Shown: positions 1 to 64,000 of the stretch, in pieces
Position numbering within the stretch: position 1 is the stretch's first letter
Layout of the letters: each line of letters opens with the position of its first letter
NCBI GenBank assembly: GCA_902799685.1
Contig: CADCBO010000004.1
Span: forward strand, 124,001-188,000
From: an uncultured Bacteroidales bacterium
GTDB lineage: Bacteria > Bacteroidota > Bacteroidia > Bacteroidales > Bacteroidaceae
Length of the DNA: 64,000 nt
Direction: 5' to 3'
Program-made: the position numbers and the translations under genes
The notes under the pieces: model-generated
Told to the model about the DNA's origin: nothing
What the model saw: the letters and a program-made list of their open reading frames with translations, nothing else
Databases searched by the model: none

Positions 1-811
1 AACTGGCCTTTGCCTCCTTGAGCTTGGCAATGACGCTCTTGGTGTGACCATGGGCTGTATCAATAACAATAGCATCGGCTCCAGCCTCCACCAGGGCTGC
101 CATGCGGTCCAAGGTATCAGCAGTAACGCCCACACCTGCAGCCACGCGCAGACGGCCCTTGCTGTCCTTGCATGCCATGGGTTTGTCCTTGGCCTTGGTA
201 ATATCCTTATATGTGATAAGGCCTACCAGCTTTCCGTTGTTATCTACAACAGGCAGTTTCTCAATCTTGTTCTCCTGCAGGATCTGTGAAGCGGCCTCCA
301 TATCAACCTGCTGGTGAGTGGTAACCAGATTCTCCTTGGTCATGACATCCTCTATCTTGACATCATAGTTGCGCTGGAACCTCAGGTCACGGTTTGTGAC
401 TATACCACACAGCTTGCCGTCCTCCTCCACGACAGGAATACCGCCGATATGATACTCTGCCATGAGAGCCAGGGCATCCTTGATTGTATTATGACGATGT
501 ATTGTGACTGGGTCATATATCATACCGTTTTCGGCTCGCTTTACAATGGCAACCTGACGCGCCTGCTCGGCTATTGACATATTCTTGTGAATTACACCGA
601 TACCGCCTTCACGTGCAATGGCAATGGCCATGCGTGATTCCGTTACGGTATCCATAGCTGCTGTCACGAACGGAATGTTCAGGCTGATGTTGCGTGAGAA
701 CCTTGAAGTAAGATTGATGTCACGCGGCAGAACCTCTGAATAAGCAGGAATAAGCAGGACATCATCAAATGTCAGGCCCTCCATTGCTACTCTATCTTCT
801 AAAAATGACAT
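1..811 (-). CDS. guaB: IMP dehydrogenase, C-terminus beyond the left edge
   Basis: Oxidises IMP to XMP with NAD, the committed step of GMP synthesis in the cytosol. Translating the minus strand from the ATG at 811 gives a protein starting MSFLEDRVAMEGLTFDDVLL, then the (beta/alpha)8 barrel start with TAAMDTVTES, and two CBS domains at about residues 95-205 (IGGIPVVEEDG, KLPVVDNNGK). The barrel resumes with GADAIVIDTAHGH. The catalytic Cys loop lies outside the window, so about 270 of the usual 490 residues are present. Only 16 bases separate its start from the recQ stop, so it is probably cotranscribed with recQ. Identity is certain; completeness cannot be judged. Confidence 0.95.
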   Translation of the reverse strand, partial: MSFLEDRVAMEGLTFDDVLLIPAYSEVLPRDINLTSRFSRNISLNIPFVTAAMDTVTESRMAIAIAREGGIGVIHKNMSIAEQARQVAIVKRAENGMIYDPVTIHRHNTIKDALALMAEYHIGGIPVVEEDGKLCGIVTNRDLRFQRNYDVKIEDVMTKENLVTTHQQVDMEAASQILQENKIEKLPVVDNNGKLVGLITYKDITKAKDKPMACKDSKGRLRVAAGVGVTADTLDRMAALVEAGADAIVIDTAHGHTKSVIAKLKEAKAS

Positions 812-827
812 AATATTGTATTGTTTG

Positions 828-3008
828 TTAGTTACCCATTTCTGATATGAACTTGATGCGTACCAGACGAATCTCCTCCTCACTGTAATCATCACCCAAC
901 TCGTCAATCGCATCATCTATGGAATCGCTCTCCGACTCACGGAAATACTCATATATATCCTCGGCACGGTCTTCGTCCATCACGCTCTCTATGAAGTAGT
1001 CTATGTCCAGTTTTGTTCCGGAATTGACTATTGCCTCAATCTCTGTCAGCAGCTCGTCAAAGTCTATTCCCTTGCTGATGGCAATATCGTCCAATGCCAC
1101 CTTCATGTCAATGCTCTGAATGATGCTGACCTTCAGTTTGGACTTATTAGCCACTGTCCTGACGCGGAGATCTTCGGGGCGCTCAATCTCATTCTCCTCG
1201 ACATGACGCTTTATCAGGTCAATGAACTCCTGGCCGTAACGCTTGGCTTTGCCTGCACCCACTCCCGGAATATTCTGGAGCTCCTCAATGGTTACGGGAT
1301 AAGTGGTAGCCATAGCTTCCAGAGACGGATCCTGGAATATCACGTACGGCGGAAGCTGAAGATGCTTGGAGAGTTTCTTGCGCAGGTCCTTAAGCATGGA
1401 GTAAAGCTCGGGATCCACTGCAAACGAACCGCCGCCACGCATCGGGCCCTCGGTCTCGTCATCGTCAAACTCCTTGTCCTCGACAATCAGGAATGACTTG
1501 GGGTTCTTCATGAAGTCACGTCCCTCTTCCGTTATCTTGAGCAGACCGTAGTTCTCAACATCCTTGCGGATATAGCCGGCAATCAGGGCCTGACGGATAA
1601 CGGCGTTCCAAGTCTTCTCCTCCTCGTCGGAACCGGAACCGAACACCTCCAGGTCATCGTGCATGTGGTCTGTTATCTCCGATGTCTCCTTACCAAGGAG
1701 CATATCGATGATATAATCAGCCTTGAAGTTCTCCTTGACAGCGGCGATACATTCAAGTACCGTCTCAAGCAGTTGCTGTGCCTCAACCTGCTTTTTGGGA
1801 TTAAGGCAGTTGTCGCAGTTACCGCAGTTATCCTCCTCATAGTTCTCGCCAAAGTAGTGGAGCAGAAGCTTTCTGCGGCAAACCGATGACTCACAGTAAG
1901 CGGTGGTCTCGGCCAGCAGCTGACGGCCTATATCCTGCTCGGCCAGAGGCTTGCCCTCAAGGAACTTTTCCAGTTTCTGGACATCCTTGCTGTTGTAGAA
2001 TGCTATGCACTGACCCTCACCGCCGTCACGTCCGGCGCGGCCTGTCTCCTGATAGTAGCCCTCAAGGCTCTTGGGAATATCATAGTGAATGACATAACGT
2101 ACATCGGGTTTGTCAATACCCATGCCGAACGCTATGGTGGCCACAATCACGTCAATCTTCTCCATTATGAAGGCGTCCTGCGTCTTGCTGCGTGCGGCAG
2201 CCTCCATTCCTGCATGATATGCCATGGCCGATATGTCATTGGCCTGAAGTATCTCGGCCAGTTCCTCAACCTTCTTGCGTGAAAGGCAGTATATGATGCC
2301 TGACTTGCCCGGATTGGACTTTATGAACTTGATTATGTCCTTGTCAACGTTCTTGGTCTTGGGCCTTACCTCATAGTACAGGTTGGGTCGGTTGAATGAT
2401 GACTTGAAATCCTTGGCATCCTGTATGCCCAGGTTCTTCTTTATGTCGTCACGCACCTTATTGGTGGCGGTAGCCGTGAGAGCAATGATAGGTGCCAGAC
2501 CTATCTCCTTCACTATATCCCGTATCTTGCGGTACTCAGGGCGGAAATCATGTCCCCATTCCGATATGCAGTGCGCCTCATCTATGGCATAGAAAGATAT
2601 CTTTATCTTCTTGAGGAAATCCACATTCTCCTCTTTGGTAAGTGACTCAGGAGCCACGTACAATAGTTTAGTCTTGCCCTCCAGTATGTCTGACTTGACA
2701 AGGTCTATGGAGGTCTTGTTCAGGGATGAATTGATGAAATGGGCAATACCGTCCTCCTCGCCCAGGTTACGCATGGCATCAACCTGGTTCTTCATAAGGG
2801 CGATAAGCGGCGATATGACGATGGCCGTACCTTCCATGACAAGAGCCGGAAGCTGATAGCAAAGGGACTTGCCTCCGCCTGTAGGCATAAGCACGAACGT
2901 GTCGTTGCCTGCCAGCAGGTTGCGGATTATCGCCTCCTGGTCTCCCTTGAAAGTGTCAAAGCCAAAATGAACTTTCAGTATTTCCTGCAGATTTACATCT
3001 TTTGTCAT
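828..3008 (-). CDS. recQ: ATP-dependent DNA helicase RecQ
   Basis: A 3'-5' helicase of recombination and fork repair. The 726 residues show Walker A (PTGGGKS, residues 42-48), a DEAH box (143-146), helicase C-terminal motif VI (QETGRAGRDG, about 320-329), and the RecQ zinc cluster (Cys377, 395, 398, 401). The winged-helix RQC follows, then an HRDC domain at about 534-602. A further C-terminal region of about 120 residues resembles the helix-turn-helix extension usual in Bacteroidetes RecQ, longer than the 610-residue E. coli enzyme. A promoter in the 125-base gap to clpX (3053-3084) suggests it can be expressed apart from tig-clpP-clpX. Confidence 0.95.
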   Translation of the reverse strand: MTKDVNLQEILKVHFGFDTFKGDQEAIIRNLLAGNDTFVLMPTGGGKSLCYQLPALVMEGTAIVISPLIALMKNQVDAMRNLGEEDGIAHFINSSLNKTSIDLVKSDILEGKTKLLYVAPESLTKEENVDFLKKIKISFYAIDEAHCISEWGHDFRPEYRKIRDIVKEIGLAPIIALTATATNKVRDDIKKNLGIQDAKDFKSSFNRPNLYYEVRPKTKNVDKDIIKFIKSNPGKSGIIYCLSRKKVEELAEILQANDISAMAYHAGMEAAARSKTQDAFIMEKIDVIVATIAFGMGIDKPDVRYVIHYDIPKSLEGYYQETGRAGRDGGEGQCIAFYNSKDVQKLEKFLEGKPLAEQDIGRQLLAETTAYCESSVCRRKLLLHYFGENYEEDNCGNCDNCLNPKKQVEAQQLLETVLECIAAVKENFKADYIIDMLLGKETSEITDHMHDDLEVFGSGSDEEEKTWNAVIRQALIAGYIRKDVENYGLLKITEEGRDFMKNPKSFLIVEDKEFDDDETEGPMRGGGSFAVDPELYSMLKDLRKKLSKHLQLPPYVIFQDPSLEAMATTYPVTIEELQNIPGVGAGKAKRYGQEFIDLIKRHVEENEIERPEDLRVRTVANKSKLKVSIIQSIDMKVALDDIAISKGIDFDELLTEIEAIVNSGTKLDIDYFIESVMDEDRAEDIYEYFRESESDSIDDAIDELGDDYSEEEIRLVRIKFISEMGN

Positions 3009-3052
3009 ACAAACAATAAAAAAGAATACTATCTATCCTATAGGATAAAGAA

Positions 3053-3084
3053 CAAAGTTAAGTACAAGTATTTTATACTTGCAA
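3053..3084 (-). promoter_or_regulatory. Bacteroidetes-type promoter for recQ-guaB
   Basis: On the minus strand TTG (3084-3082) is followed after 21 bases by TAACTTTG (3060-3053), matching the TTG/TAnnTTTG consensus of the Bacteroidetes primary sigma factor. It lies 45 bases before the recQ ATG. A small hairpin, CAAGTA/TACTTG, lies in the spacer. Confidence 0.6.
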
Positions 3085-3133
3085 ACTTTTTGACCAAAAA
3101 AAACGCAAATAATTTTAAAATGGACGCAACCGG

Positions 3134-4357
3134 TCAGGCATTCTCAAATACAGTGCCGTCAGCCTTGTCCAGCTGGGCCTTGGCATAGTCCAAAGTCACC
3201 GTATAGCTTTTTCTGCCCGATGACGGGGTGTCGTACATGGCATCAATCATTATGGTCTCCACTATAGACCTGAGACCGCGTGCGCCAAGCTTGAACTCAA
3301 TTGCCTTATCTACAATAAAATCCAACACCTCGGGCTGGAAGGTAAGCTCCACGCCGTCAAGCTTGAATATCTTTATATACTGGCGTACTATTGAATTCTT
3401 GGGTTCAGTAAGTATATTGCGCAGGGCTTCGCGGTCCAAAGGCTGGAGGCTGGTCACCACCGGCAGACGGCCTATGATTTCAGGTATAAGGCCATATGAC
3501 TTCAGATCCTGCGGCGACACATATTTCATCAGATTATTCAGGTCAACCTTACTGCGCTGCTCTACGGAGTCAAAGCCCACAACCTGAGTATTCAAGCGGT
3601 TGGCAATCTTGCGCTCAATGCCGTCAAACGCTCCGCCGCAGATAAACAGTATGTTCTTGGTGTTCACCTGTATGAACTTCTGCTCAGGATGCTTGCGTCC
3701 TCCCTGAGGGGGCACATTGACCACAGTGCCCTCAAGCAGTTTCAGGAGTCCCTGCTGTACACCCTCACCGCTTACGTCACGCGTAATCGAAGGATTGTCG
3801 CTCTTGCGGGCTATCTTGTCTATTTCATCTATGAATACTATTCCGCGTTCAGCTGCGGCCACATCATAATCGGCCACCTGAAGCAGACGGGACAGTATGC
3901 TCTCCACATCCTCGCCCACATAACCGGCCTCGGTCAGGACCGTGGCATCAACAATTGTGAACGGCACCTTGAGCAGACGAGCTATTGTCTTGGCCAGCAA
4001 TGTCTTGCCGGTACCGGTAGCACCCACAAGGATTATGTTGCTCTTCTCTATGTCAACATCATCGGTCTCAGGCTGGGTGATACGCTTGTAATGGTTGTAA
4101 ACGGCAACTGAAAGATAACGCTTGGCGGAATCCTGCCCTATGACATAGTCATCAAGGAATTTCTTTATCTCCTTGGGCTTGGGTACGGACTTCATCGTGA
4201 ATGACGGTTTATCCCCCTCCTGCTTGGCGTCGCGCACAATCTCTGCGGCACGCTCAACGCATTCGTTGCAGATACAGCCGTCTATTCCTGTTATGAGAAA
4301 ACCTACCTCCTTGTCGGTCCGGCCACAAAAGTTACAGCATTTATCCTTCTTTGCCAT
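3134..4357 (-). CDS. clpX: ClpX, ATP-binding subunit of the Clp protease
   Basis: AAA+ unfoldase that recognises substrates and threads them into ClpP. The 407 residues show the N-terminal zinc-binding domain (Cys8, 11, 30, 33), Walker A GATGTGKT (112-119), Walker B IVFIDEID (173-180) and the C-terminal small domain. Length is normal for the family. It starts 15 bases after the clpP stop, in the standard order tig-clpP-clpX, so unfoldase, peptidase and chaperone are made together. Confidence 0.97.
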
Positions 4358-4372
4358 GCAGTCAGAATCTTC

Positions 4373-5038
4373 TTACTTGCGCTTTTCCAACACCTGGTCA
4401 ATCATGCCGTACTCCTTGGCCTCCTGCGCTGACATCCAGTAGTCACGGTCACTGTCGGCCCACACCTTTTCAAACGGTGTGTGTGAGTGTTCCGAAATGA
4501 TTGTGTAAAGTTCTTTCTTCATCTTCTGGATCTCACGCGCAGTAATCTCAATGTCACTGGCCTGACCCTGAACACCACCCAGAGGCTGGTGAATCATGAC
4601 GCGGCTATGAGGCAGAGCCGAGCGCTTGCCCTCCTGACCGGATACCAGAAGCACGGCTGCCATACTGGCTGCCATACCCGTGCAGATAGTTGCCACGGGA
4701 CTGGAGATGAACTGCATTGTATCATAAATTCCCAATCCGGCGGTAACGCTTCCACCGGGGGAGTTCAGATATATCGAGATCTCTTTCGATGAATCCACCG
4801 AGTCCAGATAAAGCAGCTGGGCCTGGATCGTATTGGCTGTATAGTCACTGATTTCCGTACCCAGGAATATGATGCGGTCCATCATAAGACGTGAGAAAAC
4901 ATCCATCTGGGTCACGTTCAGCTGACGCTCCTCAAGGATATAGGGGTTCAGATACTGGAACTCTGCCTTGATGACATCATCCAATGTCTGGCTGTTCATT
5001 CCAAGATGACGGACAGCGTATTTACGGAAATCGTCCAT
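4373..5038 (-). CDS. clpP: ATP-dependent Clp protease proteolytic subunit
   Basis: Serine peptidase that forms the tetradecameric chamber used by ClpX. The 221-residue sequence has the catalytic Ser125 in GMAASMAAVL, His150 in MIHQPLGG, and an Asp at about 199 in DRDYWMSA. An N-terminal stretch of about 25 residues precedes the mature-like sequence, as in Bacteroides homologues. It lies between tig (38 bases upstream) and clpX (15 bases downstream) in one apparent operon. Confidence 0.97.
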   Translation of the reverse strand: MDDFRKYAVRHLGMNSQTLDDVIKAEFQYLNPYILEERQLNVTQMDVFSRLMMDRIIFLGTEISDYTANTIQAQLLYLDSVDSSKEISIYLNSPGGSVTAGLGIYDTMQFISSPVATICTGMAASMAAVLLVSGQEGKRSALPHSRVMIHQPLGGVQGQASDIEITAREIQKMKKELYTIISEHSHTPFEKVWADSDRDYWMSAQEAKEYGMIDQVLEKRK

Positions 5039-5076
5039 TGCCCTTACTTTTAAGTTAGACTCTGTTATATATACTC

Positions 5077-6459
5077 TTATTTCTTGGTTTTCTTTCCCTT
5101 GGCGGCATCGGCAGGCTCAAAGAGCTTGTTGAACTCGTCAATGGTAACCTTCTTGTTCTTGAGCTTTACCTCCTTCTTGACGGCGGCGGTAAGCTTGGAT
5201 TCGATGGCACGGTTTACAAGGCCGTCAACGGTCTCACGCTTCTTGAGCATCTCCTTTGAGTAGTTGTCAAGCAGTTCATAAGGAATGTTCATCATGCCGT
5301 ACTGGGCAAACTGGGCGCGGGTAGCCTCACGGGCCATAGCCTTTACATCGGCATCCTCAACCTTTATTCCGAACTTCTCCACAAGCTTCTCCTGGATAAG
5401 GTGCCATGAAAGCTCCTCAAGGCTGCGCTGGAATGTGGCCTCATCCTGCTCTGCATCGGGCTTGTTGGCCTTCATGATACGCTTGAGCAGATTCTCGGCG
5501 TACTCCAGCTTACCAACCTTTTCCATCATATAGGCACGGACATCAAGCAGGAACTTATAGTCGCTGTCGGGAACAAAGCTCTGAGCCAGTGACTCCGCAA
5601 CCTTGGCACGGAAACCGGCTTCATCCTTGACAACGTCCTTGCCGAACACGCGGTCAAATACCTCCTGGTTCAGCTCGCTCTCTACAAAGCGGGTTATATC
5701 CTGAACTGTAAGTGAGAAATCGGCATCAATACCCTCAACCTCCTCTTTCTTCTTGTTAAGGAGTGAGGATATCTCTATAGCGTTGCCCTCATAAGCCTTG
5801 GCGGGATTGAACTTGATGGCATCACCCTTCTTGGCCTTGGCAAACAGCTTCTTCTGAGCGGCATCCTTGATGTACTGGGGCATCAGGGTGGCACCCTCAA
5901 CAACTATACCGCCATCCTTGGCTGAACCATCGGCGTTAAGCTCTACAAGCTGACCCTTAATTACATCATTCTCCTGATAGGCATCAACCTGCTCGTAATG
6001 ACCGTTCTGCTGGGTGTAGGCCTTGACCTGGTTGTCAACCATCTCATCGGTCACCTTTATCTCGTAATATGTTATGGCATCATCCTTGCCTATCTCCGCG
6101 TTGAACTGCGGAGCAAGTGCGATGTCAAAGTAGAATGTCTGCTCGTCGGCATCAAGGCTCAAGCCGGCCTCCTTCTCATCGTTGGGAAGCGGTTCGCCAA
6201 GCATATCTATCTTGTTGTCCTTGATGTAGCTGAATACTTTTTCCTGAAGGATCTTGTTGATTTCATCGGCCTTGATGGACTTGCCGTACATCTTCTGCAC
6301 CAGTCCCATGGGAACCATACCCGGACGGAAACCCGGCATCTGCATCTTCTTTCTGGCATCCTTGAGAGCCTTATCCACATTCTCCTGATAATCAGCCTTG
6401 TCCATGCTGACGGTAAGCAGGCCCTGTACCTTACTTACATTCTCAAACTTTACGTTCAT
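5077..6459 (-). CDS. tig: Trigger factor, ribosome-associated chaperone
   Basis: Binds nascent chains at the ribosome exit. The 460 residues carry the N-terminal ribosome-binding domain with the signature loop GFRPGMVPMGLV (about 44-55), a central region in place of the FKBP-like domain, and a long helical C-terminal domain ending in a Lys-rich tail (AKGKKTKK). It is first in the tig-clpP-clpX operon. A possible -7 element TAATTTTG on the minus strand (6513-6506) lies about 45 bases upstream of the ATG; I see no well-spaced TTG partner. Confidence 0.93.
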   Translation of the reverse strand: MNVKFENVSKVQGLLTVSMDKADYQENVDKALKDARKKMQMPGFRPGMVPMGLVQKMYGKSIKADEINKILQEKVFSYIKDNKIDMLGEPLPNDEKEAGLSLDADEQTFYFDIALAPQFNAEIGKDDAITYYEIKVTDEMVDNQVKAYTQQNGHYEQVDAYQENDVIKGQLVELNADGSAKDGGIVVEGATLMPQYIKDAAQKKLFAKAKKGDAIKFNPAKAYEGNAIEISSLLNKKKEEVEGIDADFSLTVQDITRFVESELNQEVFDRVFGKDVVKDEAGFRAKVAESLAQSFVPDSDYKFLLDVRAYMMEKVGKLEYAENLLKRIMKANKPDAEQDEATFQRSLEELSWHLIQEKLVEKFGIKVEDADVKAMAREATRAQFAQYGMMNIPYELLDNYSKEMLKKRETVDGLVNRAIESKLTAAVKKEVKLKNKKVTIDEFNKLFEPADAAKGKKTKK

Positions 6460-6581
6460 TCTGTACTTATGATTGTAGTATAACTCGTCTTTTTTAATTA
6501 GGGTGCAAAATTAGTTTAATTACTTCAAATGGTGAAATAATTGAGAATTTTTAGCAGTCTGCTCGGTTGGAAGGGCTCACT

Positions 6582-6632
6582 GGGGACGGTTCTTTTTGTG
6601 CCCTTGCCAAGGGCACAAAAAGAACCGTCCCC
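6582..6632. repeat. Perfect 25-bp inverted repeat, REP-like hairpin
   Basis: Arms 6582-6606 and 6608-6632 are exact reverse complements around one central base. Each arm starts GGGGACGGTT and has a TTTTTGTGCCCTTG inner half. It lies in the divergent tig/lptB spacer, upstream of the lptB promoter. It lacks a terminal T run and is not placed at a gene end, so a terminator role is not favoured. Arms of the type GGGGACGGTTCT recall REP/REPIN sequences mobilised by IS200-like REP-associated transposases; that assignment rests on memory of the motif. No transposase gene is in the window. Confidence 0.75.
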
Positions 6633-6650
6633 TATCAGCGCTCTCTAGCC

Positions 6651-6681
6651 TTGTTAATGTTATTAAATTGCACTATCTTTG
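6651..6681 (+). promoter_or_regulatory. Bacteroidetes-type promoter for lptB
   Basis: TTG at 6651-6653, 20 bases, then TATCTTTG at 6674-6681: a full match to the consensus. The ATG at 6689 begins only 7 bases after the -7 element, so the mRNA would be leaderless or nearly so if that ATG is used. Confidence 0.7.
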
Positions 6682-6688
6682 CAAAAGT

Positions 6689-7465
6689 ATGGAAGAGATT
6701 CAAGAGCAGACACCTGACCACAAGATGGTCCTGAGGACAGAGAATCTTGTAAAACGGTACGGAAAGCGCACCGTGGTAAATCATGTCTCGTTTGATGTAA
6801 AACAAGGCGAGATAGTAGGTTTGCTTGGCCCCAACGGAGCCGGCAAGACCACATCGTTCTACATGACCACAGGTCTTATAACGCCCAATGAGGGCCATAT
6901 ATATCTGGATGACCAGGATATCACTGACTATCCGGTCTATAAGCGTGCCCGCGCAGGTGTAGGCTATCTGGCACAGGAGGCCAGCGTGTTCCGCAAAATG
7001 AGTGTCGAAGATAACATAGCATCCGTTCTTGAACTTACCGGAAGACCTCTTGAGTACCAGCGCGAGAAACTGGAGAGCCTCATTGCAGAGTTCCGCCTCC
7101 AGAAGGTACGCAAGAATCTGGGCGACCGCCTATCGGGTGGTGAGCGCCGCCGTACTGAAATAGCCCGCTGCCTGGCCATTGAACCCAAGTTCATAATGCT
7201 GGACGAGCCGTTCGCCGGCGTCGATCCCATAGCAGTGGAGGATATTCAGCAGATAGTGTGGAAACTCAAGGACCGCAACATAGGTATCCTCATAACTGAC
7301 CATAACGTACACGAAACCCTAAGTATAACAGACCGCGCCTACCTGCTGTTTGAAGGACGCATCCTGTTCCAGGGCAAGCCTGAGGAACTGGCCGAAAATC
7401 CTATAGTCAGGGAGAAATATCTGAGCCAGAGCTTTGAACTTAAAAAGAAGAACTTCCAGAAGTGA
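6689..7465 (+). CDS. lptB: LPS export ABC transporter ATP-binding protein LptB
   Basis: ATPase of the LptBFG complex, which pulls lipopolysaccharide from the inner membrane towards the outer membrane. The 258 residues contain Walker A GPNGAGKT (47-54), the Q-loop, signature LSGGERRR (148-155), Walker B FIMLDEPFAGVDP (about 168-180) and the switch His in ITDHNVHET. I take the ATG at 6689. The ATG at 6725 (giving MVLRTENLVKRYG) is where many homologues begin and would leave a leader of about 40 bases after the promoter. The stop overlaps the start of the secreted metalloprotease gene. Confidence 0.93.
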   Translation: MEEIQEQTPDHKMVLRTENLVKRYGKRTVVNHVSFDVKQGEIVGLLGPNGAGKTTSFYMTTGLITPNEGHIYLDDQDITDYPVYKRARAGVGYLAQEASVFRKMSVEDNIASVLELTGRPLEYQREKLESLIAEFRLQKVRKNLGDRLSGGERRRTEIARCLAIEPKFIMLDEPFAGVDPIAVEDIQQIVWKLKDRNIGILITDHNVHETLSITDRAYLLFEGRILFQGKPEELAENPIVREKYLSQSFELKKKNFQK

Positions 7466-9126
7466 GACTTAGCAGGTACATATCCGTCTTATGTGCTGCC
7501 TTATTGTTCGTGATGACGGCCCGGGCAGTCCAGATACGCAGGGAACCCGGCCATCGTTTACCTGAATACATACTCCCCACTGACCGTGACAATCCCATGC
7601 TATGGTCGGACAATTCATCCTCCATACTCACCCGGGCTGCCGTTCCAGGCGTCTATGCCAACAATGACATTCCCAGAACCGGCACCATAGAATACCCCCT
7701 CATCCTGGTTGATTTCATAGACTGTCCTTTTACACTCCGCGACACGCTAGCCTTGCTGGAACGTTATGAAAAGATGTTCAATGAACAGGGATACACCGAT
7801 ACAATCGGATTCATACATAATGGAGTCAGATATTACGGGGCTACCGGTAGTGTATCGGATTATTTCAGGGACCAGTCTTACGGACAGTATGTGCCCAAGT
7901 TCAAGATAATAGGCCCCGTCCATCCGTCCAAAGGGTACGCCTATTACGGGAAGGGTACAAAAGACGACAATATCAATATGCTTGTACGCGAAATATGCAG
8001 ACTTGTAATAGAGAACGGACTGGCTGACCTGTCAGGATACGCACGTAACGGAACCATTGACCAGCTTTCAATCATATATGCAGGACGCGGCGAGAATTAT
8101 GACGGGGCCGATGTCAACACCATCTGGCCGCAAGCCAGCTACCTGGATATTGACAACAGGAATGAACCTGCCATATACAAAAGCGGAATCAGAAAGATCA
8201 AATTCGCCTGCTCATGCGAGTTGTTCTGGGATTCGGATTCCATTCCTGACGGCATAGGCACTTTCTGCCATGAGTTCTCCCACACGCTTGGACTGCCCGA
8301 TTTCTACAACACCTCGTCCGAATCGGAATCCATAACAGATGCCTCCATGGGCTACTGGAGCATTATGGATTACGGGATTTATGAGAATGGAGGGTTCTCG
8401 CCTGTGGGCTATACCGCATTTGAAAAATACTCTCTGGGATGGATGGACATTGAAGAGATTGACTATTCAGGATACTATTACCTCAATGAAATAGGAACCA
8501 AGCCCCAACCGGAGGCAGGCATCCATTCCGCATACAGGCTCAACACCGGCCTTGATGACCAGTTCATAATTCTGGAGAACCATAACGGAACCGGATGGTA
8601 CAAGTATCAGGCTTGCCAAGGACTGATGGTCACAGCGGTCAATTATGACAACAACAGATGGGTTGGCAATAACGTCAACAACCAGAAAAACAACAAAAGA
8701 TATGCAATCCTGCCTGCCGACAACGATTATGACAGGAACACCAACTCAGGTGACCTGTTCCCCTATAAGGACATTGACAGCATCACCACGCTTGGAACTC
8801 CCGTACTCAAAGCCGGTACGTCATATCCTTTGTATTCCATTTATGACATAAAACTTGAAAACGGTCTGGTATCATTCCATGCAAGACCGGACATACACTC
8901 GGCAGTTGAAAGCCACCCGGATCAGGAAATCTCAATCAGCGTAACTGACGGCGAACTCTCCGTGACAGCCCCCACGGGAAGCAGTCTGACAGTATTCGAC
9001 ATTTCCGGCAAGGCCATACTGCATACCTTGACTACAGAGCCCCGGCAACTTATCAGTCTGCCGGGAAAGGGCATCTGGATTGTCAAATGCGGCAACAAGG
9101 TCAGGAAGTTGAGAATTGAGAATTGA
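7462..9126 (+). CDS. Secreted M6-family metalloprotease with T9SS-like C-terminal domain
   Basis: The 554-residue protein begins with a signal peptide (hydrophobic residues 5-22). A zinc metalloprotease domain carries HEFSHTLGLPD (270-280), the HExxHxxGxxD pattern of M6 (immune inhibitor A-like) peptidases, then a Met-turn-like SMGYWSIMDYG. The last 80 residues (after about 475) look like a type A T9SS sorting domain: VFDISGKAI, a Gly-containing turn, IWIVKCGNKVRKLRI. Start is GTG at 7462, overlapping the lptB stop as GTGA; the next in-frame Met would cut into the signal peptide. The last codons (IEN) come from a short repeat. Predicted surface-bound or released; substrate unknown. Confidence 0.85.
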   Translation: MRLSRYISVLCAALLFVMTARAVQIRREPGHRLPEYILPTDRDNPMLWSDNSSSILTRAAVPGVYANNDIPRTGTIEYPLILVDFIDCPFTLRDTLALLERYEKMFNEQGYTDTIGFIHNGVRYYGATGSVSDYFRDQSYGQYVPKFKIIGPVHPSKGYAYYGKGTKDDNINMLVREICRLVIENGLADLSGYARNGTIDQLSIIYAGRGENYDGADVNTIWPQASYLDIDNRNEPAIYKSGIRKIKFACSCELFWDSDSIPDGIGTFCHEFSHTLGLPDFYNTSSESESITDASMGYWSIMDYGIYENGGFSPVGYTAFEKYSLGWMDIEEIDYSGYYYLNEIGTKPQPEAGIHSAYRLNTGLDDQFIILENHNGTGWYKYQACQGLMVTAVNYDNNRWVGNNVNNQKNNKRYAILPADNDYDRNTNSGDLFPYKDIDSITTLGTPVLKAGTSYPLYSIYDIKLENGLVSFHARPDIHSAVESHPDQEISISVTDGELSVTAPTGSSLTVFDISGKAILHTLTTEPRQLISLPGKGIWIVKCGNKVRKLRIEN

Positions 9127-9140
9127 AAATTGAGAATTTA
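9109..9140. repeat. AATTGAGAATT-type short repeat, left copy
   Basis: Degenerate tandem of TTGAGAA units that encodes the last residues and stop of the metalloprotease. It forms an inverted pair with 9203-9235 around a terminator hairpin. Related copies lie at 46584-46603, 46638-46650 and 63099-63126. Confidence 0.7.
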
Positions 9141-9170
9141 CCATGCGGTGCGTAAAACCCGCGACATTTA

Positions 9171-9203
9171 AAAACGAGCGAAGATTTTCGCTCGTTTTTT
9201 ATA
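9171..9203. terminator. Bidirectional terminator between metalloprotease gene and der
   Basis: Arms AAAACGAGCGAA (9171-9182) and TTCGCTCGTTTT (9187-9198) around GATT, with T-rich flanks for both directions. It sits between two convergent genes. Confidence 0.85.
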
Positions 9204-9235
9204 ATTCTCAATTCTCAATTTTCACTTCTCAATTT
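9203..9235. repeat. AATTGAGAATT-type short repeat, right copy
   Basis: Units of ATTCTCA in inverse orientation to 9109-9140, ending at the der stop codon. Together with the left copy it extends the terminator into an imperfect palindrome about 125 bases long. Confidence 0.7.
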
Positions 9236-10547
9236 ATTTTTGTCTTATAAAAATATTGATTGGCGTACCACAAAAATCCCACTTTTCACGGATCTTGTTT
9301 TCAAGGAAGCGTTTGTAGGGTTCCTTTACGTACTGCGGCAGGTTTGCAAAGAATACGAATGACGGTATCTGCGGTCCCTGAAGCTGGGTGCAATATTTAA
9401 TCTTGATATATTTGCCCTTGGTGGATGGAGGCGGATAAGCCTCTATGAGCGGCAGCATCTCAGCATTCAGCTTGCCTGTCGATACATGGTTCGTCTTGTG
9501 TTTATATACATCCTTGGCCAGCTCCAGCACCTTAAGGATACGCTGCTTCTCCGTGGCCGATGTAAACACGATGGGGAAATCCACGAACGGAGCCAGACGC
9601 GAACGGATGGCATCCTCGTAGTTCTTCATCACCTTAGCCGAACGATCCTCGATGAGATCCCATTTGTTCACCACAACCACAAGGCCTTTCTGGTTCTTGA
9701 CAATGAGAGATACTATATTCATATCCTGACTCTCAATGCCACGCGTGGCGTCAAGCATCAGCACACATACATCACTGTTCTCGATGGCACGGATTGAACG
9801 CATCACGGAGTAGAACTCCAGGTCCTCCTCCACCTTGCTTTTCTTGCGTATGCCGGCAGTATCCACCAGATAGAAATCAAATCCGAACTTAGTATAACGG
9901 GTATATACTGAATCACGCGTGGTACCGGCTATATCAGTCACTATGTTTCGGTCCTCACCTATGAAAGCGTTTACGATGGAGCTCTTACCCACATTAGGGC
10001 GGCCCACAACCGCAAAACGCGGAATGTCCTCATCTGTCTCGGCATCTGCCTCAACAGGAAGTTTGGCTACAACGACATCCAGAAGGTCACCTGTACCGCT
10101 TCCGTTCGCCGCCGATATGCAGATGGGATCACCTAACCCCAGACGATAGAACTCTGCAGCGGCATACTGCAAATCGAAAGTGTCCATCTTGTTGGTTACC
10201 AGGATGACCGGAGTCTTGGAACGGCGCAGAATTCCGGCCACCTCATCGTCCAGGTCCGTCACACCGTTCTTTATATCTACCAGGAACAATATGAGATCTG
10301 CCTCGTCAATGGCTACCTTCACCTGCTTGCGTATCTCCTCCTCAAACACGTCATCTGATTTCACCACCCAACCGCCTGTATCAACCACAGAGAAAACGCG
10401 GTTACCCCACTCGCACTTACCGTACTGACGGTCACGGGTGGTACCGGCCACATCATCCACAATAGCCTGACGGGTCTGGGTCAACCGGTTGAACAGTGTT
10501 GACTTGCCCACATTGGGGCGGCCTACTATCGCTACAAGGTTACTCAT
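9234..10547 (-). CDS. der: Ribosome biogenesis GTPase Der (EngA)
   Basis: Tandem-GTPase factor for 50S subunit assembly. The first G domain opens right after the start ([16 protein letters not shown], then DTGGW), the second begins at about residue 173 ([23 protein letters not shown]), and a C-terminal KH-like domain closes the protein (437 residues). I use the ATG at 10547 ([12 protein letters not shown]), which fits the family. A TTG at 10562 overlaps the era stop (TTGA) and would add five residues; it looks accidental. Directly downstream of era. Confidence 0.95.
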
Positions 10548-10558
10548 ATTGCTAAAAG

Positions 10559-11440
10559 TCAATCCTGTGAATATCCGAAATTCCTCAATTCGCGGTCAGA
10601 ACTGCGCCAGTCCTTATCAACCTTGACAAACAGTTCCATGAATATCTTTTTGCCGAAAAACTTCTCCAGGTCTTTTCTGGCCTCGATGGCCACCCGCTTG
10701 AGAGCCTGTCCTTCATGTCCTATCAGGATTCCCTTCTGTGACTCACGCTCAACATAAATCACACAGTTTATGAGAATACGGCTCTTGTTCTCCTTGAACT
10801 GTTCTACCGCCACCTCTACAGAGTAAGGAATCTCCTTGTCATAGTGGAGCAGGATCTTCTCGCGGACTATCTCCGATACAAAGAACCTGGCAGGCTTATC
10901 AGTCAACTGGTCTTTGTCAAAATAGGGCGGACACTCCGGAATCAGCTCGTTCACACGCTTGAGCACGGTCTGCACTCCAAAATTATTGGCAGCCGATATG
11001 GGTATTATCTCGGCGTTGGGTAGTTTCTCATGCCACGCCTCCACAAGCTTAATCAGGTTCTCCTGGTCTGTAAGGTCTATCTTGTTTATGATAACCAGCA
11101 CAGGAACCTTCATTTTGGAGACCTTCTCCAGGAATTCTGCGTTTTTGTCGGCCTTCTCCACGACATCCGTCATGTAAAGCAGGACATCAGCATCAACAAG
11201 CGCCGATTCTGAGAATGCAAGCATTGACTCCTGAAGCTTGTAGTTGGGTTTGAGTACGCCGGGAGTATCGGAGAACACAATCTGAGACTCCGTGGTGTTG
11301 ACAATACCCATTATCCTGTGGCGCGTGGTCTGCGCCTTGAAAGTGGCTATGGATATGTGTTCACCTACAAGCAGGTTCATCAGCGTTGACTTGCCTACGT
11401 TGGGGTTACCTACTATGTTTACGAATCCGGCTTTATGCAT
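10559..11440 (-). CDS. era: GTPase Era
   Basis: Binds the 3' end of 16S rRNA and couples 30S maturation to growth. From the ATG at 11440 the protein is 293 residues: G1 [14 protein letters not shown], switch region [10 protein letters not shown]3 DTPG, G4 NKID, and a C-terminal KH domain with the conserved GHEGQALKR. An in-frame TTG farther upstream (11467) falls inside the rpmF terminator hairpin and is unlikely. It is followed by der with 11 bases between stop and start. Confidence 0.95.
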
Positions 11441-11465
11441 AGGAGAATCTGTTTTGGTAAGAGTC

Positions 11466-11497
11466 AAAAAAAACGCATCTTATCGGGATGCGTTTTT
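11466..11497 (-). terminator. Terminator of rpmF
   Basis: Minus-strand hairpin AAAAACGCATC / GATGCGTTTTT (arms 11497-11487 and 11479-11469, 7-base loop) followed by a run of T (complement of 11466-11473). It lies between rpmF and era, so the two may be partly uncoupled. Confidence 0.8.
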
Positions 11498-11506
11498 CAG
11501 TCTTGT

Positions 11507-11662
11507 TTATTCAGCGGCTGCTTCCTTGACTACTGCCAACTTGCCTCTGTAATAACCGCACTCACCGCATACTGTGTGATAGACGTGCCATGCTCCGCAG
11601 TTAGGGCAGGTCCTTCTTTTTGCAGTTCTTGTATTGGACTGCCTTCTTTTAGGATGTGCCAT
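11507..11662 (-). CDS. rpmF: 50S ribosomal protein L32
   Basis: The minus strand from the ATG at 11662 encodes 51 residues starting MAHPKRRQSNTRTAKRRT, with the zinc-binding Cys pairs CPNCGAW and CGECGYYRG, ending KEAAAE. This is the full family signature and length, and the Cys+ (zinc) paralogue type. It follows the DUF177 gene by 25 bases, the widespread yceD-rpmF pairing. Confidence 0.97.
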   Translation of the reverse strand: MAHPKRRQSNTRTAKRRTCPNCGAWHVYHTVCGECGYYRGKLAVVKEAAAE

Positions 11663-11687
11663 TTTGTTTTGTTTTTATTATTGTTGT

Positions 11688-12227
11688 TTATTCGTTATCT
11701 GATTCCATCAAGCTGTTCAAAGCATCCCAACGCGGATCATTTGCTCCTGAATCCTCTACAGCGCCTTCCTCTCCCTCATCGGCAGAATGCTCGTCAAGCT
11801 TCTCCATCATACCCTTGTTACATTTGCCCGGGGCATGTACATGCTTGATAGGTATGGCCAGTGCTATGAACTCATAGATGTACCATGCCACGTTTACAAG
11901 CCCCTTGTCCTCCGGTACCACCACAATGTCACCGTCATCTGCAAAATCAGGCCCAAGCTTTACCTTGAGTTCACCTGTATTATCAATGTCAAGTGACAAG
12001 TCATCCAGGCAACGGTCACAAGTCACGATCACTGTCCCGTTGACAGTAAAAGCCAGATGGTAAACACCGGATACCTTTGTGACATCAAGGTTTACATTCA
12101 CCTTACCGCGCTGTACCTCTTCGCCCTCCACTATACTGAAGAACTCCTGGTCAACGGTCCAGTTATAGGTAGAATTGGCATCCGTAAGCCCCTTCAGGTC
12201 AACATTATATTTATCCAGTCTTCCCAT
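11688..12227 (-). CDS. DUF177 (YceD-like) protein
   Basis: Conserved bacterial protein nearly always upstream of rpmF and linked to 23S rRNA or large-subunit accumulation in other organisms. From the ATG at 12227 (MGRLDKYNVDLKGL) it has 179 residues. The conserved core has the pair CDRCLDDL at about 93-100, then GPDF and an acidic C-terminal tail, ending WDALNSLMESDNE with the typical PRWDAL motif. A -7-like TAACTTTG (minus, 12255-12248) sits about 20 bases upstream. Confidence 0.88.
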   Translation of the reverse strand: MGRLDKYNVDLKGLTDANSTYNWTVDQEFFSIVEGEEVQRGKVNVNLDVTKVSGVYHLAFTVNGTVIVTCDRCLDDLSLDIDNTGELKVKLGPDFADDGDIVVVPEDKGLVNVAWYIYEFIALAIPIKHVHAPGKCNKGMMEKLDEHSADEGEEGAVEDSGANDPRWDALNSLMESDNE

Positions 12228-12317
12228 CTGACAAATTTTTCGGGGCACAAAGTTACAACTTTATTTTTCAAACAGAAAATATTACTGCCATTTTTGGTTA
12301 AAAACACTTTTTAAGGG

Positions 12318-12494
12318 AAGCTTAATGGTATAGAGTCTTTGAAATTACGGCCCTTCGGGCCTATCCCATTGTCCATTGGCCAATGGGATGACCTTTTTTT
12401 ATTTCGCTACCGCGAAAAGCTCCTTCGGAGCGGGCCCCTCCCTCTAACGCGCCGAGGGTGGCGACGGTTTCCAAGATTCTATACCATTAAGCTT
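12318..12494 (-). repeat. Long-stem GC-core hairpin element, copy A
   Basis: Terminal arms 12318-12344 and 12468-12494 are inverted repeats: the outer 17 bases are exact, then 8 of 10 match. Read on the minus strand the interior has a core (12464-12435) with stem CCCTC/GAGGG, then GGGAGGGGCCC, a hairpin GCTCC-GAA-GGAGC, a stem GCGAAA/TTTCGC, a 9-bp stem ATCCCATTG/CAATGGGAT and a final GGCCC-GAA-GGGCC. It is related to copies B (12544-12675) and C (24143-24258). It lies upstream of the DUF177 gene in a 450-base gap. Function unknown: mobile hairpin element or structured RNA. Confidence 0.75.
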
Positions 12495-12543
12495 TGTGCA
12501 AATAGAATCATTACTATATGAACAAAGGATCCTTGTACGCACA

Positions 12544-12675
12544 GAACTTTTTGGGAGTATAGTCTCAAAAACCATCGACGCCCGTGTCGTGCGAACGGGA
12601 GGGGCCCGCGCCATAGGCGTGGGAGGGGTAGGGCCGAAGGCCCGTAGTTTTGGAGATTATACTCCCAAAAAGTTC
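12544..12675 (+). repeat. Long-stem GC-core hairpin element, copy B
   Basis: Terminal arms 12544-12572 and 12647-12675 pair over 29 bases with two mismatches. The core at 12575-12604 has stem CCCGT/ACGGG followed by GGGAGGGGCCC, then hairpins CGCC-ATA-GGCG and GGGCC-GAA-GGCCC. It is opposite in orientation to copy A and lacks A's middle portion. It begins 12 bases beyond the stop of the sensor kinase gene, so it would be in that gene's 3' untranslated region. Confidence 0.75.
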
Positions 12676-12687
12676 GTTGTTAACGAC

Positions 12688-13839
12688 TTATCGAGGGATT
12701 TCGATGCGGAAGGTGGTGCCTTTGTTCAGCTCGGAGTGGGCGACGTAGATTTTGCCTTTGTGGTACTCGGTGACGATACGCTTGGCAAGCGAAAGGCCCA
12801 GACCCCAGCCACGCTCCTTGGTGGTGTAACCGGGATCAAAGACACTCTTCCATGAACTTTTGGTAATGCCCTTGCCGGTATCCGTAACATCTATTGTTAC
12901 CCAATTCTTATCCTCGGTCAATTTGATTGTAAGCTTGCCTTTTCCACTCATTGCATCGACTGCGTTCTTGCAGATATTCTCAATAACCCAGCCAAACAAC
13001 GATGCGTTTACACGGGCATTTACCGGTGGATTGGGGAAATCACGTACAAACTTGACGGTTGCCGGCGAACGGTGCTCCACATAATCTATAACGCCGTCCA
13101 GCACGCCTACCATATCGGCCTGAACAGGTTCAGGCATGGAGCCTATCTTGGAGAATCGCTCAGCAACCATCTGAAGACGGTTAACATCCTTCTCCATCTC
13201 ACCTATCAGCTCATCGTCATACTTGTCCTTGAGCAACTCCGTCCAAGCCATGAGTGACGATATGGGAGTACCCAGCTGATGTGCCGTTTCCTTGGACAGG
13301 CCCACCCATACACGGTTCTGTTCAGTCTTCTTAAAGCTGAGCAAGGCAAAAATCGCGATAAGCACAAACAGCATGACCACGCCCATCTGGATATACGGAT
13401 AGACCGTCAGACGGTTCAGGAGCAGCGACTCGTCAAAACACACCTCGTTATAATGTTCAGTGTCAGATTCATCAAAATAGATCTTGATTGAATTGCCAAG
13501 CTGACGCATACGCTCCACGCAGCTGTTCAGGTATGCCAGGGTATCGGCCTTCTTTATTTCTATATTCAGGAAACTCTTCACGTCATTGGTCTCATCCACC
13601 ACTATCACAGGGATAGTCTTGTTTCCTGACAGGACAGAGAGCACCAGACTCAGGTCCGTGTTCTCATCGGCATCGCTCAATGACTGGTATGCCTGTGCAA
13701 AAAGCTCCATCTTGGAATGCTCCTCGCGTGACAGGTCCTTGACCAGAGACTGTGACACGAACAGCGAAATGAATGCAATTATAATGGCTACTACTATGAG
13801 TACGGTCCGTATGCGCTTGAATTCCCTGATTTTTCTCAT
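12688..13839 (-). CDS. Membrane sensor histidine kinase
   Basis: From the ATG at 13839 the 383-residue protein has a transmembrane helix at about 9-29, an extracytoplasmic sensing region of about 130 residues, a second helix (IQMGVVMLFVLIAIFALL), a phospho-acceptor region ETAHQLGTPISSLMAW, and an ATPase domain with N box (ENICKNAVDAM), G1 DTGKGI and G2 GWGLGLSLAKRI. This is the HisKA/HATPase architecture. No response regulator is adjacent, so the partner and signal are unknown. It ends next to hairpin element B; tatD lies 70 bases upstream. Confidence 0.9.
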   Translation of the reverse strand: MRKIREFKRIRTVLIVVAIIIAFISLFVSQSLVKDLSREEHSKMELFAQAYQSLSDADENTDLSLVLSVLSGNKTIPVIVVDETNDVKSFLNIEIKKADTLAYLNSCVERMRQLGNSIKIYFDESDTEHYNEVCFDESLLLNRLTVYPYIQMGVVMLFVLIAIFALLSFKKTEQNRVWVGLSKETAHQLGTPISSLMAWTELLKDKYDDELIGEMEKDVNRLQMVAERFSKIGSMPEPVQADMVGVLDGVIDYVEHRSPATVKFVRDFPNPPVNARVNASLFGWVIENICKNAVDAMSGKGKLTIKLTEDKNWVTIDVTDTGKGITKSSWKSVFDPGYTTKERGWGLGLSLAKRIVTEYHKGKIYVAHSELNKGTTFRIEIPR

Positions 13840-13909
13840 TAAAAGCCGCCACCCGTTTTTTGAGTGACATAGAATAAACGGATTGAGACTGGGTATATTG
13901 TACGGGAAC

Positions 13910-14704
13910 TCAAAGACGGAACATACGACAGGCATTCTCCCGAGTCACACGGGCCACCTCATCCGTACTCACGCCATAGACCTGAGCCAGCGCCACCGCC
14001 GTATTGACTATGTATGACGGCTCGTTACGCTTACCCCTGAACGGAACAGGCGACAGATACGGACAATCAGTTTCCAGCACGACCCTGTCCATGGGTATAA
14101 TTGGAAGTACCGATGGCAATACCGATTTCCTGTAGGTCAGCACGCCACCTATGCCGAACATGAATCCGCCGAACTCCATAAGAGCCTCCGCCTGAGCGGA
14201 ATCGCCTGAAAAGCAATGGAATATGCCCCTCAATCCGCAATCCCTGTAGTTGGAGAGCACGTCATAAAGCTGGGTGAAAGAATCCCTTGAATGAATTACG
14301 ATTGGCAAATCATATTCCAATGCCCACCCTATCTGGACTTTGAAAGATTCAATCTGGTCATCCAGACGGGACTTGTCCCAGTAGAGGTCCAGCCCCGTCT
14401 CGCCAATTCCTATGAAACGGTGCGCGCCATCCGGACGCCGGTCCGTGTCAAGCCCCTCTTTAAGACATGCCAGCTGGCTGCGGAAATCATCCGCCAGGTC
14501 CTCAGGGTGCAGTCCTGTCATGGGACGGCACACATCGGGCCACCTGTCGCACACGGCAAGTAGTCCGTCAAGCGTATCAGGATTGATATTGGGAAGAAGC
14601 AGATATTCCAGGCCCGCCTCAAGGGCCCTGTCCATCACCTGCGGCAAATCATCGCTGAAAGCCTCGTCATAGACATGGCAGTGGGTGTCAATCAGCCTTC
14701 TCAC
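13910..14704 (-). CDS. TatD-family metal-dependent hydrolase
   Basis: Two-metal (beta/alpha)8 amidohydrolase; family members act as DNases. The 264 residues carry IDTHCHVYDE (metal ligands), GETGLDLYW, HSRDS, FHCFSG and ETDCPYLSP. The start is GTG at 14704 (MRRLIDTHCH). It overlaps the preceding unknown gene by 17 bases, so the two are translationally close. The family is certain, the substrate is not. Confidence 0.9.
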   Translation of the reverse strand: MRRLIDTHCHVYDEAFSDDLPQVMDRALEAGLEYLLLPNINPDTLDGLLAVCDRWPDVCRPMTGLHPEDLADDFRSQLACLKEGLDTDRRPDGAHRFIGIGETGLDLYWDKSRLDDQIESFKVQIGWALEYDLPIVIHSRDSFTQLYDVLSNYRDCGLRGIFHCFSGDSAQAEALMEFGGFMFGIGGVLTYRKSVLPSVLPIIPMDRVVLETDCPYLSPVPFRGKRNEPSYIVNTAVALAQVYGVSTDEVARVTRENACRMFRL

Positions 14705-15389
14705 TGCTGCGATAATAGTATATCAGACCGTATTCACGGCATGCCTTGAGTTTCTTTTCACCAGTCAGATCCGAGAAATAATCCTCTATCGAATTCCAGA
14801 CATCAAGAATGACCTCATCTATCTGTGGTCTCATCAGTGATACCACAAGAAGAGCCTCATCGGTAAGCTGACGTAGTTCACACTGCTTGTCATACAGTTC
14901 CCTGAAAAGGTCATAATGGACTGTCACCTTTGCGATTGTAGGATTATAGATAGGGATTCCCCTTTGGGCCGTTCTCTCCTTCTCTCCCTTGATGGTATTC
15001 TCGCAACACCTTATGACAGCAATGTCACTTGACATGTCCGGGAGTTCGCCCGAGTTTTCAGGAATGGAATAGAATGACCTGTCCGAGGCCTTGATCTCAC
15101 CTCTCTTAACGCACATGTTAAATACAGTCAGGAAATGTGACACATACATCCTGGCATTCTTGAGTCTGGTCTGATACGGTTCCGATTTTGAGTAACTCAC
15201 TTGGGTGTCAAGCGATTTCAGATACCTGTCAACGGCCTCCTTGAACTGTTTCAGCTTCTTTTCCGCTCTTGTAAACAGTTCCGGTGACAGCACAGGGGTA
15301 TAATAATCACTGTTACGCATCTTGTCCAATGATGTCTCCAACGATCGGATCCTGGCCTGGTCTGTGTTAGGCAATCTTCTATAAGGCAT
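14688..15389 (-). CDS. Conserved protein of unknown function
   Basis: 233 residues, mostly helical and charged, with no signal peptide, membrane segment or recognised motif. A long helical N-terminal half (about 15-100) is followed by a region with paired Cys (IRCCENT). It sits between the polyprenyl synthase gene (3 bases upstream) and tatD (17-base overlap), so it is part of that operon. I do not recognise the family. Confidence 0.7.
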   Translation of the reverse strand: MPYRRLPNTDQARIRSLETSLDKMRNSDYYTPVLSPELFTRAEKKLKQFKEAVDRYLKSLDTQVSYSKSEPYQTRLKNARMYVSHFLTVFNMCVKRGEIKASDRSFYSIPENSGELPDMSSDIAVIRCCENTIKGEKERTAQRGIPIYNPTIAKVTVHYDLFRELYDKQCELRQLTDEALLVVSLMRPQIDEVILDVWNSIEDYFSDLTGEKKLKACREYGLIYYYRSSEKAD

Positions 15390-15392
15390 AAA

Positions 15393-16367
15393 TCAGATAT
15401 TTCTGTTCATTAGACTTTTAGCATAATCCCTTATTACCTTCTTACGGGACTCAGGAAGGCTCACCTCCTCAAGCCTTCCAAGACCTTCATCAAAAAGAGA
15501 GCTAATAAGATTCTCTGACAGCTCCTTTACACCGACAGCGTCATATATGGCACGCACACCCGCTATCTTTGAATCCGGATCAACGCCGTCATATACTGCC
15601 CAACGGTCCAGTTCCTCTCTCTGCGACGGGCTCGCCAGACGGTAAGTGTTTATATAAAGGTAGGTCTTCTTGTTGCAAAGTATGTCACCGCCTATCTTCT
15701 TTCCGAAAACCGCCGGATCACCATACACATCCAGCAGATCATCCTGCAACTGGAAAGCCAATCCCACTTTCTCGCCAAAATCATACATCAGAGCGGAATC
15801 CCTATCTGTAGCTCCGCCCAGGACAGCCCCCATCTGTGCACAAGCGGCAAGCAGCACGGAAGTCTTGAGACGTATCATCTCAATATATTCAGCCTCGGTG
15901 ACATCGTGGCGTGTCTCGAACTCCATATCGTACTGCTGTCCCTCCATTATACCTGTAAAGGTCTCGTTCGCAATCTTCAGTATCTTAGGGGTGTATCCGG
16001 AACCCGATTCCGACAGGAAACGGAAAGCAAGCACAAGCATGCCGTCACCAGACAGGATAGCCGTGTTCTCATTCCATTTCTTATGGACAGTGGCATGTCC
16101 GCGCCGTATGTCGGCCTTATCCATCAGGTCATCATGCAAAAGCGTGAAATTATGGAAAGTCTCCATACCGGCCGCCACCTTGAACACGTTCTCTATGTCA
16201 TCGGCATACATGTTGTATGCGGCAATCAGCAATGTGGGACGGATACGCTTGCCACCCAAAGAAAGGACATATCTGATAGGGGCATAGAGAGCATCAGGTC
16301 TGCGGGAATAATCCATACCCTGCAGATAATGTTCAAACTTGTCTTGTATTTGATCTATTGAATTCAT
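15393..16367 (-). CDS. Polyprenyl (isoprenyl) diphosphate synthase
   Basis: Chain-elongating trans-prenyltransferase. From the ATG at 16367 it has 324 residues with the first Asp-rich motif LLHDDLMDKADIRRG (about 80-94), the GGKRIRP substrate region (about 41-47) and the second Asp-rich motif QLQDDLLDVYGD. Residues before the first Asp motif fit a short- to medium-chain synthase, but farnesyl, geranylgeranyl or octaprenyl product cannot be told from motifs alone. First gene of a group with the unknown 233-residue protein and tatD. Confidence 0.88.
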   Translation of the reverse strand: MNSIDQIQDKFEHYLQGMDYSRRPDALYAPIRYVLSLGGKRIRPTLLIAAYNMYADDIENVFKVAAGMETFHNFTLLHDDLMDKADIRRGHATVHKKWNENTAILSGDGMLVLAFRFLSESGSGYTPKILKIANETFTGIMEGQQYDMEFETRHDVTEAEYIEMIRLKTSVLLAACAQMGAVLGGATDRDSALMYDFGEKVGLAFQLQDDLLDVYGDPAVFGKKIGGDILCNKKTYLYINTYRLASPSQREELDRWAVYDGVDPDSKIAGVRAIYDAVGVKELSENLISSLFDEGLGRLEEVSLPESRKKVIRDYAKSLMNRNI

Positions 16368-16418
16368 GTACCACAAAAGTAATAAGATGTTTTCAAAAAA
16401 CTATGCGCATAATGATAC

Positions 16419-16450
16419 AAAAAAACGAAGAGGCCGTCAAAGCCTCTTCG
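16419..16450 (-). terminator. Terminator downstream of tonB
   Basis: Hairpin CGAAGAGGC / GCCTCTTCG (16426-16434, 16442-16450) with a 7-base loop, followed on the minus strand by seven T. It lies 26 bases past the tonB stop. Confidence 0.85.
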
Positions 16451-16476
16451 CTGTCTGATATACTGTTCCGTAAAAA

Positions 16477-17163
16477 TCAGTTAAGACGGAAGTTAACCGG
16501 CAGATTGAATTTACAGCGTACCGGTTTACCGCGCTGCTCACCGGGTTTCCATTTAGGCATTGCACTTACTACGCGTACAGCCTCCTTATCCATCTGCGGA
16601 TGAACGCCCTTAACCACTTCAACGTCCACAATTGAACCGTCCTTGTTCACAGTGAATGATACGATCACACGGCCTGTGATACCGCTCTCACGGCAAATGG
16701 CAGGGTATTTCATGTTCTTTCTGAGATAATCATAAAGGGCATTGGTACCACCGGGGAATTCAGGGGCCTGCTCAACGACCATGAATATCTCTTCTTCCTC
16801 GGGTTCCGGCTCAACCTCAACGTAGTCAATCTCGCTCAGGTCAACCCATTCCACGTTATCCTCGAACGAAGCCATGATATCCTCTTCTATTTCGGCGTCG
16901 TCCTCAACTATCTCAATAATCTCGGCTTTTGTCACGGCTGCAGGTGGTGGGGGAACAGTCTTTTTCTCCGGAAGGGTGATAGGCACCATCTCCTCATTAA
17001 GGGAAACGTCCTTTACACCGTAGATTTCCGAATTGTCCTCCACATCCCTCTGAGTCCACTCGAGAGCCACGAACATAACGGCCAGAGCCATTACGAATCC
17101 TATCAGGAGAGAGGTGCTTTTTCCTTTCTCAAGATTAGCGCGTTCAGACTTCTTGATTTCCAT
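16477..17163 (-). CDS. tonB: Energy transducer TonB
   Basis: Couples the proton motive force to outer-membrane receptors. The 228 residues have an N-terminal membrane anchor (about 20-36, LLIGFVMALAVMFVALEW), a Pro/Glu-rich periplasmic spacer (PPPPAAV, then an acidic stretch EPEPEEEE) and a TonB C-terminal domain (about 140-228) with YPAICRESGITGRVIV and ending VNFRLN. This is the common Bacteroidetes form without ExbBD beside it. Confidence 0.93.
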   Translation of the reverse strand: MEIKKSERANLEKGKSTSLLIGFVMALAVMFVALEWTQRDVEDNSEIYGVKDVSLNEEMVPITLPEKKTVPPPPAAVTKAEIIEIVEDDAEIEEDIMASFEDNVEWVDLSEIDYVEVEPEPEEEEIFMVVEQAPEFPGGTNALYDYLRKNMKYPAICRESGITGRVIVSFTVNKDGSIVDVEVVKGVHPQMDKEAVRVVSAMPKWKPGEQRGKPVRCKFNLPVNFRLN

Positions 17164-17206
17164 AATTATAATGTTTTAGTTTTTAGACACTTTTGTTATC
17201 TAGCGG

Positions 17207-17214
17207 CAAAAATA
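17207..17214 (-). promoter_or_regulatory. Possible -7 element for tonB
   Basis: TATTTTTG on the minus strand, 43 bases before the tonB ATG. The best TTG lies about 25 bases upstream, wider than usual, so support is moderate. Confidence 0.4.
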
Positions 17215-17443
17215 CCAATATTTTTGTCATTACCGATAACAAACGGCCTTTTTTTGTATTTTTAATATTTGACAAGGCTCTCACTTTCTTCCTTGTTTCT
17301 GTCCTGTAAACGTGACGTTTTTGATAATACGTCTTTAATCTGAAAAAAATTTTTGTTGAGCCTGTTTTTTTCTTTTGGCACCTGTGTATCGGTTTGTCTT
17401 TTAAAAACGTTTATAAATAAAGACATGTTACACTCGTTTTTTG

Positions 17444-17451
17444 TACATTTG
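17444..17451 (+). promoter_or_regulatory. -7 element immediately before porQ
   Basis: TACATTTG ends 6 bases before the porQ ATG at 17458. No clear TTG at 19-21 bases upstream. The spacing implies a leaderless or very short-leader mRNA. Confidence 0.45.
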
Positions 17452-17457
17452 TTCCCG

Positions 17458-18444
17458 ATGAAAAGAAACCTCCTGACAATAGCATTGGCTTCAATCCTGA
17501 TTGGAGCGAATACAATCCAGGCACAGAGTCTGGAAAGTTCATTCCAGTTCCTTAAGTTGCCTGTCTCGGCGCACAATTCATCTCTGGGAGGCCGCGTGGT
17601 GTCGGTCTGTGACCCTGACCCCGCTCTGTACCTGTCCAATCCGGCATTGCTGTCGGCCAATGAGACACGGCTTCTGGGACTGAGCGCCATGACCTGGTTC
17701 TCCGGGACTACGGTAGCCGGAGCGCAGTTCAGCAATGTTTTCGATTCCCGTTCACACTATGCCTTCAACGGCAGGTATGTAAGCTACGGCAAGATGCAGG
17801 AGACGCAGGCCGACGGTACGGTAACCGGCACTTTCACCGCAAAAGACATTTCCCTGGGTGCCACATGGTCATATATGCTGACCGACAATCTGAGCGGAGG
17901 ACTCACCGGCAACGTGATAACTTCCAGATACGGTTCAATGAGTTCAGTTGCCATAGGGGTTGACATAGGACTGTTATACAACGATACGGACAAAGGCATA
18001 TCAATAGGACTGGCCGCCACAAACCTGGGAGGTCAGATCAAGGCATTCGAGAACACGTTCCAGAAACTGCCGTTTGACCTTTGCGCCGGAATAACATGGA
18101 AACCGGCCCACGCCCCATTGCGTTTCACGGTATCGATGGACAATCTTACCCGATGGAGCGCATCTGACTTCTACTTTACCGAAGGTTCAAACCAAGGGTT
18201 CGGCGAAATCCTTAAACGTCACGTTTCAATAGGAGCCGACATCAACCTGACAGAGCGTCTGTACGTGGCAATGGGATTCAACCTGCGCGCTCGTGAGGAA
18301 CTTGCCGAGAAGGGCAGCAAAGGTCTTACAGGCATAACGCTTGGCACCGGTCTGAAAATAGGAAGAGTCATGTTTGACCTCTCCTACGGAAAATACCAGG
18401 TGTCTGAATCATCGCTTATCTGCAATTTCGCATTCAACATATGA
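17458..18444 (+). CDS. porQ: Type IX secretion system protein PorQ
   Basis: Outer-membrane beta-barrel protein of the PorV/PorQ/FadL-like group, found with T9SS genes. From the ATG at 17458 ([14 protein letters not shown]) the 328-residue protein has a signal peptide cleaved near AQS (about residue 22), then the family opening [16 protein letters not shown] with NPALLS, and repeated amphipathic strands to the end. It overlaps cmk by 4 bases (ATGA), giving the porQ-cmk-ispH arrangement familiar in Bacteroidetes. Confidence 0.88.
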
Positions 18445-19127
18445 GAAAGATTATCATAGCAATGGATGGCCATTCGTCATGCGGCAAAAGCACCATGGCC
18501 AAGACACTTGCCAAGAAGATTGGCTACACCTATATAGATACAGGCGCAATGTACCGTGCCGTCACGCTTTTTGCGTTACGCAAGGGGTTCATAAGGGACA
18601 ATTCAATTGACCAGGAGTCATTACGCTCGGAACTGCCGGGTATAGAGATATCATTCGGCCATGATGATGAAGGCAAGCAGTTCACGATGCTGAACGGAGA
18701 GAACGTGGAGCGTGAGATACGCGGCATGGAGGTATCAAGCCATGTAAGCCCCATATCGGCCATACCGTTCGTACGTGAGGCCATGGTGGAGCAGCAGAGA
18801 GCCATGGGCAGCAAGGGAGCGGTCATCATGGACGGCCGCGATATAGGTACCACCGTATTCCCCAACGCCCAGCTCAAGATATTCGTGACCGCAAGTGACG
18901 AAATCCGTGCCCGCCGCCGCTATGACGAACTGGTGTCAAAAGGCGAGAATCCGGTTTACGAGGATGTTCTAAAGAATGTACGCGAACGGGACTACATAGA
19001 CTCACACCGCGCGGTATCGCCCCTGCGCAAGGCCGATGACGCCATTGTGCTCGACAACAGCCACATGACTTATGATGAGCAGGACCAGTGGCTAATGGAA
19101 CAATACCTGAAAGCCGTTCAGCAATGA
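18441..19127 (+). CDS. cmk: Cytidylate kinase
   Basis: Phosphorylates CMP and dCMP with ATP. The 228 residues begin [18 protein letters not shown], with a P-loop at about 9-17, then [12 protein letters not shown] (CMP binding), [12 protein letters not shown] and an Arg-rich lid ([10 protein letters not shown]). Length is standard. ATGA overlaps join it to porQ upstream and ispH downstream. Confidence 0.95.
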
Positions 19128-20014
19128 ATCCCGGAATCACAGTTGAGATAGACAATGACTCCGGATTCTGTTTCGGTGTGCTGTCAGCCATAGGCAAGGC
19201 CGAGGAGGAACTGCGTCATGGCGATGAACTGTTCTGCCTGGGAGACATAGTACATAACGGTATAGAATGCGAACGGCTGCAGGACATGGGTCTTAAGACC
19301 ATCAACCACAAGCAGTTTGATTCACTCAAGAATGCAAAAGTCCTGCTGCGGGCCCACGGCGAACCGCCCACCACTTATGCCACCGCCCAGAGGAACGGCA
19401 TCACGCTCATAGACGCCACATGCCCTGTGGTGCTCAAGCTGCAGCAGCGCATACTCCGGCAATACCAGGCTATGGACCCCACCACCGGCCAGATAATCAT
19501 ATTCGGACAGAAAGGACACGCCGAGGTCCTGGGTCTGGTGGGACAGACCGGAGGCAAGGCCACGGTAATTGAATCGGCCGAAGAGATAGACCGCATAGAT
19601 TTCAGCAAGGACATATATCTTTACTCGCAGACCACAAAATCGGCTTCCAGCTACAACCAGCTGATAGAAGAGATTTCCCGACGCGTACCCCCCGGGCGGA
19701 CCTTCACGCCCAACAATACAGTATGCGGACAGGTGTCACACCGGCGCGAGAAGATACGTGAGTTTGCCAGCCGTCATGACGTGATACTGTTTGTATCGGG
19801 CCGCAAAAGCTCCAACGGCAAGGTCCTGTTCAACGAATGTCTTGACGTGAACCCCCGCTCATACCTGATAGAGGGTAAGGAAGACATAGATTTCAGCATT
19901 CTGGAAGGTGCCAGGTCTATCGGGATATGCGGCGCCACCTCTACCCCCAAGTGGCTGATGGAGGAGTGCAGGGAATGGATAATGGAGAATGAACAATTAA
20001 TTTCTACTAACTAA
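19124..20014 (+). CDS. ispH: 4-hydroxy-3-methylbut-2-enyl diphosphate reductase
   Basis: Last enzyme of the MEP isoprenoid pathway, an iron-sulfur protein making IPP and DMAPP. From the ATG at 19124 the 296 residues include the first cluster Cys in [21 protein letters not shown], the second Cys in DATCPVV, and the third in [11 protein letters not shown]. The start overlaps the cmk stop (ATGA). The 3' end carries GGATAATGGAGAATGAACAA, resembling the short repeats placed at other gene ends here. Confidence 0.95.
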
Positions 20015-20025
20015 ATAAAAGGCTT

Positions 20026-20979
20026 ATGAGTTTAAAGTACAATGAGATTGGAAAGACAGGAATGAAAGTGGCGCGTCTGGCGTTCGGTGCATCATCACTG
20101 GGAGGCGTGTTCCATGAGATCAATGAAAAGAAAGCCATTGAGGCAGTCCACACTGCCGTAGATAACGGGCTTAACTTTATAGACGTATCTCCCTACTACG
20201 GACATTACAAGGCCGAGACCGTGCTGGGTAAGGCTCTCAAGGAGATTCCGCGCAGCAAATACTATCTCTCCACCAAGGTGGGACGCTACGGAAAGGACGG
20301 CGTGAACACATGGGACTACAGCGCCAAGCGAGCTACGGAGAGCGTCTATGAGAGTATGGAGCGCCTTAACATAGACCATATAGACCTTATCAACGTGCAT
20401 GATATAGAGTTCCAGGCAGCTCTGCCCGGCGGACTGCAGAAAGTGGTGGATGAGACCCTTCCCGCACTTGTGGAACTGCGTGATAAAGATGTGGTAAGCC
20501 ACGTGGGAATAACAGACCTCCAGCTTGAGAACCTCAAGTGGGTTGTTGACCACGCCCCCCAAGGCACTGTTGAGAGCATACTCAACTTCTGCCATTTCTG
20601 CCTTAACGATGACAAGCTCAATGACTATCTGGGCTACTTTGAGCAGAAGGGCATAGGCGTAATCAACGCATCTCCGCTGGCCATGGGCCTGCTCTCCGAG
20701 CGCGGTGTACCAGACTGGCACCCGGCCCCCAAACCTCTGGTAGAGGCCTGCGCCAAAGCCGCACAGCACTGCAAGTCACGCGGTACATCAATTGAGAAAC
20801 TGGCTGTTCAGTACTCATACAGCAATCCGCGTATTGCAACCAACCTGTTCAGTTCGGCCAATCCCGCCAACGTACTCAAGAACATCCAGGCAGTACAGGA
20901 GCCGCTTGACTGGGATCTGGTATTTGAGGTACGTGAGATTATAGGCAACCAGCAGCGCGTAACCTGGTGCAACTCATAA
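20026..20979 (+). CDS. Aldo/keto reductase, likely L-fucose (or L-galactose) dehydrogenase
   Basis: 317-residue AKR with the catalytic tetrad in context: FIDVSPYYGHYKAE (Asp, Tyr), LSTKVGRYG (Lys) and LINVHDIE (His). The overall pattern resembles L-galactose/L-fucose dehydrogenases, which oxidise the sugar to its lactone with NAD(P). Neighbours support this: a lactonase-like amidohydrolase 7 bases downstream, a FucP-type permease, and a zinc dehydrogenase. It starts only 11 bases after the ispH stop, and I see no promoter or terminator between them. The family is secure, the substrate inferred from context. Confidence 0.8.
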   Translation: MSLKYNEIGKTGMKVARLAFGASSLGGVFHEINEKKAIEAVHTAVDNGLNFIDVSPYYGHYKAETVLGKALKEIPRSKYYLSTKVGRYGKDGVNTWDYSAKRATESVYESMERLNIDHIDLINVHDIEFQAALPGGLQKVVDETLPALVELRDKDVVSHVGITDLQLENLKWVVDHAPQGTVESILNFCHFCLNDDKLNDYLGYFEQKGIGVINASPLAMGLLSERGVPDWHPAPKPLVEACAKAAQHCKSRGTSIEKLAVQYSYSNPRIATNLFSSANPANVLKNIQAVQEPLDWDLVFEVREIIGNQQRVTWCNS

Positions 20980-20986
20980 TCCGGTC

Positions 20987-21904
20987 ATGAAGATAATAGA
21001 CACCCACTCACACCTGTGGCTGCGTCAGGACACCGTAGTGAACGGAATGCCCATACGCACGCTTGATAACGGCCGTTCGCTGTTTATGGGTGAGGTACGC
21101 CAGATGGTGCCGCCGTTCATCATTGACGGCCGTAACACAGCCGAGATATTCCTGTCAAACATGGACTACGCCCAGGTAACGGCAGCCGTAGTGGTACAGG
21201 AGTTCATAGACGGTCTGCAGAATGACTATCTGGCCGATGTGCAGAAGCGTTACCCCGACCGTTTCATAGTATGCGGCATGGCCGATTACCGGCTGCCCGG
21301 CTGGCTGGAACAGGCCCGGCAGCTGATAGCACAGGGATTCAAAGGGATGGCCATTCCCGGACACCGCCTGCAAACCCCTCAGGGCCGCATCAGCCTTACC
21401 TGCCCCGATATGATGGAGATGTTCCGCCTTATGGAGCAGAAGGGGGTGTTCCTGTCCATAACCCTTGAGGACGGAGCCGCCCAGGTACCGGAGATGGAAC
21501 AGGTCATCCAGCAGTTCCCCAACCTTAGGATAGCCGTAGGACATTTTGGAATGGTTACCGTTCCGGGATGGATGGAGCAGATAAAACTGGCCCGTTACAG
21601 GAACGTGATGATAGAATCGGGCGGCATAACCTGGCTTTTCAACAGTGAATTCTACCCGTTCAAGGGAGCGGTACGTGCCATACGTGAGGCTGCCGATGAG
21701 GTGGGAATGGACAAGCTCATGTGGGGGTCAGACTATCCGCGTACCATAACAGCCATCACCTATAGGATGTCATACGATTTCATACTCAAATCCGCAGAGC
21801 TTACGGAACATGAAAAGGAGCAGTTCCTGGGTCTGAATGCCACCCGGTTCTACGGAATCAGCACAGAATTAGATTTACCTTATATTAAAAACATGTCAGA
21901 ATGA
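20987..21904 (+). CDS. Amidohydrolase, likely L-fucono-1,5-lactonase
   Basis: 305-residue TIM-barrel hydrolase of the amidohydrolase 2 type (COG3618-like). Metal and active-site motifs: IIDTHSHLW at the N-terminus, IAVGHFG, and LMWGSDYPRT. In fucose operons such proteins open the lactone produced by the dehydrogenase, here the gene just upstream. It overlaps the permease gene by 4 bases (ATGA). Activity is inferred from the family and the neighbours. Confidence 0.78.
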   Translation: MKIIDTHSHLWLRQDTVVNGMPIRTLDNGRSLFMGEVRQMVPPFIIDGRNTAEIFLSNMDYAQVTAAVVVQEFIDGLQNDYLADVQKRYPDRFIVCGMADYRLPGWLEQARQLIAQGFKGMAIPGHRLQTPQGRISLTCPDMMEMFRLMEQKGVFLSITLEDGAAQVPEMEQVIQQFPNLRIAVGHFGMVTVPGWMEQIKLARYRNVMIESGGITWLFNSEFYPFKGAVRAIREAADEVGMDKLMWGSDYPRTITAITYRMSYDFILKSAELTEHEKEQFLGLNATRFYGISTELDLPYIKNMSE

Positions 21905-23124
21905 GCAATAATCCTAAAACTAAAAAGAACACCGTGGCATTGGCCATGGTATTCAGTCTGTTCTTTCTCTGGGCCATCAGCAATAACCTGCTGTCACCCG
22001 TAGTGAACAAGATGATGTCACTGTTCAACATAAACCAGGCACGCGCCGAGTTTGTGGAGACATCATACTGGTTTGCCTATTTCCTGTTCCCCATCCCCAT
22101 TGCCATGTTCATGAAGCGTTACAGCTACAAGGCAGGCATAGTGCTGGGACTAGTAATATCGGCCGTGGGCGGACTGCTTTTCATACCCGTAACGTCACTC
22201 CACAGTTTCCCGCTCTACCTGTGCGCCTTCTTTATAGTGGCCATAGGCATGTGTTTCCTGGAGACCGCAGCAAATCCCTACGTGACAGAACTGGGTGATC
22301 CCGCCACAGCACCGCGCCGTCTTAATCTGGCACAGGCTTTCAACGGACTGGGCGCTTTCATTGCCGCCATGTTCCTGAGCAAGCTGATACTTATAGACGA
22401 TGCGGCAACAAACACCCTTCCGGATGCCGAGATCCACAACTTCAAGCTCACATACGCCATATTTGGAATTGTTCTTATTGTGATAGCGCTGGTTATGAGT
22501 TTTACCAAACTGCCGCGCATAGAGGTTGAGGACAATGACACCGATAACAGCAAACTAATATCGTTCCATGTACTCAAACGCCGCCATCTGCGCAACGGCG
22601 TGATAGCACAGTTCTTCTACAACGGAGGCCAGACTGCGGTGAACAGCCTGTTCATAGTCTATTGCGTCAAGTATGCAGGACTTACACATGACAAGGCCAC
22701 AACCCTGTTTGGTTTCTACATGCTGGCATTCCTGCTGGGCCGTTGGATAGGCGCATGGCTCATGGGCAAGTTCCAGCCCAAGAACATGCTTGTGGTTTAC
22801 GGACTGGCCAATGTAATACTGTGCGCAGTCATCTGTTTTTCAGAGGGTATGACAGCCATATACGCCATGATGGGCATATCGTTCTTTATGTCAATCATGT
22901 ACCCCACCCAGTTCTCGCTGGCACTGACTGACCTTAAGGGTGAGACCAAGAGCGGATCGGCATTCCTGGTAATGGCCATTGTGGGTAACTCCATACTGCC
23001 GCTGCTAACCGCCAAGTTCCAGGTATCACTCACATCAAACCATGAGCTGGCATATATCATCCCGCTTATCTGCTTTGCGGTATGCGCATGGTACGGATGG
23101 AAAGGACACGTAGTAAAAGATTAA
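21901..23124 (+). CDS. fucP: L-fucose:H+ symporter-like MFS permease
   Basis: 407 residues with about 12 hydrophobic segments. The start MSNNPKTKKNTVALAMVF is followed by FFLWAISNNLLSPVV, matching the FucP subgroup of the major facilitator superfamily, and FLETAANPYVTELG is typical of that subgroup. It would import L-fucose (or a close 6-deoxy or L-sugar) with protons. It is translationally coupled to the lactonase gene, and the dehydrogenase follows after 4 bases. Confidence 0.85.
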   Translation: MSNNPKTKKNTVALAMVFSLFFLWAISNNLLSPVVNKMMSLFNINQARAEFVETSYWFAYFLFPIPIAMFMKRYSYKAGIVLGLVISAVGGLLFIPVTSLHSFPLYLCAFFIVAIGMCFLETAANPYVTELGDPATAPRRLNLAQAFNGLGAFIAAMFLSKLILIDDAATNTLPDAEIHNFKLTYAIFGIVLIVIALVMSFTKLPRIEVEDNDTDNSKLISFHVLKRRHLRNGVIAQFFYNGGQTAVNSLFIVYCVKYAGLTHDKATTLFGFYMLAFLLGRWIGAWLMGKFQPKNMLVVYGLANVILCAVICFSEGMTAIYAMMGISFFMSIMYPTQFSLALTDLKGETKSGSAFLVMAIVGNSILPLLTAKFQVSLTSNHELAYIIPLICFAVCAWYGWKGHVVKD

Positions 23125-23128
23125 TATA

Positions 23129-24148
23129 ATGAGACAGATTAGGATTCCCGCACAGGGAGAGATGATAGTAGAGGAGGCACAAAAGCCACAGGCCGGTGCC
23201 GGTGAGGTGCTTCTTAAGATAGGATATGTAGGGTTTTGCGGATCGGACCTGAATACTTTCCTGGGCCGTAACCTGATGGCCAAAGAGGCTGTAATCCCAG
23301 GCCACGAGATTGGCGCAACTATTGAGAGCGTAGGTTCCGGAGTACCGGAGTTCCTTTCACCAGGAATGACTGTAACGGTCAATCCCTACACCAATTGCGG
23401 ACACTGCGCCGCCTGCCGTTCCGGCCACCCCAACGCCTGTGAGTTCAATGAGACTCTGGGCGTGCAGCGTGACGGCGCCATGCGTGACTATATGGTACTC
23501 CCATGGCAGAAAATCATACCCGCTCCCGGCATAGCCTTGCGTGACTGTGCCCTGATAGAACCCATGAGCGTAGGATTCCACGCAGTATCCCGCGCCAAGG
23601 TTACTGACTCCGACACAGTGCTGGTTTTCGGATGCGGAATGATAGGCGTAGGCGCAATAGTACGTGCATCACTGCGCGGAGCTACCGTCATTGCAGTAGA
23701 CTTGGACAACGAGAAACTTGCGCTGGCCAAACGTCTTGGAGCATCCTACACCATCAACTCAAAGGAGCAGGACCTGCATGCAACTCTCACGGAACCCACC
23801 AACGGACTTGGTCCCACAGTAGTTGTTGAAGCAGTAGGCAGCGTACCCACATATCAGGCAGCAATAGATGAGGTCGCATTCTCAGGCCGCGTAGTCTGCA
23901 TAGGCTACTCCAAAAATGATGTAACCTTCCACACCGGCCTGTTCGTAAAAAAAGAGATAAACATCCACGGTTCCCGCAATGCCCTGCCATCAGACTTCGA
24001 AGCAGTAATCCGCTACCTGCAACGTGGCACCTGCCCCAAAGACGAACTCATCTCTGCCGTTGTCAAGCCGAATCAGGCGTTGGATGCAATGAAAAAGTGG
24101 GTCGAAGCACCAGGAAAAGTCTTTAGAATCTTGGTAGACTTCAATTGA
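23129..24148 (+). CDS. Zinc-dependent medium-chain alcohol dehydrogenase
   Basis: 339 residues. The catalytic zinc region is GFCGSDLN (Cys near 37) and GHEIG; the structural zinc Cys cluster is NCGHCAACRSGHPNAC, and the NAD-binding fold has VFGCGMIGVGA. It resembles sorbitol-, threonine- or L-galactonate-dehydrogenase-like members. Fourth gene of the putative fucose operon, it could oxidise L-fuconate or a keto-acid product; the exact step is open. Its stop codon lies inside the left arm of hairpin element C. Confidence 0.8.
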   Translation: MRQIRIPAQGEMIVEEAQKPQAGAGEVLLKIGYVGFCGSDLNTFLGRNLMAKEAVIPGHEIGATIESVGSGVPEFLSPGMTVTVNPYTNCGHCAACRSGHPNACEFNETLGVQRDGAMRDYMVLPWQKIIPAPGIALRDCALIEPMSVGFHAVSRAKVTDSDTVLVFGCGMIGVGAIVRASLRGATVIAVDLDNEKLALAKRLGASYTINSKEQDLHATLTEPTNGLGPTVVVEAVGSVPTYQAAIDEVAFSGRVVCIGYSKNDVTFHTGLFVKKEINIHGSRNALPSDFEAVIRYLQRGTCPKDELISAVVKPNQALDAMKKWVEAPGKVFRILVDFN

Positions 24149-24258
24149 GCCTGCTTCAAAATAGGCCATAGGGTCTCAGGGAGTCTCGCACCCACGCGCG
24201 ACCAGTGGGAGGGCATTCTCCCTGAGACCCTATGGCCTATTTTGAAGTGGGCTCAATT
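24143..24258 (+). repeat. Long-stem GC-core hairpin element, copy C, spanning two stop codons
   Basis: Arms 24143-24183 and 24218-24258 form a 41-bp stem: 9 bp, two T-G wobbles, then 30 exact bp. The loop holds the core 24186-24213 with stem CCCAC/GTGGG followed by GAGGG, matching the cores of copies A and B. The outer arms contain the stop codons of both convergent genes (24146-24148 and 24253-24255). It could end transcription both ways, but there is no long T run directly after the stem. Confidence 0.8.
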
Positions 24259-26106
24259 TTCACTATCCTCAGCGTCGAGAGACTTTATCTGGGCAAGCAA
24301 ATCATCTGCTTCCTGCTTGAGAGTCTCTATCTTGGCCTTAATGGCGTCCACAAAGCCGTTGCCGGCCTTGCTTGAGGCGTTCATGAAGCCCAGGTTGTTC
24401 TCATAGGTCTGGAGCTCTGCCTTCTTCTGCTCATACTGGCGCATCAACTTTTCACGCGGTGAGCCTGTCTCACGGGCGGCACCTCCACGCTGGGCCGGAC
24501 GGCCGCGGCGAGTGCTTACCATGTTTGCAAAGGGCTCCATGGCAGCCTTGAACTGGGCCGCAATCTTGTCTTTCACCTTGAAGGGTACAAATCCTATGCC
24601 GTTCCACTCATCAACCAGTTGCTGGATGGCCTGGATATCATCATCGCTCAGGTTATCGGCATCAAACTCCTTGAGCTTGGCCAAAATTTCCTTCTTGGCT
24701 GCAAGGTTGGTGTTCTCCTCACGTTTCTTTGATGAGGTGTTCTTGTCACGCTGCTCGTAGAAATAGTCACATGCACCAATAAAGCGCTTCCAGATTGAGT
24801 TGGTGTACTTTTTCTGAACGGGGCCAATCTCACGCCACTGTTTCTGGAGCTCTGCCATCTTATCGGCGGTCTCCTTCCAGTCTGTGCTCTCCTTCAGGGC
24901 CTCGGCCTGCTCACACAGGGCGGTCTTCTTCTCAAGGTTTGCAGTCATATCGGTCTTGGCCTGCTTGAAGAACTCACCCTTGCGGCTGAAGAAGGCATCA
25001 CATGCGGCGCGGAAACGCTCAAAAATCTTCTGGTTCTGCTTGGCTGGAGCAAATCCTATGTCTTTCCACTTCTTCTGCAGGGCAAGCACCTCCTGGGTCT
25101 TGTCATTCCAACTCTGGAAAGTGGTAAGCTTGTCATATTCAATCCCCTCCAGAAGTTCGCAGATTACGGTTTTCTGGTCCAGGTTCTCCTTCTCTTTCTC
25201 CTTAAGCTGCTCAAAATGCTGCTGGTGCCGCTTGTTTATCACTGTCGATGCGGCCTTGAACCTGTTCCAGATCTCTTCTCTTGATTCCTTAGACACCGGA
25301 CCAGTCTCACGATACTCCTGATGCAGTTTCTGGAGCTTACGGAAGGCAGCCACGATATCGGGGTCATCGGCCAGTTTCTCAGCCTCCTCACAGATGGCTA
25401 TCTTGGCCTCCATGTTCTTCTTGAAATCATACTCGCGGAACTCGTTGTTCAGTTTCTGTATGTCATAGAACTGCTCGGCATACTGCTGATATGATTTCCA
25501 AAGCTCATTTGCCTTATCGGCCGGAACCTCCTTTATCTCCTTCCACTCCTGAACCAGCGCCTTGAACTCATTGTACGATGCACCTTCAGTATTGGCTTTC
25601 TCAATAAGAGCCTTGAAGCGGTCAAGCAGTTCCAGTTTCTTCTTGTAGTTCTCCTTCTGGACAATCTCAAGGGCCTCCTGAGCGGCGGCTTTCTTCTCCT
25701 TGATAATGTTCATAAGCTTACGGTACTGCTCCTCTATAGGGTCAGGTTCCGGCTTGAACTCCTCGGCTGTACCTCCGCCAGCCACGAATGCAGCTATCTG
25801 CTCATCCTGGGCAGCCCTCTGCAATTTGTAGAATGCCTGCTTTAGTGATTCCAACTCCGGACGCTTGGCTATGCTGATGTCGCCCACCATCTCCTGCAGG
25901 CGCTCAATTATACTCTCTCTTGTAAGGGCGGTTTCCTCCTGCGCAGCATCCTCCACGGCACTCTCCTGTTCGGCAGTCTCCTGAACGGGAGCCTCTTCCT
26001 CCTTCACTTCAGCCTCCTGCTGAGCGGGTGTCTGCTCTTCAACTACGGCAGCCTGCTCCTGGGGTTTCACCTCCTCTACAACATTATTCTTCTGTTCCTC
26101 TTCCAT
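24253..26106 (-). CDS. DUF349 repeat protein
   Basis: From the ATG at 26106 (MEEEQKNNVVEEV) the protein has 617 residues. The first 65 or so are a Glu/Gln/Ala-rich acidic stretch. The rest is a chain of about five helical DUF349 repeats, each with a Trp-containing motif (LVQEWKEIKEVP, LQKKWKDIGFAP, LQKQWREIGPVQ, LVDEWNGIGFVP), followed by a coiled-coil end. Common in Bacteroidetes; function unknown, with helical-scaffold or nucleic-acid-associated roles suggested for the family. Cytosolic: no signal or membrane segment. Confidence 0.88.
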   Translation of the reverse strand: MEEEQKNNVVEEVKPQEQAAVVEEQTPAQQEAEVKEEEAPVQETAEQESAVEDAAQEETALTRESIIERLQEMVGDISIAKRPELESLKQAFYKLQRAAQDEQIAAFVAGGGTAEEFKPEPDPIEEQYRKLMNIIKEKKAAAQEALEIVQKENYKKKLELLDRFKALIEKANTEGASYNEFKALVQEWKEIKEVPADKANELWKSYQQYAEQFYDIQKLNNEFREYDFKKNMEAKIAICEEAEKLADDPDIVAAFRKLQKLHQEYRETGPVSKESREEIWNRFKAASTVINKRHQQHFEQLKEKEKENLDQKTVICELLEGIEYDKLTTFQSWNDKTQEVLALQKKWKDIGFAPAKQNQKIFERFRAACDAFFSRKGEFFKQAKTDMTANLEKKTALCEQAEALKESTDWKETADKMAELQKQWREIGPVQKKYTNSIWKRFIGACDYFYEQRDKNTSSKKREENTNLAAKKEILAKLKEFDADNLSDDDIQAIQQLVDEWNGIGFVPFKVKDKIAAQFKAAMEPFANMVSTRRGRPAQRGGAARETGSPREKLMRQYEQKKAELQTYENNLGFMNASSKAGNGFVDAIKAKIETLKQEADDLLAQIKSLDAEDSEN

Positions 26107-26205
26107 ATATCGGGAATGATTTACTTTGTTAATACCTTGCAAAAGATGCAAATAAAAACAATAATCCGCAAAACTCCTAATTTCCCGGCATTTTTCTGCG
26201 GGAGA

Positions 26206-27546
26206 TCATATAATCAGCGTGATCACCAGCATATAGATGCCCATGCCCAGAAGGTCATTGGTTATCTGCACAAAGGGGCCGGTGGCTATGGCGGGGTCTA
26301 TGTGTATCTTCTCGAATATAAGCGGCAGCAGGGTTCCCCACAGGGTTCCTATCAGCACCAGCGCAAACAGGCTTACGGGGACGGCGTATGTCACGATCTC
26401 GGCAAATCCGAACTGGTAAATGTTATAGCCCAGTACCAGAAGCGACAGCACTATAGCGTTGAGCAGTGCTACAGCGCTCTCCTTGAACACCTGTTTCCAT
26501 ATGTTTGACGTGTTGAGCGATCCGTTGGCAAGGCCCTGTACCACGATAGCCGATGACTGGGTCCCCACGTTACCGCCCGTACCGCCAATTAGTGGAATGA
26601 ACAGCAGCAATCCCACGTAACATTGAAGCGTAGGTTCAAACTTACCTAGAAGCATGGAGTTGAGAATGCCGCCCAGCATGCCTATCAGCAGCCAAGGTAT
26701 TCGTGCCCACATCTGGCGGAACACGCTGTCATCGGTCTCCACGTCGCTGGTAAGACCTGATGCCATCTGGTAGTCATGCTCCTGTTGTTCACGCAACTCA
26801 TCAATCACGTCATCTACGGTGATCTGACCCTGCAGGCGGCCTATGCTGTCTATTACGGGAACCGATACCAGGTTATACTTCTCTATCATCTGCACCACAT
26901 CATCAATGGGAGTGTCAACCTTGGTGCTTATCACGTCCTCATCCATCACATATTTCACCTTTGAAACCGATGGATTGGTTATCATCTTCTTGAGCGGGAA
27001 CACGCCTTTCAGGCGGCCGTCATCATCGACCACATATACATTATATATATCGTCAAGATCCTCCGCCTGCTTGCGCATCTCCTGCAGGCACTCGGGCATG
27101 GACATGTTCTCATTAACCACCACCATCTCAGTGCCCATAAGTCCACCGGCAGTGTCCTCATCATATTGCATCAGGTCAACGATATCGCTGGCCTGCTCTA
27201 TATCGCCGATGTGGGCAAGCACCTCTTCCTGCTTATCCTCATCCAGATCCTGAATGATATCAACGGCATCATCAGTGTCCATGTTGTCGATGAACTTGCT
27301 GGCAATCAACTCTGAGGGGAGTTCATCAAGCAACCGCTTACGGTTGTCCTCATCCATCTCAACCAGCACATCGGCAGCCGTCTCGTTGTCCAACTGACGA
27401 TATACCAGGCGGGCATCCTCAACGTCCAGCTCATCGCACAACTCGGCTATATCGGCGGGGTGCATATCTTCAAGGATAACCTTCAGCTTGTCGGCATCCT
27501 TGTTCTCTATCACTTCAAGTATGTTATCCAGAAATTCCTTCTCCAT
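26206..27546 (-). CDS. mgtE: Magnesium transporter MgtE
   Basis: 446 residues in the family order: N-terminal superhelical MgtE domain (about 1-125, with LDVEDARLVYRQLD), two CBS domains (about 130-255, including GTEMVVVNENMSM), a plug helix, and five transmembrane helices with the pore signature GGTGGNVGTQSSAIVVQGLA. Gated Mg2+ import at the inner membrane. Gap of 67 bases from rsmA upstream. Confidence 0.94.
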   Translation of the reverse strand: MEKEFLDNILEVIENKDADKLKVILEDMHPADIAELCDELDVEDARLVYRQLDNETAADVLVEMDEDNRKRLLDELPSELIASKFIDNMDTDDAVDIIQDLDEDKQEEVLAHIGDIEQASDIVDLMQYDEDTAGGLMGTEMVVVNENMSMPECLQEMRKQAEDLDDIYNVYVVDDDGRLKGVFPLKKMITNPSVSKVKYVMDEDVISTKVDTPIDDVVQMIEKYNLVSVPVIDSIGRLQGQITVDDVIDELREQQEHDYQMASGLTSDVETDDSVFRQMWARIPWLLIGMLGGILNSMLLGKFEPTLQCYVGLLLFIPLIGGTGGNVGTQSSAIVVQGLANGSLNTSNIWKQVFKESAVALLNAIVLSLLVLGYNIYQFGFAEIVTYAVPVSLFALVLIGTLWGTLLPLIFEKIHIDPAIATGPFVQITNDLLGMGIYMLVITLII

Positions 27547-27613
27547 AGTTCTGAATATTGCGGCCCTGAAGCGGGGCCAGGTACATTTTTAGGTTTTTCT
27601 ATCTCAACGGTGT

Positions 27614-28390
27614 TCAGGCCTTGCCTTCAACCATAAGAGTCAGTCTTATGAAGTCTTCAACTGACAGTTGTTCCGGGCGTTTGTCCAGGTAGGGGCAGTC
27701 CGCCGGTAGAGGAGAATCCTTCTCATAGACCTGACGAAGGGAGTTACGCAACATCTTGCGGCGCATCCCGAACGTGGCTTTCACGATCTTGCGGAAAAGC
27801 GCCTCGCTGCACTCCAGCTGACGGCGGCTATTACGTCTTAAACGGATTACGCCGCTCTTGACCTTTGGAGGCGGGTCAAAGACGTTTTCATTTACGGTAA
27901 AGAGATATTCGGTGTCATACCACAATTGTAAGAACACGCTCAGTATGCCATAGTCCTTGTTGCCTGGACCGGAGCATATGCGCTGTGCCACCTCACGCTG
28001 CAGCATTCCCGTACAGCAAGGTATGAGTTCCTTATTATCCAGCATTTTGAAGAAAATCTGGCTGGATATGTTGTAAGGATAGTTTCCGGTGAGTACGAAC
28101 TGACGGCCGCCAAAAACCGCATTCAAGTCCATCTTGAGGAAATCGCCCTCAATCACGTCCAGTTCCGGACAGTTTTCATGCAGGTATGCAACAGACTCGT
28201 TGTCTATCTCAACAACCTTGAGTTCACGGTTTTTCTGACTTAGGAATTGTGTAAGAACCCCTGTACCGGGTCCTATCTCAAGAATCGGAAGGTCGGCGCG
28301 AATATCAACAGTGCCGGCTATACGCTGAGCGATATCCATATCCCTCAGGAAATGTTGTCCTAATGCCTTTTTGGGTCTTACTGTCCGCAT
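27614..28390 (-). CDS. rsmA: 16S rRNA dimethyladenosine transferase
   Basis: KsgA/RsmA dimethylates two adjacent adenosines near the 3' end of 16S rRNA. From the ATG at 28390 (MRTVRPKKALGQHFLRD) there are 258 residues: SAM motif EIGPGTGVLTQ, acidic EIDNE, catalytic NYPYNISSQI and the C-terminal helical domain. Start chosen because KKALGQHFL is the conserved N-terminus; upstream in-frame sequence is not family-like. Confidence 0.95.
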   Translation of the reverse strand: MRTVRPKKALGQHFLRDMDIAQRIAGTVDIRADLPILEIGPGTGVLTQFLSQKNRELKVVEIDNESVAYLHENCPELDVIEGDFLKMDLNAVFGGRQFVLTGNYPYNISSQIFFKMLDNKELIPCCTGMLQREVAQRICSGPGNKDYGILSVFLQLWYDTEYLFTVNENVFDPPPKVKSGVIRLRRNSRRQLECSEALFRKIVKATFGMRRKMLRNSLRQVYEKDSPLPADCPYLDKRPEQLSVEDFIRLTLMVEGKA

Positions 28391-28525
28391 CAACGTCGTC
28401 CATATAGAATATGTTTGGTTACTGAATCGCGAAAAATTGCTATCTTCGCGCATTGAATGCTGACCTCCCGCCGCACTCGCAGCGGCAAAGTTAGGCAAAA
28501 TCATCCAAAGGGTGTACACTTTGTA

Positions 28526-29539
28526 ATGAAAAAGATAACCTCAACCACACTCAAGATAGCCATTCCGCTACTGATATCGGCAGTGGTGCTCTATTACACT
28601 TACCGAGACTATGATTTCAGTCAGTTCTGGACTGACCTGGGTAGCATAAAATGGGGCTGGCTCATTGCGGCACTATCATTCAGCGCCCTTGGACCGCTGT
28701 TCCGCGGACTGCGTTGGAACCTGCTGCTTGAACCCATCGGTTACGATGTACCCAAGAAAGATACTGTCCTGACAGTGTTCACAGGATATGCAGCAAACAT
28801 AATCATACCACGTGTGGGCGAGATATGCCGTTGTGGTATGCTTGAGCAGAACGCCGGTGTGCCGTTCAGCAAAGGCTTGGGCACGCTGGTAGCCGAGCGT
28901 GTGGTCGATGCAGTGCTGCTGGGACTGATTGTAGTGGCCGGTATCTGTATTTCATGGAGTGAGTTCCAGCTGCTTCTTACGCCAACCGATGCCGACCTGG
29001 CTGCACCTGCCGTAGAAAGCATACCTCTGCTGCAAAGCCCAAAGTTCTGGTTCTGGACCATCGGAATCATACTATTCATAGCCATCTGCTGGTGGGCTTG
29101 CGTAAAATTCCGCCTGTGGGACAAGGTAAAGAATTTTATCCAGGGATTCTGGGAGGGATTCATGTCACTCAAACAGATTAAACGTCTGCCTTTGTTCCTG
29201 GTTTATTCCCTTGGTATCTGGCTATGCTACTACTTTGAACTCTATCTGGCATTCTATTGTCTGCCATCTACCGCAGCCGTAGGCCCAATTGGCGGACTTG
29301 CATGTTTTGCCGCAAGCAGCGTAGCGGTACTGGTGCCCACCCCTAACGGAGCCGGCCCTTGGAACCTTGCGATAGTAAAGATGCTGGAGATATACGGTGC
29401 CAAGACAAATGAGGCGCAGATAATGTCATTCGTGCTTCATTTCTGCCAGACCATGATATATCTGCTATGCGGATTCATAGCCTGGATTGTACTCAAGATA
29501 ATTCACCGTGACGGCCGTAAAGCCTCCACCCTATCATAA
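28526..29539 (+). CDS. Integral membrane protein, YbhN/UPF0104 (LPG synthase TM-like) family
   Basis: From the ATG at 28526 (MKKITSTTLKIAI) the 337 residues contain 7-8 hydrophobic helices and the family motifs FRGLRWNLLLEP, NIIIPRVGEICRC and a C-terminal PTPNGAGPWNLA. These match the lysylphosphatidylglycerol synthase transmembrane (flippase-like) fold without the synthase domain. Substrate unknown, probably a lipid. Divergent from rsmA; TATCTTCG at about 28450-28457 may be its -7 element. Confidence 0.85.
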   Translation: MKKITSTTLKIAIPLLISAVVLYYTYRDYDFSQFWTDLGSIKWGWLIAALSFSALGPLFRGLRWNLLLEPIGYDVPKKDTVLTVFTGYAANIIIPRVGEICRCGMLEQNAGVPFSKGLGTLVAERVVDAVLLGLIVVAGICISWSEFQLLLTPTDADLAAPAVESIPLLQSPKFWFWTIGIILFIAICWWACVKFRLWDKVKNFIQGFWEGFMSLKQIKRLPLFLVYSLGIWLCYYFELYLAFYCLPSTAAVGPIGGLACFAASSVAVLVPTPNGAGPWNLAIVKMLEIYGAKTNEAQIMSFVLHFCQTMIYLLCGFIAWIVLKIIHRDGRKASTLS

Positions 29540-29551
29540 CCTGTCTGCGAT

Positions 29552-30643
29552 ATGGAACATCCCGAAAACAGCGATGAATACAAAGGACTGACCGTGAACA
29601 GCGGAGTCATCAGCCCGGGCTCAGTCAACCCCTACCTTAAGGGCCGCAAGATAAACCGCCCCACCCTGTCCGTACAGGATTATGTGGATGGAATAGTTAA
29701 GGGCAACGTGACCGTACTCAGTCAAGCGGTAACTCTGGTGGAAAGCTTAAGGCCGGAGCATCAGGCCATAGCACAAGAGGTAATAGAAAAGTGTCTTCCA
29801 TACTCAGGCAACTCTGTACGCATAGGCATAAGCGGCGTTCCGGGTGCCGGCAAGAGCACATCGATAGATGCATTCGGTCTGCATGTACTCAAGGATGGAG
29901 GCAAGCTTGCCGTCCTGGCCATAGACCCCAGTTCGGAGCGCACCAAGGGCAGCATACTGGGCGACAAGACCCGCATGGAACGCCTGTCCGTGCATCCCAA
30001 GGCATTCATACGCCCCAGCCCGTCGGCAGGATCGTTGGGCGGAGTAGCCCGCAAGACCCGTGAGACCATTGTGCTGTGCGAGGCCGCCGGCTTTGACAAG
30101 ATTTTCGTTGAGACCGTAGGCGTGGGACAGAGCGAGACCGCAGTCCATTCAATGGTTGATTTCTTCCTTCTCATCCAGCTGGCCGGCACCGGCGATGAAC
30201 TGCAAGGCATAAAGCGCGGCATAATGGAGATGGCCGACGGCATCATAATAAACAAGGCCGACGGTGACAACGCTCCTAAAGCCGAGCTGGCAGCAAACTC
30301 GTTCCGCAACGCCCTGCACCTGTTCCCGCCATCTGAAAGCGGCTGGACACCCAAGGTACTTACCTATTCCGGATTCTACGAGTATAGGATAAAAGAGGTA
30401 TGGGACATGGTATGGGAGTACATTGATTTTGTAAAGAAGAACGGCTATTTCCAGTACCGCCGCAACGAGCAGGCCAAATACTGGATGTATGAGACCATAA
30501 ACGAATCCCTCAGGAACGGTTTTTATAATAACCCGGAAATATCGTCTCTTCTGAACGAATATGAAACTCAGGTTCTTAGCGGCCAGCAAACCTCATTTGT
30601 TGCCGCACACCGGCTTCTGGACCTCTACTATTCCAGAAAATAG
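29552..30643 (+). CDS. meaB: Methylmalonyl-CoA mutase-associated GTPase MeaB
   Basis: G3E-type P-loop GTPase that protects and reloads B12-dependent methylmalonyl-CoA mutase. The 363 residues have P-loop GISGVPGAGKST (about 92-103), AIDPSSERTKGSILGDKTRM, the VETVGVGQSE switch, NKADGD (G4) and a dimerisation C-terminus. In Bacteroidetes it often sits near mutAB, which are not in this window. It is separated from the upstream membrane-protein gene by 12 bases. Confidence 0.92.
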   Translation: MEHPENSDEYKGLTVNSGVISPGSVNPYLKGRKINRPTLSVQDYVDGIVKGNVTVLSQAVTLVESLRPEHQAIAQEVIEKCLPYSGNSVRIGISGVPGAGKSTSIDAFGLHVLKDGGKLAVLAIDPSSERTKGSILGDKTRMERLSVHPKAFIRPSPSAGSLGGVARKTRETIVLCEAAGFDKIFVETVGVGQSETAVHSMVDFFLLIQLAGTGDELQGIKRGIMEMADGIIINKADGDNAPKAELAANSFRNALHLFPPSESGWTPKVLTYSGFYEYRIKEVWDMVWEYIDFVKKNGYFQYRRNEQAKYWMYETINESLRNGFYNNPEISSLLNEYETQVLSGQQTSFVAAHRLLDLYYSRK

Positions 30644-30675
30644 TACAAAATGGGGCTCAAAATCACTCCTGGAGA

Positions 30676-31605
30676 TTATCGTGAATAAGGATGTTTACCC
30701 AAAGCCAGGAACAGACGGGCCTTCAATGTTTTTTTCCAATGTTTATATCGTCTCATAAAGGTTAATTCCTTATGATAATATGTTACCTCTATCTTATTGG
30801 TAGCATATATTCTATAGCCTTTTTTTATGATTTCTACATTAAAGGGTACATGTTCACAAAAACATGCTGAAACGTTCTTAAGTTCCGGCGTTTGCAAAAC
30901 GTCAAATTTCAGATTACTGATCGCTTCCCAGCGATAGATTCCTATTCCGTTAAAAGCAGAGTTACACGGCAGATAATCACGGCCTCTAAGCAAACTGTTG
31001 AAATACCATGATGTCACATAATGATATTTACGTGAAACAACCCACCTCCGGGTTTGCATCGGATCCACACCTTCAGGAACGAAAGCATACGAATCATACT
31101 GGAATTGCGGCACCATTTCTGTTCCATCAGGTTTACTGAAAAGGAAATGACCACTCGCAAAGAGTGCGCCCCAGTCATCAGGAACCTGACGAATGGCATC
31201 TATGACATCCTTTGGGGAGAAACGCTCCACATCAATGTCTATAAAACAAAACAGATCCGGTTCAAAACGGTTACGCACCTCGTCCAGTACCCTGTTTCTG
31301 AAGCGGACCATTTTACTTATACGATACACACTCTTTTCGGGATACGGCAATTTTACGCTCTTTTGAGGGATTGTCGTCTGATTGGTAGTCTCACAAATTG
31401 CTACAACATGGTCATTTTGGGCCGCCCACTCCTTGAGTATCTCTGCAGTACCATCCTTGCTGTCATTCTCATATACTACTACATGATAATCCTTGAACGC
31501 CTGGCCTATCTCCTCCACACGAACCATATTGCATTTAAGACTGTCTTTACAATCCCTGGCCAGGATACCAAAGACAATGGTCAAATTCTCTATCGCTGCA
31601 GACAT
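30676..31605 (-). CDS. Glycosyltransferase, CMT1/GT69-like
   Basis: 309 residues of a GT-A fold: LTIVFGILARDCKDSL at the N-terminus, VVVYENDSKDGTAEIL (nucleotide-sugar region), DLFCFIDIDVERFS with the DxD metal motif, and LPCNSAFNGIGIYRWEAI near the acceptor site. The layout resembles the cryptococcal mannosyltransferase 1 (GT69) family. It stands alone between meaB and tRNA-Gln, not in a polysaccharide cluster, and is visibly more AT-rich than its neighbours, which suggests acquisition. Donor and acceptor unknown. Confidence 0.75.
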   Translation of the reverse strand: MSAAIENLTIVFGILARDCKDSLKCNMVRVEEIGQAFKDYHVVVYENDSKDGTAEILKEWAAQNDHVVAICETTNQTTIPQKSVKLPYPEKSVYRISKMVRFRNRVLDEVRNRFEPDLFCFIDIDVERFSPKDVIDAIRQVPDDWGALFASGHFLFSKPDGTEMVPQFQYDSYAFVPEGVDPMQTRRWVVSRKYHYVTSWYFNSLLRGRDYLPCNSAFNGIGIYRWEAISNLKFDVLQTPELKNVSACFCEHVPFNVEIIKKGYRIYATNKIEVTYYHKELTFMRRYKHWKKTLKARLFLALGKHPYSR

Positions 31606-31663
31606 AACACAAAATATACCCTATCCTAGAATCGCATCTGTATACGATACTGTGTATTTCCGA

Positions 31664-31671
31664 CAAAGGTA
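31664..31671 (-). promoter_or_regulatory. -7 element for the glycosyltransferase gene
   Basis: TACCTTTG on the minus strand, about 59 bases before the ATG at 31605. No good TTG partner seen. Confidence 0.4.
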
Positions 31672-31854
31672 GTTATTGTAAATGATTCCCGAAAAAAAAT
31701 CTGCTTCGCCACACCACCGGCACCTTCGTACAAACGTATTGGTGCGAGCGAATGCTTGGAGCGAGACCGCGGTCCCGGAGGGCCGCCAAGCAAACGTAGT
31801 GAGCGCATTTGCGTAGCAAATTAAAAAAAGGAAAGAGGGCGGGGTATCAGCCCC
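31672..31854. other. Non-coding stretch beside tRNA-Gln with a GC-rich hairpin
   Basis: No supported gene. It holds TGCTTGG/CCAAGCA flanking a palindromic ACCGCGGT and CCGGAGGG, then AT-rich sequence and a G-rich run leading into the tRNA-Gln fragment. The hairpin is of the same general style as the GC-core elements, but I cannot align it convincingly with them. Confidence 0.4.
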
Positions 31855-31902
31855 GTCCTCCTTTCCTGGTTCGAGTCCGGGTAGCCCAACAAAAAAGAGA
31901 CG
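31855..31902 (+). repeat. Inverted copy of the tRNA-Gln 3' half plus its terminator
   Basis: These bases are the reverse complement of 31909-31956 except for two single-base indels and one substitution. They carry the last 30 or so bases of tRNA-Gln (T arm TTCGAGTCC and acceptor TAGCCCA) in the opposite orientation. The 5' half of a tRNA is absent, so this is a fragment, not a second gene. It could be left by integration or by an inverted duplication at the terminator. Confidence 0.85.
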
Positions 31903-31920
31903 CAATCACGTCTCTTTTTG
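31891..31920 (-). terminator. Terminator of tRNA-Gln
   Basis: Arms AAAAAGAGACG and CGTCTCTTTTT around six bases, starting at the tRNA 3' end with a T run on the minus strand. Confidence 0.75.
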
Positions 31921-31991
31921 CTGGGCTACCCGGACTCGAACCAGGAAAGGCAGGACCAGAATCTGCAGTGTTACCATTACACCATAGCCCA
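31921..31991 (-). tRNA. tRNA-Gln (anticodon CTG)
   Basis: Minus-strand cloverleaf: acceptor TGGGCTA/TAGCCCA, D arm with AATGGTAA, anticodon loop TTCTGGT giving CTG, and T arm with TTCGAGT. Discriminator G and no encoded CCA, as usual in this phylum. The anticodon stem has one A-C mismatch next to the loop. Confidence 0.92.
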
Positions 31992-32144
31992 GTATTTGCT
32001 CAAAAGCGGTGCAAAGATACTGCTTTTTTACGGAACACAAATTTTTTGGCACATTTTTTGTGTTTATTCGTCTTGAAACAGGCAGTGCATTATTGCAATA
32101 ACCTTTTTTGGATGCATAATCTGAATGCAGTGTGAGTTTTTCAT

Positions 32145-32152
32145 TATTTTTG
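32145..32152 (+). promoter_or_regulatory. -7 element for rsfS-ftsH-cdsA
   Basis: TATTTTTG, 28 bases before the rsfS ATG. No TTG at the usual distance. Confidence 0.4.
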
Positions 32153-32180
32153 CAGATTAAGAAACAGTTCCATAGACAGA

Positions 32181-32549
32181 ATGGCTAAAAAGAAAAAGAG
32201 AGAAAGCATAATAGAGAGTATAATAAAAGGTATTCAGGAACGTAAGGGAGAGGGTATCACAGTTGTGGACCTGACCGGCATAGAGGATACCGTATGCCGT
32301 TATTTCGTCATATGCCAGGGAGGTACGCCTAACCAGACCCTGGCCATAGAGGACTCCATACGCGAGACAGTCCGCGTAGAAGAAGGACGCAAGCCCGACT
32401 TTGTGGAGGGAGCCCGTTATGCCCACTGGATCGCAATGGACTACGGCGATGTGATGGTACACATTTTCATACCGGAACTGCGCAGGTTCTATGACCTGGA
32501 GCACCTCTGGGCCGACGCGGTACTGGAAGAGATCCCTGATATGGACTGA
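32181..32549 (+). CDS. rsfS: Ribosome silencing factor RsfS
   Basis: Binds L14 and blocks subunit joining under nutrient limitation. The 122 residues have the family core: VVDLTGIEDTVCRYFVIC, PNQTLAIEDSI, GARYAHWIAMDYGDVMVHIF and LEHLWADA. The first ten residues are Lys-rich. It starts the rsfS-ftsH-cdsA group, a common Bacteroidetes order. Confidence 0.94.
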   Translation: MAKKKKRESIIESIIKGIQERKGEGITVVDLTGIEDTVCRYFVICQGGTPNQTLAIEDSIRETVRVEEGRKPDFVEGARYAHWIAMDYGDVMVHIFIPELRRFYDLEHLWADAVLEEIPDMD

Positions 32550-32588
32550 CACCTTGACATATACATCAACTGACACCATCTTACTTTT

Positions 32589-34556
32589 ATGGCAGACGAC
32601 AAAGACAACAAGCCCAAAAACGGATTCAGAATCCAGACTTTGCTTTACATCATACTTTTCATAGCATTCGGATATATACTGCTCAAGGATGACGGTTCTG
32701 ATCTGAACGGAGAGGCCACATACACAGAGTTCAAGGAGTATATGCAAAAAGGCTATGTCAGCGACCTGGTCATATATGCCAACATCCCCTCCATGGACAT
32801 GTACATAAAGCCTGATTCGGCCAAGTACATCTTTGGAGACCGCGTCATGTCCCAGCCACTGGCCAAGCCCATGCTCAGCGTAGGCGTAGGCTCTCTGGAT
32901 AACCTGCAGGATTTCATTGACCAGGCCGAAGAATCCGGAACATTTACAGGCAATGTGGAGTACCGCAAACGCTCACACACCTTTACGGACATACTGATAA
33001 GCATATTCCCGTTTGTACTGATCATAGTATTCTGGATACTCATAACAAGGCGTATGGGCGGCGGTGCCGGCGGTAACGGCGGCGTGTTCAGCGTAGGCAA
33101 GTCAAAGGCCCGCGTATATGAGAAAGGAAAGGCTGACCGTGTCACTTTCAAGGACGTGGCCGGACAGGCCGAGGCCAAGACCGAGGTAGAAGAGATAGTG
33201 GAGTTCCTCAAAAACCCCAAGAAATACACAGACCTGGGTGGCAAGATACCCAAGGGGGCCCTGCTGGTAGGCCCTCCGGGTACAGGTAAGACACTGCTGG
33301 CCAAGGCCGTGGCAGGCGAGGCCGATGTACCGTTCTTCTCACTTTCAGGCTCTGACTTTGTAGAGATGTTTGTGGGTGTAGGTGCATCGAGAGTACGTGA
33401 CCTGTTCCGTCAGGCCAAGGAAAAAGCACCTTGCATCATTTTCATAGATGAGATAGACGCCGTAGGCCGTGCACGTGGCAAGAACCCCGCAATGGGTGGC
33501 AATGATGAACGTGAGAGCACGCTTAACCAGCTGCTTACCGAGATGGACGGATTCGGCACCAACAGCGGTGTGATAATCCTGGCAGCCACCAACCGCGTGG
33601 ATATCCTGGACAAGGCTCTGCTGCGCGCAGGCCGGTTTGACCGCCAGATACATCTGGACCTGCCTGACCTAAATGAGCGTAAGGCCGTATTCGGGGTACA
33701 TCTCAGGAACATTAAGCTGAGCAAGGATGTTGATGTGGACCTGCTGGCCCGCCAGACTCCCGGATTCTCCGGTGCAGATATTGCAAACGTATGTAACGAG
33801 GCAGCTCTTATAGCCGCCAGACACAACAAGAAGAAGGTTGAGAAGGATGATTTCCTGGCAGCCGTTGACCGTATTGTAGGCGGACTGGAAAAGAAGACCA
33901 AGGTGCTCACTGCCGAAGAAAAGCGCACCATTGCCCTGCATGAGGCCGGACATGCCACCCTGTCCTGGTTCCTTGAGTACGCAAACCCGCTCATCAAGGT
34001 GACCATCGTTCCGCGCGGCCGTGCACTTGGAGCTGCGTGGTATCTGCCCGAGGAGCGTCAGATTACCACAAAGGAGCAGATGCTTGACGAGATGTGCGCC
34101 ACACTGGGAGGCCGCGCCGCCGAGGAACTCTTTACCGGTCATATCTCAACCGGAGCCATGAATGACCTGGAGCGCGTAACCAAGCAGGCTTACGGCATGA
34201 TAGCCTATGCCGGCATGAGCGATAAACTGGCTAACCTGTGCTACTATAGCAGCACCGATGAATATGCTTTCCAGAAACCCTACTCCGACAAGACCGCAGA
34301 ACTTATAGACGCCGAGGTAAAGAAACTCATCGCAGAGCAATACGAGCGCGGCAAGAAACTGCTTCTGGAGCATGAAGAGGGACACCACCAGCTGGCACAG
34401 CTGCTCATAGAGCGTGAGGTAATCATGGCCGAGGATGTGGAGAAGATTTTCGGCAAACGCCCATGGGCATCACGCAGCGAGGAGATTCTGGAGGATGAAA
34501 AGAACTCTTCCCAGCCTGCACCGGTCTCTGAGAATCACGATCACGTTGAACCCTAA
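32589..34556 (+). CDS. ftsH: ATP-dependent zinc metalloprotease FtsH
   Basis: Membrane-bound AAA+ protease for quality control and regulatory turnover. The 655 residues have transmembrane helices at about 16-33 and 134-152, a Gly-rich linker (GGGAGGNGG), Walker A GPPGTGKT (228-235), Walker B IIFIDEID, the second region of homology and the zinc motif HEAGH at about 450. The C-terminus is acidic. Between rsfS and cdsA. Confidence 0.96.
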
Positions 34557-34568
34557 AGACATTTTGTA

Positions 34569-35411
34569 ATGAATTTTCTTGTTAGGACTATAACAGCTGT
34601 GGTGTTTGCATCCATCATGCTGTTCTGCATACTCAAGGGAGCCCCATGGTTCATAGGACTGTTTGCGGTTTGCACCATTCTGACCACAATTGAATACACC
34701 GGACTGGCCAACAAGTTCAAGGAGTCAAACGCAAGCCGGCTCTGGGCCACCGTTGCCGCTTTCACATTCTACGCCGCCATTGTAGGGCTTTCAGTCATGC
34801 AAAGCAGTGCGGTACTGTTCCTGCCGTTCATATTCACTCTTATAGTGATCATGGTGCGTGAGCTCTATTTCAAGAAACCAAGCCCCATAAATGACTGGGT
34901 TCATACCCTGTTTCCCGTCATCTACATTGCCCTGCCATACGGTCTGACATCAATGCTCGCTTTCGATGCTCAGGGGCCGGGAACAGGTTACAGTCCTGTC
35001 ATTCCGCTAACCCTGTTCGTATTCCTGTGGTGCAACGACGTGGGTGCTTACTGCACCGGCTGCACCATCGGCAAGCACAAGCTGTTTGAAAGGATATCGC
35101 CCAAGAAGACCTGGGAGGGCAGCATAGGCGGTGCAGTTTTCACCATGCTGGCAGCCTTCCTGCTGCATAAGTTCCTGCCTGACTGGTACAGTTTCATGCC
35201 GGTATGGGTATGGATAGGAATGGCACTTGTAGTGGTATTGTTCGGAACATGGGGCGACCTGATAGAATCACTCATGAAACGTGAGATGGGCATAAAGGAT
35301 TCAGGCAGGATACTGCCCGGGCATGGAGGTATGCTGGACCGCTTTGACAGTGCCCTGCTGGCTATTCCCGCCACGGTGGTCTATCTGAGCCTGGTTGGTT
35401 TCTATTTCTGA
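34569..35411 (+). CDS. cdsA: Phosphatidate cytidylyltransferase
   Basis: Makes CDP-diacylglycerol from phosphatidate and CTP. 280 residues with about eight membrane helices and the C-terminal signature KRISPKKTWEGSIGG followed by GDLIESLMKREMGIKDSG...LPGHGGMLDRFDS, listed here in two parts. Its 3' end overlaps lpxB on the other strand by 10 bases. Confidence 0.94.
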   Translation: MNFLVRTITAVVFASIMLFCILKGAPWFIGLFAVCTILTTIEYTGLANKFKESNASRLWATVAAFTFYAAIVGLSVMQSSAVLFLPFIFTLIVIMVRELYFKKPSPINDWVHTLFPVIYIALPYGLTSMLAFDAQGPGTGYSPVIPLTLFVFLWCNDVGAYCTGCTIGKHKLFERISPKKTWEGSIGGAVFTMLAAFLLHKFLPDWYSFMPVWVWIGMALVVVLFGTWGDLIESLMKREMGIKDSGRILPGHGGMLDRFDSALLAIPATVVYLSLVGFYF

Positions 35412-36523
35412 TTGAGCAGATCCACAATCTGCATGGCGGCACGGTCAGGAGCACCGGCCGGACCAAGAATGCTTTTCATCCGGGTATAGCCATCCAGCTG
35501 CATACGGCGTTCTGTGGTATCGGAAAGCAACGGGACAAGGTGGTCATGTACATTCCCTACATTCATGGCGCTGCCCAGAAGTTCCGGCACCACCTCGGAG
35601 CCTGACACCAGATTTACCAGTGACACGAACCGAACCTTGATGAACAGTTTCTTTATTATGCTCATGGCCCAGCTGACAGGTACCTTGTAGCATACCACCT
35701 GAGGTACATCAAACAGCGCGGTTTCAAGTGTGGCTGTGCCCGATGTCACCAAAGCCGCATAAGCCGATTCAAGCACACCGAAAGTATTGCCATAGACCTT
35801 CTCTACTTCTGCATCACCCGCAATGGAGTCATAAAACTCAGGCTCTATTCCGGGCGCACAGGCCAGAATCGGACGGATGCCGTCTATGCTCCTGACCGAC
35901 TCCAGCATTACAGGCAGGTTGCGGCTTATTTCCTGACGGCGGCTGCCTGCCAGCAAAGCCACTATGCGGCGGCCGTCATCCTCCAGGGCAGGCCTGCGGC
36001 CAGAAAATGACTTAAATTCGCTGATCTCATCCACAGTGGGATTTCCCACATACCGGATATCGTAATCGTGCTTTCTGAAAAACTCAACCTCAAACGGCAG
36101 GATTGAGAAGAGCTCATCCACGTCACGGCGGATGTTCTTTATCCGCCAGCTCTTCCATGCCCATATCTTAGGCGATATGTAGTAATAGACAGGGATACTC
36201 AGATGTTTGTGGACCTTCTCCGCAATAGACAGGTTGAACCCGGGATAATCCACCAGGATAACCACATCCGGCTTCCACTCAGAAATATCCCTGAAACAGA
36301 GTCTGGCTCCGCCCAGTATCGTACCCAGATGGGTAAGAACAGGCCAGAATCCCATATAGGCCAGCTCCCGATAGTGCTTGACCAGTTCACCGCCTGCCGC
36401 CTGCATCATGTCACCGCCAAAACAACGGAACTGCGCCCGGCTGTCCCTGCGCGCAATCGCTCTCATCAGGTTTGAGGCATGAAGGTCACCCGATGCCTCC
36501 CCCGCCACAAGATAGTACTTCAT
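35402..36523 (-). CDS. lpxB: Lipid-A-disaccharide synthase
   Basis: GT19 enzyme joining UDP-diacylglucosamine and lipid X in lipid A synthesis. 373 residues: N-terminal YLVAGEASGDLHASNLM, ELAYMGFWPVL, VDYPGFNLSIA, YYISPKIWAWK, ALLAGSRRQEI and SGTATLETALFDVPQVVCYK. It faces parA divergently and ends against cdsA tail to tail with a 10-base overlap, so neither gene has room for its own terminator. Confidence 0.95.
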   Translation of the reverse strand: MKYYLVAGEASGDLHASNLMRAIARRDSRAQFRCFGGDMMQAAGGELVKHYRELAYMGFWPVLTHLGTILGGARLCFRDISEWKPDVVILVDYPGFNLSIAEKVHKHLSIPVYYYISPKIWAWKSWRIKNIRRDVDELFSILPFEVEFFRKHDYDIRYVGNPTVDEISEFKSFSGRRPALEDDGRRIVALLAGSRRQEISRNLPVMLESVRSIDGIRPILACAPGIEPEFYDSIAGDAEVEKVYGNTFGVLESAYAALVTSGTATLETALFDVPQVVCYKVPVSWAMSIIKKLFIKVRFVSLVNLVSGSEVVPELLGSAMNVGNVHDHLVPLLSDTTERRMQLDGYTRMKSILGPAGAPDRAAMQIVDLLNQK

Positions 36524-36542
36524 TCTGCTGTTTTAGAGATGT

Positions 36543-36550
36543 CAAAAATA
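36543..36550 (-). promoter_or_regulatory. Possible -7 element for lpxB
   Basis: TATTTTTG on the minus strand, 20 bases before the lpxB ATG in the short lpxB/parA spacer. No clear TTG partner. Confidence 0.35.
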
Positions 36551-36609
36551 GTATATTTTTCCCATATACCGATTTTTTGCAGTAACTTCACACCCTAAAA
36601 CTGAAACAG

Positions 36610-37380
36610 ATGGGAAAAATCATAGCTTTGGCCAATCAGAAGGGCGGTGTAGGCAAAACCACAACCACCATTAACCTGGCCGCATCACTCGCCACACTAG
36701 AGAAAAAGGTACTTGTAGTCGATGCCGATCCCCAGGCAAACGCATCATCGGGACTTGGCATAGACATTCAGTCACTCAGTTGTACCGTATATGAGTGTCT
36801 GGTCAACGGCAACGACCCTAAGGAGGCCATACTCAAGGCTTGCATAGACGGACTGTACGTAATGCCTTCACACATAGACCTGGTTGGAGCGGAACTGGAA
36901 CTGATGAATATGGAGAGCCGCGAAACGGTAATGAAGAAAATGCTTGACAGCATAAAGGATGACTATGACTATATTCTCATTGACTGTTCACCTTCACTGG
37001 GGCTCATAACCGTGAACTCCCTCACCGCCGCCGATTCCATAATAATCCCTGTCCAGTGCGAATATTTTGCGCTAGAGGGTATAAGCAAGCTTCTCAACAC
37101 CATACGCATCATCAAGACCAAACTCAATCCGGCTCTTGACATTGAGGGTTTCCTGCTCACCATGTATGACTCCCGCCTGCGCTTGAGCAACCAGATATAC
37201 GATGAAATCAAGAAGCATTTCCAGGAACTGGTGTTCGATACCATCATATCCCGTAATGTCAAGCTGAGCGAGGCTCCCAGTTACGGATTGCCCGCCATAC
37301 TTTACGATGCAGACTCAAAAGGAGCCAGGAACTATCTTGCACTTGCACAGGAAATACTCAAAAAGAACCAGAACAGATGA
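36610..37380 (+). CDS. parA: Chromosome partitioning ATPase ParA (Soj)
   Basis: Deviant Walker ATPase that positions chromosome origins with ParB. 256 residues: ALANQKGGVGKTTTTINLA (deviant P-loop with signature Lys), VDADPQANAS, and DYILIDCSPSLG. Length and motifs match chromosomal ParA without an N-terminal DNA-binding domain. parB overlaps by 4 bases. No parS match was found nearby by eye. Confidence 0.95.
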   Translation: MGKIIALANQKGGVGKTTTTINLAASLATLEKKVLVVDADPQANASSGLGIDIQSLSCTVYECLVNGNDPKEAILKACIDGLYVMPSHIDLVGAELELMNMESRETVMKKMLDSIKDDYDYILIDCSPSLGLITVNSLTAADSIIIPVQCEYFALEGISKLLNTIRIIKTKLNPALDIEGFLLTMYDSRLRLSNQIYDEIKKHFQELVFDTIISRNVKLSEAPSYGLPAILYDADSKGARNYLALAQEILKKNQNR

Positions 37381-38243
37381 CACTTCCAAAGAAATCAGCA
37401 CTGGGCCGTGGCCTGGATGCCCTCATATCGACCGACTTTGTCAAGACTCAGGGGTCCTCGTCCATAAGTGAGGTACCCATTGACCAGATACATGCCAACC
37501 CTGACCAGCCCCGAAGGGATTTTGACCCGGAGAGTCTTCAGGAGCTATCCGATTCCATACGCGAGATAGGAATCATCCAGCCTATTACCCTCCGTAAGAT
37601 CAAGGATGGCGAATACCAGATAATAGCCGGTGAACGCCGTTTCCGCGCTGCAGGCATGGCCGGACTCACAAGCATTCCCGCCTACATCCGCACCGCCGAT
37701 GACGAGAACGTCATGGCCATGGCTCTCATAGAGAACATACAGCGTGAAGACCTTAACTCTATGGAAGTTGCGCTTGCCTGCCAGAACCTGCTTGAGGTAT
37801 ATGACATGACACAGGAACAGCTCAGCGCACGCATCGGAAAGAAACGCGCCACCATAGCCAACTACATCCGCCTGCTCAAACTGCCCGCCGAAATCCAGGT
37901 GGCCCTCAAGAACAAGCAGATAGATATGGGACACGCCCGCGCCCTTCTGGCCATAGACGATCCCATGAAGCAGCTCCAGCTGTTCCATGAACTTACCAAG
38001 TACGGATATTCAGTCCGTATGGTTGAGAACAAGGCGCGACTGATGAACGAAAATGGCAAGGGGGCTGTCAGGAAAGCATCGGACAAGACTCTGGCACCGC
38101 TTGCAGGGCGGCTCTCAAAAGTCGTTGGTGCACCTGTCAGGTTCAAGACCACCGCAAGCGGCAAGGGCAGTATAAACATATCGTTCAAGGACCAGAAAGA
38201 CCTGGAACGTATAATACAATTGTTTGACAAACTCAAGAAATGA
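37377..38243 (+). CDS. parB: Chromosome partitioning protein ParB
   Basis: CTP-dependent DNA clamp loaded at parS. 288 residues: LGRGLDALI at the N-terminus, IHANPDQPRRDFD, the GERRFRAA CTP-binding motif, ENIQREDLN, a helix-turn-helix (about 140-190; MTQEQLSARIGKKRATIANY) and a C-terminal dimerisation domain. Overlaps parA and the DUF5683 gene by ATGA junctions. Confidence 0.95.
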   Translation: MTLPKKSALGRGLDALISTDFVKTQGSSSISEVPIDQIHANPDQPRRDFDPESLQELSDSIREIGIIQPITLRKIKDGEYQIIAGERRFRAAGMAGLTSIPAYIRTADDENVMAMALIENIQREDLNSMEVALACQNLLEVYDMTQEQLSARIGKKRATIANYIRLLKLPAEIQVALKNKQIDMGHARALLAIDDPMKQLQLFHELTKYGYSVRMVENKARLMNENGKGAVRKASDKTLAPLAGRLSKVVGAPVRFKTTASGKGSINISFKDQKDLERIIQLFDKLKK

Positions 38244-39061
38244 CCTTCCGCAACGGAATCATAAAGCCACTCCTGCTCTCTCTGCTGGCAGTCATGACCG
38301 CCCTTCCGGCACGGTCACAGGCTGGCGGAGGCATTGAATTCCATGAAGACTCAATCCGTTCCGCACGCATGGACAGCATCTACCGTTCATTGAATGATAC
38401 CGCCGCGTGGCAGCGTGAGCTTGATTTTGTCAGGAACCTGCAGTTTGATGAAAAGAATGACTCAAGCCTGTTGGAAGATGCTGAAGCTGGCGCCGCAAAA
38501 AAGCAGAAACGGATAACCTGGAAAGACAAGGAGCAACAGACCATATCGGAGTTAAACCGGACCGCATCGGCATGGGAACCCGAACCCAGGATAGCGGTAT
38601 GGATGTCTCTGCTGGTTCCCGGAGGCGGACAGATCTATAACAGGAAATACTGGAAACTACCAATAGTCTATGGAGGTTATGTAGGTTGTATCTATGCCCT
38701 TACATGGAACCAATCCACATATACAGACTACCAGAATGCGTATGTGGACATCATGGACGATGACCCCAATACCAGGAGCTACGAGGATTTCCTGCCGCCC
38801 CACTATGAGATAGACACAAGCATGGAGGACTGGCTCAAGGATGTGTTCAAGCAGAGAAAGAACAAATACCGCCGCTACCGCGACCTCAGTATATTTGCAT
38901 TTGCAGGCATGTATCTGGTTGCCGCCATTGACGCGTATGTTGACGCTGAACTGTCTCACTTTGACATCTCACCCGATCTGAGCCTGAGAATTGAGCCCAA
39001 CATTCTTATTGACCACCGAGGTGCCCCTACCGCGGGTTTCTCACTTGCATTGAGTTTCTAG
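38240..39061 (+). CDS. DUF5683 membrane protein
   Basis: 273 residues with a signal peptide (ending near PARSQA), a charged linker, then the DUF5683 core with SLLVPGGGQIYNRKYWKLPI, a membrane helix (VYGGYVGCIYALTW) and a second helix near the end (IFAFAGMYLVAAIDAYVDA). Envelope protein of unknown function, regularly found between parB and the lytic transglycosylase in Bacteroidetes; ATGA overlap with parB. Confidence 0.85.
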   Translation: MTFRNGIIKPLLLSLLAVMTALPARSQAGGGIEFHEDSIRSARMDSIYRSLNDTAAWQRELDFVRNLQFDEKNDSSLLEDAEAGAAKKQKRITWKDKEQQTISELNRTASAWEPEPRIAVWMSLLVPGGGQIYNRKYWKLPIVYGGYVGCIYALTWNQSTYTDYQNAYVDIMDDDPNTRSYEDFLPPHYEIDTSMEDWLKDVFKQRKNKYRRYRDLSIFAFAGMYLVAAIDAYVDAELSHFDISPDLSLRIEPNILIDHRGAPTAGFSLALSF

Positions 39062-40339
39062 ATGAAAGGACGATTGACTACATTGGCTTTGGTGCTGGCT
39101 TCCATTCAGGGAGTTTTAGCCCAGGATGTCCTTTCAGACAGCATCGGGCTATTCATGGACAGTACCACCGTTTACTCAGACTCACTGGGCAATGATTTCC
39201 CGGAGAGCATGAGCTATGACGTGGACAGCCTTATGCAGATGTGGTTCGCCAAGCAGTACATTATTTTTGATGAGGATTGCCTGGAAGGTTCTGTTAACCC
39301 CAAGTTCAGCGACTCAGTCTATGCCCAACGCCTCAGTTCGCTGCCCACCCTGGTGGATATGCCGTACAACTACGTTACACGCAGCTCCATAGATGCCTAC
39401 ATGGAACGCAACCGTAAGGTCATATCATTCGCGTTAGGCATGCTGCCCATGTATGAGGACATTTTCGTGGAAGCCCTCATGAAATACAATGTCCCCATAG
39501 AGCTCAAGTACCTGCCTATTGTGGAGTCGGCACTCAAGCCCAAAGCATACTCCCGCGCGGGAGCTGCCGGCATGTGGCAGTTCATTTACAGCACCGGACG
39601 CAAATATGACCTTTACGTGAACAGCCTGGTAGATGACCGCTATGACATAGTGAAGGAATCCGATGCGGCCGCTCATCACCTGCGTGACCTTTACGACATG
39701 TTCGGTGACTGGTCACTGGCCATATCGGCATATAACTGCGGACCCGGCAACATAACGAAAGCCATTACGCGGTCGGGCGGCAAGACTGACTTCTGGGACA
39801 TCTATCCCTATCTGCCACGCGAAACACGCGGCTATCTGCCCGCATTCATAGCAGTGAACTATGCCATGAGTTTCTACAAGGAACACGGCATATGTCCCAT
39901 GGAATCGGCCCGTCCTCCGCAGACTGACACCCTTCATGTGAACCGTAACCTCCATATCGGACAGCTCATGCATTACAGCGGCATAAGCCAGGAGGAGTTC
40001 AACGCACTCAACCCTCAGTATCTGACCGAGGTAATACCCGGGGCCTACCGTACATGCGTGCTCACCCTGCCGCAGCAGTACATACGTCCTCTTGTGGAGG
40101 CCGGCGATTCGCTTTATGAATATGACAAGGAGAAATTCTTTCCAAAGTCCAAGCTGGCCTACATAGACGATGACATGACAAACCGTGTCACATACATAAC
40201 TCACAAGATAAAGTCCGGCGAGACGCTTGGAGGCATAGCCATCAAGTACCATACCACGGTCAAGAACATCAAGAACTGGAACAATCTTAAAAGCGACAAC
40301 ATAAGGGCCGGCAAGACCCTGAGGATATATAACCGTTAA
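39062..40339 (+). CDS. mltD: Membrane-bound lytic murein transglycosylase D-like, with LysM
   Basis: 425 residues: signal peptide (to about ALAQD... at residue 21), an SLT (goose-lysozyme-like) domain with catalytic Glu in YLPIVESALKPKAYSRAGA and GMWQFIYSTGRKY, SAYNCGPGN, then a C-terminal LysM (YITHKIKSGETLGGIAIKY). Cleaves peptidoglycan in the periplasm. It starts directly after the DUF5683 stop. Confidence 0.9.
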   Translation: MKGRLTTLALVLASIQGVLAQDVLSDSIGLFMDSTTVYSDSLGNDFPESMSYDVDSLMQMWFAKQYIIFDEDCLEGSVNPKFSDSVYAQRLSSLPTLVDMPYNYVTRSSIDAYMERNRKVISFALGMLPMYEDIFVEALMKYNVPIELKYLPIVESALKPKAYSRAGAAGMWQFIYSTGRKYDLYVNSLVDDRYDIVKESDAAAHHLRDLYDMFGDWSLAISAYNCGPGNITKAITRSGGKTDFWDIYPYLPRETRGYLPAFIAVNYAMSFYKEHGICPMESARPPQTDTLHVNRNLHIGQLMHYSGISQEEFNALNPQYLTEVIPGAYRTCVLTLPQQYIRPLVEAGDSLYEYDKEKFFPKSKLAYIDDDMTNRVTYITHKIKSGETLGGIAIKYHTTVKNIKNWNNLKSDNIRAGKTLRIYNR

Positions 40340-40351
40340 AAAGACAGCAAG

Positions 40352-42586
40352 ATGAGTGAAGATAATCTTTTTTCGCCCGATGAAGAGAGACTCATAGACG
40401 AGGCCTTCCAGCATCTTATTGACTCTTATCTCCAGACCAAGCACCGCAAGAAGGTGGAGATAATAACCAAGGCTTTCCAGTTTGCCCGCCAGGCCCATAA
40501 AGGCGTGCGCCGCCATTCGGGTGAGCCGTATATCATGCATCCTCTTGCCGTGGCACAGATTGTGTGTTCCGAAATCGGGCTTGGTTCCACATCCATCTGT
40601 TCCGCACTGCTTCATGATGTGGTCGAGGACACCGACTACACCACTGATGACATAAAGAACGTCTTCGGTCCTAAGATAGCCCAGATTGTTGACGGCCTGA
40701 CCAAGATAGCGGGCGGCATATTCGGCGACAAGGCATCGGCCCAGGCAGAGAACTTCAAGAAGCTTCTGCTTACCATGAATGACGATATCCGCGTTGTCCT
40801 GATAAAGATAGCCGACCGACTGCACAACATGCGCACCCTGGAGAGCATGCAGCCGCGCAAGCAGTACAAGATTGCGGGTGAGACTCTCTACATCTACGCC
40901 CCGCTGGCCTACCGTCTGGGACTCAACAAGATAAAGTCAGAACTTGAGGACCTGAGTTTCAAGTTCGAGCATCCTGTAGAGTACAAGGACATTCAGGAAA
41001 AACTGTCATTCTCACGCGAGGAACTCAACAACATATATGAAGACTTTACCCGCCCCATTTCGGAAAAACTGGATGACCTGGGTATAACCTACAATATGTT
41101 CGGCCGCATAAAGTCACCGTTCTCCATCTGGAAAAAGATGAACAAGAACAACCTCACGTTCGATGAGGTATATGACATACTTGCTGTAAGGATAATATTT
41201 GACCCGTCATCGCCCGAAAAAGAACAGAGCGAATGCTTTGACATATATCTGGCTCTGACCAAGATATACAAGTCACACCCTGACAGGCTCCGCGACTGGG
41301 TGACCCATCCCAAGGCCAACGGATACCAGGCGCTTCACGTGACACTTATGAGCAATACCGGCCAGTGGGTTGAAGTGCAGATACGCAGCCGCAGGATGGA
41401 TGAGATTGCCGAGCAGGGTATAGCGGCACACTGGAAATACAAGGAAGGATCAAGCTATGAGGAGGATGAGACAGAACTGACACACTGGCTTGAGACTATC
41501 AAGGAGATTCTGGAAGATCCGCAGCCGGATTCCATGGATTTTCTTGACACCATCAAGCTTAATCTGTATTCGTCGGAGATATTCATTTTCACCCCCAAGG
41601 GAGAACTGCGCACCATGCCGCAGGGCAGCACTGTACTGGACTTTGCATTCACTGTCCACACCTATCTGGGAACCAACTGCATCGGTGCCAAGGTCAATCA
41701 TAAGCTGGAAGCCATAAACTATGAGCTCAAGAGTGGTGACCAGGTAGAGATCCTTACTTCAAAAAGCCAGAAGCCCACTCCCGAATGGCTGGATTTTGCC
41801 ACCACAGCCAAGGCCCGCGGCAAGATAAAGCAGCTGCTCCGCAAAGAGGAGCGCGCCAACCAGAAATTCGGCGAAGCCATCTTCCACGAGTTCCTGGAAA
41901 AGGAAGAACTGGAGGCGGATTCCGACAAGATGGAGCGTATATGCGCGCTTCACGGCCTCAAGACGCGTGAGGAGCTCATGATTGCCCTGGGACAAAAGAA
42001 GATTATATTGGGCGATGCCGAGCGCAACATAATAAAAGGTGAGAGTGACAGTTGGTACAAGAGATTCCTGTCATCATTCTCGTCACCCAAAGACAAGGAC
42101 AAGAAGCCGGGAGAAGCAGGCCATTCTGACGTTGATGTAAAGCGCACCCTCATCATCAACGACATGGATCTCCACAATTATACATTTGCCCCTTGCTGCA
42201 ATCCCGTACCGGGCGATTCAGTCCTGGGCTTTGTGGACGAAAACGGGCACATAACCATACACAAGCGCAAATGTGAGGTTGCCAACAAGCTCAAGTCGGC
42301 CAAAGGAAACCGCATTCTCACTGTCGAGTGGCAGATAGAGAACAGCCTGTTCCCCGTGACAATCTACATGAAGGGACTTGACAGCATAGGTACCCTAGGC
42401 AAGATAACCGAGATTATCTCCAAGAAGATGAACGTGAACATGAACAAACTGGTCATCGAATCCAAAGAGGGCCTGTTCGAGGGAACAATAAGTGTCATGG
42501 TTCACAGCCTGAATGATGTGGACTCCATTCAGAAAGGACTTAAGCAAATAAAGAATATCACAACGGTTGTCCGCAAGGAGGAGTAG
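40352..42586 (+). CDS. relA/spoT: Bifunctional (p)ppGpp synthetase/hydrolase
   Basis: 744 residues in the long RSH order: HD hydrolase (about 45-190, with HPLAVAQI and LLHDVVEDTDYT), synthetase (about 240-350; MFGRIKSPFSIWKKM, HPKANGYQALHV), TGS (about 405-465), helical and zinc-finger regions (FAPCCNPVPGD) and an ACT domain at the C-terminus. The HD motifs and synthetase motifs are intact, so both activities are expected. Its 3' end overlaps the MerR gene by 29 bases. Confidence 0.95.
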   Translation: MSEDNLFSPDEERLIDEAFQHLIDSYLQTKHRKKVEIITKAFQFARQAHKGVRRHSGEPYIMHPLAVAQIVCSEIGLGSTSICSALLHDVVEDTDYTTDDIKNVFGPKIAQIVDGLTKIAGGIFGDKASAQAENFKKLLLTMNDDIRVVLIKIADRLHNMRTLESMQPRKQYKIAGETLYIYAPLAYRLGLNKIKSELEDLSFKFEHPVEYKDIQEKLSFSREELNNIYEDFTRPISEKLDDLGITYNMFGRIKSPFSIWKKMNKNNLTFDEVYDILAVRIIFDPSSPEKEQSECFDIYLALTKIYKSHPDRLRDWVTHPKANGYQALHVTLMSNTGQWVEVQIRSRRMDEIAEQGIAAHWKYKEGSSYEEDETELTHWLETIKEILEDPQPDSMDFLDTIKLNLYSSEIFIFTPKGELRTMPQGSTVLDFAFTVHTYLGTNCIGAKVNHKLEAINYELKSGDQVEILTSKSQKPTPEWLDFATTAKARGKIKQLLRKEERANQKFGEAIFHEFLEKEELEADSDKMERICALHGLKTREELMIALGQKKIILGDAERNIIKGESDSWYKRFLSSFSSPKDKDKKPGEAGHSDVDVKRTLIINDMDLHNYTFAPCCNPVPGDSVLGFVDENGHITIHKRKCEVANKLKSAKGNRILTVEWQIENSLFPVTIYMKGLDSIGTLGKITEIISKKMNVNMNKLVIESKEGLFEGTISVMVHSLNDVDSIQKGLKQIKNITTVVRKEE

Positions 42587-42923
42587 AATCAAGCTCGCTC
42601 AGGATAGCCTTAAGCTCTTCACGTATGGCCTTAAGGCGCTCAACCACCTCATGAGTATCCACAGTGATCTTGGGATTCTCATTCATCCGTGACTTGGCTC
42701 CTTTTATGGTTAAGGACTTCTCCTTGACAAGATGATTTACCAGTTTTATCTGTTCTATGTCATCGGCAGTGTAATGCCTTATTCCTTTGGCGTTCTTCTT
42801 GGGTGAAATCTCCTTGAACTCCTTCTCCCAATAACGCAGGGTACTCTCCGGGATGTCAAGCATCTCCGACACCTCCTTGATGGAGTAATATTTCTTAAGA
42901 ACTTTGTTGGGATTAAGTGCCAT
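42558..42923 (-). CDS. MerR-family transcriptional regulator
   Basis: From the ATG at 42923 (MALNPNKVLKKYYSI) it has 121 residues: winged helix-turn-helix with YYSIKEVSEMLDIPESTLRYW and IRHYTADDIEQI, then a short coiled coil. It lacks a cysteine-rich metal site, as do the short MerR proteins paired with M23 peptidases in Bacteroidetes. It follows the M23 gene (17 bases) and overlaps relA/spoT tail to tail. Target unknown. Confidence 0.88.
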   Translation of the reverse strand: MALNPNKVLKKYYSIKEVSEMLDIPESTLRYWEKEFKEISPKKNAKGIRHYTADDIEQIKLVNHLVKEKSLTIKGAKSRMNENPKITVDTHEVVERLKAIREELKAILSELDSTPPCGQPL

Positions 42924-42939
42924 AGTCCTGTCTTTATTG

Positions 42940-43908
42940 TCAGTCAAATACTTTTCCGTGATTCTCGGCCAGGTTTATCATCTCCTCATACTGCTCGGCA
43001 TCCAGATCCATAAAGTAATATTGGATAGGGTTGACGTTCTTGCCGTTTACAAGCACCTCATAATGTACATGCGGGCCAGTGCTCTTTCCGGTGGATCCGG
43101 CCAGCCCTATCTCCTCGCTGCGCACCACTTTCTGACCCTCCTTGACAAGAATCCTGCTCAAATGCGCGTATCGGGTAACATAACCGTACCCATGGTCTAT
43201 CTCAACCAGATTTCCGAATCCTGACCTCCATTTGGCATATATCACCTTACCGTTGCCGGTAGCATATACAGGTGTACCCGTATCGCAGGTAAAGTCCATT
43301 CCCTGATGGAACTGACGGACATGATATACCGGATCAGTACGGTAACCGTAGCCTGACGCCGTACGTTTAAGGTCCTTGTTGGATACAGGCTGGATAGCAG
43401 GAATACAGGCCAGTTTGTTATCCTGCTCCCGTGACAGCTCCACAATCTCATTGAATGAGCGGGTCTGCATATAGAGTTTCTTGGCCAGCATGTCAACTTT
43501 CTGGGATGTATTCACTACAAGCTCGGCATTTGACATGTCGGTTAGTTCTGCGTAACGGTTTGTGCCGTTGAATCCGGCCTGACGCACCACCTCCGGCACT
43601 GGATCGGCCTCCAAAAGTACACGATACAGGTTGTCGTCCCTCTCCTCTATATCATGAAGCACCAGGAGCGCGTCATCAACCTTACGCGAAAGCACGCGGT
43701 ACTGTGACTGGAGACGGCTGTTCTCCTTATACAGGTCACCCATTTGGGGAGTACTGATTGAATACCTGTAAATCAGGAAGAAAACACCGCCAAGCACTAT
43801 TACCAGTAGGAATCGCCACACAGCAGCCACTATTCTCTGCCACAAAGTCGGATAGACCCTGCGATAGACTCTCATGTTGGGATCGTACTGATAATAAACC
43901 TTTCTCAT
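42940..43908 (-). CDS. M23 family metallopeptidase (LytM domain)
   Basis: From the ATG at 43908 (MRKVYYQYDPNMRVY) 322 residues: cytoplasmic Arg-rich start, one membrane helix (about 26-46), a coiled-coil region, and a C-terminal LytM domain with FHQGMDFTCDTGTPVYA (zinc His and Asp) and TGPHVHYEVLVNG. Acts on peptidoglycan or as an activator anchored in the inner membrane. Divergent from alaS. Confidence 0.9.
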   Translation of the reverse strand: MRKVYYQYDPNMRVYRRVYPTLWQRIVAAVWRFLLVIVLGGVFFLIYRYSISTPQMGDLYKENSRLQSQYRVLSRKVDDALLVLHDIEERDDNLYRVLLEADPVPEVVRQAGFNGTNRYAELTDMSNAELVVNTSQKVDMLAKKLYMQTRSFNEIVELSREQDNKLACIPAIQPVSNKDLKRTASGYGYRTDPVYHVRQFHQGMDFTCDTGTPVYATGNGKVIYAKWRSGFGNLVEIDHGYGYVTRYAHLSRILVKEGQKVVRSEEIGLAGSTGKSTGPHVHYEVLVNGKNVNPIQYYFMDLDAEQYEEMINLAENHGKVFD

Positions 43909-43925
43909 TATCTTGTTGCAACATG

Positions 43926-43957
43926 CAAAAATAGCGAAAAAAGTAGTACCTTCGCAA
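43926..43957 (-). promoter_or_regulatory. Bacteroidetes-type promoter for the M23 gene
   Basis: Minus strand TTG (43957-43955), 21 bases, TATTTTTG (43933-43926), 17 bases before the ATG at 43908. A TACCTTCG on the plus strand (43947-43954) may serve alaS in the same spacer. Confidence 0.6.
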
Positions 43958-43984
43958 CTCAAAAGTAAAATACCTGATTAAGAT

Positions 43985-46597
43985 ATGATGACAGCTAAGG
44001 AAATACGTGATTCCTTCAAGAGTTTCTTTGAGAGTAAAGAGCACCTGATAGTACCCTCCGCCCCCATGGTGGTAAAGGATGACCCCACCCTGATGTTCAC
44101 CAACGCCGGCATGAACCAGTTCAAGGACATAATCCTGGGTAACCGCGCCCCCAAGAGCCGCCGTGTGGCCGACTCGCAGAAGTGCCTGCGCGTAAGCGGT
44201 AAGCACAATGACCTGGAGGAGGTAGGACATGACACCTATCACCACACCATGTTCGAGATGCTGGGCAACTGGTCATTCGGTGACTACTTCAAGAAAGAGG
44301 CCATCAGCTGGGCATGGGAATATCTGGTGGATGTTCTCAAACTTGACCCCAAGAACCTGTACGCCACGGTATTCGAGGGCAGCCCTGAAGAGGGACTGGA
44401 GCGCGACAATGAAGCCGCTGCCATCTGGGAGCAGTTCCTGCCCAAGGATCATATCCTTAACGGCAACAAGCACGATAATTTCTGGGAGATGGGCGATACC
44501 GGCCCCTGCGGCCCATGCAGTGAGATCCACATGGACTCACGCTCCGATGAGGAGAAGGCCAAGGTGCCCGGCCGCGACCTTGTAAACAAGGACCATCCCC
44601 AGGTAATAGAGATATGGAACCTGGTGTTCATGCAGTTCAACCGCAAGGCCGACCACTCACTGGAGCCCCTGCCCGCCAAGGTAATCGACACCGGTATGGG
44701 ATTCGAGCGTCTGGTACGCACTCTGCAGGGCAAGCAGTCCAACTATGACACAGACGTATTCCAGCCCATCATCAAGCAGATAGGCGCACTGACCGGCCTT
44801 GAGTACGGAAAGGATGAAAAGGTTGATATAGCCATGCGCGTTGTTGCCGACCACATCCGCACCATAGCATTCAGCATAACCGACGGCCAGCTGCCGTCCA
44901 ACGCCAAGGCCGGTTACGTGATACGCCGCATACTGCGCCGTGCAGTACGTTACGCCTACACGTTCCTGGGCCAGAAGGAGGCTTTCCTGTACAAACTGCT
45001 GCCCGTACTGATTGACAACATGGGCGATGCATATCCTGAACTGAACGCACAAAAGACACTGATAGAGAAAGTCATAATAGAGGAGGAAGAGTCATTCCTG
45101 CGTACCCTTGATACAGGTATCAAACTGCTGGACAAGGTTATGGCCGATGCCAAGTCTGCCGGTACAACCGTCATCAGCGGTGTGAATGCCTTTACTCTTT
45201 ACGATACCTACGGATTCCCGCTAGACCTTACCGAGCTTATACTGCGTGAGAACGGCATGACCGTGAACATTGACGAGTTCAACGCCGAGATGGCCAAGCA
45301 GAAGGCCCGCGCCCGCAACGCAGCTGCCGTTGAGAACGGTGACTGGGTAGTGCTCAAGGAGGGTGAGACAGAGTTTGTGGGTTATGACTTTACAGAATAC
45401 GAGACATCAATCCTGCGCTACCGCGAGGTAAAGCAAAAGAGCGGCGTAATCTATCAGATTGTACTTGACAAGACCCCGTTCTATGCCGAGATGGGCGGTC
45501 AGGTAGGCGACCAGGGAGTCATAGTAAGCGAATTCGAAACCATCGATATTATTGACACAAAGAAGGAGAACGGCCTGCCCATACATATAACCAAGAAACT
45601 CCCCCAGCACCCCGAGGCACCCATGATGGCTTGCGTGGATACCGACAAGCGTCACGCCTGTGAGGCCAACCACACCGCAACCCACCTGCTGGATGAGGCT
45701 CTGCGCGAGGTTCTGGGTACACATGTCGAGCAGAAAGGTTCACTGGTAAGCCCGGAAGGTCTGCGCTTTGACTTCTCACACTTCCAGAAGGTTACCGATG
45801 AGGAGTTGCGCCAGGTGGAGCGTCTGGTCAATGAAAAGATCCGTCAGGACCTGCCCCTGCAGGAGCATCGCGACCTGCCCATAGAGGAGGCTAAAAAACT
45901 CGGTGCAATCGCCCTTTTCGGTGAAAAGTACGGAGATAAGGTTCGCGTAGTACAGTTCGGCCAGTCAATAGAGTTCTGCGGTGGCGTTCATGCCGCTTCA
46001 ACCGGACATATCGGACTCTTCAAGATATTGTCAGAAAGCTCTATCGCCGCTGGTGTACGCCGCATTGAGGCTGTTACCGGCCAGGCTGTTGAGGAGATGA
46101 TTTATGGACTCCAGGACACCATCACCGCTCTCAAGAACATACTGCCCGGCTCATCAATCGAGACAGCAGTAAAGAAAGCAATCGATGAGAACGCTGCCCT
46201 AAAGAAACAAATTGAGGAGTTCATGAAAGAGAAGACAGCCCAGCTCAAGGATAAACTCATTGAACAGGCACGCAATATCAACGGCGTCATGGTAATAAGC
46301 GCTGTTATCCCCGCTCCTGCCGCAGTTGTCAAAGACCTGGTTTTCGGCATCCGCGCCGAGAAGCCAGCCGGCACTCTGGTTATCATAGGCAGTGAGGAGA
46401 ACGGCAAGCCCATGCTTACCGTAAGCGTAAGCGATGACCTGACATCACGCTTCAACGCAGGCCAGATGGTACGCGAAGCTGCCAAGCTCATCCAGGGCGG
46501 AGGCGGCGGCCAGCCCCACTACGCCACTGCCGGCGGCAAGAACCCGGGGGGTCTGCATGCCGCTGTGGAAAGCTTGATAAAGGCAATTGAGAATTGA
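43985..46597 (+). CDS. alaS: Alanyl-tRNA synthetase
   Basis: 870-residue class II synthetase: catalytic core motif 2 region [12 protein letters not shown], motif 3 near TGMGFERL, editing domain with the zinc-site motifs [11 protein letters not shown] and [13 protein letters not shown], and a C-terminal oligomerisation domain with [19 protein letters not shown]. Complete. The last codons (AIEN) come from an AATTGAGAATT-type repeat. Start ATG at 43985, or the next codon. Confidence 0.97.
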
Positions 46598-46603
46598 AAA
46601 TTG
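46584..46603. repeat. AATTGAGAATT-type short repeat at the alaS end
   Basis: CAATTGAGAATTGAAAATTG spans the alaS stop. Its inverse partner is at 46638-46650, across the terminator. Confidence 0.65.
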
Positions 46604-46604
46604 T

Positions 46605-46637
46605 AAAAGGCGCTCGAGATTTTTTCGAGCGCCTTTT
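46605..46637. terminator. Bidirectional terminator between alaS and the DUF4832-like gene
   Basis: Arms AAAAGGCGCTCGA (46605-46617) and TCGAGCGCCTTTT (46625-46637), 7-base loop GATTTTT. Its design resembles the 9171-9203 terminator. Confidence 0.88.
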
Positions 46638-46650
46638 GCAATTCTCAATT
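46638..46650. repeat. AATTGAGAATT-type short repeat, inverse copy
   Basis: GCAATTCTCAATT carries the stop codon of the minus-strand gene that ends at 46645. Confidence 0.6.
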
Positions 46651-47979
46651 AAATCCGGATTCGAATTCTATGGTTTGCTGTGGCAGGATGCAGTCGCTGA
46701 CAATGCGTATGTCACTGCCATCGGCATTTGGCGCGGCGGGTATTTGAATGGTAAATTCGTGACCGGGCAGCAGACCTCTGAGGGAAGTGGTTGAACGGAT
46801 ATCGCCTATGCTGAACCAGGCGTCACGATAGATTGGGGCAACACCTTCATTCATGACTGTCAAACGTGTTTTTTTACCATCAGTCTGACAATCCTTAACC
46901 ACAAAGCGATAGCCTGTGGCCATGGAAGCCTGGCGGAAACGTTCCGGAGTGGCCACGCCGCCGTGGGGAGCATCGTTGGCTATCATGAAGGTGATATGAT
47001 ATTTGGCGGCCTGCTCTGCCCAGGTATGGCCGTAAAGACCGTCAGGATTGAGAAAATTCTTCTGGTCATTTGATGAGTAGTAGCTTATCTCACCGCCGCA
47101 TACTCCATCCTGCCAGCGGGTGCCGCGGCCTATCCTGTTCCAGCACTGCTCGTTATAACCGTCACTGGTTCCAATCTCATGCGTCTTGTGCATGAAAGAG
47201 TCATCAAATAGTCCGAACTTTATGGCCATGAGGTCTTCATCGGCCACTACCGGTGAATGGTCGGCCGATGAGGCATCGATTGAGACAGCCCAGGGAATGC
47301 CCACCATAACGGTATCCAAGTGTTCAAAGAAACGTTTCTGGAATGCAAATGACGGGAAATTCCTGCCCAGTTCATACCTGGTTCCGTATATGTGGTATTC
47401 AGACCAATGACCGAACCCCACTTCCACAAAAGCCAGGCGGGCATCATGAGCGTAACGCGCTGCAAAATCCGTATAAAATTGAAGGGTAAAACGCTGCAAT
47501 TCGGCGTTGCTCCAGTCTGCATACCAGGTGGGACCGTCACCGCCGGGGTTGGCAGCATAGGTTTCTGTATAATCGGGCAGGTCTTTGATATACTGCGGAA
47601 CTGCAGTCGTGCCTCTTTTGCCGTCCACATCACTTCCTGACGGATACTCGTAACGGAACCGGGCTATCAGCTGATGACCACGGCCCGCAACATCGTCCAG
47701 CAGACGGTCAAACCAGCTCCAGTCATACTGTATAGTTCCGTCATCCTTGCATACTGTCACGACCTTACACGGCAGACAATATGAAAACTCCAGCTGTATG
47801 GTCCGGCCGTATTCCGCATTACGGTCTCTTGCCTCGTCGGGCCATAAGACCAGTCCGGTCATGGGCTGCGGATGGGTGATCTCACTTTTCAATGCAACCT
47901 GACGCCACGACTGGGCTTGGCAGGATGTAAACCATGCGGTCATCAGTATGACCGATAATATCAAATGTTTTTTAATCAT
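46645..47979 (-). CDS. DUF4832-like lipoprotein, probable glycoside-hydrolase fold
   Basis: From the ATG at 47979 (MIKKHLILSVILMTAWFTSC) 444 residues with a lipoprotein signal ending at Cys20. The body looks like a TIM barrel (VEVGFGHWSEYHIYG, IDASSADHSP, VCGGEISYYSS) followed by a C-terminal beta domain (about 345-444), as in DUF4832/DUF4874 proteins found with polysaccharide-active enzymes. No substrate can be given. Its start overlaps the stop of the helicase gene (ATGA). Confidence 0.75.
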   Translation of the reverse strand: MIKKHLILSVILMTAWFTSCQAQSWRQVALKSEITHPQPMTGLVLWPDEARDRNAEYGRTIQLEFSYCLPCKVVTVCKDDGTIQYDWSWFDRLLDDVAGRGHQLIARFRYEYPSGSDVDGKRGTTAVPQYIKDLPDYTETYAANPGGDGPTWYADWSNAELQRFTLQFYTDFAARYAHDARLAFVEVGFGHWSEYHIYGTRYELGRNFPSFAFQKRFFEHLDTVMVGIPWAVSIDASSADHSPVVADEDLMAIKFGLFDDSFMHKTHEIGTSDGYNEQCWNRIGRGTRWQDGVCGGEISYYSSNDQKNFLNPDGLYGHTWAEQAAKYHITFMIANDAPHGGVATPERFRQASMATGYRFVVKDCQTDGKKTRLTVMNEGVAPIYRDAWFSIGDIRSTTSLRGLLPGHEFTIQIPAAPNADGSDIRIVSDCILPQQTIEFESGFN

Positions 47980-49415
47980 GCTTTTTCTTGGGGCCAATTT
48001 ACAAGATAGACGGTTTGAGTGGCGCGGGTAAGGGCGGTATAGAGCCAGCGGTAGTACTCCTCGTCCTGCATTTCAGGAGTGACATAACCCTGATCTATGA
48101 AGATGTTCTTCCACTGGCCGCCCTGGGCCTTGTGGCAGGTCACGGCGTAAGCGTATTTGATTTGGAGGGCGTTGAAATATTTGTTCTCCCGCAGTTTTTT
48201 CATCTTTTCCTTTTTTGAGGGAATATCGGCATAATCCTCCATGACATTGTCGAAGAGTTTGTCACTCTCCTCACGGGTAAGAGACGGCGATTCACTGTGA
48301 AGCGTGTCAAGCAGCAGCGTCACGTCCATCTCCAGGTCATCATAGTCAGGGAAAGAGAGTACGGCATCTTCAAAACGGAATCCGTAGAGTTCCCGCTGAC
48401 GGCGTACGCGGCGAATCACCGCTATGTCACCGTTTGCTATGAATGACGGCAGGCTGGCGTATGAGTCAGCATCCTCCTGGGCTGCAAGGCTCTCGGTCCA
48501 GTAGTAATTATTCTTGACAATCATCACGCTGTCGCCGCGGCAGAGCTCATCCTCCCGGTCCAGTATGGTGTTGCGAATCCCGTTGTTGTAAACTATTGCA
48601 CGCTTATTTGAACGGCAAAGGACCATAGTTTCATCTATGCCATCACGGCTATAGCATCTGCTCAGGGTCTCAACAAGCTCACTACCCGAAATCCTTACAA
48701 CATCCTTGAATCCGTCCAACTTGAAACTGAACCCGCCTTCAATATACGGATTCACGGTAAAATCACGTAATAGGGTTGCGTTATGAAGTATGCCCGAATC
48801 CTGCATCTGGCGCATCACGTTCTCAAGGCTATATTCCCTTACGGTAAGGCCGTATGATGACAGCACTTGGGCGGACAAACCGGGACTTTCCAGCTCCCCC
48901 ACAGGAGGCAGCTGAGCCTGGTCACCCAGCATGAGCAGACGACAGTCCGCACCCGAATAAACGTATGATACCAGGTCATCAAGCAGACGGCCGGAACCGA
49001 ACGTGGATCCGGATAATCCCTGGTTTGAAATCATTGACGCCTCATCAACAAGAAACAGCGTATGCTCATGGAAATTGTGATCCAACTGGAAACTTCCCGC
49101 ATCCAGAATGGATTTCTGCCGATAGATTTTCTTGTGGATGGTACATGCCGGAAATCCTGACGTGTTGGAAAACACCTTGGCGGCTCTGCCGGTTGGAGCC
49201 ATGAGCACCACCCGCCTATGATGCCGTGCCAGAACACGCACCAAAGAGCTGATGACTGCAGTCTTTCCCGTGCCGGCATAACCTTTGAGAAGGAACGCCT
49301 GCCGGGGAGCCGGATCATTCACAAAAACTGCCAGCCTGTTCATCGCAACTGACTGTTCGGCGGTGGGTTCAAACGGAAAAATCGCGGCAATTTCCTGAAA
49401 AAGAGGGTCAATCAT
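47976..49415 (-). CDS. RecD-like ATP-dependent DNA helicase (AAA_30/UvrD_C_2)
   Basis: From the ATG at 49415 (MIDPLFQEIAAIFPFEP) 479 residues, superfamily 1B: Walker A LKGYAGTGKTAVIS, motif II LFLVDEASMISN, motif III LLMLGDQAQLPPVG, and the C-terminal YAVTCHKAQGGQWKNIFID with a final LYTALTRATQTVYLV. Shorter than RecD2, with no N-terminal extension. A conserved Bacteroidetes helicase of unknown cellular role, often near rsmD as here. Confidence 0.9.
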   Translation of the reverse strand: MIDPLFQEIAAIFPFEPTAEQSVAMNRLAVFVNDPAPRQAFLLKGYAGTGKTAVISSLVRVLARHHRRVVLMAPTGRAAKVFSNTSGFPACTIHKKIYRQKSILDAGSFQLDHNFHEHTLFLVDEASMISNQGLSGSTFGSGRLLDDLVSYVYSGADCRLLMLGDQAQLPPVGELESPGLSAQVLSSYGLTVREYSLENVMRQMQDSGILHNATLLRDFTVNPYIEGGFSFKLDGFKDVVRISGSELVETLSRCYSRDGIDETMVLCRSNKRAIVYNNGIRNTILDREDELCRGDSVMIVKNNYYWTESLAAQEDADSYASLPSFIANGDIAVIRRVRRQRELYGFRFEDAVLSFPDYDDLEMDVTLLLDTLHSESPSLTREESDKLFDNVMEDYADIPSKKEKMKKLRENKYFNALQIKYAYAVTCHKAQGGQWKNIFIDQGYVTPEMQDEEYYRWLYTALTRATQTVYLVNWPQEKA

Positions 49416-49468
49416 CACTCCAAAAAGCAAAAAAATGTTGTTTTATGGATAAATACGGATAAAAGTTC

Positions 49469-49476
49469 TATTTTTG
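49469..49476 (+). promoter_or_regulatory. -7 element for the 257-residue protein and rsmD
   Basis: TATTTTTG, 29 bases before the ATG at 49506. No TTG at the ideal spacing. Confidence 0.45.
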
Positions 49477-49505
49477 CGATGCGAAAATAAATAAAAACAT
49501 CCGAT

Positions 49506-50279
49506 ATGAAAAAAATCATTAACGTTCTTCTTGCACTCTGCATTGTGGCTCTTATCTACATTGTCTATGGAAGTATAATGAAGCCCATCAGATTCGCAAA
49601 TGAAAAAGGCATTCGTGACAGGGCCGTCATTGAGAAACTAATGGACATCAAGGCTGCTCAGACCGAGTACAATTATCAGCATGCCGGCTACTGCAACAAC
49701 TTTGATTCACTTGCCGAATTCATCAAGACTGCCAAACTGCCTATCATCCGTAAGATAGGTAACCTTACCGATGACCAGCTGGAAGCCAACTGGACAGAAG
49801 GTAAAGTCCTGAATCTTTACGCTAAAGCCCTGGAAGCAGAAAGAGAGGCAGCCAAGCTCACCGGCAGCAGGGCAAAGAAAAAGCAAATTGAGGCTGACAC
49901 ACTCTGGCAGAGGGCTTTGACCGAAGGATTCATTAAGATCAAAGAAGACGGTTCAAGGGAATTCGTGTTCAGCAGAGATACCGTATGGATAAGCCTTTAT
50001 GACTCTCTGTATCACGGCAGGATGAATCCGGACTCACTCCGCTACGTCCCCTTCGGCAATGGTGCTCAGTTTGAGATGACAACATCATCCGACACTTCAA
50101 AGGCCGGTGTGATATCCTATACCTTTGAGGCCAAGACTCCTTTCGTTACCTATCTTGGTGAGAAGAGCGAGAACGGTGGACTTGACAAGCAGGAGATCAT
50201 CAATCTTCTGGAGGATTGCGAAGACCGTGGCCGTTATGAGGGCATGAAGGTTGACAATAACTCAGGTAACTGGGAATAA
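49506..50279 (+). CDS. Conserved membrane-anchored protein of unknown function
   Basis: 257 residues with an N-terminal hydrophobic helix (about 5-23, INVLLALCIVALIYIVYG) and a soluble remainder. It has a central charged coiled coil (AKALEAEREAAKLTGSRAKK) and a C-terminal globular part. It resembles a conserved Bacteroidales protein I cannot name. rsmD begins 4 bases after its stop, so the two are cotranscribed. Confidence 0.8.
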   Translation: MKKIINVLLALCIVALIYIVYGSIMKPIRFANEKGIRDRAVIEKLMDIKAAQTEYNYQHAGYCNNFDSLAEFIKTAKLPIIRKIGNLTDDQLEANWTEGKVLNLYAKALEAEREAAKLTGSRAKKKQIEADTLWQRALTEGFIKIKEDGSREFVFSRDTVWISLYDSLYHGRMNPDSLRYVPFGNGAQFEMTTSSDTSKAGVISYTFEAKTPFVTYLGEKSENGGLDKQEIINLLEDCEDRGRYEGMKVDNNSGNWE

Positions 50280-50283
50280 TCAA

Positions 50284-50814
50284 TTGCGCGTAATAAGCGG
50301 AATATACAAACACAGAAGGTGGGACGTGCCTAGGACATTCAGTGCACGTCCCACCACTGATTTTGCCAAGGAGAGCCTGTTCAACATACTTGCCAACAGG
50401 ATTGACCTGGAGGGTGCCACGGCTCTCGACCTTTTCTCCGGCACGGGAAGCATCAGCATAGAACTTGTATCAAGAGGATGCGCCCATGTGGTGAGTGTAG
50501 AGAAGGACCCCTCTCACCACGCCTTTATCCGTAAGGTAATGGATACAGTAAAGACAGACAAATGTCTGCCCATAAAAGGCGACGTATTCAAATATATAGC
50601 CGGATGCAGTACGCAGTTTGATTTCATCTTTGCAGATCCGCCATATCAGTTGGAAAACATCGATCAGATTCCTGACCTTATACTTGAGGGGGGATTACTG
50701 GCAGCTGACGGCATCTTTGTGCTGGAGCACGGCAGCAGGAACAACTTTACGGACCATCCGCGTTTTACCGACATGAAGGTATATGGTTCTGTACACTTCT
50801 CATTCTTCAGATAA
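50284..50814 (+). CDS. rsmD: 16S rRNA (guanine966-N2)-methyltransferase
   Basis: Methylates G966 of 16S rRNA. Reads LRVISGIYKHRR at the start, RPTTDFAKESLFNIL, SAM motif ALDLFSGTGSISIEL and catalytic FIFADPPYQ. I prefer the TTG at 50284, because MRVISG is the family N-terminus; an ATG at 50251 would overlap the upstream gene by 29 bases and add residues that merely reflect its coding in another frame. 176 residues. It stops directly against the opposite-strand barrel protein gene. Confidence 0.88.
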   Translation: MRVISGIYKHRRWDVPRTFSARPTTDFAKESLFNILANRIDLEGATALDLFSGTGSISIELVSRGCAHVVSVEKDPSHHAFIRKVMDTVKTDKCLPIKGDVFKYIAGCSTQFDFIFADPPYQLENIDQIPDLILEGGLLAADGIFVLEHGSRNNFTDHPRFTDMKVYGSVHFSFFR

Positions 50815-53800
50815 TTAACGTCTGCCTCCGGGGCCACCGCCTCCGCCACGCATGCCGCCGCCGAATCCGCCGCCACCCATCATGGCTCTGGACTCCTGAC
50901 GCATCTCACGTCTTGCAGCGCGGGTTCCGAATACGTTGGCACGCAGTATAAGGTGTACCATGATGTAGCTGTGGATATTGTTGTTCTTGGTATCGGTACG
51001 GCCTGTAGTTGATACAGAACGTGTCACGTTACTCTCATCATTCAGAATGTCATAATACTGTATCTGTACCGTTGCTGCATTGCCACGCAGGAAACTGAAC
51101 GATGCGTTGGCATTCCATATCAGGTCATTCCTGTTGTACGAGCCGCTGTAACCGCGACGGCTCTGCATGGTCAGGTCGGTTCCCAGATTTATGTTCCTCC
51201 ATGGCAGACGTGCATTGGCGCGACCGCCATAGCTGAACGTATATGTATCCATATTCTGGTTCTGGCGCTGGTTGTTCTCCGAATGGCTATAGCTGAAACG
51301 GCCGTTTGCAGTTACCTCCAACCACTGGTTACGGTATGTCACCGATGCATTCTGACCTGCGCTTATGCTCTCAGTAGTACTAAGCACGGCACTGCCTCCT
51401 GACCCGGAACCTGCATTATAGTTACCTATGCTACCTGTGCGCATATAGCTCTCCTGATGACGGAATGATGAGTTGGCACCGGCAGAATAACGCCACTTGG
51501 TATTGGGTATGGTCTGATTAGTATTCAGGTTGCCGGTTACGCTCCAGTTGTTCCAGAAACCATCCATGTTCTGCGGCTGGGTTACCGATACACCTGTGGT
51601 AGGATCATAGTCCGTTCGCTGTGAAATGTTCCTGAGCGAATTCTCAAGTGACACGTTCATACTGATTGTCCTCTGTGTCTCCTGGATATAGTTCTGATAA
51701 TCCAACCCCAGCGTATTCCTCAAAGTAGGCAGCAAACCGGGATTACCTTTTCTTATATTAAGCGGATTGCTGTCATCGGTTATGTCAAGCATATCTTCCA
51801 TGGAAGGCTGGCTTGTGTTTGTACGCAAGGTGATCTGAAGGCTTTGCTGACGATTGAACCTGAACCGGTAATTGAGAGACGGGCTCCAGTTGTAAACCAC
51901 ACGTGACGTATCGCCTATGACAGTACCCATATACTGGAAATTGTCCATTCCCGTATATTGAGGCATAAAGTTAATTCCGATGTTGAAATTTGACCTGTCA
52001 GTGTTGTATCTGAACTGCAATGTGAGTGTGTGGTTGCGGGACACGTTGGTTGCCCTGCGGCTCAACTCACTGTTACGATATTGCTCAAGTTCGTAAGGAA
52101 TGAACCATGAGTCTTCCCAGTTATCAAACTCGGGACCCCAAAAGACATATGTCTCACGGTTCTGGTTACGGTTGTTCACCTGAATCTGATAGCTAAGCTG
52201 CAGGTTTCCGCGTCCTGAATCAATAGGCTCACTCCACATGATACGTCCTGACCAGTTGCTGTTATCGGTTGGGCTGGCATTAAAACGGTTCATTACAGTG
52301 TCACGTGTGTGCATCTGATAATAATCCTGCTTGGTATGGGTATAACCGTCGCTGGTACCCTTTGTGCTGCCGAATGTGAATCTAACGGTAAAGTTGCGAC
52401 CCAAGTCATTGAATCTCTTGTTGAACTGGAATTCACCGTTTATCTGGTTGTTGCTGCTCTCATTATGGCTTACACTCTTCTGAGAGTTGACACCTATTGA
52501 ATCCAGTATATCGGCTCCGAGCCTCTCATACTCATCAAGAATATCTACCATGTCGGTAGCAATGTACGGATCGGTGTTGAACGTAACTGAACCGCTGTTG
52601 GAATTGCTATGGTTACGGCTTATCTGGAAACTGGGACGGAAAATGATGTTCAACGATGTGTCCGGACGCCATTCCAGACGGAACTCTCCGTTCACGCTTC
52701 CATTGCCGCTGTCGCTGTTGGAACGGTTGTTGCGGAATGAAGCCGATGTATATGACGTGGTGAAAGTCTCGGATTCCGACTCGCTCATGGAGCGGGATGT
52801 GGAACCGTTATATCTGATGTTTCCGCCTATCACCAACGGGAACTCGTTACGTCTCCTGGGGAACTGCTCACCAATGTTCTTGGAGAAATTCACGCCCAGC
52901 TGACTGGTGTAGCTCACGCCGTTGCCACGTCCTGAGTTCTGGGTATTGGCATTGACCGAGAACTGTGTGTTGGCCTGGAAACGGTTCAATGTATATCGGC
53001 CAGACCACAGATACTTTATCCAGTCACCGTAATCATTGTTACCCACGGGCTTGCCTATGGCACCGTCAATGTTATGAAGCCAGCCGTTACGCATATTTGG
53101 CTTTATCTCCAGGTCCATTACTGTCTCCTCCTCACCGTCATCTATTCCGGTTATTCGGGCCAGGTCACTCTTGCGCTGATAGGTCTTGATACGGTGTATA
53201 ATATTTACTGGAAGGTTCTTGGTGGCCATCTGGCGGTCGTTGCCAAAGTATTCCTGACCATCCACAAGGATACGTGATACGGTCTTGCCGTTAACCGTTA
53301 TGCCTCCGTTCTCATCAACCTCAACGCCGGGCAGACGTTTAATCAGCTCTTCCAGGACAGAGCCCTCAGGTACACGGAACGCACTCACGTTGAACATCAG
53401 GGTATCATCAACCACCTGCGTGGGGGGCAGGGCATCCTCAATTACGGCCTCACTCAACGATATGCTGGTCTCATACATCTTGAAAACACCCAACGCGCGC
53501 TCGCGGTCCTCCTTTATTATCTTGAAATCAAAGTCGATAGGGGTATATCCCATAAATGAATATCTGAGCATGAACTCCCCTACAGGCACCTTCTTGATGG
53601 TAAACCATCCTTCATTGTCGGATATGGTTCCGTATATGAAAGTGGTGTCAGGCAGTTCAAACAGCTGGACTGTAACCTGAGGCATGTTCTCTGTTGTGGA
53701 ACCGTCAATGATATGCGCATTGACACTGGCCTTTCCGGTCAGTTTTGATTTCTCTTTGTTGTCTCGCTGGGCAAAGCACACCGAAGGTATGAGAAGCGAG

Positions 53801-53832
53801 AATATGGTTAGTAACAATAAAGTTTTCTTCAT
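50815..53832 (-). CDS. TonB-receptor-like outer membrane beta-barrel protein with Gly/Arg-rich tail
   Basis: 1005 residues: signal peptide (ending AQRDNKE, about 22), a carboxypeptidase-regulatory-like beta domain (about 33-120), a plug-like region with GVEVDENGGITVNGKTVSR and ILVDGQEYFGND, and a barrel of the OMP_b-brl_3 type rich in Asn/Ser/Arg strands. It ends with a tail of about 35 residues, arginine then glycine (MRQESRAMMGGGGFGGGMRG, followed by GGGGPGGRR). Substrate unknown; no SusD partner beside it. Confidence 0.85.
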   Translation of the reverse strand: MKKTLLLLTIFSLLIPSVCFAQRDNKEKSKLTGKASVNAHIIDGSTTENMPQVTVQLFELPDTTFIYGTISDNEGWFTIKKVPVGEFMLRYSFMGYTPIDFDFKIIKEDRERALGVFKMYETSISLSEAVIEDALPPTQVVDDTLMFNVSAFRVPEGSVLEELIKRLPGVEVDENGGITVNGKTVSRILVDGQEYFGNDRQMATKNLPVNIIHRIKTYQRKSDLARITGIDDGEEETVMDLEIKPNMRNGWLHNIDGAIGKPVGNNDYGDWIKYLWSGRYTLNRFQANTQFSVNANTQNSGRGNGVSYTSQLGVNFSKNIGEQFPRRRNEFPLVIGGNIRYNGSTSRSMSESESETFTTSYTSASFRNNRSNSDSGNGSVNGEFRLEWRPDTSLNIIFRPSFQISRNHSNSNSGSVTFNTDPYIATDMVDILDEYERLGADILDSIGVNSQKSVSHNESSNNQINGEFQFNKRFNDLGRNFTVRFTFGSTKGTSDGYTHTKQDYYQMHTRDTVMNRFNASPTDNSNWSGRIMWSEPIDSGRGNLQLSYQIQVNNRNQNRETYVFWGPEFDNWEDSWFIPYELEQYRNSELSRRATNVSRNHTLTLQFRYNTDRSNFNIGINFMPQYTGMDNFQYMGTVIGDTSRVVYNWSPSLNYRFRFNRQQSLQITLRTNTSQPSMEDMLDITDDSNPLNIRKGNPGLLPTLRNTLGLDYQNYIQETQRTISMNVSLENSLRNISQRTDYDPTTGVSVTQPQNMDGFWNNWSVTGNLNTNQTIPNTKWRYSAGANSSFRHQESYMRTGSIGNYNAGSGSGGSAVLSTTESISAGQNASVTYRNQWLEVTANGRFSYSHSENNQRQNQNMDTYTFSYGGRANARLPWRNINLGTDLTMQSRRGYSGSYNRNDLIWNANASFSFLRGNAATVQIQYYDILNDESNVTRSVSTTGRTDTKNNNIHSYIMVHLILRANVFGTRAARREMRQESRAMMGGGGFGGGMRGGGGGPGGRR

Positions 53833-53920
53833 AAGTCAAAATGTGAATTTTTGACGCCGCATAATCAAAATGGTTTAATCGGTTTTTACATTATTATAGA
53901 CATAAACACCTCAATTATAT

Positions 53921-53928
53921 TATTTTTG
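53921..53928 (+). promoter_or_regulatory. -7 element immediately before the 119-residue protein
   Basis: TATTTTTG ends 6 bases before the ATG at 53935, the same spacing as at porQ, implying a leaderless or near-leaderless mRNA. Confidence 0.45.
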
Positions 53929-53934
53929 CAGTCG

Positions 53935-54294
53935 ATGGAACAGAAATGGTTTTCACAGATATTGGAACATGCGTTCATCCAGACAGCCCGAAAGCATGGG
54001 ATGCACTATCCCCCGGGAGGAGCCCATGCCTGGGCCGAAGCCGGTACGGCGTACCTGAGTCTTGTGCTGTGCGGGCTGGGGCAGTCTGAAGTCCGTCGAT
54101 TGCACTGTCATGCACGTGACCTATACGGCAGTGTCATTCTTGATTGCCGATGGTATGAAGAACTCAAGGATTCATGCATGGGTGGCAATGAATCAACCGA
54201 GGCGTTGCTGCCCGGCAAGGAGGGAACGCCGTGCCGGAAAACATTAACGGCCGGTTTATTTCTTGAAATGCTGGATTTCTGCCGGGAAGGCTAG
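53935..54294 (+). CDS. Small protein of unknown function
   Basis: 119 residues from MEQKWFSQILEHAFIQTARK, with HYPPGGAHAWAEAGTAYLSL and three His/Cys-containing stretches (RLHCHARDLY, LDCRWYEEL, GTPCRK). No signal peptide or membrane segment. I do not recognise the family. Codon use is like its neighbours, and the promoter placement supports expression. It is divergent from the barrel protein gene. Confidence 0.6.
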   Translation: MEQKWFSQILEHAFIQTARKHGMHYPPGGAHAWAEAGTAYLSLVLCGLGQSEVRRLHCHARDLYGSVILDCRWYEELKDSCMGGNESTEALLPGKEGTPCRKTLTAGLFLEMLDFCREG

Positions 54295-54312
54295 AAAAAA
54301 CATCCAATATTC

Positions 54313-54343
54313 TTGACAATGGCAAACCTTTGCATTATCTTTG
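54313..54343 (+). promoter_or_regulatory. Bacteroidetes-type promoter
   Basis: TTG (54313-54315), 20 bases, TATCTTTG (54336-54343): full consensus, 25 bases before the ATG at 54369. Confidence 0.65.
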
Positions 54344-54368
54344 GTTTTGCAATAAAACCCAAATGCTT

Positions 54369-54860
54369 ATGAGAAAGTTGTTTTCCCTGCTCCTGACAGT
54401 AATGATAGCTGCATCAATCAATGCACAGTTCGTCAGTTTCCCCAAATTCGGCAGGAATCTTAAGATGAGCAGTGACCCTGTACTGGGACTTGACGGCCTT
54501 TGTGTAGGTGATGAAGGCTATGTGACTTTTCATGTCACAAATCAGGGCGACAGTGTCTATACCGGCCCTATTTACCTTAGGATAATAGAGCGCGAGCACA
54601 GCGTGCAGGTACTTGCGGCCGAAAAGAAAAAGATCAAGCCGGGACGTACCTACTCCATAACCACCGTGTTCCCTACAGACCTTCTGCACCCTTATGCCAG
54701 ATATTATGTGGGATTTGAATATAATGAAGACGGGCATACCGTTCCCATGGGCTTCACCGAGGCAAAGCCTTTGCAGAGTTTCATGCTTCTGGCACCCATA
54801 ATCAACAACCCACAGAAAAAGGCTCCCGTCAAGGCCCGGATAAAGGAGATAAAGAAGTGA
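54369..54860 (+). CDS. Small secreted protein, CARDB/Ig-like domain
   Basis: 163 residues from MRKLFSLLLTVMIAASINAQ, a clear signal peptide cleaved after about residue 20. The rest is a single beta-rich domain with YVTFHVTNQGDSVYTGPIYL, typical of CARDB/Ig-like adhesion modules, then YYVGFEYNED and a basic tail (KKAPVKARIKEIKK). Exported; role unknown. An ATG six bases earlier is also possible. Confidence 0.7.
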   Translation: MRKLFSLLLTVMIAASINAQFVSFPKFGRNLKMSSDPVLGLDGLCVGDEGYVTFHVTNQGDSVYTGPIYLRIIEREHSVQVLAAEKKKIKPGRTYSITTVFPTDLLHPYARYYVGFEYNEDGHTVPMGFTEAKPLQSFMLLAPIINNPQKKAPVKARIKEIKK

Positions 54861-54900
54861 CGTAAATAAGAACAGATTCTTAAAAAAAACAGGGGTTTTA

Positions 54901-54931
54901 TTGGATAATATCATAAAAAGGAATACCTTTG
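54901..54931 (+). promoter_or_regulatory. Bacteroidetes-type promoter for tRNA-Pro
   Basis: TTG (54901-54903), 20 bases, TACCTTTG (54924-54931), 38 bases upstream of the tRNA. Confidence 0.7.
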
Positions 54932-54968
54932 CGCCGGTTTTAAAGGCCGTAAGGCTGATAGCCGTCAG

Positions 54969-55044
54969 CGGGGTGTAGCTCAGCCCGGTTTAGAGTACGC
55001 GTCTGGGGGGCGTGTGGTCGCTGGTTCGAATCCAGTCACCCCGA
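54969..55044 (+). tRNA. tRNA-Pro (anticodon GGG)
   Basis: Acceptor CGGGGTG/CACCCCG, D arm GCTC...GAGT, anticodon stem CGCGT/GCGTG around CTGGGGG with GGG as anticodon, T arm GCTGG-TTCGAAT-CCAGT. Discriminator A, no encoded CCA. It marks the left edge of the accessory segment. Confidence 0.93.
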
Positions 55045-55054
55045 CTGAAAGTAG

Positions 55055-55092
55055 AAGGTAATTATCTGTAAAAAGGATAGTTACCTTTTCTT
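55055..55092 (+). terminator. Terminator of tRNA-Pro
   Basis: AAGGTAATTATC (55055-55066) pairs with GATAGTTACCTT (55076-55087) with one G-T pair, followed by TTCTTTT. A second hairpin, GCTCCGATA/TATCGGAGC (55095-55115) with a T-rich 3' flank, follows at once. Confidence 0.75.
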
Positions 55093-55115
55093 TTGCTCCG
55101 ATATTTTATCGGAGC

Positions 55116-55475
55116 TTCTCTTTTTTGCTCCTTGTCCAACAACAAATCACGCCATTGGGTACCAAATAACCACAACAGCATCCGTATCGTCATACGGATA
55201 TCCAAAGATAGTAACAAATCCTAAAATGACAAAACAATAATAGTACCCTGAACTACACCTATAGTCGAACCACTCTGTACCAGGAACTGGACGAACTATG
55301 CCGGCTGGTTGAGAAGTACAAACAATTGGGAATGGTCTGATATGAGTTCAATCCCCAAAACGGTAAGAAAAAAGGAGGTAATCCTTTACTTTTCCAAAAA
55401 AATCACTACCTTGCATCCAGTTCGTCGTCCAACCGCCTGAACTCTATAAAAAGGATTAACCAATTGACTTAAAAT
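55116..55475 (+). other. Non-coding stretch with remnant copy 1 of an unknown C-terminus
   Basis: No intact gene. At about 55240-55340 an open stretch without a start codon reads YSRTTLYQELDELCRLVEKY then KQLGMV and a stop. Two further copies of this peptide are encoded at 56293-56370 and 60568-60620. The remainder is AT-rich leader sequence before the fasciclin lipoprotein. Confidence 0.6.
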
Positions 55476-56180
55476 ATGAGAATCAAATCCAATCTTGGCC
55501 TATTTTGTTTGGCCATTGCCATCATCCTGACTGTTACAATCCAGTTTTCATGCACTGAGGATAATCCCCAAGAGCTCGAAAAGCAACAACAGGACAACCA
55601 GTCCAATCAGGACTCCATTGTTAATCCACCTCTTCAGGACTCCATCGTTAATCCACCTCTTCAGGACTCCATTGTTAATCCACCTGTTCCGGACAAAACG
55701 ATGACCATCGCCGCATACCTGGAGGCCTGTTCCGTCGATTATGGTATTGCTGACTTCATCTACATACTTAAGCACAGTGACATGTGGGATGCTCTCTCAC
55801 AAGACAGCGGTTTCACCTGCTTTGTACTCCATAACGAAGCAGTCCGGCACATGTTAGATTATTTACAACACAACAAAAGTGTGGAGACACTTTCCGACTC
55901 AGAATGTTCAATCATTGCCAAACGCCACCTAGTACGGGATATCATACTGCTTAGCTCACTAAAAGAGGACGATGGAGATTTTAACTGGAATAACCTCTTG
56001 GGCGAACCAATCCCACCATTGACGATCGAATATGATACTCTCTGCTATTTTGACCCAACGGACATACAGATAAGAAGTCGTTTTCGCTTTGGCAACTCAA
56101 TAGTTATCAGTGCTGATGATACGGTGTCCAACGGAATGCTTCAATTCATAGACAAGGCCTTCCCCGACCCAACAGATTAG
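55476..56180 (+). CDS. Fasciclin-like lipoprotein with repeat linker
   Basis: 234 residues: lipoprotein signal with Cys26 in VTIQFSCTEDN, a Gln/Asn-rich linker containing three copies of QDSIVNPPL/V, then one fasciclin-like domain (about 75-234) with LKHSDMWDALSQDSGFTCFV and a C-terminal GNSIVISADDTVSNGMLQFI. Such proteins sit on the cell surface or periplasmic face in Bacteroidetes and may mediate adhesion. First gene after tRNA-Pro and the only plus-strand member of the lipoprotein group. Confidence 0.8.
   Translation: MRIKSNLGLFCLAIAIILTVTIQFSCTEDNPQELEKQQQDNQSNQDSIVNPPLQDSIVNPPLQDSIVNPPVPDKTMTIAAYLEACSVDYGIADFIYILKHSDMWDALSQDSGFTCFVLHNEAVRHMLDYLQHNKSVETLSDSECSIIAKRHLVRDIILLSSLKEDDGDFNWNNLLGEPIPPLTIEYDTLCYFDPTDIQIRSRFRFGNSIVISADDTVSNGMLQFIDKAFPDPTD
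55608..55688 (+). repeat. Three 27-bp tandem repeats in the fasciclin gene
   Basis: Units of 27 bases starting CAGGACTCCAT at 55608, 55635 and 55662, almost identical, encoding QDSIVNPPL. In-frame unit gain or loss would change linker length without frameshift. Confidence 0.9.
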
Positions 56181-56292
56181 CCCAGCAATCTATACACTCC
56201 CGGGTTTAAAACTATTTAAAGAACTGAGGTGGTAGATGAAAAAGATGGATACTTGTTCAGTGTCCATCTTTGTTTTGTGTTGAGAGCTACAC

Positions 56293-56370
56293 CTATAGTC
56301 GAACCGCTTTATACCAGGATTTGGATGAACTGTGCAGACTGGTAGAAAAGTTCAAATTACGGGCATACTG
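56293..56370 (+). pseudogene. Remnant copy 2 of an unknown C-terminus
   Basis: Open plus-strand stretch reading YSRTALYQDLDELCRLVEKF, then K, lying downstream of the 549-residue lipoprotein gene. Compared with copy 1 most base changes are synonymous (CTG/TTG, GAC/GAT, CGG/AGA, GTT/GTA, GAG/GAA), so the ancestor was translated. No start codon. Confidence 0.6.
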
Positions 56371-58006
56371 GACGTACTGATAATCCATTACAACGATTGG
56401 TTGGGAGTAGCTCAAGTTGATTGTCTCCACTCCACCAGAAATAGAGATTAGATGCTGCGACTGGAATATCGTCATCGGGCAGTATCAATGAACTGGACCA
56501 CATTCTTCCTGCAAAAGTTTGGCCTGCCAGATCTGTGCCTTCTAACCTTGTGCCAATCCAAAATCCTACAATGGGCAGGAAAATGTAACGGTCCTTATAG
56601 CCGGATTTGTTGCTGGAAACCTTAAACCCTTCCACACCATTCTGTGTAGTCCATGTCCAGGTGCAATTGTCTAATAATTCCTGTTGTTCTGATTGTGTAG
56701 GCATGCGCCAATTACCGCCCCATTTAACATGGGCTACATCATCCTCCGGGTCAAGTGTGTTCTTATTGTCAGCAGTACCATCTGTGCTGATTGAGTTGTT
56801 GTATTTGGAAAATTTCAAGTTTTCATATGAGTCACCGCTTGCGCGGAAGCGATAGTTCTCCCAGGAGTAATAGGATTTGGGCTCAATTTCACCCCAGGCA
56901 TAGTAGTTTCCATAATCCTCAGGTGAACCTGCACCAACATTACAGGTTGCCCATTTTACGCTCAGACCCAAATCAACATATTCCATAACAGGCTCTTTAA
57001 CTATAACCGTACATGTTGCTGTTTTACCGTTACAGATTGCCGTAATGACGGTGGAGCCTAAAGATAAAGCTGTTACCTTTCCGTTTTCATCAACAGTTGC
57101 GACAGATGGATTGCTAGATTCCCATTTGATTAGCATCGGAATCTTAGTTATATCGCCTGTCCCATCCTTGATTATGGCTTTTAGAACTGTCGTTCCTTGG
57201 ATAAGTAATGAGACTATATCGGAACCAAAAGATATTGTTGTTTTTTGCAGCCATGTTTCTGATGGGCATACTGGTCTGACAGTAATTCCGTAACAGCGTT
57301 CATCAGTGCCACCGCAAGGATTCTCTGGATAAAAGCCAAAATACCACGCACTATATGACTCATACTGAATATATGTAAGATTGTCAATATCCCAATATTC
57401 GCCTGTGGGCATAGAACTGGACCAGAAGAAGAATCCGTTATCGTCAGCAAGGTCCAGCTTAGAGCCTTTACGAATTCCGGTGGCGGGTAGGAAAATGGAG
57501 CGGTCTTTATAACCTTTTTTGTTACTTGTAACCTTAAATCCTTTGACACCTTTTTGTGTAGTATATGTCCATGTACAGTTCTCCTGAAGTTCCCATAGTT
57601 CATCTGCTGTAGGCATTCGCCATTCGTCTCCCCATTTAACATGAGCTACATCATCTTCAGGGTCGAGTGTGGCCTTGTCGTCAACGGTTCCCCTTGTGCT
57701 GACAGTATTGTACTTAGAAAAATTGACGTTACTGCTTGACTCACCACTGGTTCTGAAACGATAGTTCTCCCATGTATAACTGGATTTGGTTTCAGTTTCA
57801 CCCCAAGCGTAGTAATCACCATACTCATGAGGAGCAGTTGCTCCAACATTATATGTAGCCCATTTTACGCTCAGCCCCAAGTCCACAAAGGTTGGGCCAT
57901 CAGATTGTTCCTCACCTTTTTCATCTTCACCAAGTTTTTGTTGATCGCAAGATATCATGCTCGCTAGTAAGGAAACGAGTATCAAAAATAAGATATTCCT
58001 TTTCAT
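56357..58006 (-). CDS. Lipoprotein with two FISUMP domains and a Big_2 domain
   Basis: 549 residues: lipoprotein signal with Cys20 (LLASMISCDQQKLGEDE); first FISUMP (Fibrobacter succinogenes major paralogous) domain at about 40-235 (FVDLGLSVKWATYNVGA, EWRMPTADELWEL, WSSSMPTGEYW); a bacterial Ig-like Big_2 domain at about 255-335 (KWESSNPSVATVDENGKVTA); second FISUMP at about 340-549, ending GLSVRPVCP. The two FISUMP copies are clear duplicates. Probably surface-anchored; FISUMP function is unknown, and the fold relates to formylglycine-enzyme or C-type-lectin-like modules. Confidence 0.82.
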   Translation of the reverse strand: MKRNILFLILVSLLASMISCDQQKLGEDEKGEEQSDGPTFVDLGLSVKWATYNVGATAPHEYGDYYAWGETETKSSYTWENYRFRTSGESSSNVNFSKYNTVSTRGTVDDKATLDPEDDVAHVKWGDEWRMPTADELWELQENCTWTYTTQKGVKGFKVTSNKKGYKDRSIFLPATGIRKGSKLDLADDNGFFFWSSSMPTGEYWDIDNLTYIQYESYSAWYFGFYPENPCGGTDERCYGITVRPVCPSETWLQKTTISFGSDIVSLLIQGTTVLKAIIKDGTGDITKIPMLIKWESSNPSVATVDENGKVTALSLGSTVITAICNGKTATCTVIVKEPVMEYVDLGLSVKWATCNVGAGSPEDYGNYYAWGEIEPKSYYSWENYRFRASGDSYENLKFSKYNNSISTDGTADNKNTLDPEDDVAHVKWGGNWRMPTQSEQQELLDNCTWTWTTQNGVEGFKVSSNKSGYKDRYIFLPIVGFWIGTRLEGTDLAGQTFAGRMWSSSLILPDDDIPVAASNLYFWWSGDNQLELLPTNRCNGLSVRPVCP

Positions 58007-58035
58007 AACAATTGGTTATATTGGGTTTTGTTTTA

Positions 58036-60477
58036 TCAATGTTTGTCTTCTTGACAGCTTGCGCCCGAATAAACAGATTCTGGTACAATCTCAATGAATG
58101 AGAATGAGAAGTTAAGACCATTTCTTTCTGATGTGTTGTACAATCTGAGATAGTAATCCTTATCAGTCTGCATATCTTGTACCGTTATTATTTTACGATA
58201 ACAATCGGGGTTGTTACGATTGTCAAGATAGATATCCGGTGATTTCATGTATCCCTTTGAACGCATAGCCTGGTCATTGGCCTTGATGGCTTCTTCTTTC
58301 TCTTGCGGTGAAAGACCATCAAATTCACTGTCCTTTACAAAGCCTATTCTGGAATCGCTGCCAGTTATACCGAAATCCACCGGTTCCTGGCATTGAATCC
58401 ACTGTTTGCTTTCATCGGCAAAATAGAACTGGCAGGTGCTCATATCTGGATAGCTCTTTGAGTTGTTCCAGATACGAATCTCATACCTCCCGTCTTTGGG
58501 AACAGGAGGCAAACGAAGTTCCAAGTTGTATGCACCTCCTATCATCAATTCATCACCGTATAGGGAGGGAGAGGCTACATCCCTGTATTTGACATACAGT
58601 TTTGTTCCATCGGTCCAAGTGAAGTTCTTGCAGAAACCACTACGGAAACCTACTACATACTTGTCGGCAGGTGTAGAGTATAAACGGCCTCTTGCTTCAC
58701 TGTTTATGAAGTCTGGTGATAGTGTAGGAGCCATGATTCTCATACGGGTATTAAGGGCATTTCTTGTCTGGTCGTCGTAGCATAGTAGTTTATCGATGTA
58801 ATACCAACATCCGTTTACGGGAATGGTCTTTAGGCCATCAGTTGTACTTATCTTTGCTCCAGAAGTAGTAATGCCCAACTTGTCTGTTCCCTTGCGGTTT
58901 ATATATGTACCTTGATTTGTCCCACCGTTATATGCAGTGCTAATTCTCATAATTGAATGGGATAGCAATGTCTCATAGAAATCCTCTACATCAAGTTCAT
59001 CAAGATATTTACGGTTGGCTATAATACTGTTTTGTGCAGCGTTGAGTTGACGAGGTGTCAGTTCCGATGGCAGTATATGGTATGATATCAGTTTGTTGAG
59101 TGAACTGTTCCTATCAGAATCCTCGAAACCGCTTCCTTCGGGGTAAACACGTTGGGCATATGAACGCAAATCTTCTAAGTTGTAGATTCCGTAATTTGAA
59201 AGGACCTGGTCAGATACAATAAACATCGTATATTTGAACATGCGTTTCTCTGGATAAACCACGCTTTCTGCTCCATCGGGTGTATCAACAGTAACAGATG
59301 AAGTTCCGTTCTTGTTAAAACCGGTGATTGTACATTCACTATTCTGTATAGGATATTCCGGGTCTATATAAAACTCTAGAGAATCTCTAAGTCTGGTTGC
59401 AACCAGGGCGTTATAGAAAATAGTGGCATCGGATAGATTCCTGATTGTTTCTGGAATGAAATCAGTACTTCTAACATATCCTCCATAATTTTCGGATGTT
59501 TGAACCGGACGTATCAGACGTCCATTTTCACGATTTTTTAGGTTAAGCATACAACTGTCATATGCATAAGCGTATTCATTAAAATCATTATGTGCTCTCG
59601 TTGAGCTGGACCAATATTCGACAGATGTACTTACATTGCAAAAGTCAGATCCATTCCTCCATCCTCCTGCGGGCAAGAAAATGGAACGGTCTGTATAACC
59701 ATATATGTTACTAGTTATCTCATAGCCCTTAACTCCATTTCTGGAGGTGAATGTCCATGTGCAATTATTGATTAATTCTGTCAGTTCCTCAACAGTAGGC
59801 ATACGCCAGTCTTCTTGCCATTCTATATGGGCTACATCATCTTCGGGTTCAAGGATAGTCTTGCCATCAGCAAAAATGTCATCCGTACAGTATTTTGATA
59901 TTGAGTGAAGCGAATCAACCCAATACTTGTATGTATCCAAGGTATAACAGGACTTGGTTTCAACTTCACCCCAGGCGTAATAGTCACCATACTCCTCAGG
60001 TTTGGATGCACCAACATTGAACGTGGCCCAGAGTACAGAAAGACCTAAATCCACGTATTCGGGAGTACCTGTTTCATTGGTGGTCTGAAATGTTTTTATT
60101 TCGCCGGAATGATATTCCAATCCGTACTTGACAAAAGAGTGGTAGTAGTATGTTGTTCCTTTCTGGAGTCCCATAGCGAGTACAGTGTATTTGTTATTGC
60201 TGTCGATTTCTTTCGCTATAAGTTCTACTCCGGTTGATACCGTATCCGTTGATAAAACAATTCCATAAATTACGTCGCCGGCTATGGATTTAGTATTTAC
60301 GTAACCTGATAACACTGCGGATGCATTGAAAATATGAGATGCCTCACCAGTAATGGAAACACTGTTTTTTATATTCTCGTTCTGGTCCTTTTCAACCAAC
60401 TTGTTGTTTTCATCGCATGAAATAACAAGGATGAAAGACAACAGCACTGTCAATGATGATTGCAGAAAACGTTTCAT
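58036..60477 (-). CDS. Large lipoprotein with FISUMP and fasciclin-like regions
   Basis: From the ATG at 60477 (MKRFLQSSLTVLLSFILVIS) 813 residues with lipoprotein Cys21. Order: a fibronectin-like beta domain (about 40-135), one FISUMP domain (about 140-335; YVDLGLSVLWATFNVGASKP, DWRMPTVEELTEL, YWSSSTRAHNDF, RLIRPVQ), a fasciclin-like region (about 350-585; MFIVSDQVLSNYGIYNLEDL, LISYHILPSELTPRQLNAAQ), and a unique C-terminal beta region. It lies 29 bases upstream of the 549-residue gene and may be cotranscribed with it. Confidence 0.8.
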   Translation of the reverse strand: MKRFLQSSLTVLLSFILVISCDENNKLVEKDQNENIKNSVSITGEASHIFNASAVLSGYVNTKSIAGDVIYGIVLSTDTVSTGVELIAKEIDSNNKYTVLAMGLQKGTTYYYHSFVKYGLEYHSGEIKTFQTTNETGTPEYVDLGLSVLWATFNVGASKPEEYGDYYAWGEVETKSCYTLDTYKYWVDSLHSISKYCTDDIFADGKTILEPEDDVAHIEWQEDWRMPTVEELTELINNCTWTFTSRNGVKGYEITSNIYGYTDRSIFLPAGGWRNGSDFCNVSTSVEYWSSSTRAHNDFNEYAYAYDSCMLNLKNRENGRLIRPVQTSENYGGYVRSTDFIPETIRNLSDATIFYNALVATRLRDSLEFYIDPEYPIQNSECTITGFNKNGTSSVTVDTPDGAESVVYPEKRMFKYTMFIVSDQVLSNYGIYNLEDLRSYAQRVYPEGSGFEDSDRNSSLNKLISYHILPSELTPRQLNAAQNSIIANRKYLDELDVEDFYETLLSHSIMRISTAYNGGTNQGTYINRKGTDKLGITTSGAKISTTDGLKTIPVNGCWYYIDKLLCYDDQTRNALNTRMRIMAPTLSPDFINSEARGRLYSTPADKYVVGFRSGFCKNFTWTDGTKLYVKYRDVASPSLYGDELMIGGAYNLELRLPPVPKDGRYEIRIWNNSKSYPDMSTCQFYFADESKQWIQCQEPVDFGITGSDSRIGFVKDSEFDGLSPQEKEEAIKANDQAMRSKGYMKSPDIYLDNRNNPDCYRKIITVQDMQTDKDYYLRLYNTSERNGLNFSFSFIEIVPESVYSGASCQEDKH

Positions 60478-60567
60478 AGTCCTATACAACTTTTACCGCT
60501 AGGCCCTAAGCGGATGATACAAAGCAAGAAAGTGTGAGCCGACACCATTGCTAATATAAGATTATAT

Positions 60568-60620
60568 TGATAAAGATGAACTGTGCAGACTGGTGGAGAA
60601 GTTCAAATCACGGGCAGACG
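60568..60620 (+). pseudogene. Remnant copy 3 of an unknown C-terminus
   Basis: Plus-strand stretch reading DELCRLVEKFKS at the 3' side of the 463-residue gene, matching copies 1 and 2; the upstream part is broken (in-frame stops before it). Confidence 0.55.
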
Positions 60621-61999
60621 GGACGGATATAAACTTCAGAGATTCGTGGATAGTTGGTTGTTAAAATTTCATTGGGACTGAAGTTGACACCAAGTGCGTT
60701 ATTGGGGTCGTCAGTATCAAGCGAGCTGGACCAATAGGCACAATACATACCATAAAGTCCGTGCCAGGGTAAGAAAATAGAACAGTCCTCATAACCGGGT
60801 TTATTGCTAGTCACTGTACAACCAAGCATTCCGTAGGTTTCATCTTCGGTCCATGTCAAAGTGCAATTGTCAATCAGTTCCTGAAATTCCTGGATAGTTG
60901 GAATTCGCCAATTGCCACCCCAGATTGCGTGTGATGCATCATCTTGGGGTAGAAGCGTGGTGTTGTTATCAGTGAAGCCATTGTAACCATAACTGCTTAT
61001 GTTACAGTACTTGGTTAGTGTAGTTTCTGAGCCGTTGCAATACTTGTAATTTGACCAGGTAAAACCACCGGAATAGCCAGCCTTCCAATGATTCTGCGGA
61101 AAATCCGACGCATATCCTGTCTCATAATATGTTTCTGTTTCACCCCAGGCAAAGTAATCACCAAATTCCCTCATACTATATCCTCCAAGATTGCAGTCTG
61201 CCCATTTTACACTAAGCCCCAAATCTATCATTCGTGGTCCACGCCAATCAAAGGAGAACGTCTTTGCTTCGCCATAGGATGTTATATCGTCTAACTTGAA
61301 ATACGCCCGATAGTAATATCGTGTACCAAATCTTAGAAGTCGTGAATCATAATGATATCCTGTGCTACTTTGAATGGTATCTCCAGACTGAAGAAAGAAA
61401 TCGCATGGCTGTTCATATGTCTTGTCTTCATCAAAATCTGCAGTTGCGGATATCTGAATTCCATAGTATTGGCGTTCTTGATCGCTCAAGTCCTTGAATC
61501 CCTTTGAAAAAGAGGTGAATAAGACGTAACTATCACCGAATCTGTTTTCACGCAATTCTGCATTGAGAGTAATTACTTCAGGGGCGTTCCAAGTAAAGGA
61601 GAAAGACTTTATCTCGCCGTAGTAATCCAGTTGTTGATTGATGTAATAAGCCCTGTAGTAGTACTTCTGTCCGGCGCGAATGTCTGAGATGGGTATGGTA
61701 TACGCATCTTCCGAATAACTCTTATCAACTCTTATCCTTATAGTATTGTTCTTGTCGAAACTATCGGAAGTGGAGTACTCTATGCCACACTCAAAGTCAA
61801 GTGCTGCCCTTTCCAGTCCTGTAACTTGTCCTGACAAAGTTGCTTGATAATAGGTTCCTTGTACAGCATCGAGAGTAGTTACCTGAGGCCCTTTCTGTTC
61901 CTCCTTCACTTTTTCATCTTCACCGATTTGAAGTTGATCACAAGATGTTATGCCCAGTAGTAAGGTGGCGAGCATTGAAACAAAGATAATCCTTTTCAT
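60608..61999 (-). CDS. Lipoprotein with fibronectin-like repeats and a FISUMP domain
   Basis: 463 residues: lipoprotein signal (LATLLLGITSCDQLQIGEDE), two similar beta domains at about 40-140 and 141-255 (each with a KYYYRAY/RYYYRAY motif followed by YGEIKSFSF or YGEAKTFSF), then one FISUMP domain (about 258-463; MIDLGLSVKWADCNLGGYS, NWRIPTIQEFQEL, YWSSSLDTDDP) ending YIRPVCP. Its signal and the GEDEK motif match the 549-residue protein, so the two are paralogues. Confidence 0.8.
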   Translation of the reverse strand: MKRIIFVSMLATLLLGITSCDQLQIGEDEKVKEEQKGPQVTTLDAVQGTYYQATLSGQVTGLERAALDFECGIEYSTSDSFDKNNTIRIRVDKSYSEDAYTIPISDIRAGQKYYYRAYYINQQLDYYGEIKSFSFTWNAPEVITLNAELRENRFGDSYVLFTSFSKGFKDLSDQERQYYGIQISATADFDEDKTYEQPCDFFLQSGDTIQSSTGYHYDSRLLRFGTRYYYRAYFKLDDITSYGEAKTFSFDWRGPRMIDLGLSVKWADCNLGGYSMREFGDYFAWGETETYYETGYASDFPQNHWKAGYSGGFTWSNYKYCNGSETTLTKYCNISSYGYNGFTDNNTTLLPQDDASHAIWGGNWRIPTIQEFQELIDNCTLTWTEDETYGMLGCTVTSNKPGYEDCSIFLPWHGLYGMYCAYWSSSLDTDDPNNALGVNFSPNEILTTNYPRISEVYIRPVCP

Positions 62000-62315
62000 A
62001 AGCCGTTAATATGTTTCTGTTAGACATGACAAAGATACGAATTTAAAAATATGATACCTCATGTACTGGATATATAACTTTTTCTATGGTGTTTTCGTTC
62101 AATACGAAGCAACTTCAGCACGTGGTTACGCTATCATGACATTCTACAACATACTGATTAGCAGAGGAGTAGCGTTTGCATCAGGCCTTAATTGAGTATG
62201 AAACCTAATGCCTACGGCCGTTAACATTACATTATGAACCGACCTGGTGTCCCCTTCTTGCCCAGAAGGTGTAAAATGACTACCTTAGCAACCGCATCAA
62301 GCAAAGACCGTCATA
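62000..62315. other. Intergenic stretch, one promoter element and a 44-codon open frame
   Basis: TATCTTTG on the minus strand (62037-62030) is a likely -7 element for the 463-residue gene. On the plus strand 62061-62195 can encode 44 residues, MYWIYNFFYGVFVQYEATSA and on to ISRGVAFASGLN. I have no homologue in mind, and it may be the tail of a lost gene. No other structure seen. Confidence 0.4.
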
Positions 62316-62701
62316 ATGAGAATCCACCACACAGCCCTGTACTGCAAAGACCTTGAATCAATGCGTCAGTTCTTCATTGATTATTTCTGCGCCGTCAGCA
62401 ATGACCAATACCACAATCCACGTACAGGTCTGCGTACATACATTCTCTCATTCCCGGACGTCCCAGAGCAGCTTGAACTGATGCAACGCCCCGACACAGC
62501 AGATACGGACCCATCAAAGCCAAACATCGGCTTTATCCATCTGTCGTTTTCATTGGGTAGCAAACAGGCTGTTGATGACAAGACCATTGAACTGCGCAAC
62601 TCAGGCTACAAGATAGTCAGCGGTCCCGCACCACAGGCGACGGCTACTATGAGACCGCCGTCCTTGGCCCCGAAGGTATCCAGCTGGAGCTTACCGAATA
62701 A
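62316..62701 (+). pseudogene. VOC-family (glyoxalase-like) protein, frameshifted
   Basis: The reading frame from 62316 (MRIHHTALYCKDLESMRQFF) follows the vicinal-oxygen-chelate fold to YKIVSGP at about 62625, then turns to unrelated sequence. In another frame the normal ending continues: RTTGDGYYETAVLGPEGIQL then ELTE and stop at 62699-62701. One base is missing near 62627 (GGTCCCGCACC). The gene is either inactivated or carries a sequencing error; uncorrected, the product would run to 62801. Confidence 0.8.
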
Positions 62702-63098
62702 GCCGTCCCATACCACAAGAGCGTCGCCGTCACTGGGAACGCCTCTCAGACCCTCAGACTGGCGACCCGCCAACTCCAGTCGCATCTGGAAGATATCCTG
62801 AGCGTGGTTCCTGTCCACGTGACGCCGTCATGGCAACAGAGCAACACCCGGAGAAGCCTGCCGAACGGTCTATGGATTCCTCTCTCCCAAACAGAGAAAT
62901 CAGCCCGACATCTCTGATGTACTACAGCTGTAAAAACGGCGTCAGGGGTGCATGTCACGGGGATTCCATCCTGGATCCAGCCGGCTACAGGTACGCCGAC
63001 TGGCAGCCCGGAACAGTCATCAGGCCCCAGTCACGAGGATTGTATCGCAGCCCCCAGTTCCCCAATCAGGATGAGGCCAACTATCAACTTATAATTTT
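62702..63098 (+). other. Decayed or unassigned stretch
   Basis: One frame stays open from 62701 to 63150 and contains protein-like sequence (MYYSCKNGVRGACHGDSILD, PAGYRYADWQPGTVIRP, LYRSPQFPNQDEANYQL) but runs straight into the AATTCTCA repeat at its end. I do not recognise it; it could be the remains of a gene cut by the repeat. The first ATG in this frame is at 62830. Confidence 0.35.
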
Positions 63099-63126
63099 TC
63101 AATTCTCAATTCTCAATTCTCAATTT
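63099..63126. repeat. AATTGAGAATT-type short repeat, isolated copy
   Basis: TCAATTCTCA units, three and a half in tandem, same family as at 9.1 and 46.6 kb but here without a terminator hairpin. Confidence 0.65.
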
Positions 63127-63166
63127 GCTTTTAGTATCTTCGCAATTTAAGAGTAAAAAAAACGTT

Positions 63167-63577
63167 ATGAATACTACATACGTGATATGCGCAGCCGTTC
63201 TGCTGCTGATGTTCGTGCTGTACTACCTGGACCGGTGGAACAAGTCACGTGGCGTCAGCGCACAAGAACCTGAGCAGCCTGGACCTGCCGTACCTGCTGG
63301 AGAATGCTGCGGCAAGCATGCGGTGTGCGAAAAGCAGAAACTGGCCGAAGCCCGGATGCGCAGTGCACAGTATTTTGATGATGAGGAACTGGACCGGTTC
63401 AAGGGAAGAGGCTCCGGCCAATACTCTGACCGGGAGATTGAGGAGTTCCGCTACGTGATGTACACCATGCGGCAGGACGAGGTCAGGGAATGGATGGAGT
63501 GCCTTCAGGCCAGGGAGATTGAGTTGCCCGACGAGCTTAAGGAGGAGTGCTACTCCATGATGAACGAGATAGAGTAA
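63167..63577 (+). CDS. Small membrane-anchored protein of unknown function
   Basis: 136 residues from MNTTYVICAAVLLLMFVLYY, with one N-terminal membrane helix (about 4-21) and a cytoplasmic-type tail. It has a Cys-containing patch (AGECCGKHAVCEKQK) and an acidic helical end with YFDDEELDRF and MYTMRQDEVREWMECLQ. TATCTTCG at 63134-63141 may be its -7 element. It stands 8 bases before sprE/porW, so it is probably cotranscribed with this T9SS-linked gene, as in related genomes. Confidence 0.7.
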   Translation: MNTTYVICAAVLLLMFVLYYLDRWNKSRGVSAQEPEQPGPAVPAGECCGKHAVCEKQKLAEARMRSAQYFDDEELDRFKGRGSGQYSDREIEEFRYVMYTMRQDEVREWMECLQAREIELPDELKEECYSMMNEIE

Positions 63578-63585
63578 AAGAAAAG

Positions 63586-64000
63586 ATGCGGACACGGAAC
63601 GTCATTTATGCATTGCTGTTGCCTCTGCTTGCAGTGGTAACAGGCTGTTCCACGTCCCGGAACACCGCCGCATCACGTTCCTATCAGGCGTTGGTCACCA
63701 AATACAATGTCTATTTTAACGGCAATGAAGCCTATAAGAAAGGATATGAGGCACAGGAAAAAGCCAAGAAGGACAACCTGCTGGAGATACTGGACCTATA
63801 TCCCATAAGTGACGAGAAGGTTCGCGGCACAGGCAAAGGCGATTTTGACCTTGCCATAGAGAAAGCTCAGAAGAGCATCAAGCTGCACTCAATATCGGTC
63901 AAGCCAAAGAAAAAGAAAGGCACCCCCAGCGAATCGGAAAAAGCCTACCAGAGCAAAAACGAGTACAATCCGTATTTATGGCATGCCTGGTTCCTTATGG
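63586..64000 (+). CDS. porW: T9SS-associated lipoprotein SprE/PorW, cut by the right edge
   Basis: ATG at 63586 gives MRTRNVIYALLLPLLAVVTG then Cys21, a lipoprotein signal. The family opening follows: YQALVTKYNVYFNGNEAYKK, DLYPISDEKV, FDLAIEKAQKSIKLHSISVK, and NEYNPYLWHAWFLM at the edge. PorW/SprE is a TPR lipoprotein required for type IX secretion in other Bacteroidetes. Only 138 residues are in the window. Confidence 0.85.
   Translation, partial: MRTRNVIYALLLPLLAVVTGCSTSRNTAASRSYQALVTKYNVYFNGNEAYKKGYEAQEKAKKDNLLEILDLYPISDEKVRGTGKGDFDLAIEKAQKSIKLHSISVKPKKKKGTPSESEKAYQSKNEYNPYLWHAWFLM

Follow-up and report, generated by a model that had tools for sequence, protein, structure and literature searches.

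What kind of element forms the two long hairpins that lie side by side, in opposite orientation, in one intergenic gap of an uncultured Bacteroidales bacterium, and is their folding maintained? The gap is part of the 64,000-nucleotide stretch analysed here (the window) and is flanked by a putative DUF177-like ORF at 11688-12248 (minus strand) and a putative histidine-kinase-like ORF at 12688-13935 (minus strand). Copy A (12318-12494, minus strand) is closed by an outer stem, P1, whose 5' arm at 12468-12494 and 3' arm at 12318-12344 each measure 27 nt, and copy B (12544-12675, plus strand) by arms of 29 nt at 12544-12572 (5') and 12647-12675 (3'). With 93% complementarity between the arms of each hairpin, the near-perfect outer stems of the original prediction are confirmed in place. 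Folded as RNA, copy B reaches -75.1 kcal/mol (z -7.6) and copy A, read on the minus strand, -83.9 kcal/mol (z -7.3); 0 of 200 shuffles are equally stable in either case.

Within P1, the paired differences which had been noticed between the inner hairpins of A and B are present in the sequence, and two of the three inner hairpins proposed, P3 and P4, stand as such. The third has to be redrawn: CCCTC/GAGGG in copy A and CCCGT/ACGGG in copy B constitute stem 2 of an H-type pseudoknot, whose stem 1 is CGCC/GGCG or CGAC/GTCG, respectively. Stem 1 (columns 11-17/24-30 of alignment A1, see below) crosses stem 2 (columns 19-23/34-38), and by sequence and the A1 model (columns 11-38) the pseudoknot maps to 12440-12466 (minus) in copy A and to 12573-12599 (plus) in copy B. 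There it is followed by the unpaired AGGGG joint (12600-12604; columns 39-43), the invariance of which is partly imposed by our search pattern, by P3 (12605-12623) with a G-U closing pair after CCC/GGG, and by P4 (GGGCC-GAA-GGCCC, 12631-12643) and then GTA, both hairpins being placed by A1 and RNA folding. The architecture of the element is hence an H-type pseudoknot with two small hairpins and G-rich joints, enclosed by the long stem P1. A covariance model of the element (R1) scores copy A at 57.9 bits (E 2.3e-12 over 12336-12476) and copy B at 95.2 bits (E 6.9e-22 over 12563-12656). The original prediction had also named a copy C without a location; a third match was found at 24143-24258 (plus; R1 match 24174-24227, 24.3 bits, E 8.5e-4), where 41-nt arms, 95% complementary, enclose the pseudoknot only. 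By eye, this copy retains the long stem and the pseudoknot without the last two hairpins, and it sits between the convergent ORFs 23129-24148 and 24253-26151.

Alignment A1 comprises 69 cores, 52 from the named collection, 15 from the genome of the window (own genome), one from a relative, and copy B. The 104 parsed cores were reduced by ten with a long P3 to 94, copy A being among the unparsed or long-P3 ones; two of the 94 (one viral sequence of alphaproteobacterial type, one truncated) and then all rows more than 95% alike were removed. In one row (L108) the P1 5' arm is gapped. The consensus reads P1 - C-G-U - stem 1 - GCCCNN or ACCCNN - stem 1' - UGA-like - NNGGG in its first part and AGGGG - CCC-P3-GGG - AGGGAUA - P4 - GUA - P1' in the remainder. 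All helices of the element covary. For the whole structure 93.3% of cells are paired and 25 of 35 pairs show changes on both sides; its covariation score of 0.551 compares with 0.156 for shuffled alignments (0 of 500 reach the score) and with at most 0.087 for the slid control, so that the differences between A and B, as had been proposed, are compensatory. The pseudoknot stem on its own is 100% paired, scores 0.464 against 0.157 when shuffled, and contains two pairs that swap among G-C, A-U, U-A and C-G. Pairing amounts to 86.6% in P1, 98.6% in stem 1, 100% in stem 2, 96.8% in P3 and 88.3% in P4. Further pair types (67) are no more frequent in A1 than in the shuffles (71.0; 475 of 500), as is expected because the columns themselves vary freely. 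The constancy of GGGAGGGGCCC and GGGAGGGAKAG is partly imposed, since both are part of the search pattern. Columns 80/100 hold U/U in 65 of the 69 cores and G/A in four.

Several core variants were seen. L110, L118 and L153 carry an extra domain (AAGGAGGAAAAGGTC-GAAGACCTT plus a CGACGC...GAGCG helix) between the pseudoknot strands. At L083 (1-1524 and 1704) and L124 (95), other DNA takes the place of the 5' half of the core and ends in CTAAAA immediately before GTGAACGGG; upstream of the interrupted core of L083 lies a long transposase-like ORF, as though an IS had inserted into the element.

The outer stem behaves differently from the core in that its sequence is unlike between copy groups while its pairing is kept; one own-genome group has GAACTTTTTGGGGTATC-like arms in common. 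Of 113 parsed copies, 84 with 12 or more stem pairs were retained; in these, P1 has a median length of 28 bp and a maximum of 53, and is perfect in 18. The pairs that are not Watson-Crick indicate which strand folds. When G-U and A-C are scored alike, 64 G-U pairs face 10 A-C pairs in P1 (48 versus 9 distinct contexts, p 1.5e-7), and this excess of G-U identifies the folding strand; a G-U-favouring scoring had given 286 versus 90, and the figures of 64 and 10 are those of the strand-neutral scoring. Further inside, G-U is hardly above A-C, both in the ten inner P1 columns of A1 (19 versus 13) and in all A1 columns minus pair 47-71 (23 versus 16). The strand asymmetry thus rests on the outer stem together with one wobble, the closing pair of P3 (G-U 42, A-U 26, G-C 1 among the 69 cores). 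The sixth P1 pair from the core is mismatched in about half of the copies (55%, compared to 21% at position 5), mostly as neither G-U nor A-C. A subset of copies has a one-sided leader before P1, AAGYGARC in 12 and AAGRTGYAC in 6 of 113, with 0 and 0 on the 3' side.

A and B are members of a dispersed, many-copy repeat family found in Bacteroidales of the rumen and gut. In the own genome (2.81 Mb in 37 contigs, 85.8% complete), BLAST with 12300-12700 as query yields 64 matches, and R1 finds at least 34 places at E 0.01, a lower bound because scoring covered 150 of the 463 first-look candidates. Across the genus, 25 of the 37 genomes contain the exact core pattern GGGAGGGGCCC-N6..30-GGGAGGGAKAG (reversed-pattern control 0), and DNA matches were obtained in 16 of 31 genomes, all within the genus. 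Among 392 other genomes of the order, five of them of the same family, none has the exact pattern, and with 14 candidates scored per genome R1 finds nothing in 295 genomes from the rest of the phylum. The named collection holds at least 117 matching stretches; by title, the 117 matches listed comprise 79 from Bacteroidales, Bacteroidia, Bacteroidaceae, Prevotellaceae or Candidatus Coprenecus, for the most part of rumen or gut origin, 37 from Alphaproteobacteria or an uncultured Sph- bin, and a single one from a Deltaproteobacterium. The covariance-model search and the covariation test that had been suggested for the two hairpins both come out positive. That A and B are merely two palindromes which resemble each other by chance has a negligible probability and is rejected by copy number and covariation: at least 34 own-genome matches, occurrence across the genus (25 of 37 genomes), and 0 of 500 shuffles reaching the score.

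A palindrome scan of 607,496 bases, in sampled stretches chosen around copies, returned 30 full elements, 2 with the pseudoknot only, 16 REP-like palindromes and 15 others; in these counts at least one row is misclassed (L300 15209) and one entry is a run of N.

Empty sites in relatives were looked for at two loci that carry the element, the window locus and the L029 locus. The flanks of the window site were located in all 37 genomes and the gap was fetched from 32 of the 36 others, none of which contains the core (0/32). In three of the sister species, for example (G017, G008, G007), the two genes are separated by a short spacer whose alignment with the window ends at about 12300 and resumes at about 12685. 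Alignment to these three and G709 sets the stretch missing in sister species, which comprises copies A and B and their spacer, at approximately 12300-12684. A and B were inserted at the window site after the species diverged. Other species carry, by eye, something else in this gap: an unrelated palindromic, apparently structured insert, GCCATCC...GGATGG with inner hairpins, in G717 (L213), G716 (L215), G718 (L216) and G015 (L222), a GGGGACGGTTC palindrome in G719, a third kind of insert in G720 and G012, and about 3 kb in G006. Such differing inserts in several sister species mark the gap as a hot spot. At the L029 site, 17 other species were fetched, of which 8 are empty, 6 have an orthologous copy, 1 an independent copy and 2 another insert. 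Insertion into a pre-existing palindrome was considered and rejected for the window and L029 sites, as the empty sister gaps are short and lack such arms; the arms therefore arrived with the insert.

Seven species, the own one included, have the orthologous L029 copy, six of them with both arms, and these copies make the fate of P1 after insertion visible. The middle of P1 differs between them, while its outer and inner parts agree. Changes on both arms versus one arm number 7 versus 3 for G000/G014, 6 versus 3 for G014/G015, 5 versus 1 for G014/G006, 4 versus 3 for G000/G015, 2 versus 2 for G015/G006 and 2 versus 3 for G000/G006, with none for G014/G705. In the copy of G716 both arms carry two additional bases, and P3 and P4 vary too with their pairing retained. 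Stepwise compensation, template switching and conversion from another copy could each have produced such two-arm changes; template switching is described as a source of two-arm changes in PMC8794818, and conversion fits poorly where the flanking P1 parts on both sides stay the same. Two of the seven orthologues are damaged, that of G715 by loss of the 5' arm and that of G006 by loss of part of the core, so copies also decay and not every one is kept functional. Taken together, the G-U excess in P1 and the two-arm changes in place retain the proposed selection for folding in a broader form, namely that the folding of one strand is selected or otherwise maintained.

Where the copies settle was assessed for 77 with enough flank, 59 of which lie between called ORFs and 18 inside ORF calls, the gene calling being crude; two further copies have no neighbour. 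Gap copies are mostly located downstream of a gene: 55 of the 59 lie downstream of at least one, and convergent gaps (16) outnumber divergent ones (4; p 0.012). The stems overlap stop codons at copy C and at the L029 locus. Strand preference relative to the neighbouring genes is absent: both neighbours lie on the strand of the element in 18 gaps (++) and on the other strand in 21 (--; p 0.75). The opposite orientation of A and B, put forward as part of the design, is no general one, as both orientations occur and many copies are solitary.

This placement, the overlapped stop codons and the two-arm changes in place would suit a host-used RNA at transcript 3' ends, that is a terminator, mRNA protector or attenuator which an earlier mobile phase dispersed and which selection now keeps in place. 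Yet such a role sits badly with the equal frequency of both orientations, with the one terminator-like site found in 12200-12750 (0.5 expected), with patchy presence inside one genus and with damaged orthologues, and we regard this explanation as unlikely.

We favour, with a probability of roughly 0.55, the reading that A and B are copies of a non-autonomous interspersed element that acts through one folded strand, probably as RNA, and that is for the most part found downstream of genes. According to this proposal, the folding strand would act as RNA, and the conserved core would be a protein-binding platform or catalytic core used in mobilisation. P1 would need pairing only and its sequence would be free to drift, with template switching between the arms at replication probably helping to renew both together. 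Copies would survive where harm is small, at gene 3' ends, where the P1 stem may double as a terminator or mRNA end protector. The RAYT/REP system may carry some copies, as its REP palindromes lie on both sides of them.

This last point leads to an account at the level of DNA, in which a RAYT transposase (Y1, HUH) would move a REP/REPIN-like palindrome in the form of folded single-stranded DNA, with the core as the recognised ssDNA fold and RNA being unneeded. The own genome has two Y1_Tnp genes (open frames of 287 and 294 aa), presumably RAYT-like. Both (L300 15209-16297, and L314) are by eye bracketed by GGGGACGGTTC- or GGGGTCAGGCCCC-type palindromes, and in a loose scan REP-type palindromes of the kinds flanking Y1 genes lie on both sides of 8 of 32 own-genome copies. 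Folded DNA tolerates G-T pairs as well, and PMC6006769 describes Bacteroidetes RAYTs of subclass 2.6 that have atypical secondary structures on their flanks, structures repeated elsewhere in the genome. However, in the same loose scan 24 of 32 copies lack such a palindrome on at least one side, and what flanks the Y1 genes is small palindromes instead of the pseudoknot element, whose core was by eye not found beside either of the two own-genome Y1 genes. Y1_Tnp genes are present in 23 of the 37 genomes of the genus, and their presence is not associated with that of the element (16 of 25 genomes with the element, 7 of 12 others; Fisher p 1.0). The orientation bias with GC skew which lagging-strand targeting predicts was not seen either (17 of 35 copies, p 1.0; GC skew over 11-20 kb, a rough proxy for replication), which makes lagging-strand targeting less likely. 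On balance, RAYT-driven movement as DNA seems unlikely, though less so than a host-used 3'-end RNA. The GGGGACGGTTC and GGGGTCAGGCCCC palindromes are also frequent elsewhere in the own genome and occur once in the window (6582-6632).

The element resembles REP/REPIN sequences with their RAYT (Y1) in being short, palindromic, intergenic, mostly gene-downstream, present in many copies and presumably moved in trans, and REP palindromes frame some of its copies. It differs by its length of 95-180 nt, its pseudoknotted core, its long stem of free sequence and the lack of a visible GTAG tag at the 5' foot. Given that it is absent beside the two own-genome Y1 genes and that its presence across the genus does not follow that of Y1, it is not a REP/REPIN member. 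Nor is it a classical MITE: inverted outer arms, non-autonomy, dispersal and empty sites in relatives are common to both, but the arms of the element are inverted repeats per copy, unlike between copy groups and without a common terminal repeat. A consistent target-site duplication was not seen: 16 of 109 copies have direct repeats of 8 or more nt, where 7.7 would be expected, and the best of these are nested REPs. A single clean pair, ATGCACTA, encloses the copy in the L029-site gap of G709 (L132 / G709:C42, about 9560-9740), which has other arms and opposite orientation.

HEARO, group II intron and retron RNAs have a pseudoknot, a multi-branched core and mobility as common themes, which speaks for the element being a known large RNA-guided or catalytic mobile RNA, be it IscB/TnpB-associated (HEARO), a group II intron derivative or a retron. 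Against this, Rfam 15 places no family on the element at gathering score, whether in the window or at 12 related loci, and the one model that appears at E up to 5, Acido-Lenti-1, has 17 bits where its cut-off is 37. The gathering-score matches that were obtained are two tRNAs in the window and one tRNA plus a glycine riboswitch in the related loci. A reverse transcriptase domain (RVT_1), present in 7 of 37 genomes, has no match in the own genome at 85.8% completeness. We thus consider a known mobile RNA of this kind very improbable; reverse-transcriptase-dependent mobility was rejected on the same missing RVT_1 match.

The Rfam result also sets the element apart from Bacteroidales motifs such as Bacteroidales-1 and Bacteroid-trp, which are likewise structured, covarying and of Bacteroidales. 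The proposal that the design belongs to no named family agrees with Rfam 15 and with the literature searched, in which no earlier description was found; this covered few subscription journals and included PMC3733652, PMC6006769, PMC8040213, PMC2864571 and PMC8794818. CGTC-tagged REPs (Di Nocera et al. 2013, PMC3733652) are alike in their range of Bacteroidetes and alpha-Proteobacteria, in having no dedicated transposase and in that some dimers lie within long palindromes. They differ by 8-9 bp stems, 20-40 bp units and CCA tails, and by having neither a pseudoknot nor conserved G-rich joints. The palindromic structured-RNA candidates from the human microbiome (Fremin and Bhatt 2021, PMC8040213; 80-132 bp, Bacteroidetes) may include the element.

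Known bacterial interspersed repeats are mostly simple palindromes. The present family instead holds a compact, strongly covarying pseudoknot in a stem of free sequence and kept pairing, and orthologous copies and empty sister sites make the evolution of this stem visible. It hence provides a natural experiment on the renewal of long perfect stems, by compensatory selection or by template switching, and its core is a starting point in the search for the protein or RNA activity that recognises it.

Part of this core resembles repeats outside the phylum. Alphaproteobacterial stretches (L058, L064, L065, L123 and others) and the viral stretches L173-L182 contain GC-rich repeats that share the half GGGAGGGGCCC-hairpin-GGGAGGGAGAG. 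These repeats are without the long stem and P4, and Rfam gives no match in the loci tested. In 60 of them the closing pair is G-T in 47, A-T in 8, G-C in 3 and G-G in 2. R1 returns 88 matches on them up to E 1 (best 39.4 bits), scores that are partly circular because the repeats were fetched by the search pattern itself. A more far-reaching version of our preferred reading would make the element a new class of mobile non-coding RNA, in which the core acts as RNA to mobilise the element itself, the freely varying but paired P1 is renewed by arm-to-arm copying, and the AGGGG-CCC-hairpin-GGG-AGGGAKAG half is an old module common to repeats of Sphingomonas, Caulobacter and other Alphaproteobacteria, with the same G-U closing preference; we hold this combination to be speculative and quite unlikely. 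All ten matching stretches in viral contigs (L173-L182) score with R1 like the alphaproteobacterial kind, and those that were folded (L173, L176, L181) resemble this GC-rich kind. Copy B has no match among 50,697 phage and 72,556 plasmid records, and carriage by phage or plasmid was rejected on these two grounds. Sphingomonas sp. Leaf230 has up to five half-core repeats, about 1.2-2 kb apart.

Further palindromes were noted in passing. A second palindromic family, with arms beginning GCCGGACTAT, occurs at L311 13771-14040 (the place of L047) and L291 7463-7653; at L311 it lies within GAACTTTTTAGGGTATCAGTATC arms, which are like the arms of the pseudoknot element. In the window, a 36-nt inverted repeat at 31860-31950 overlaps the tRNA at 31921-31991 (minus), an inverted partial copy of which adjoins it. 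At 9109-9232 and 46592-46650, as well as in other stretches of the genome, palindromic arms of AATTGAGAATTGAGAATT-like repeats surround short inserts.
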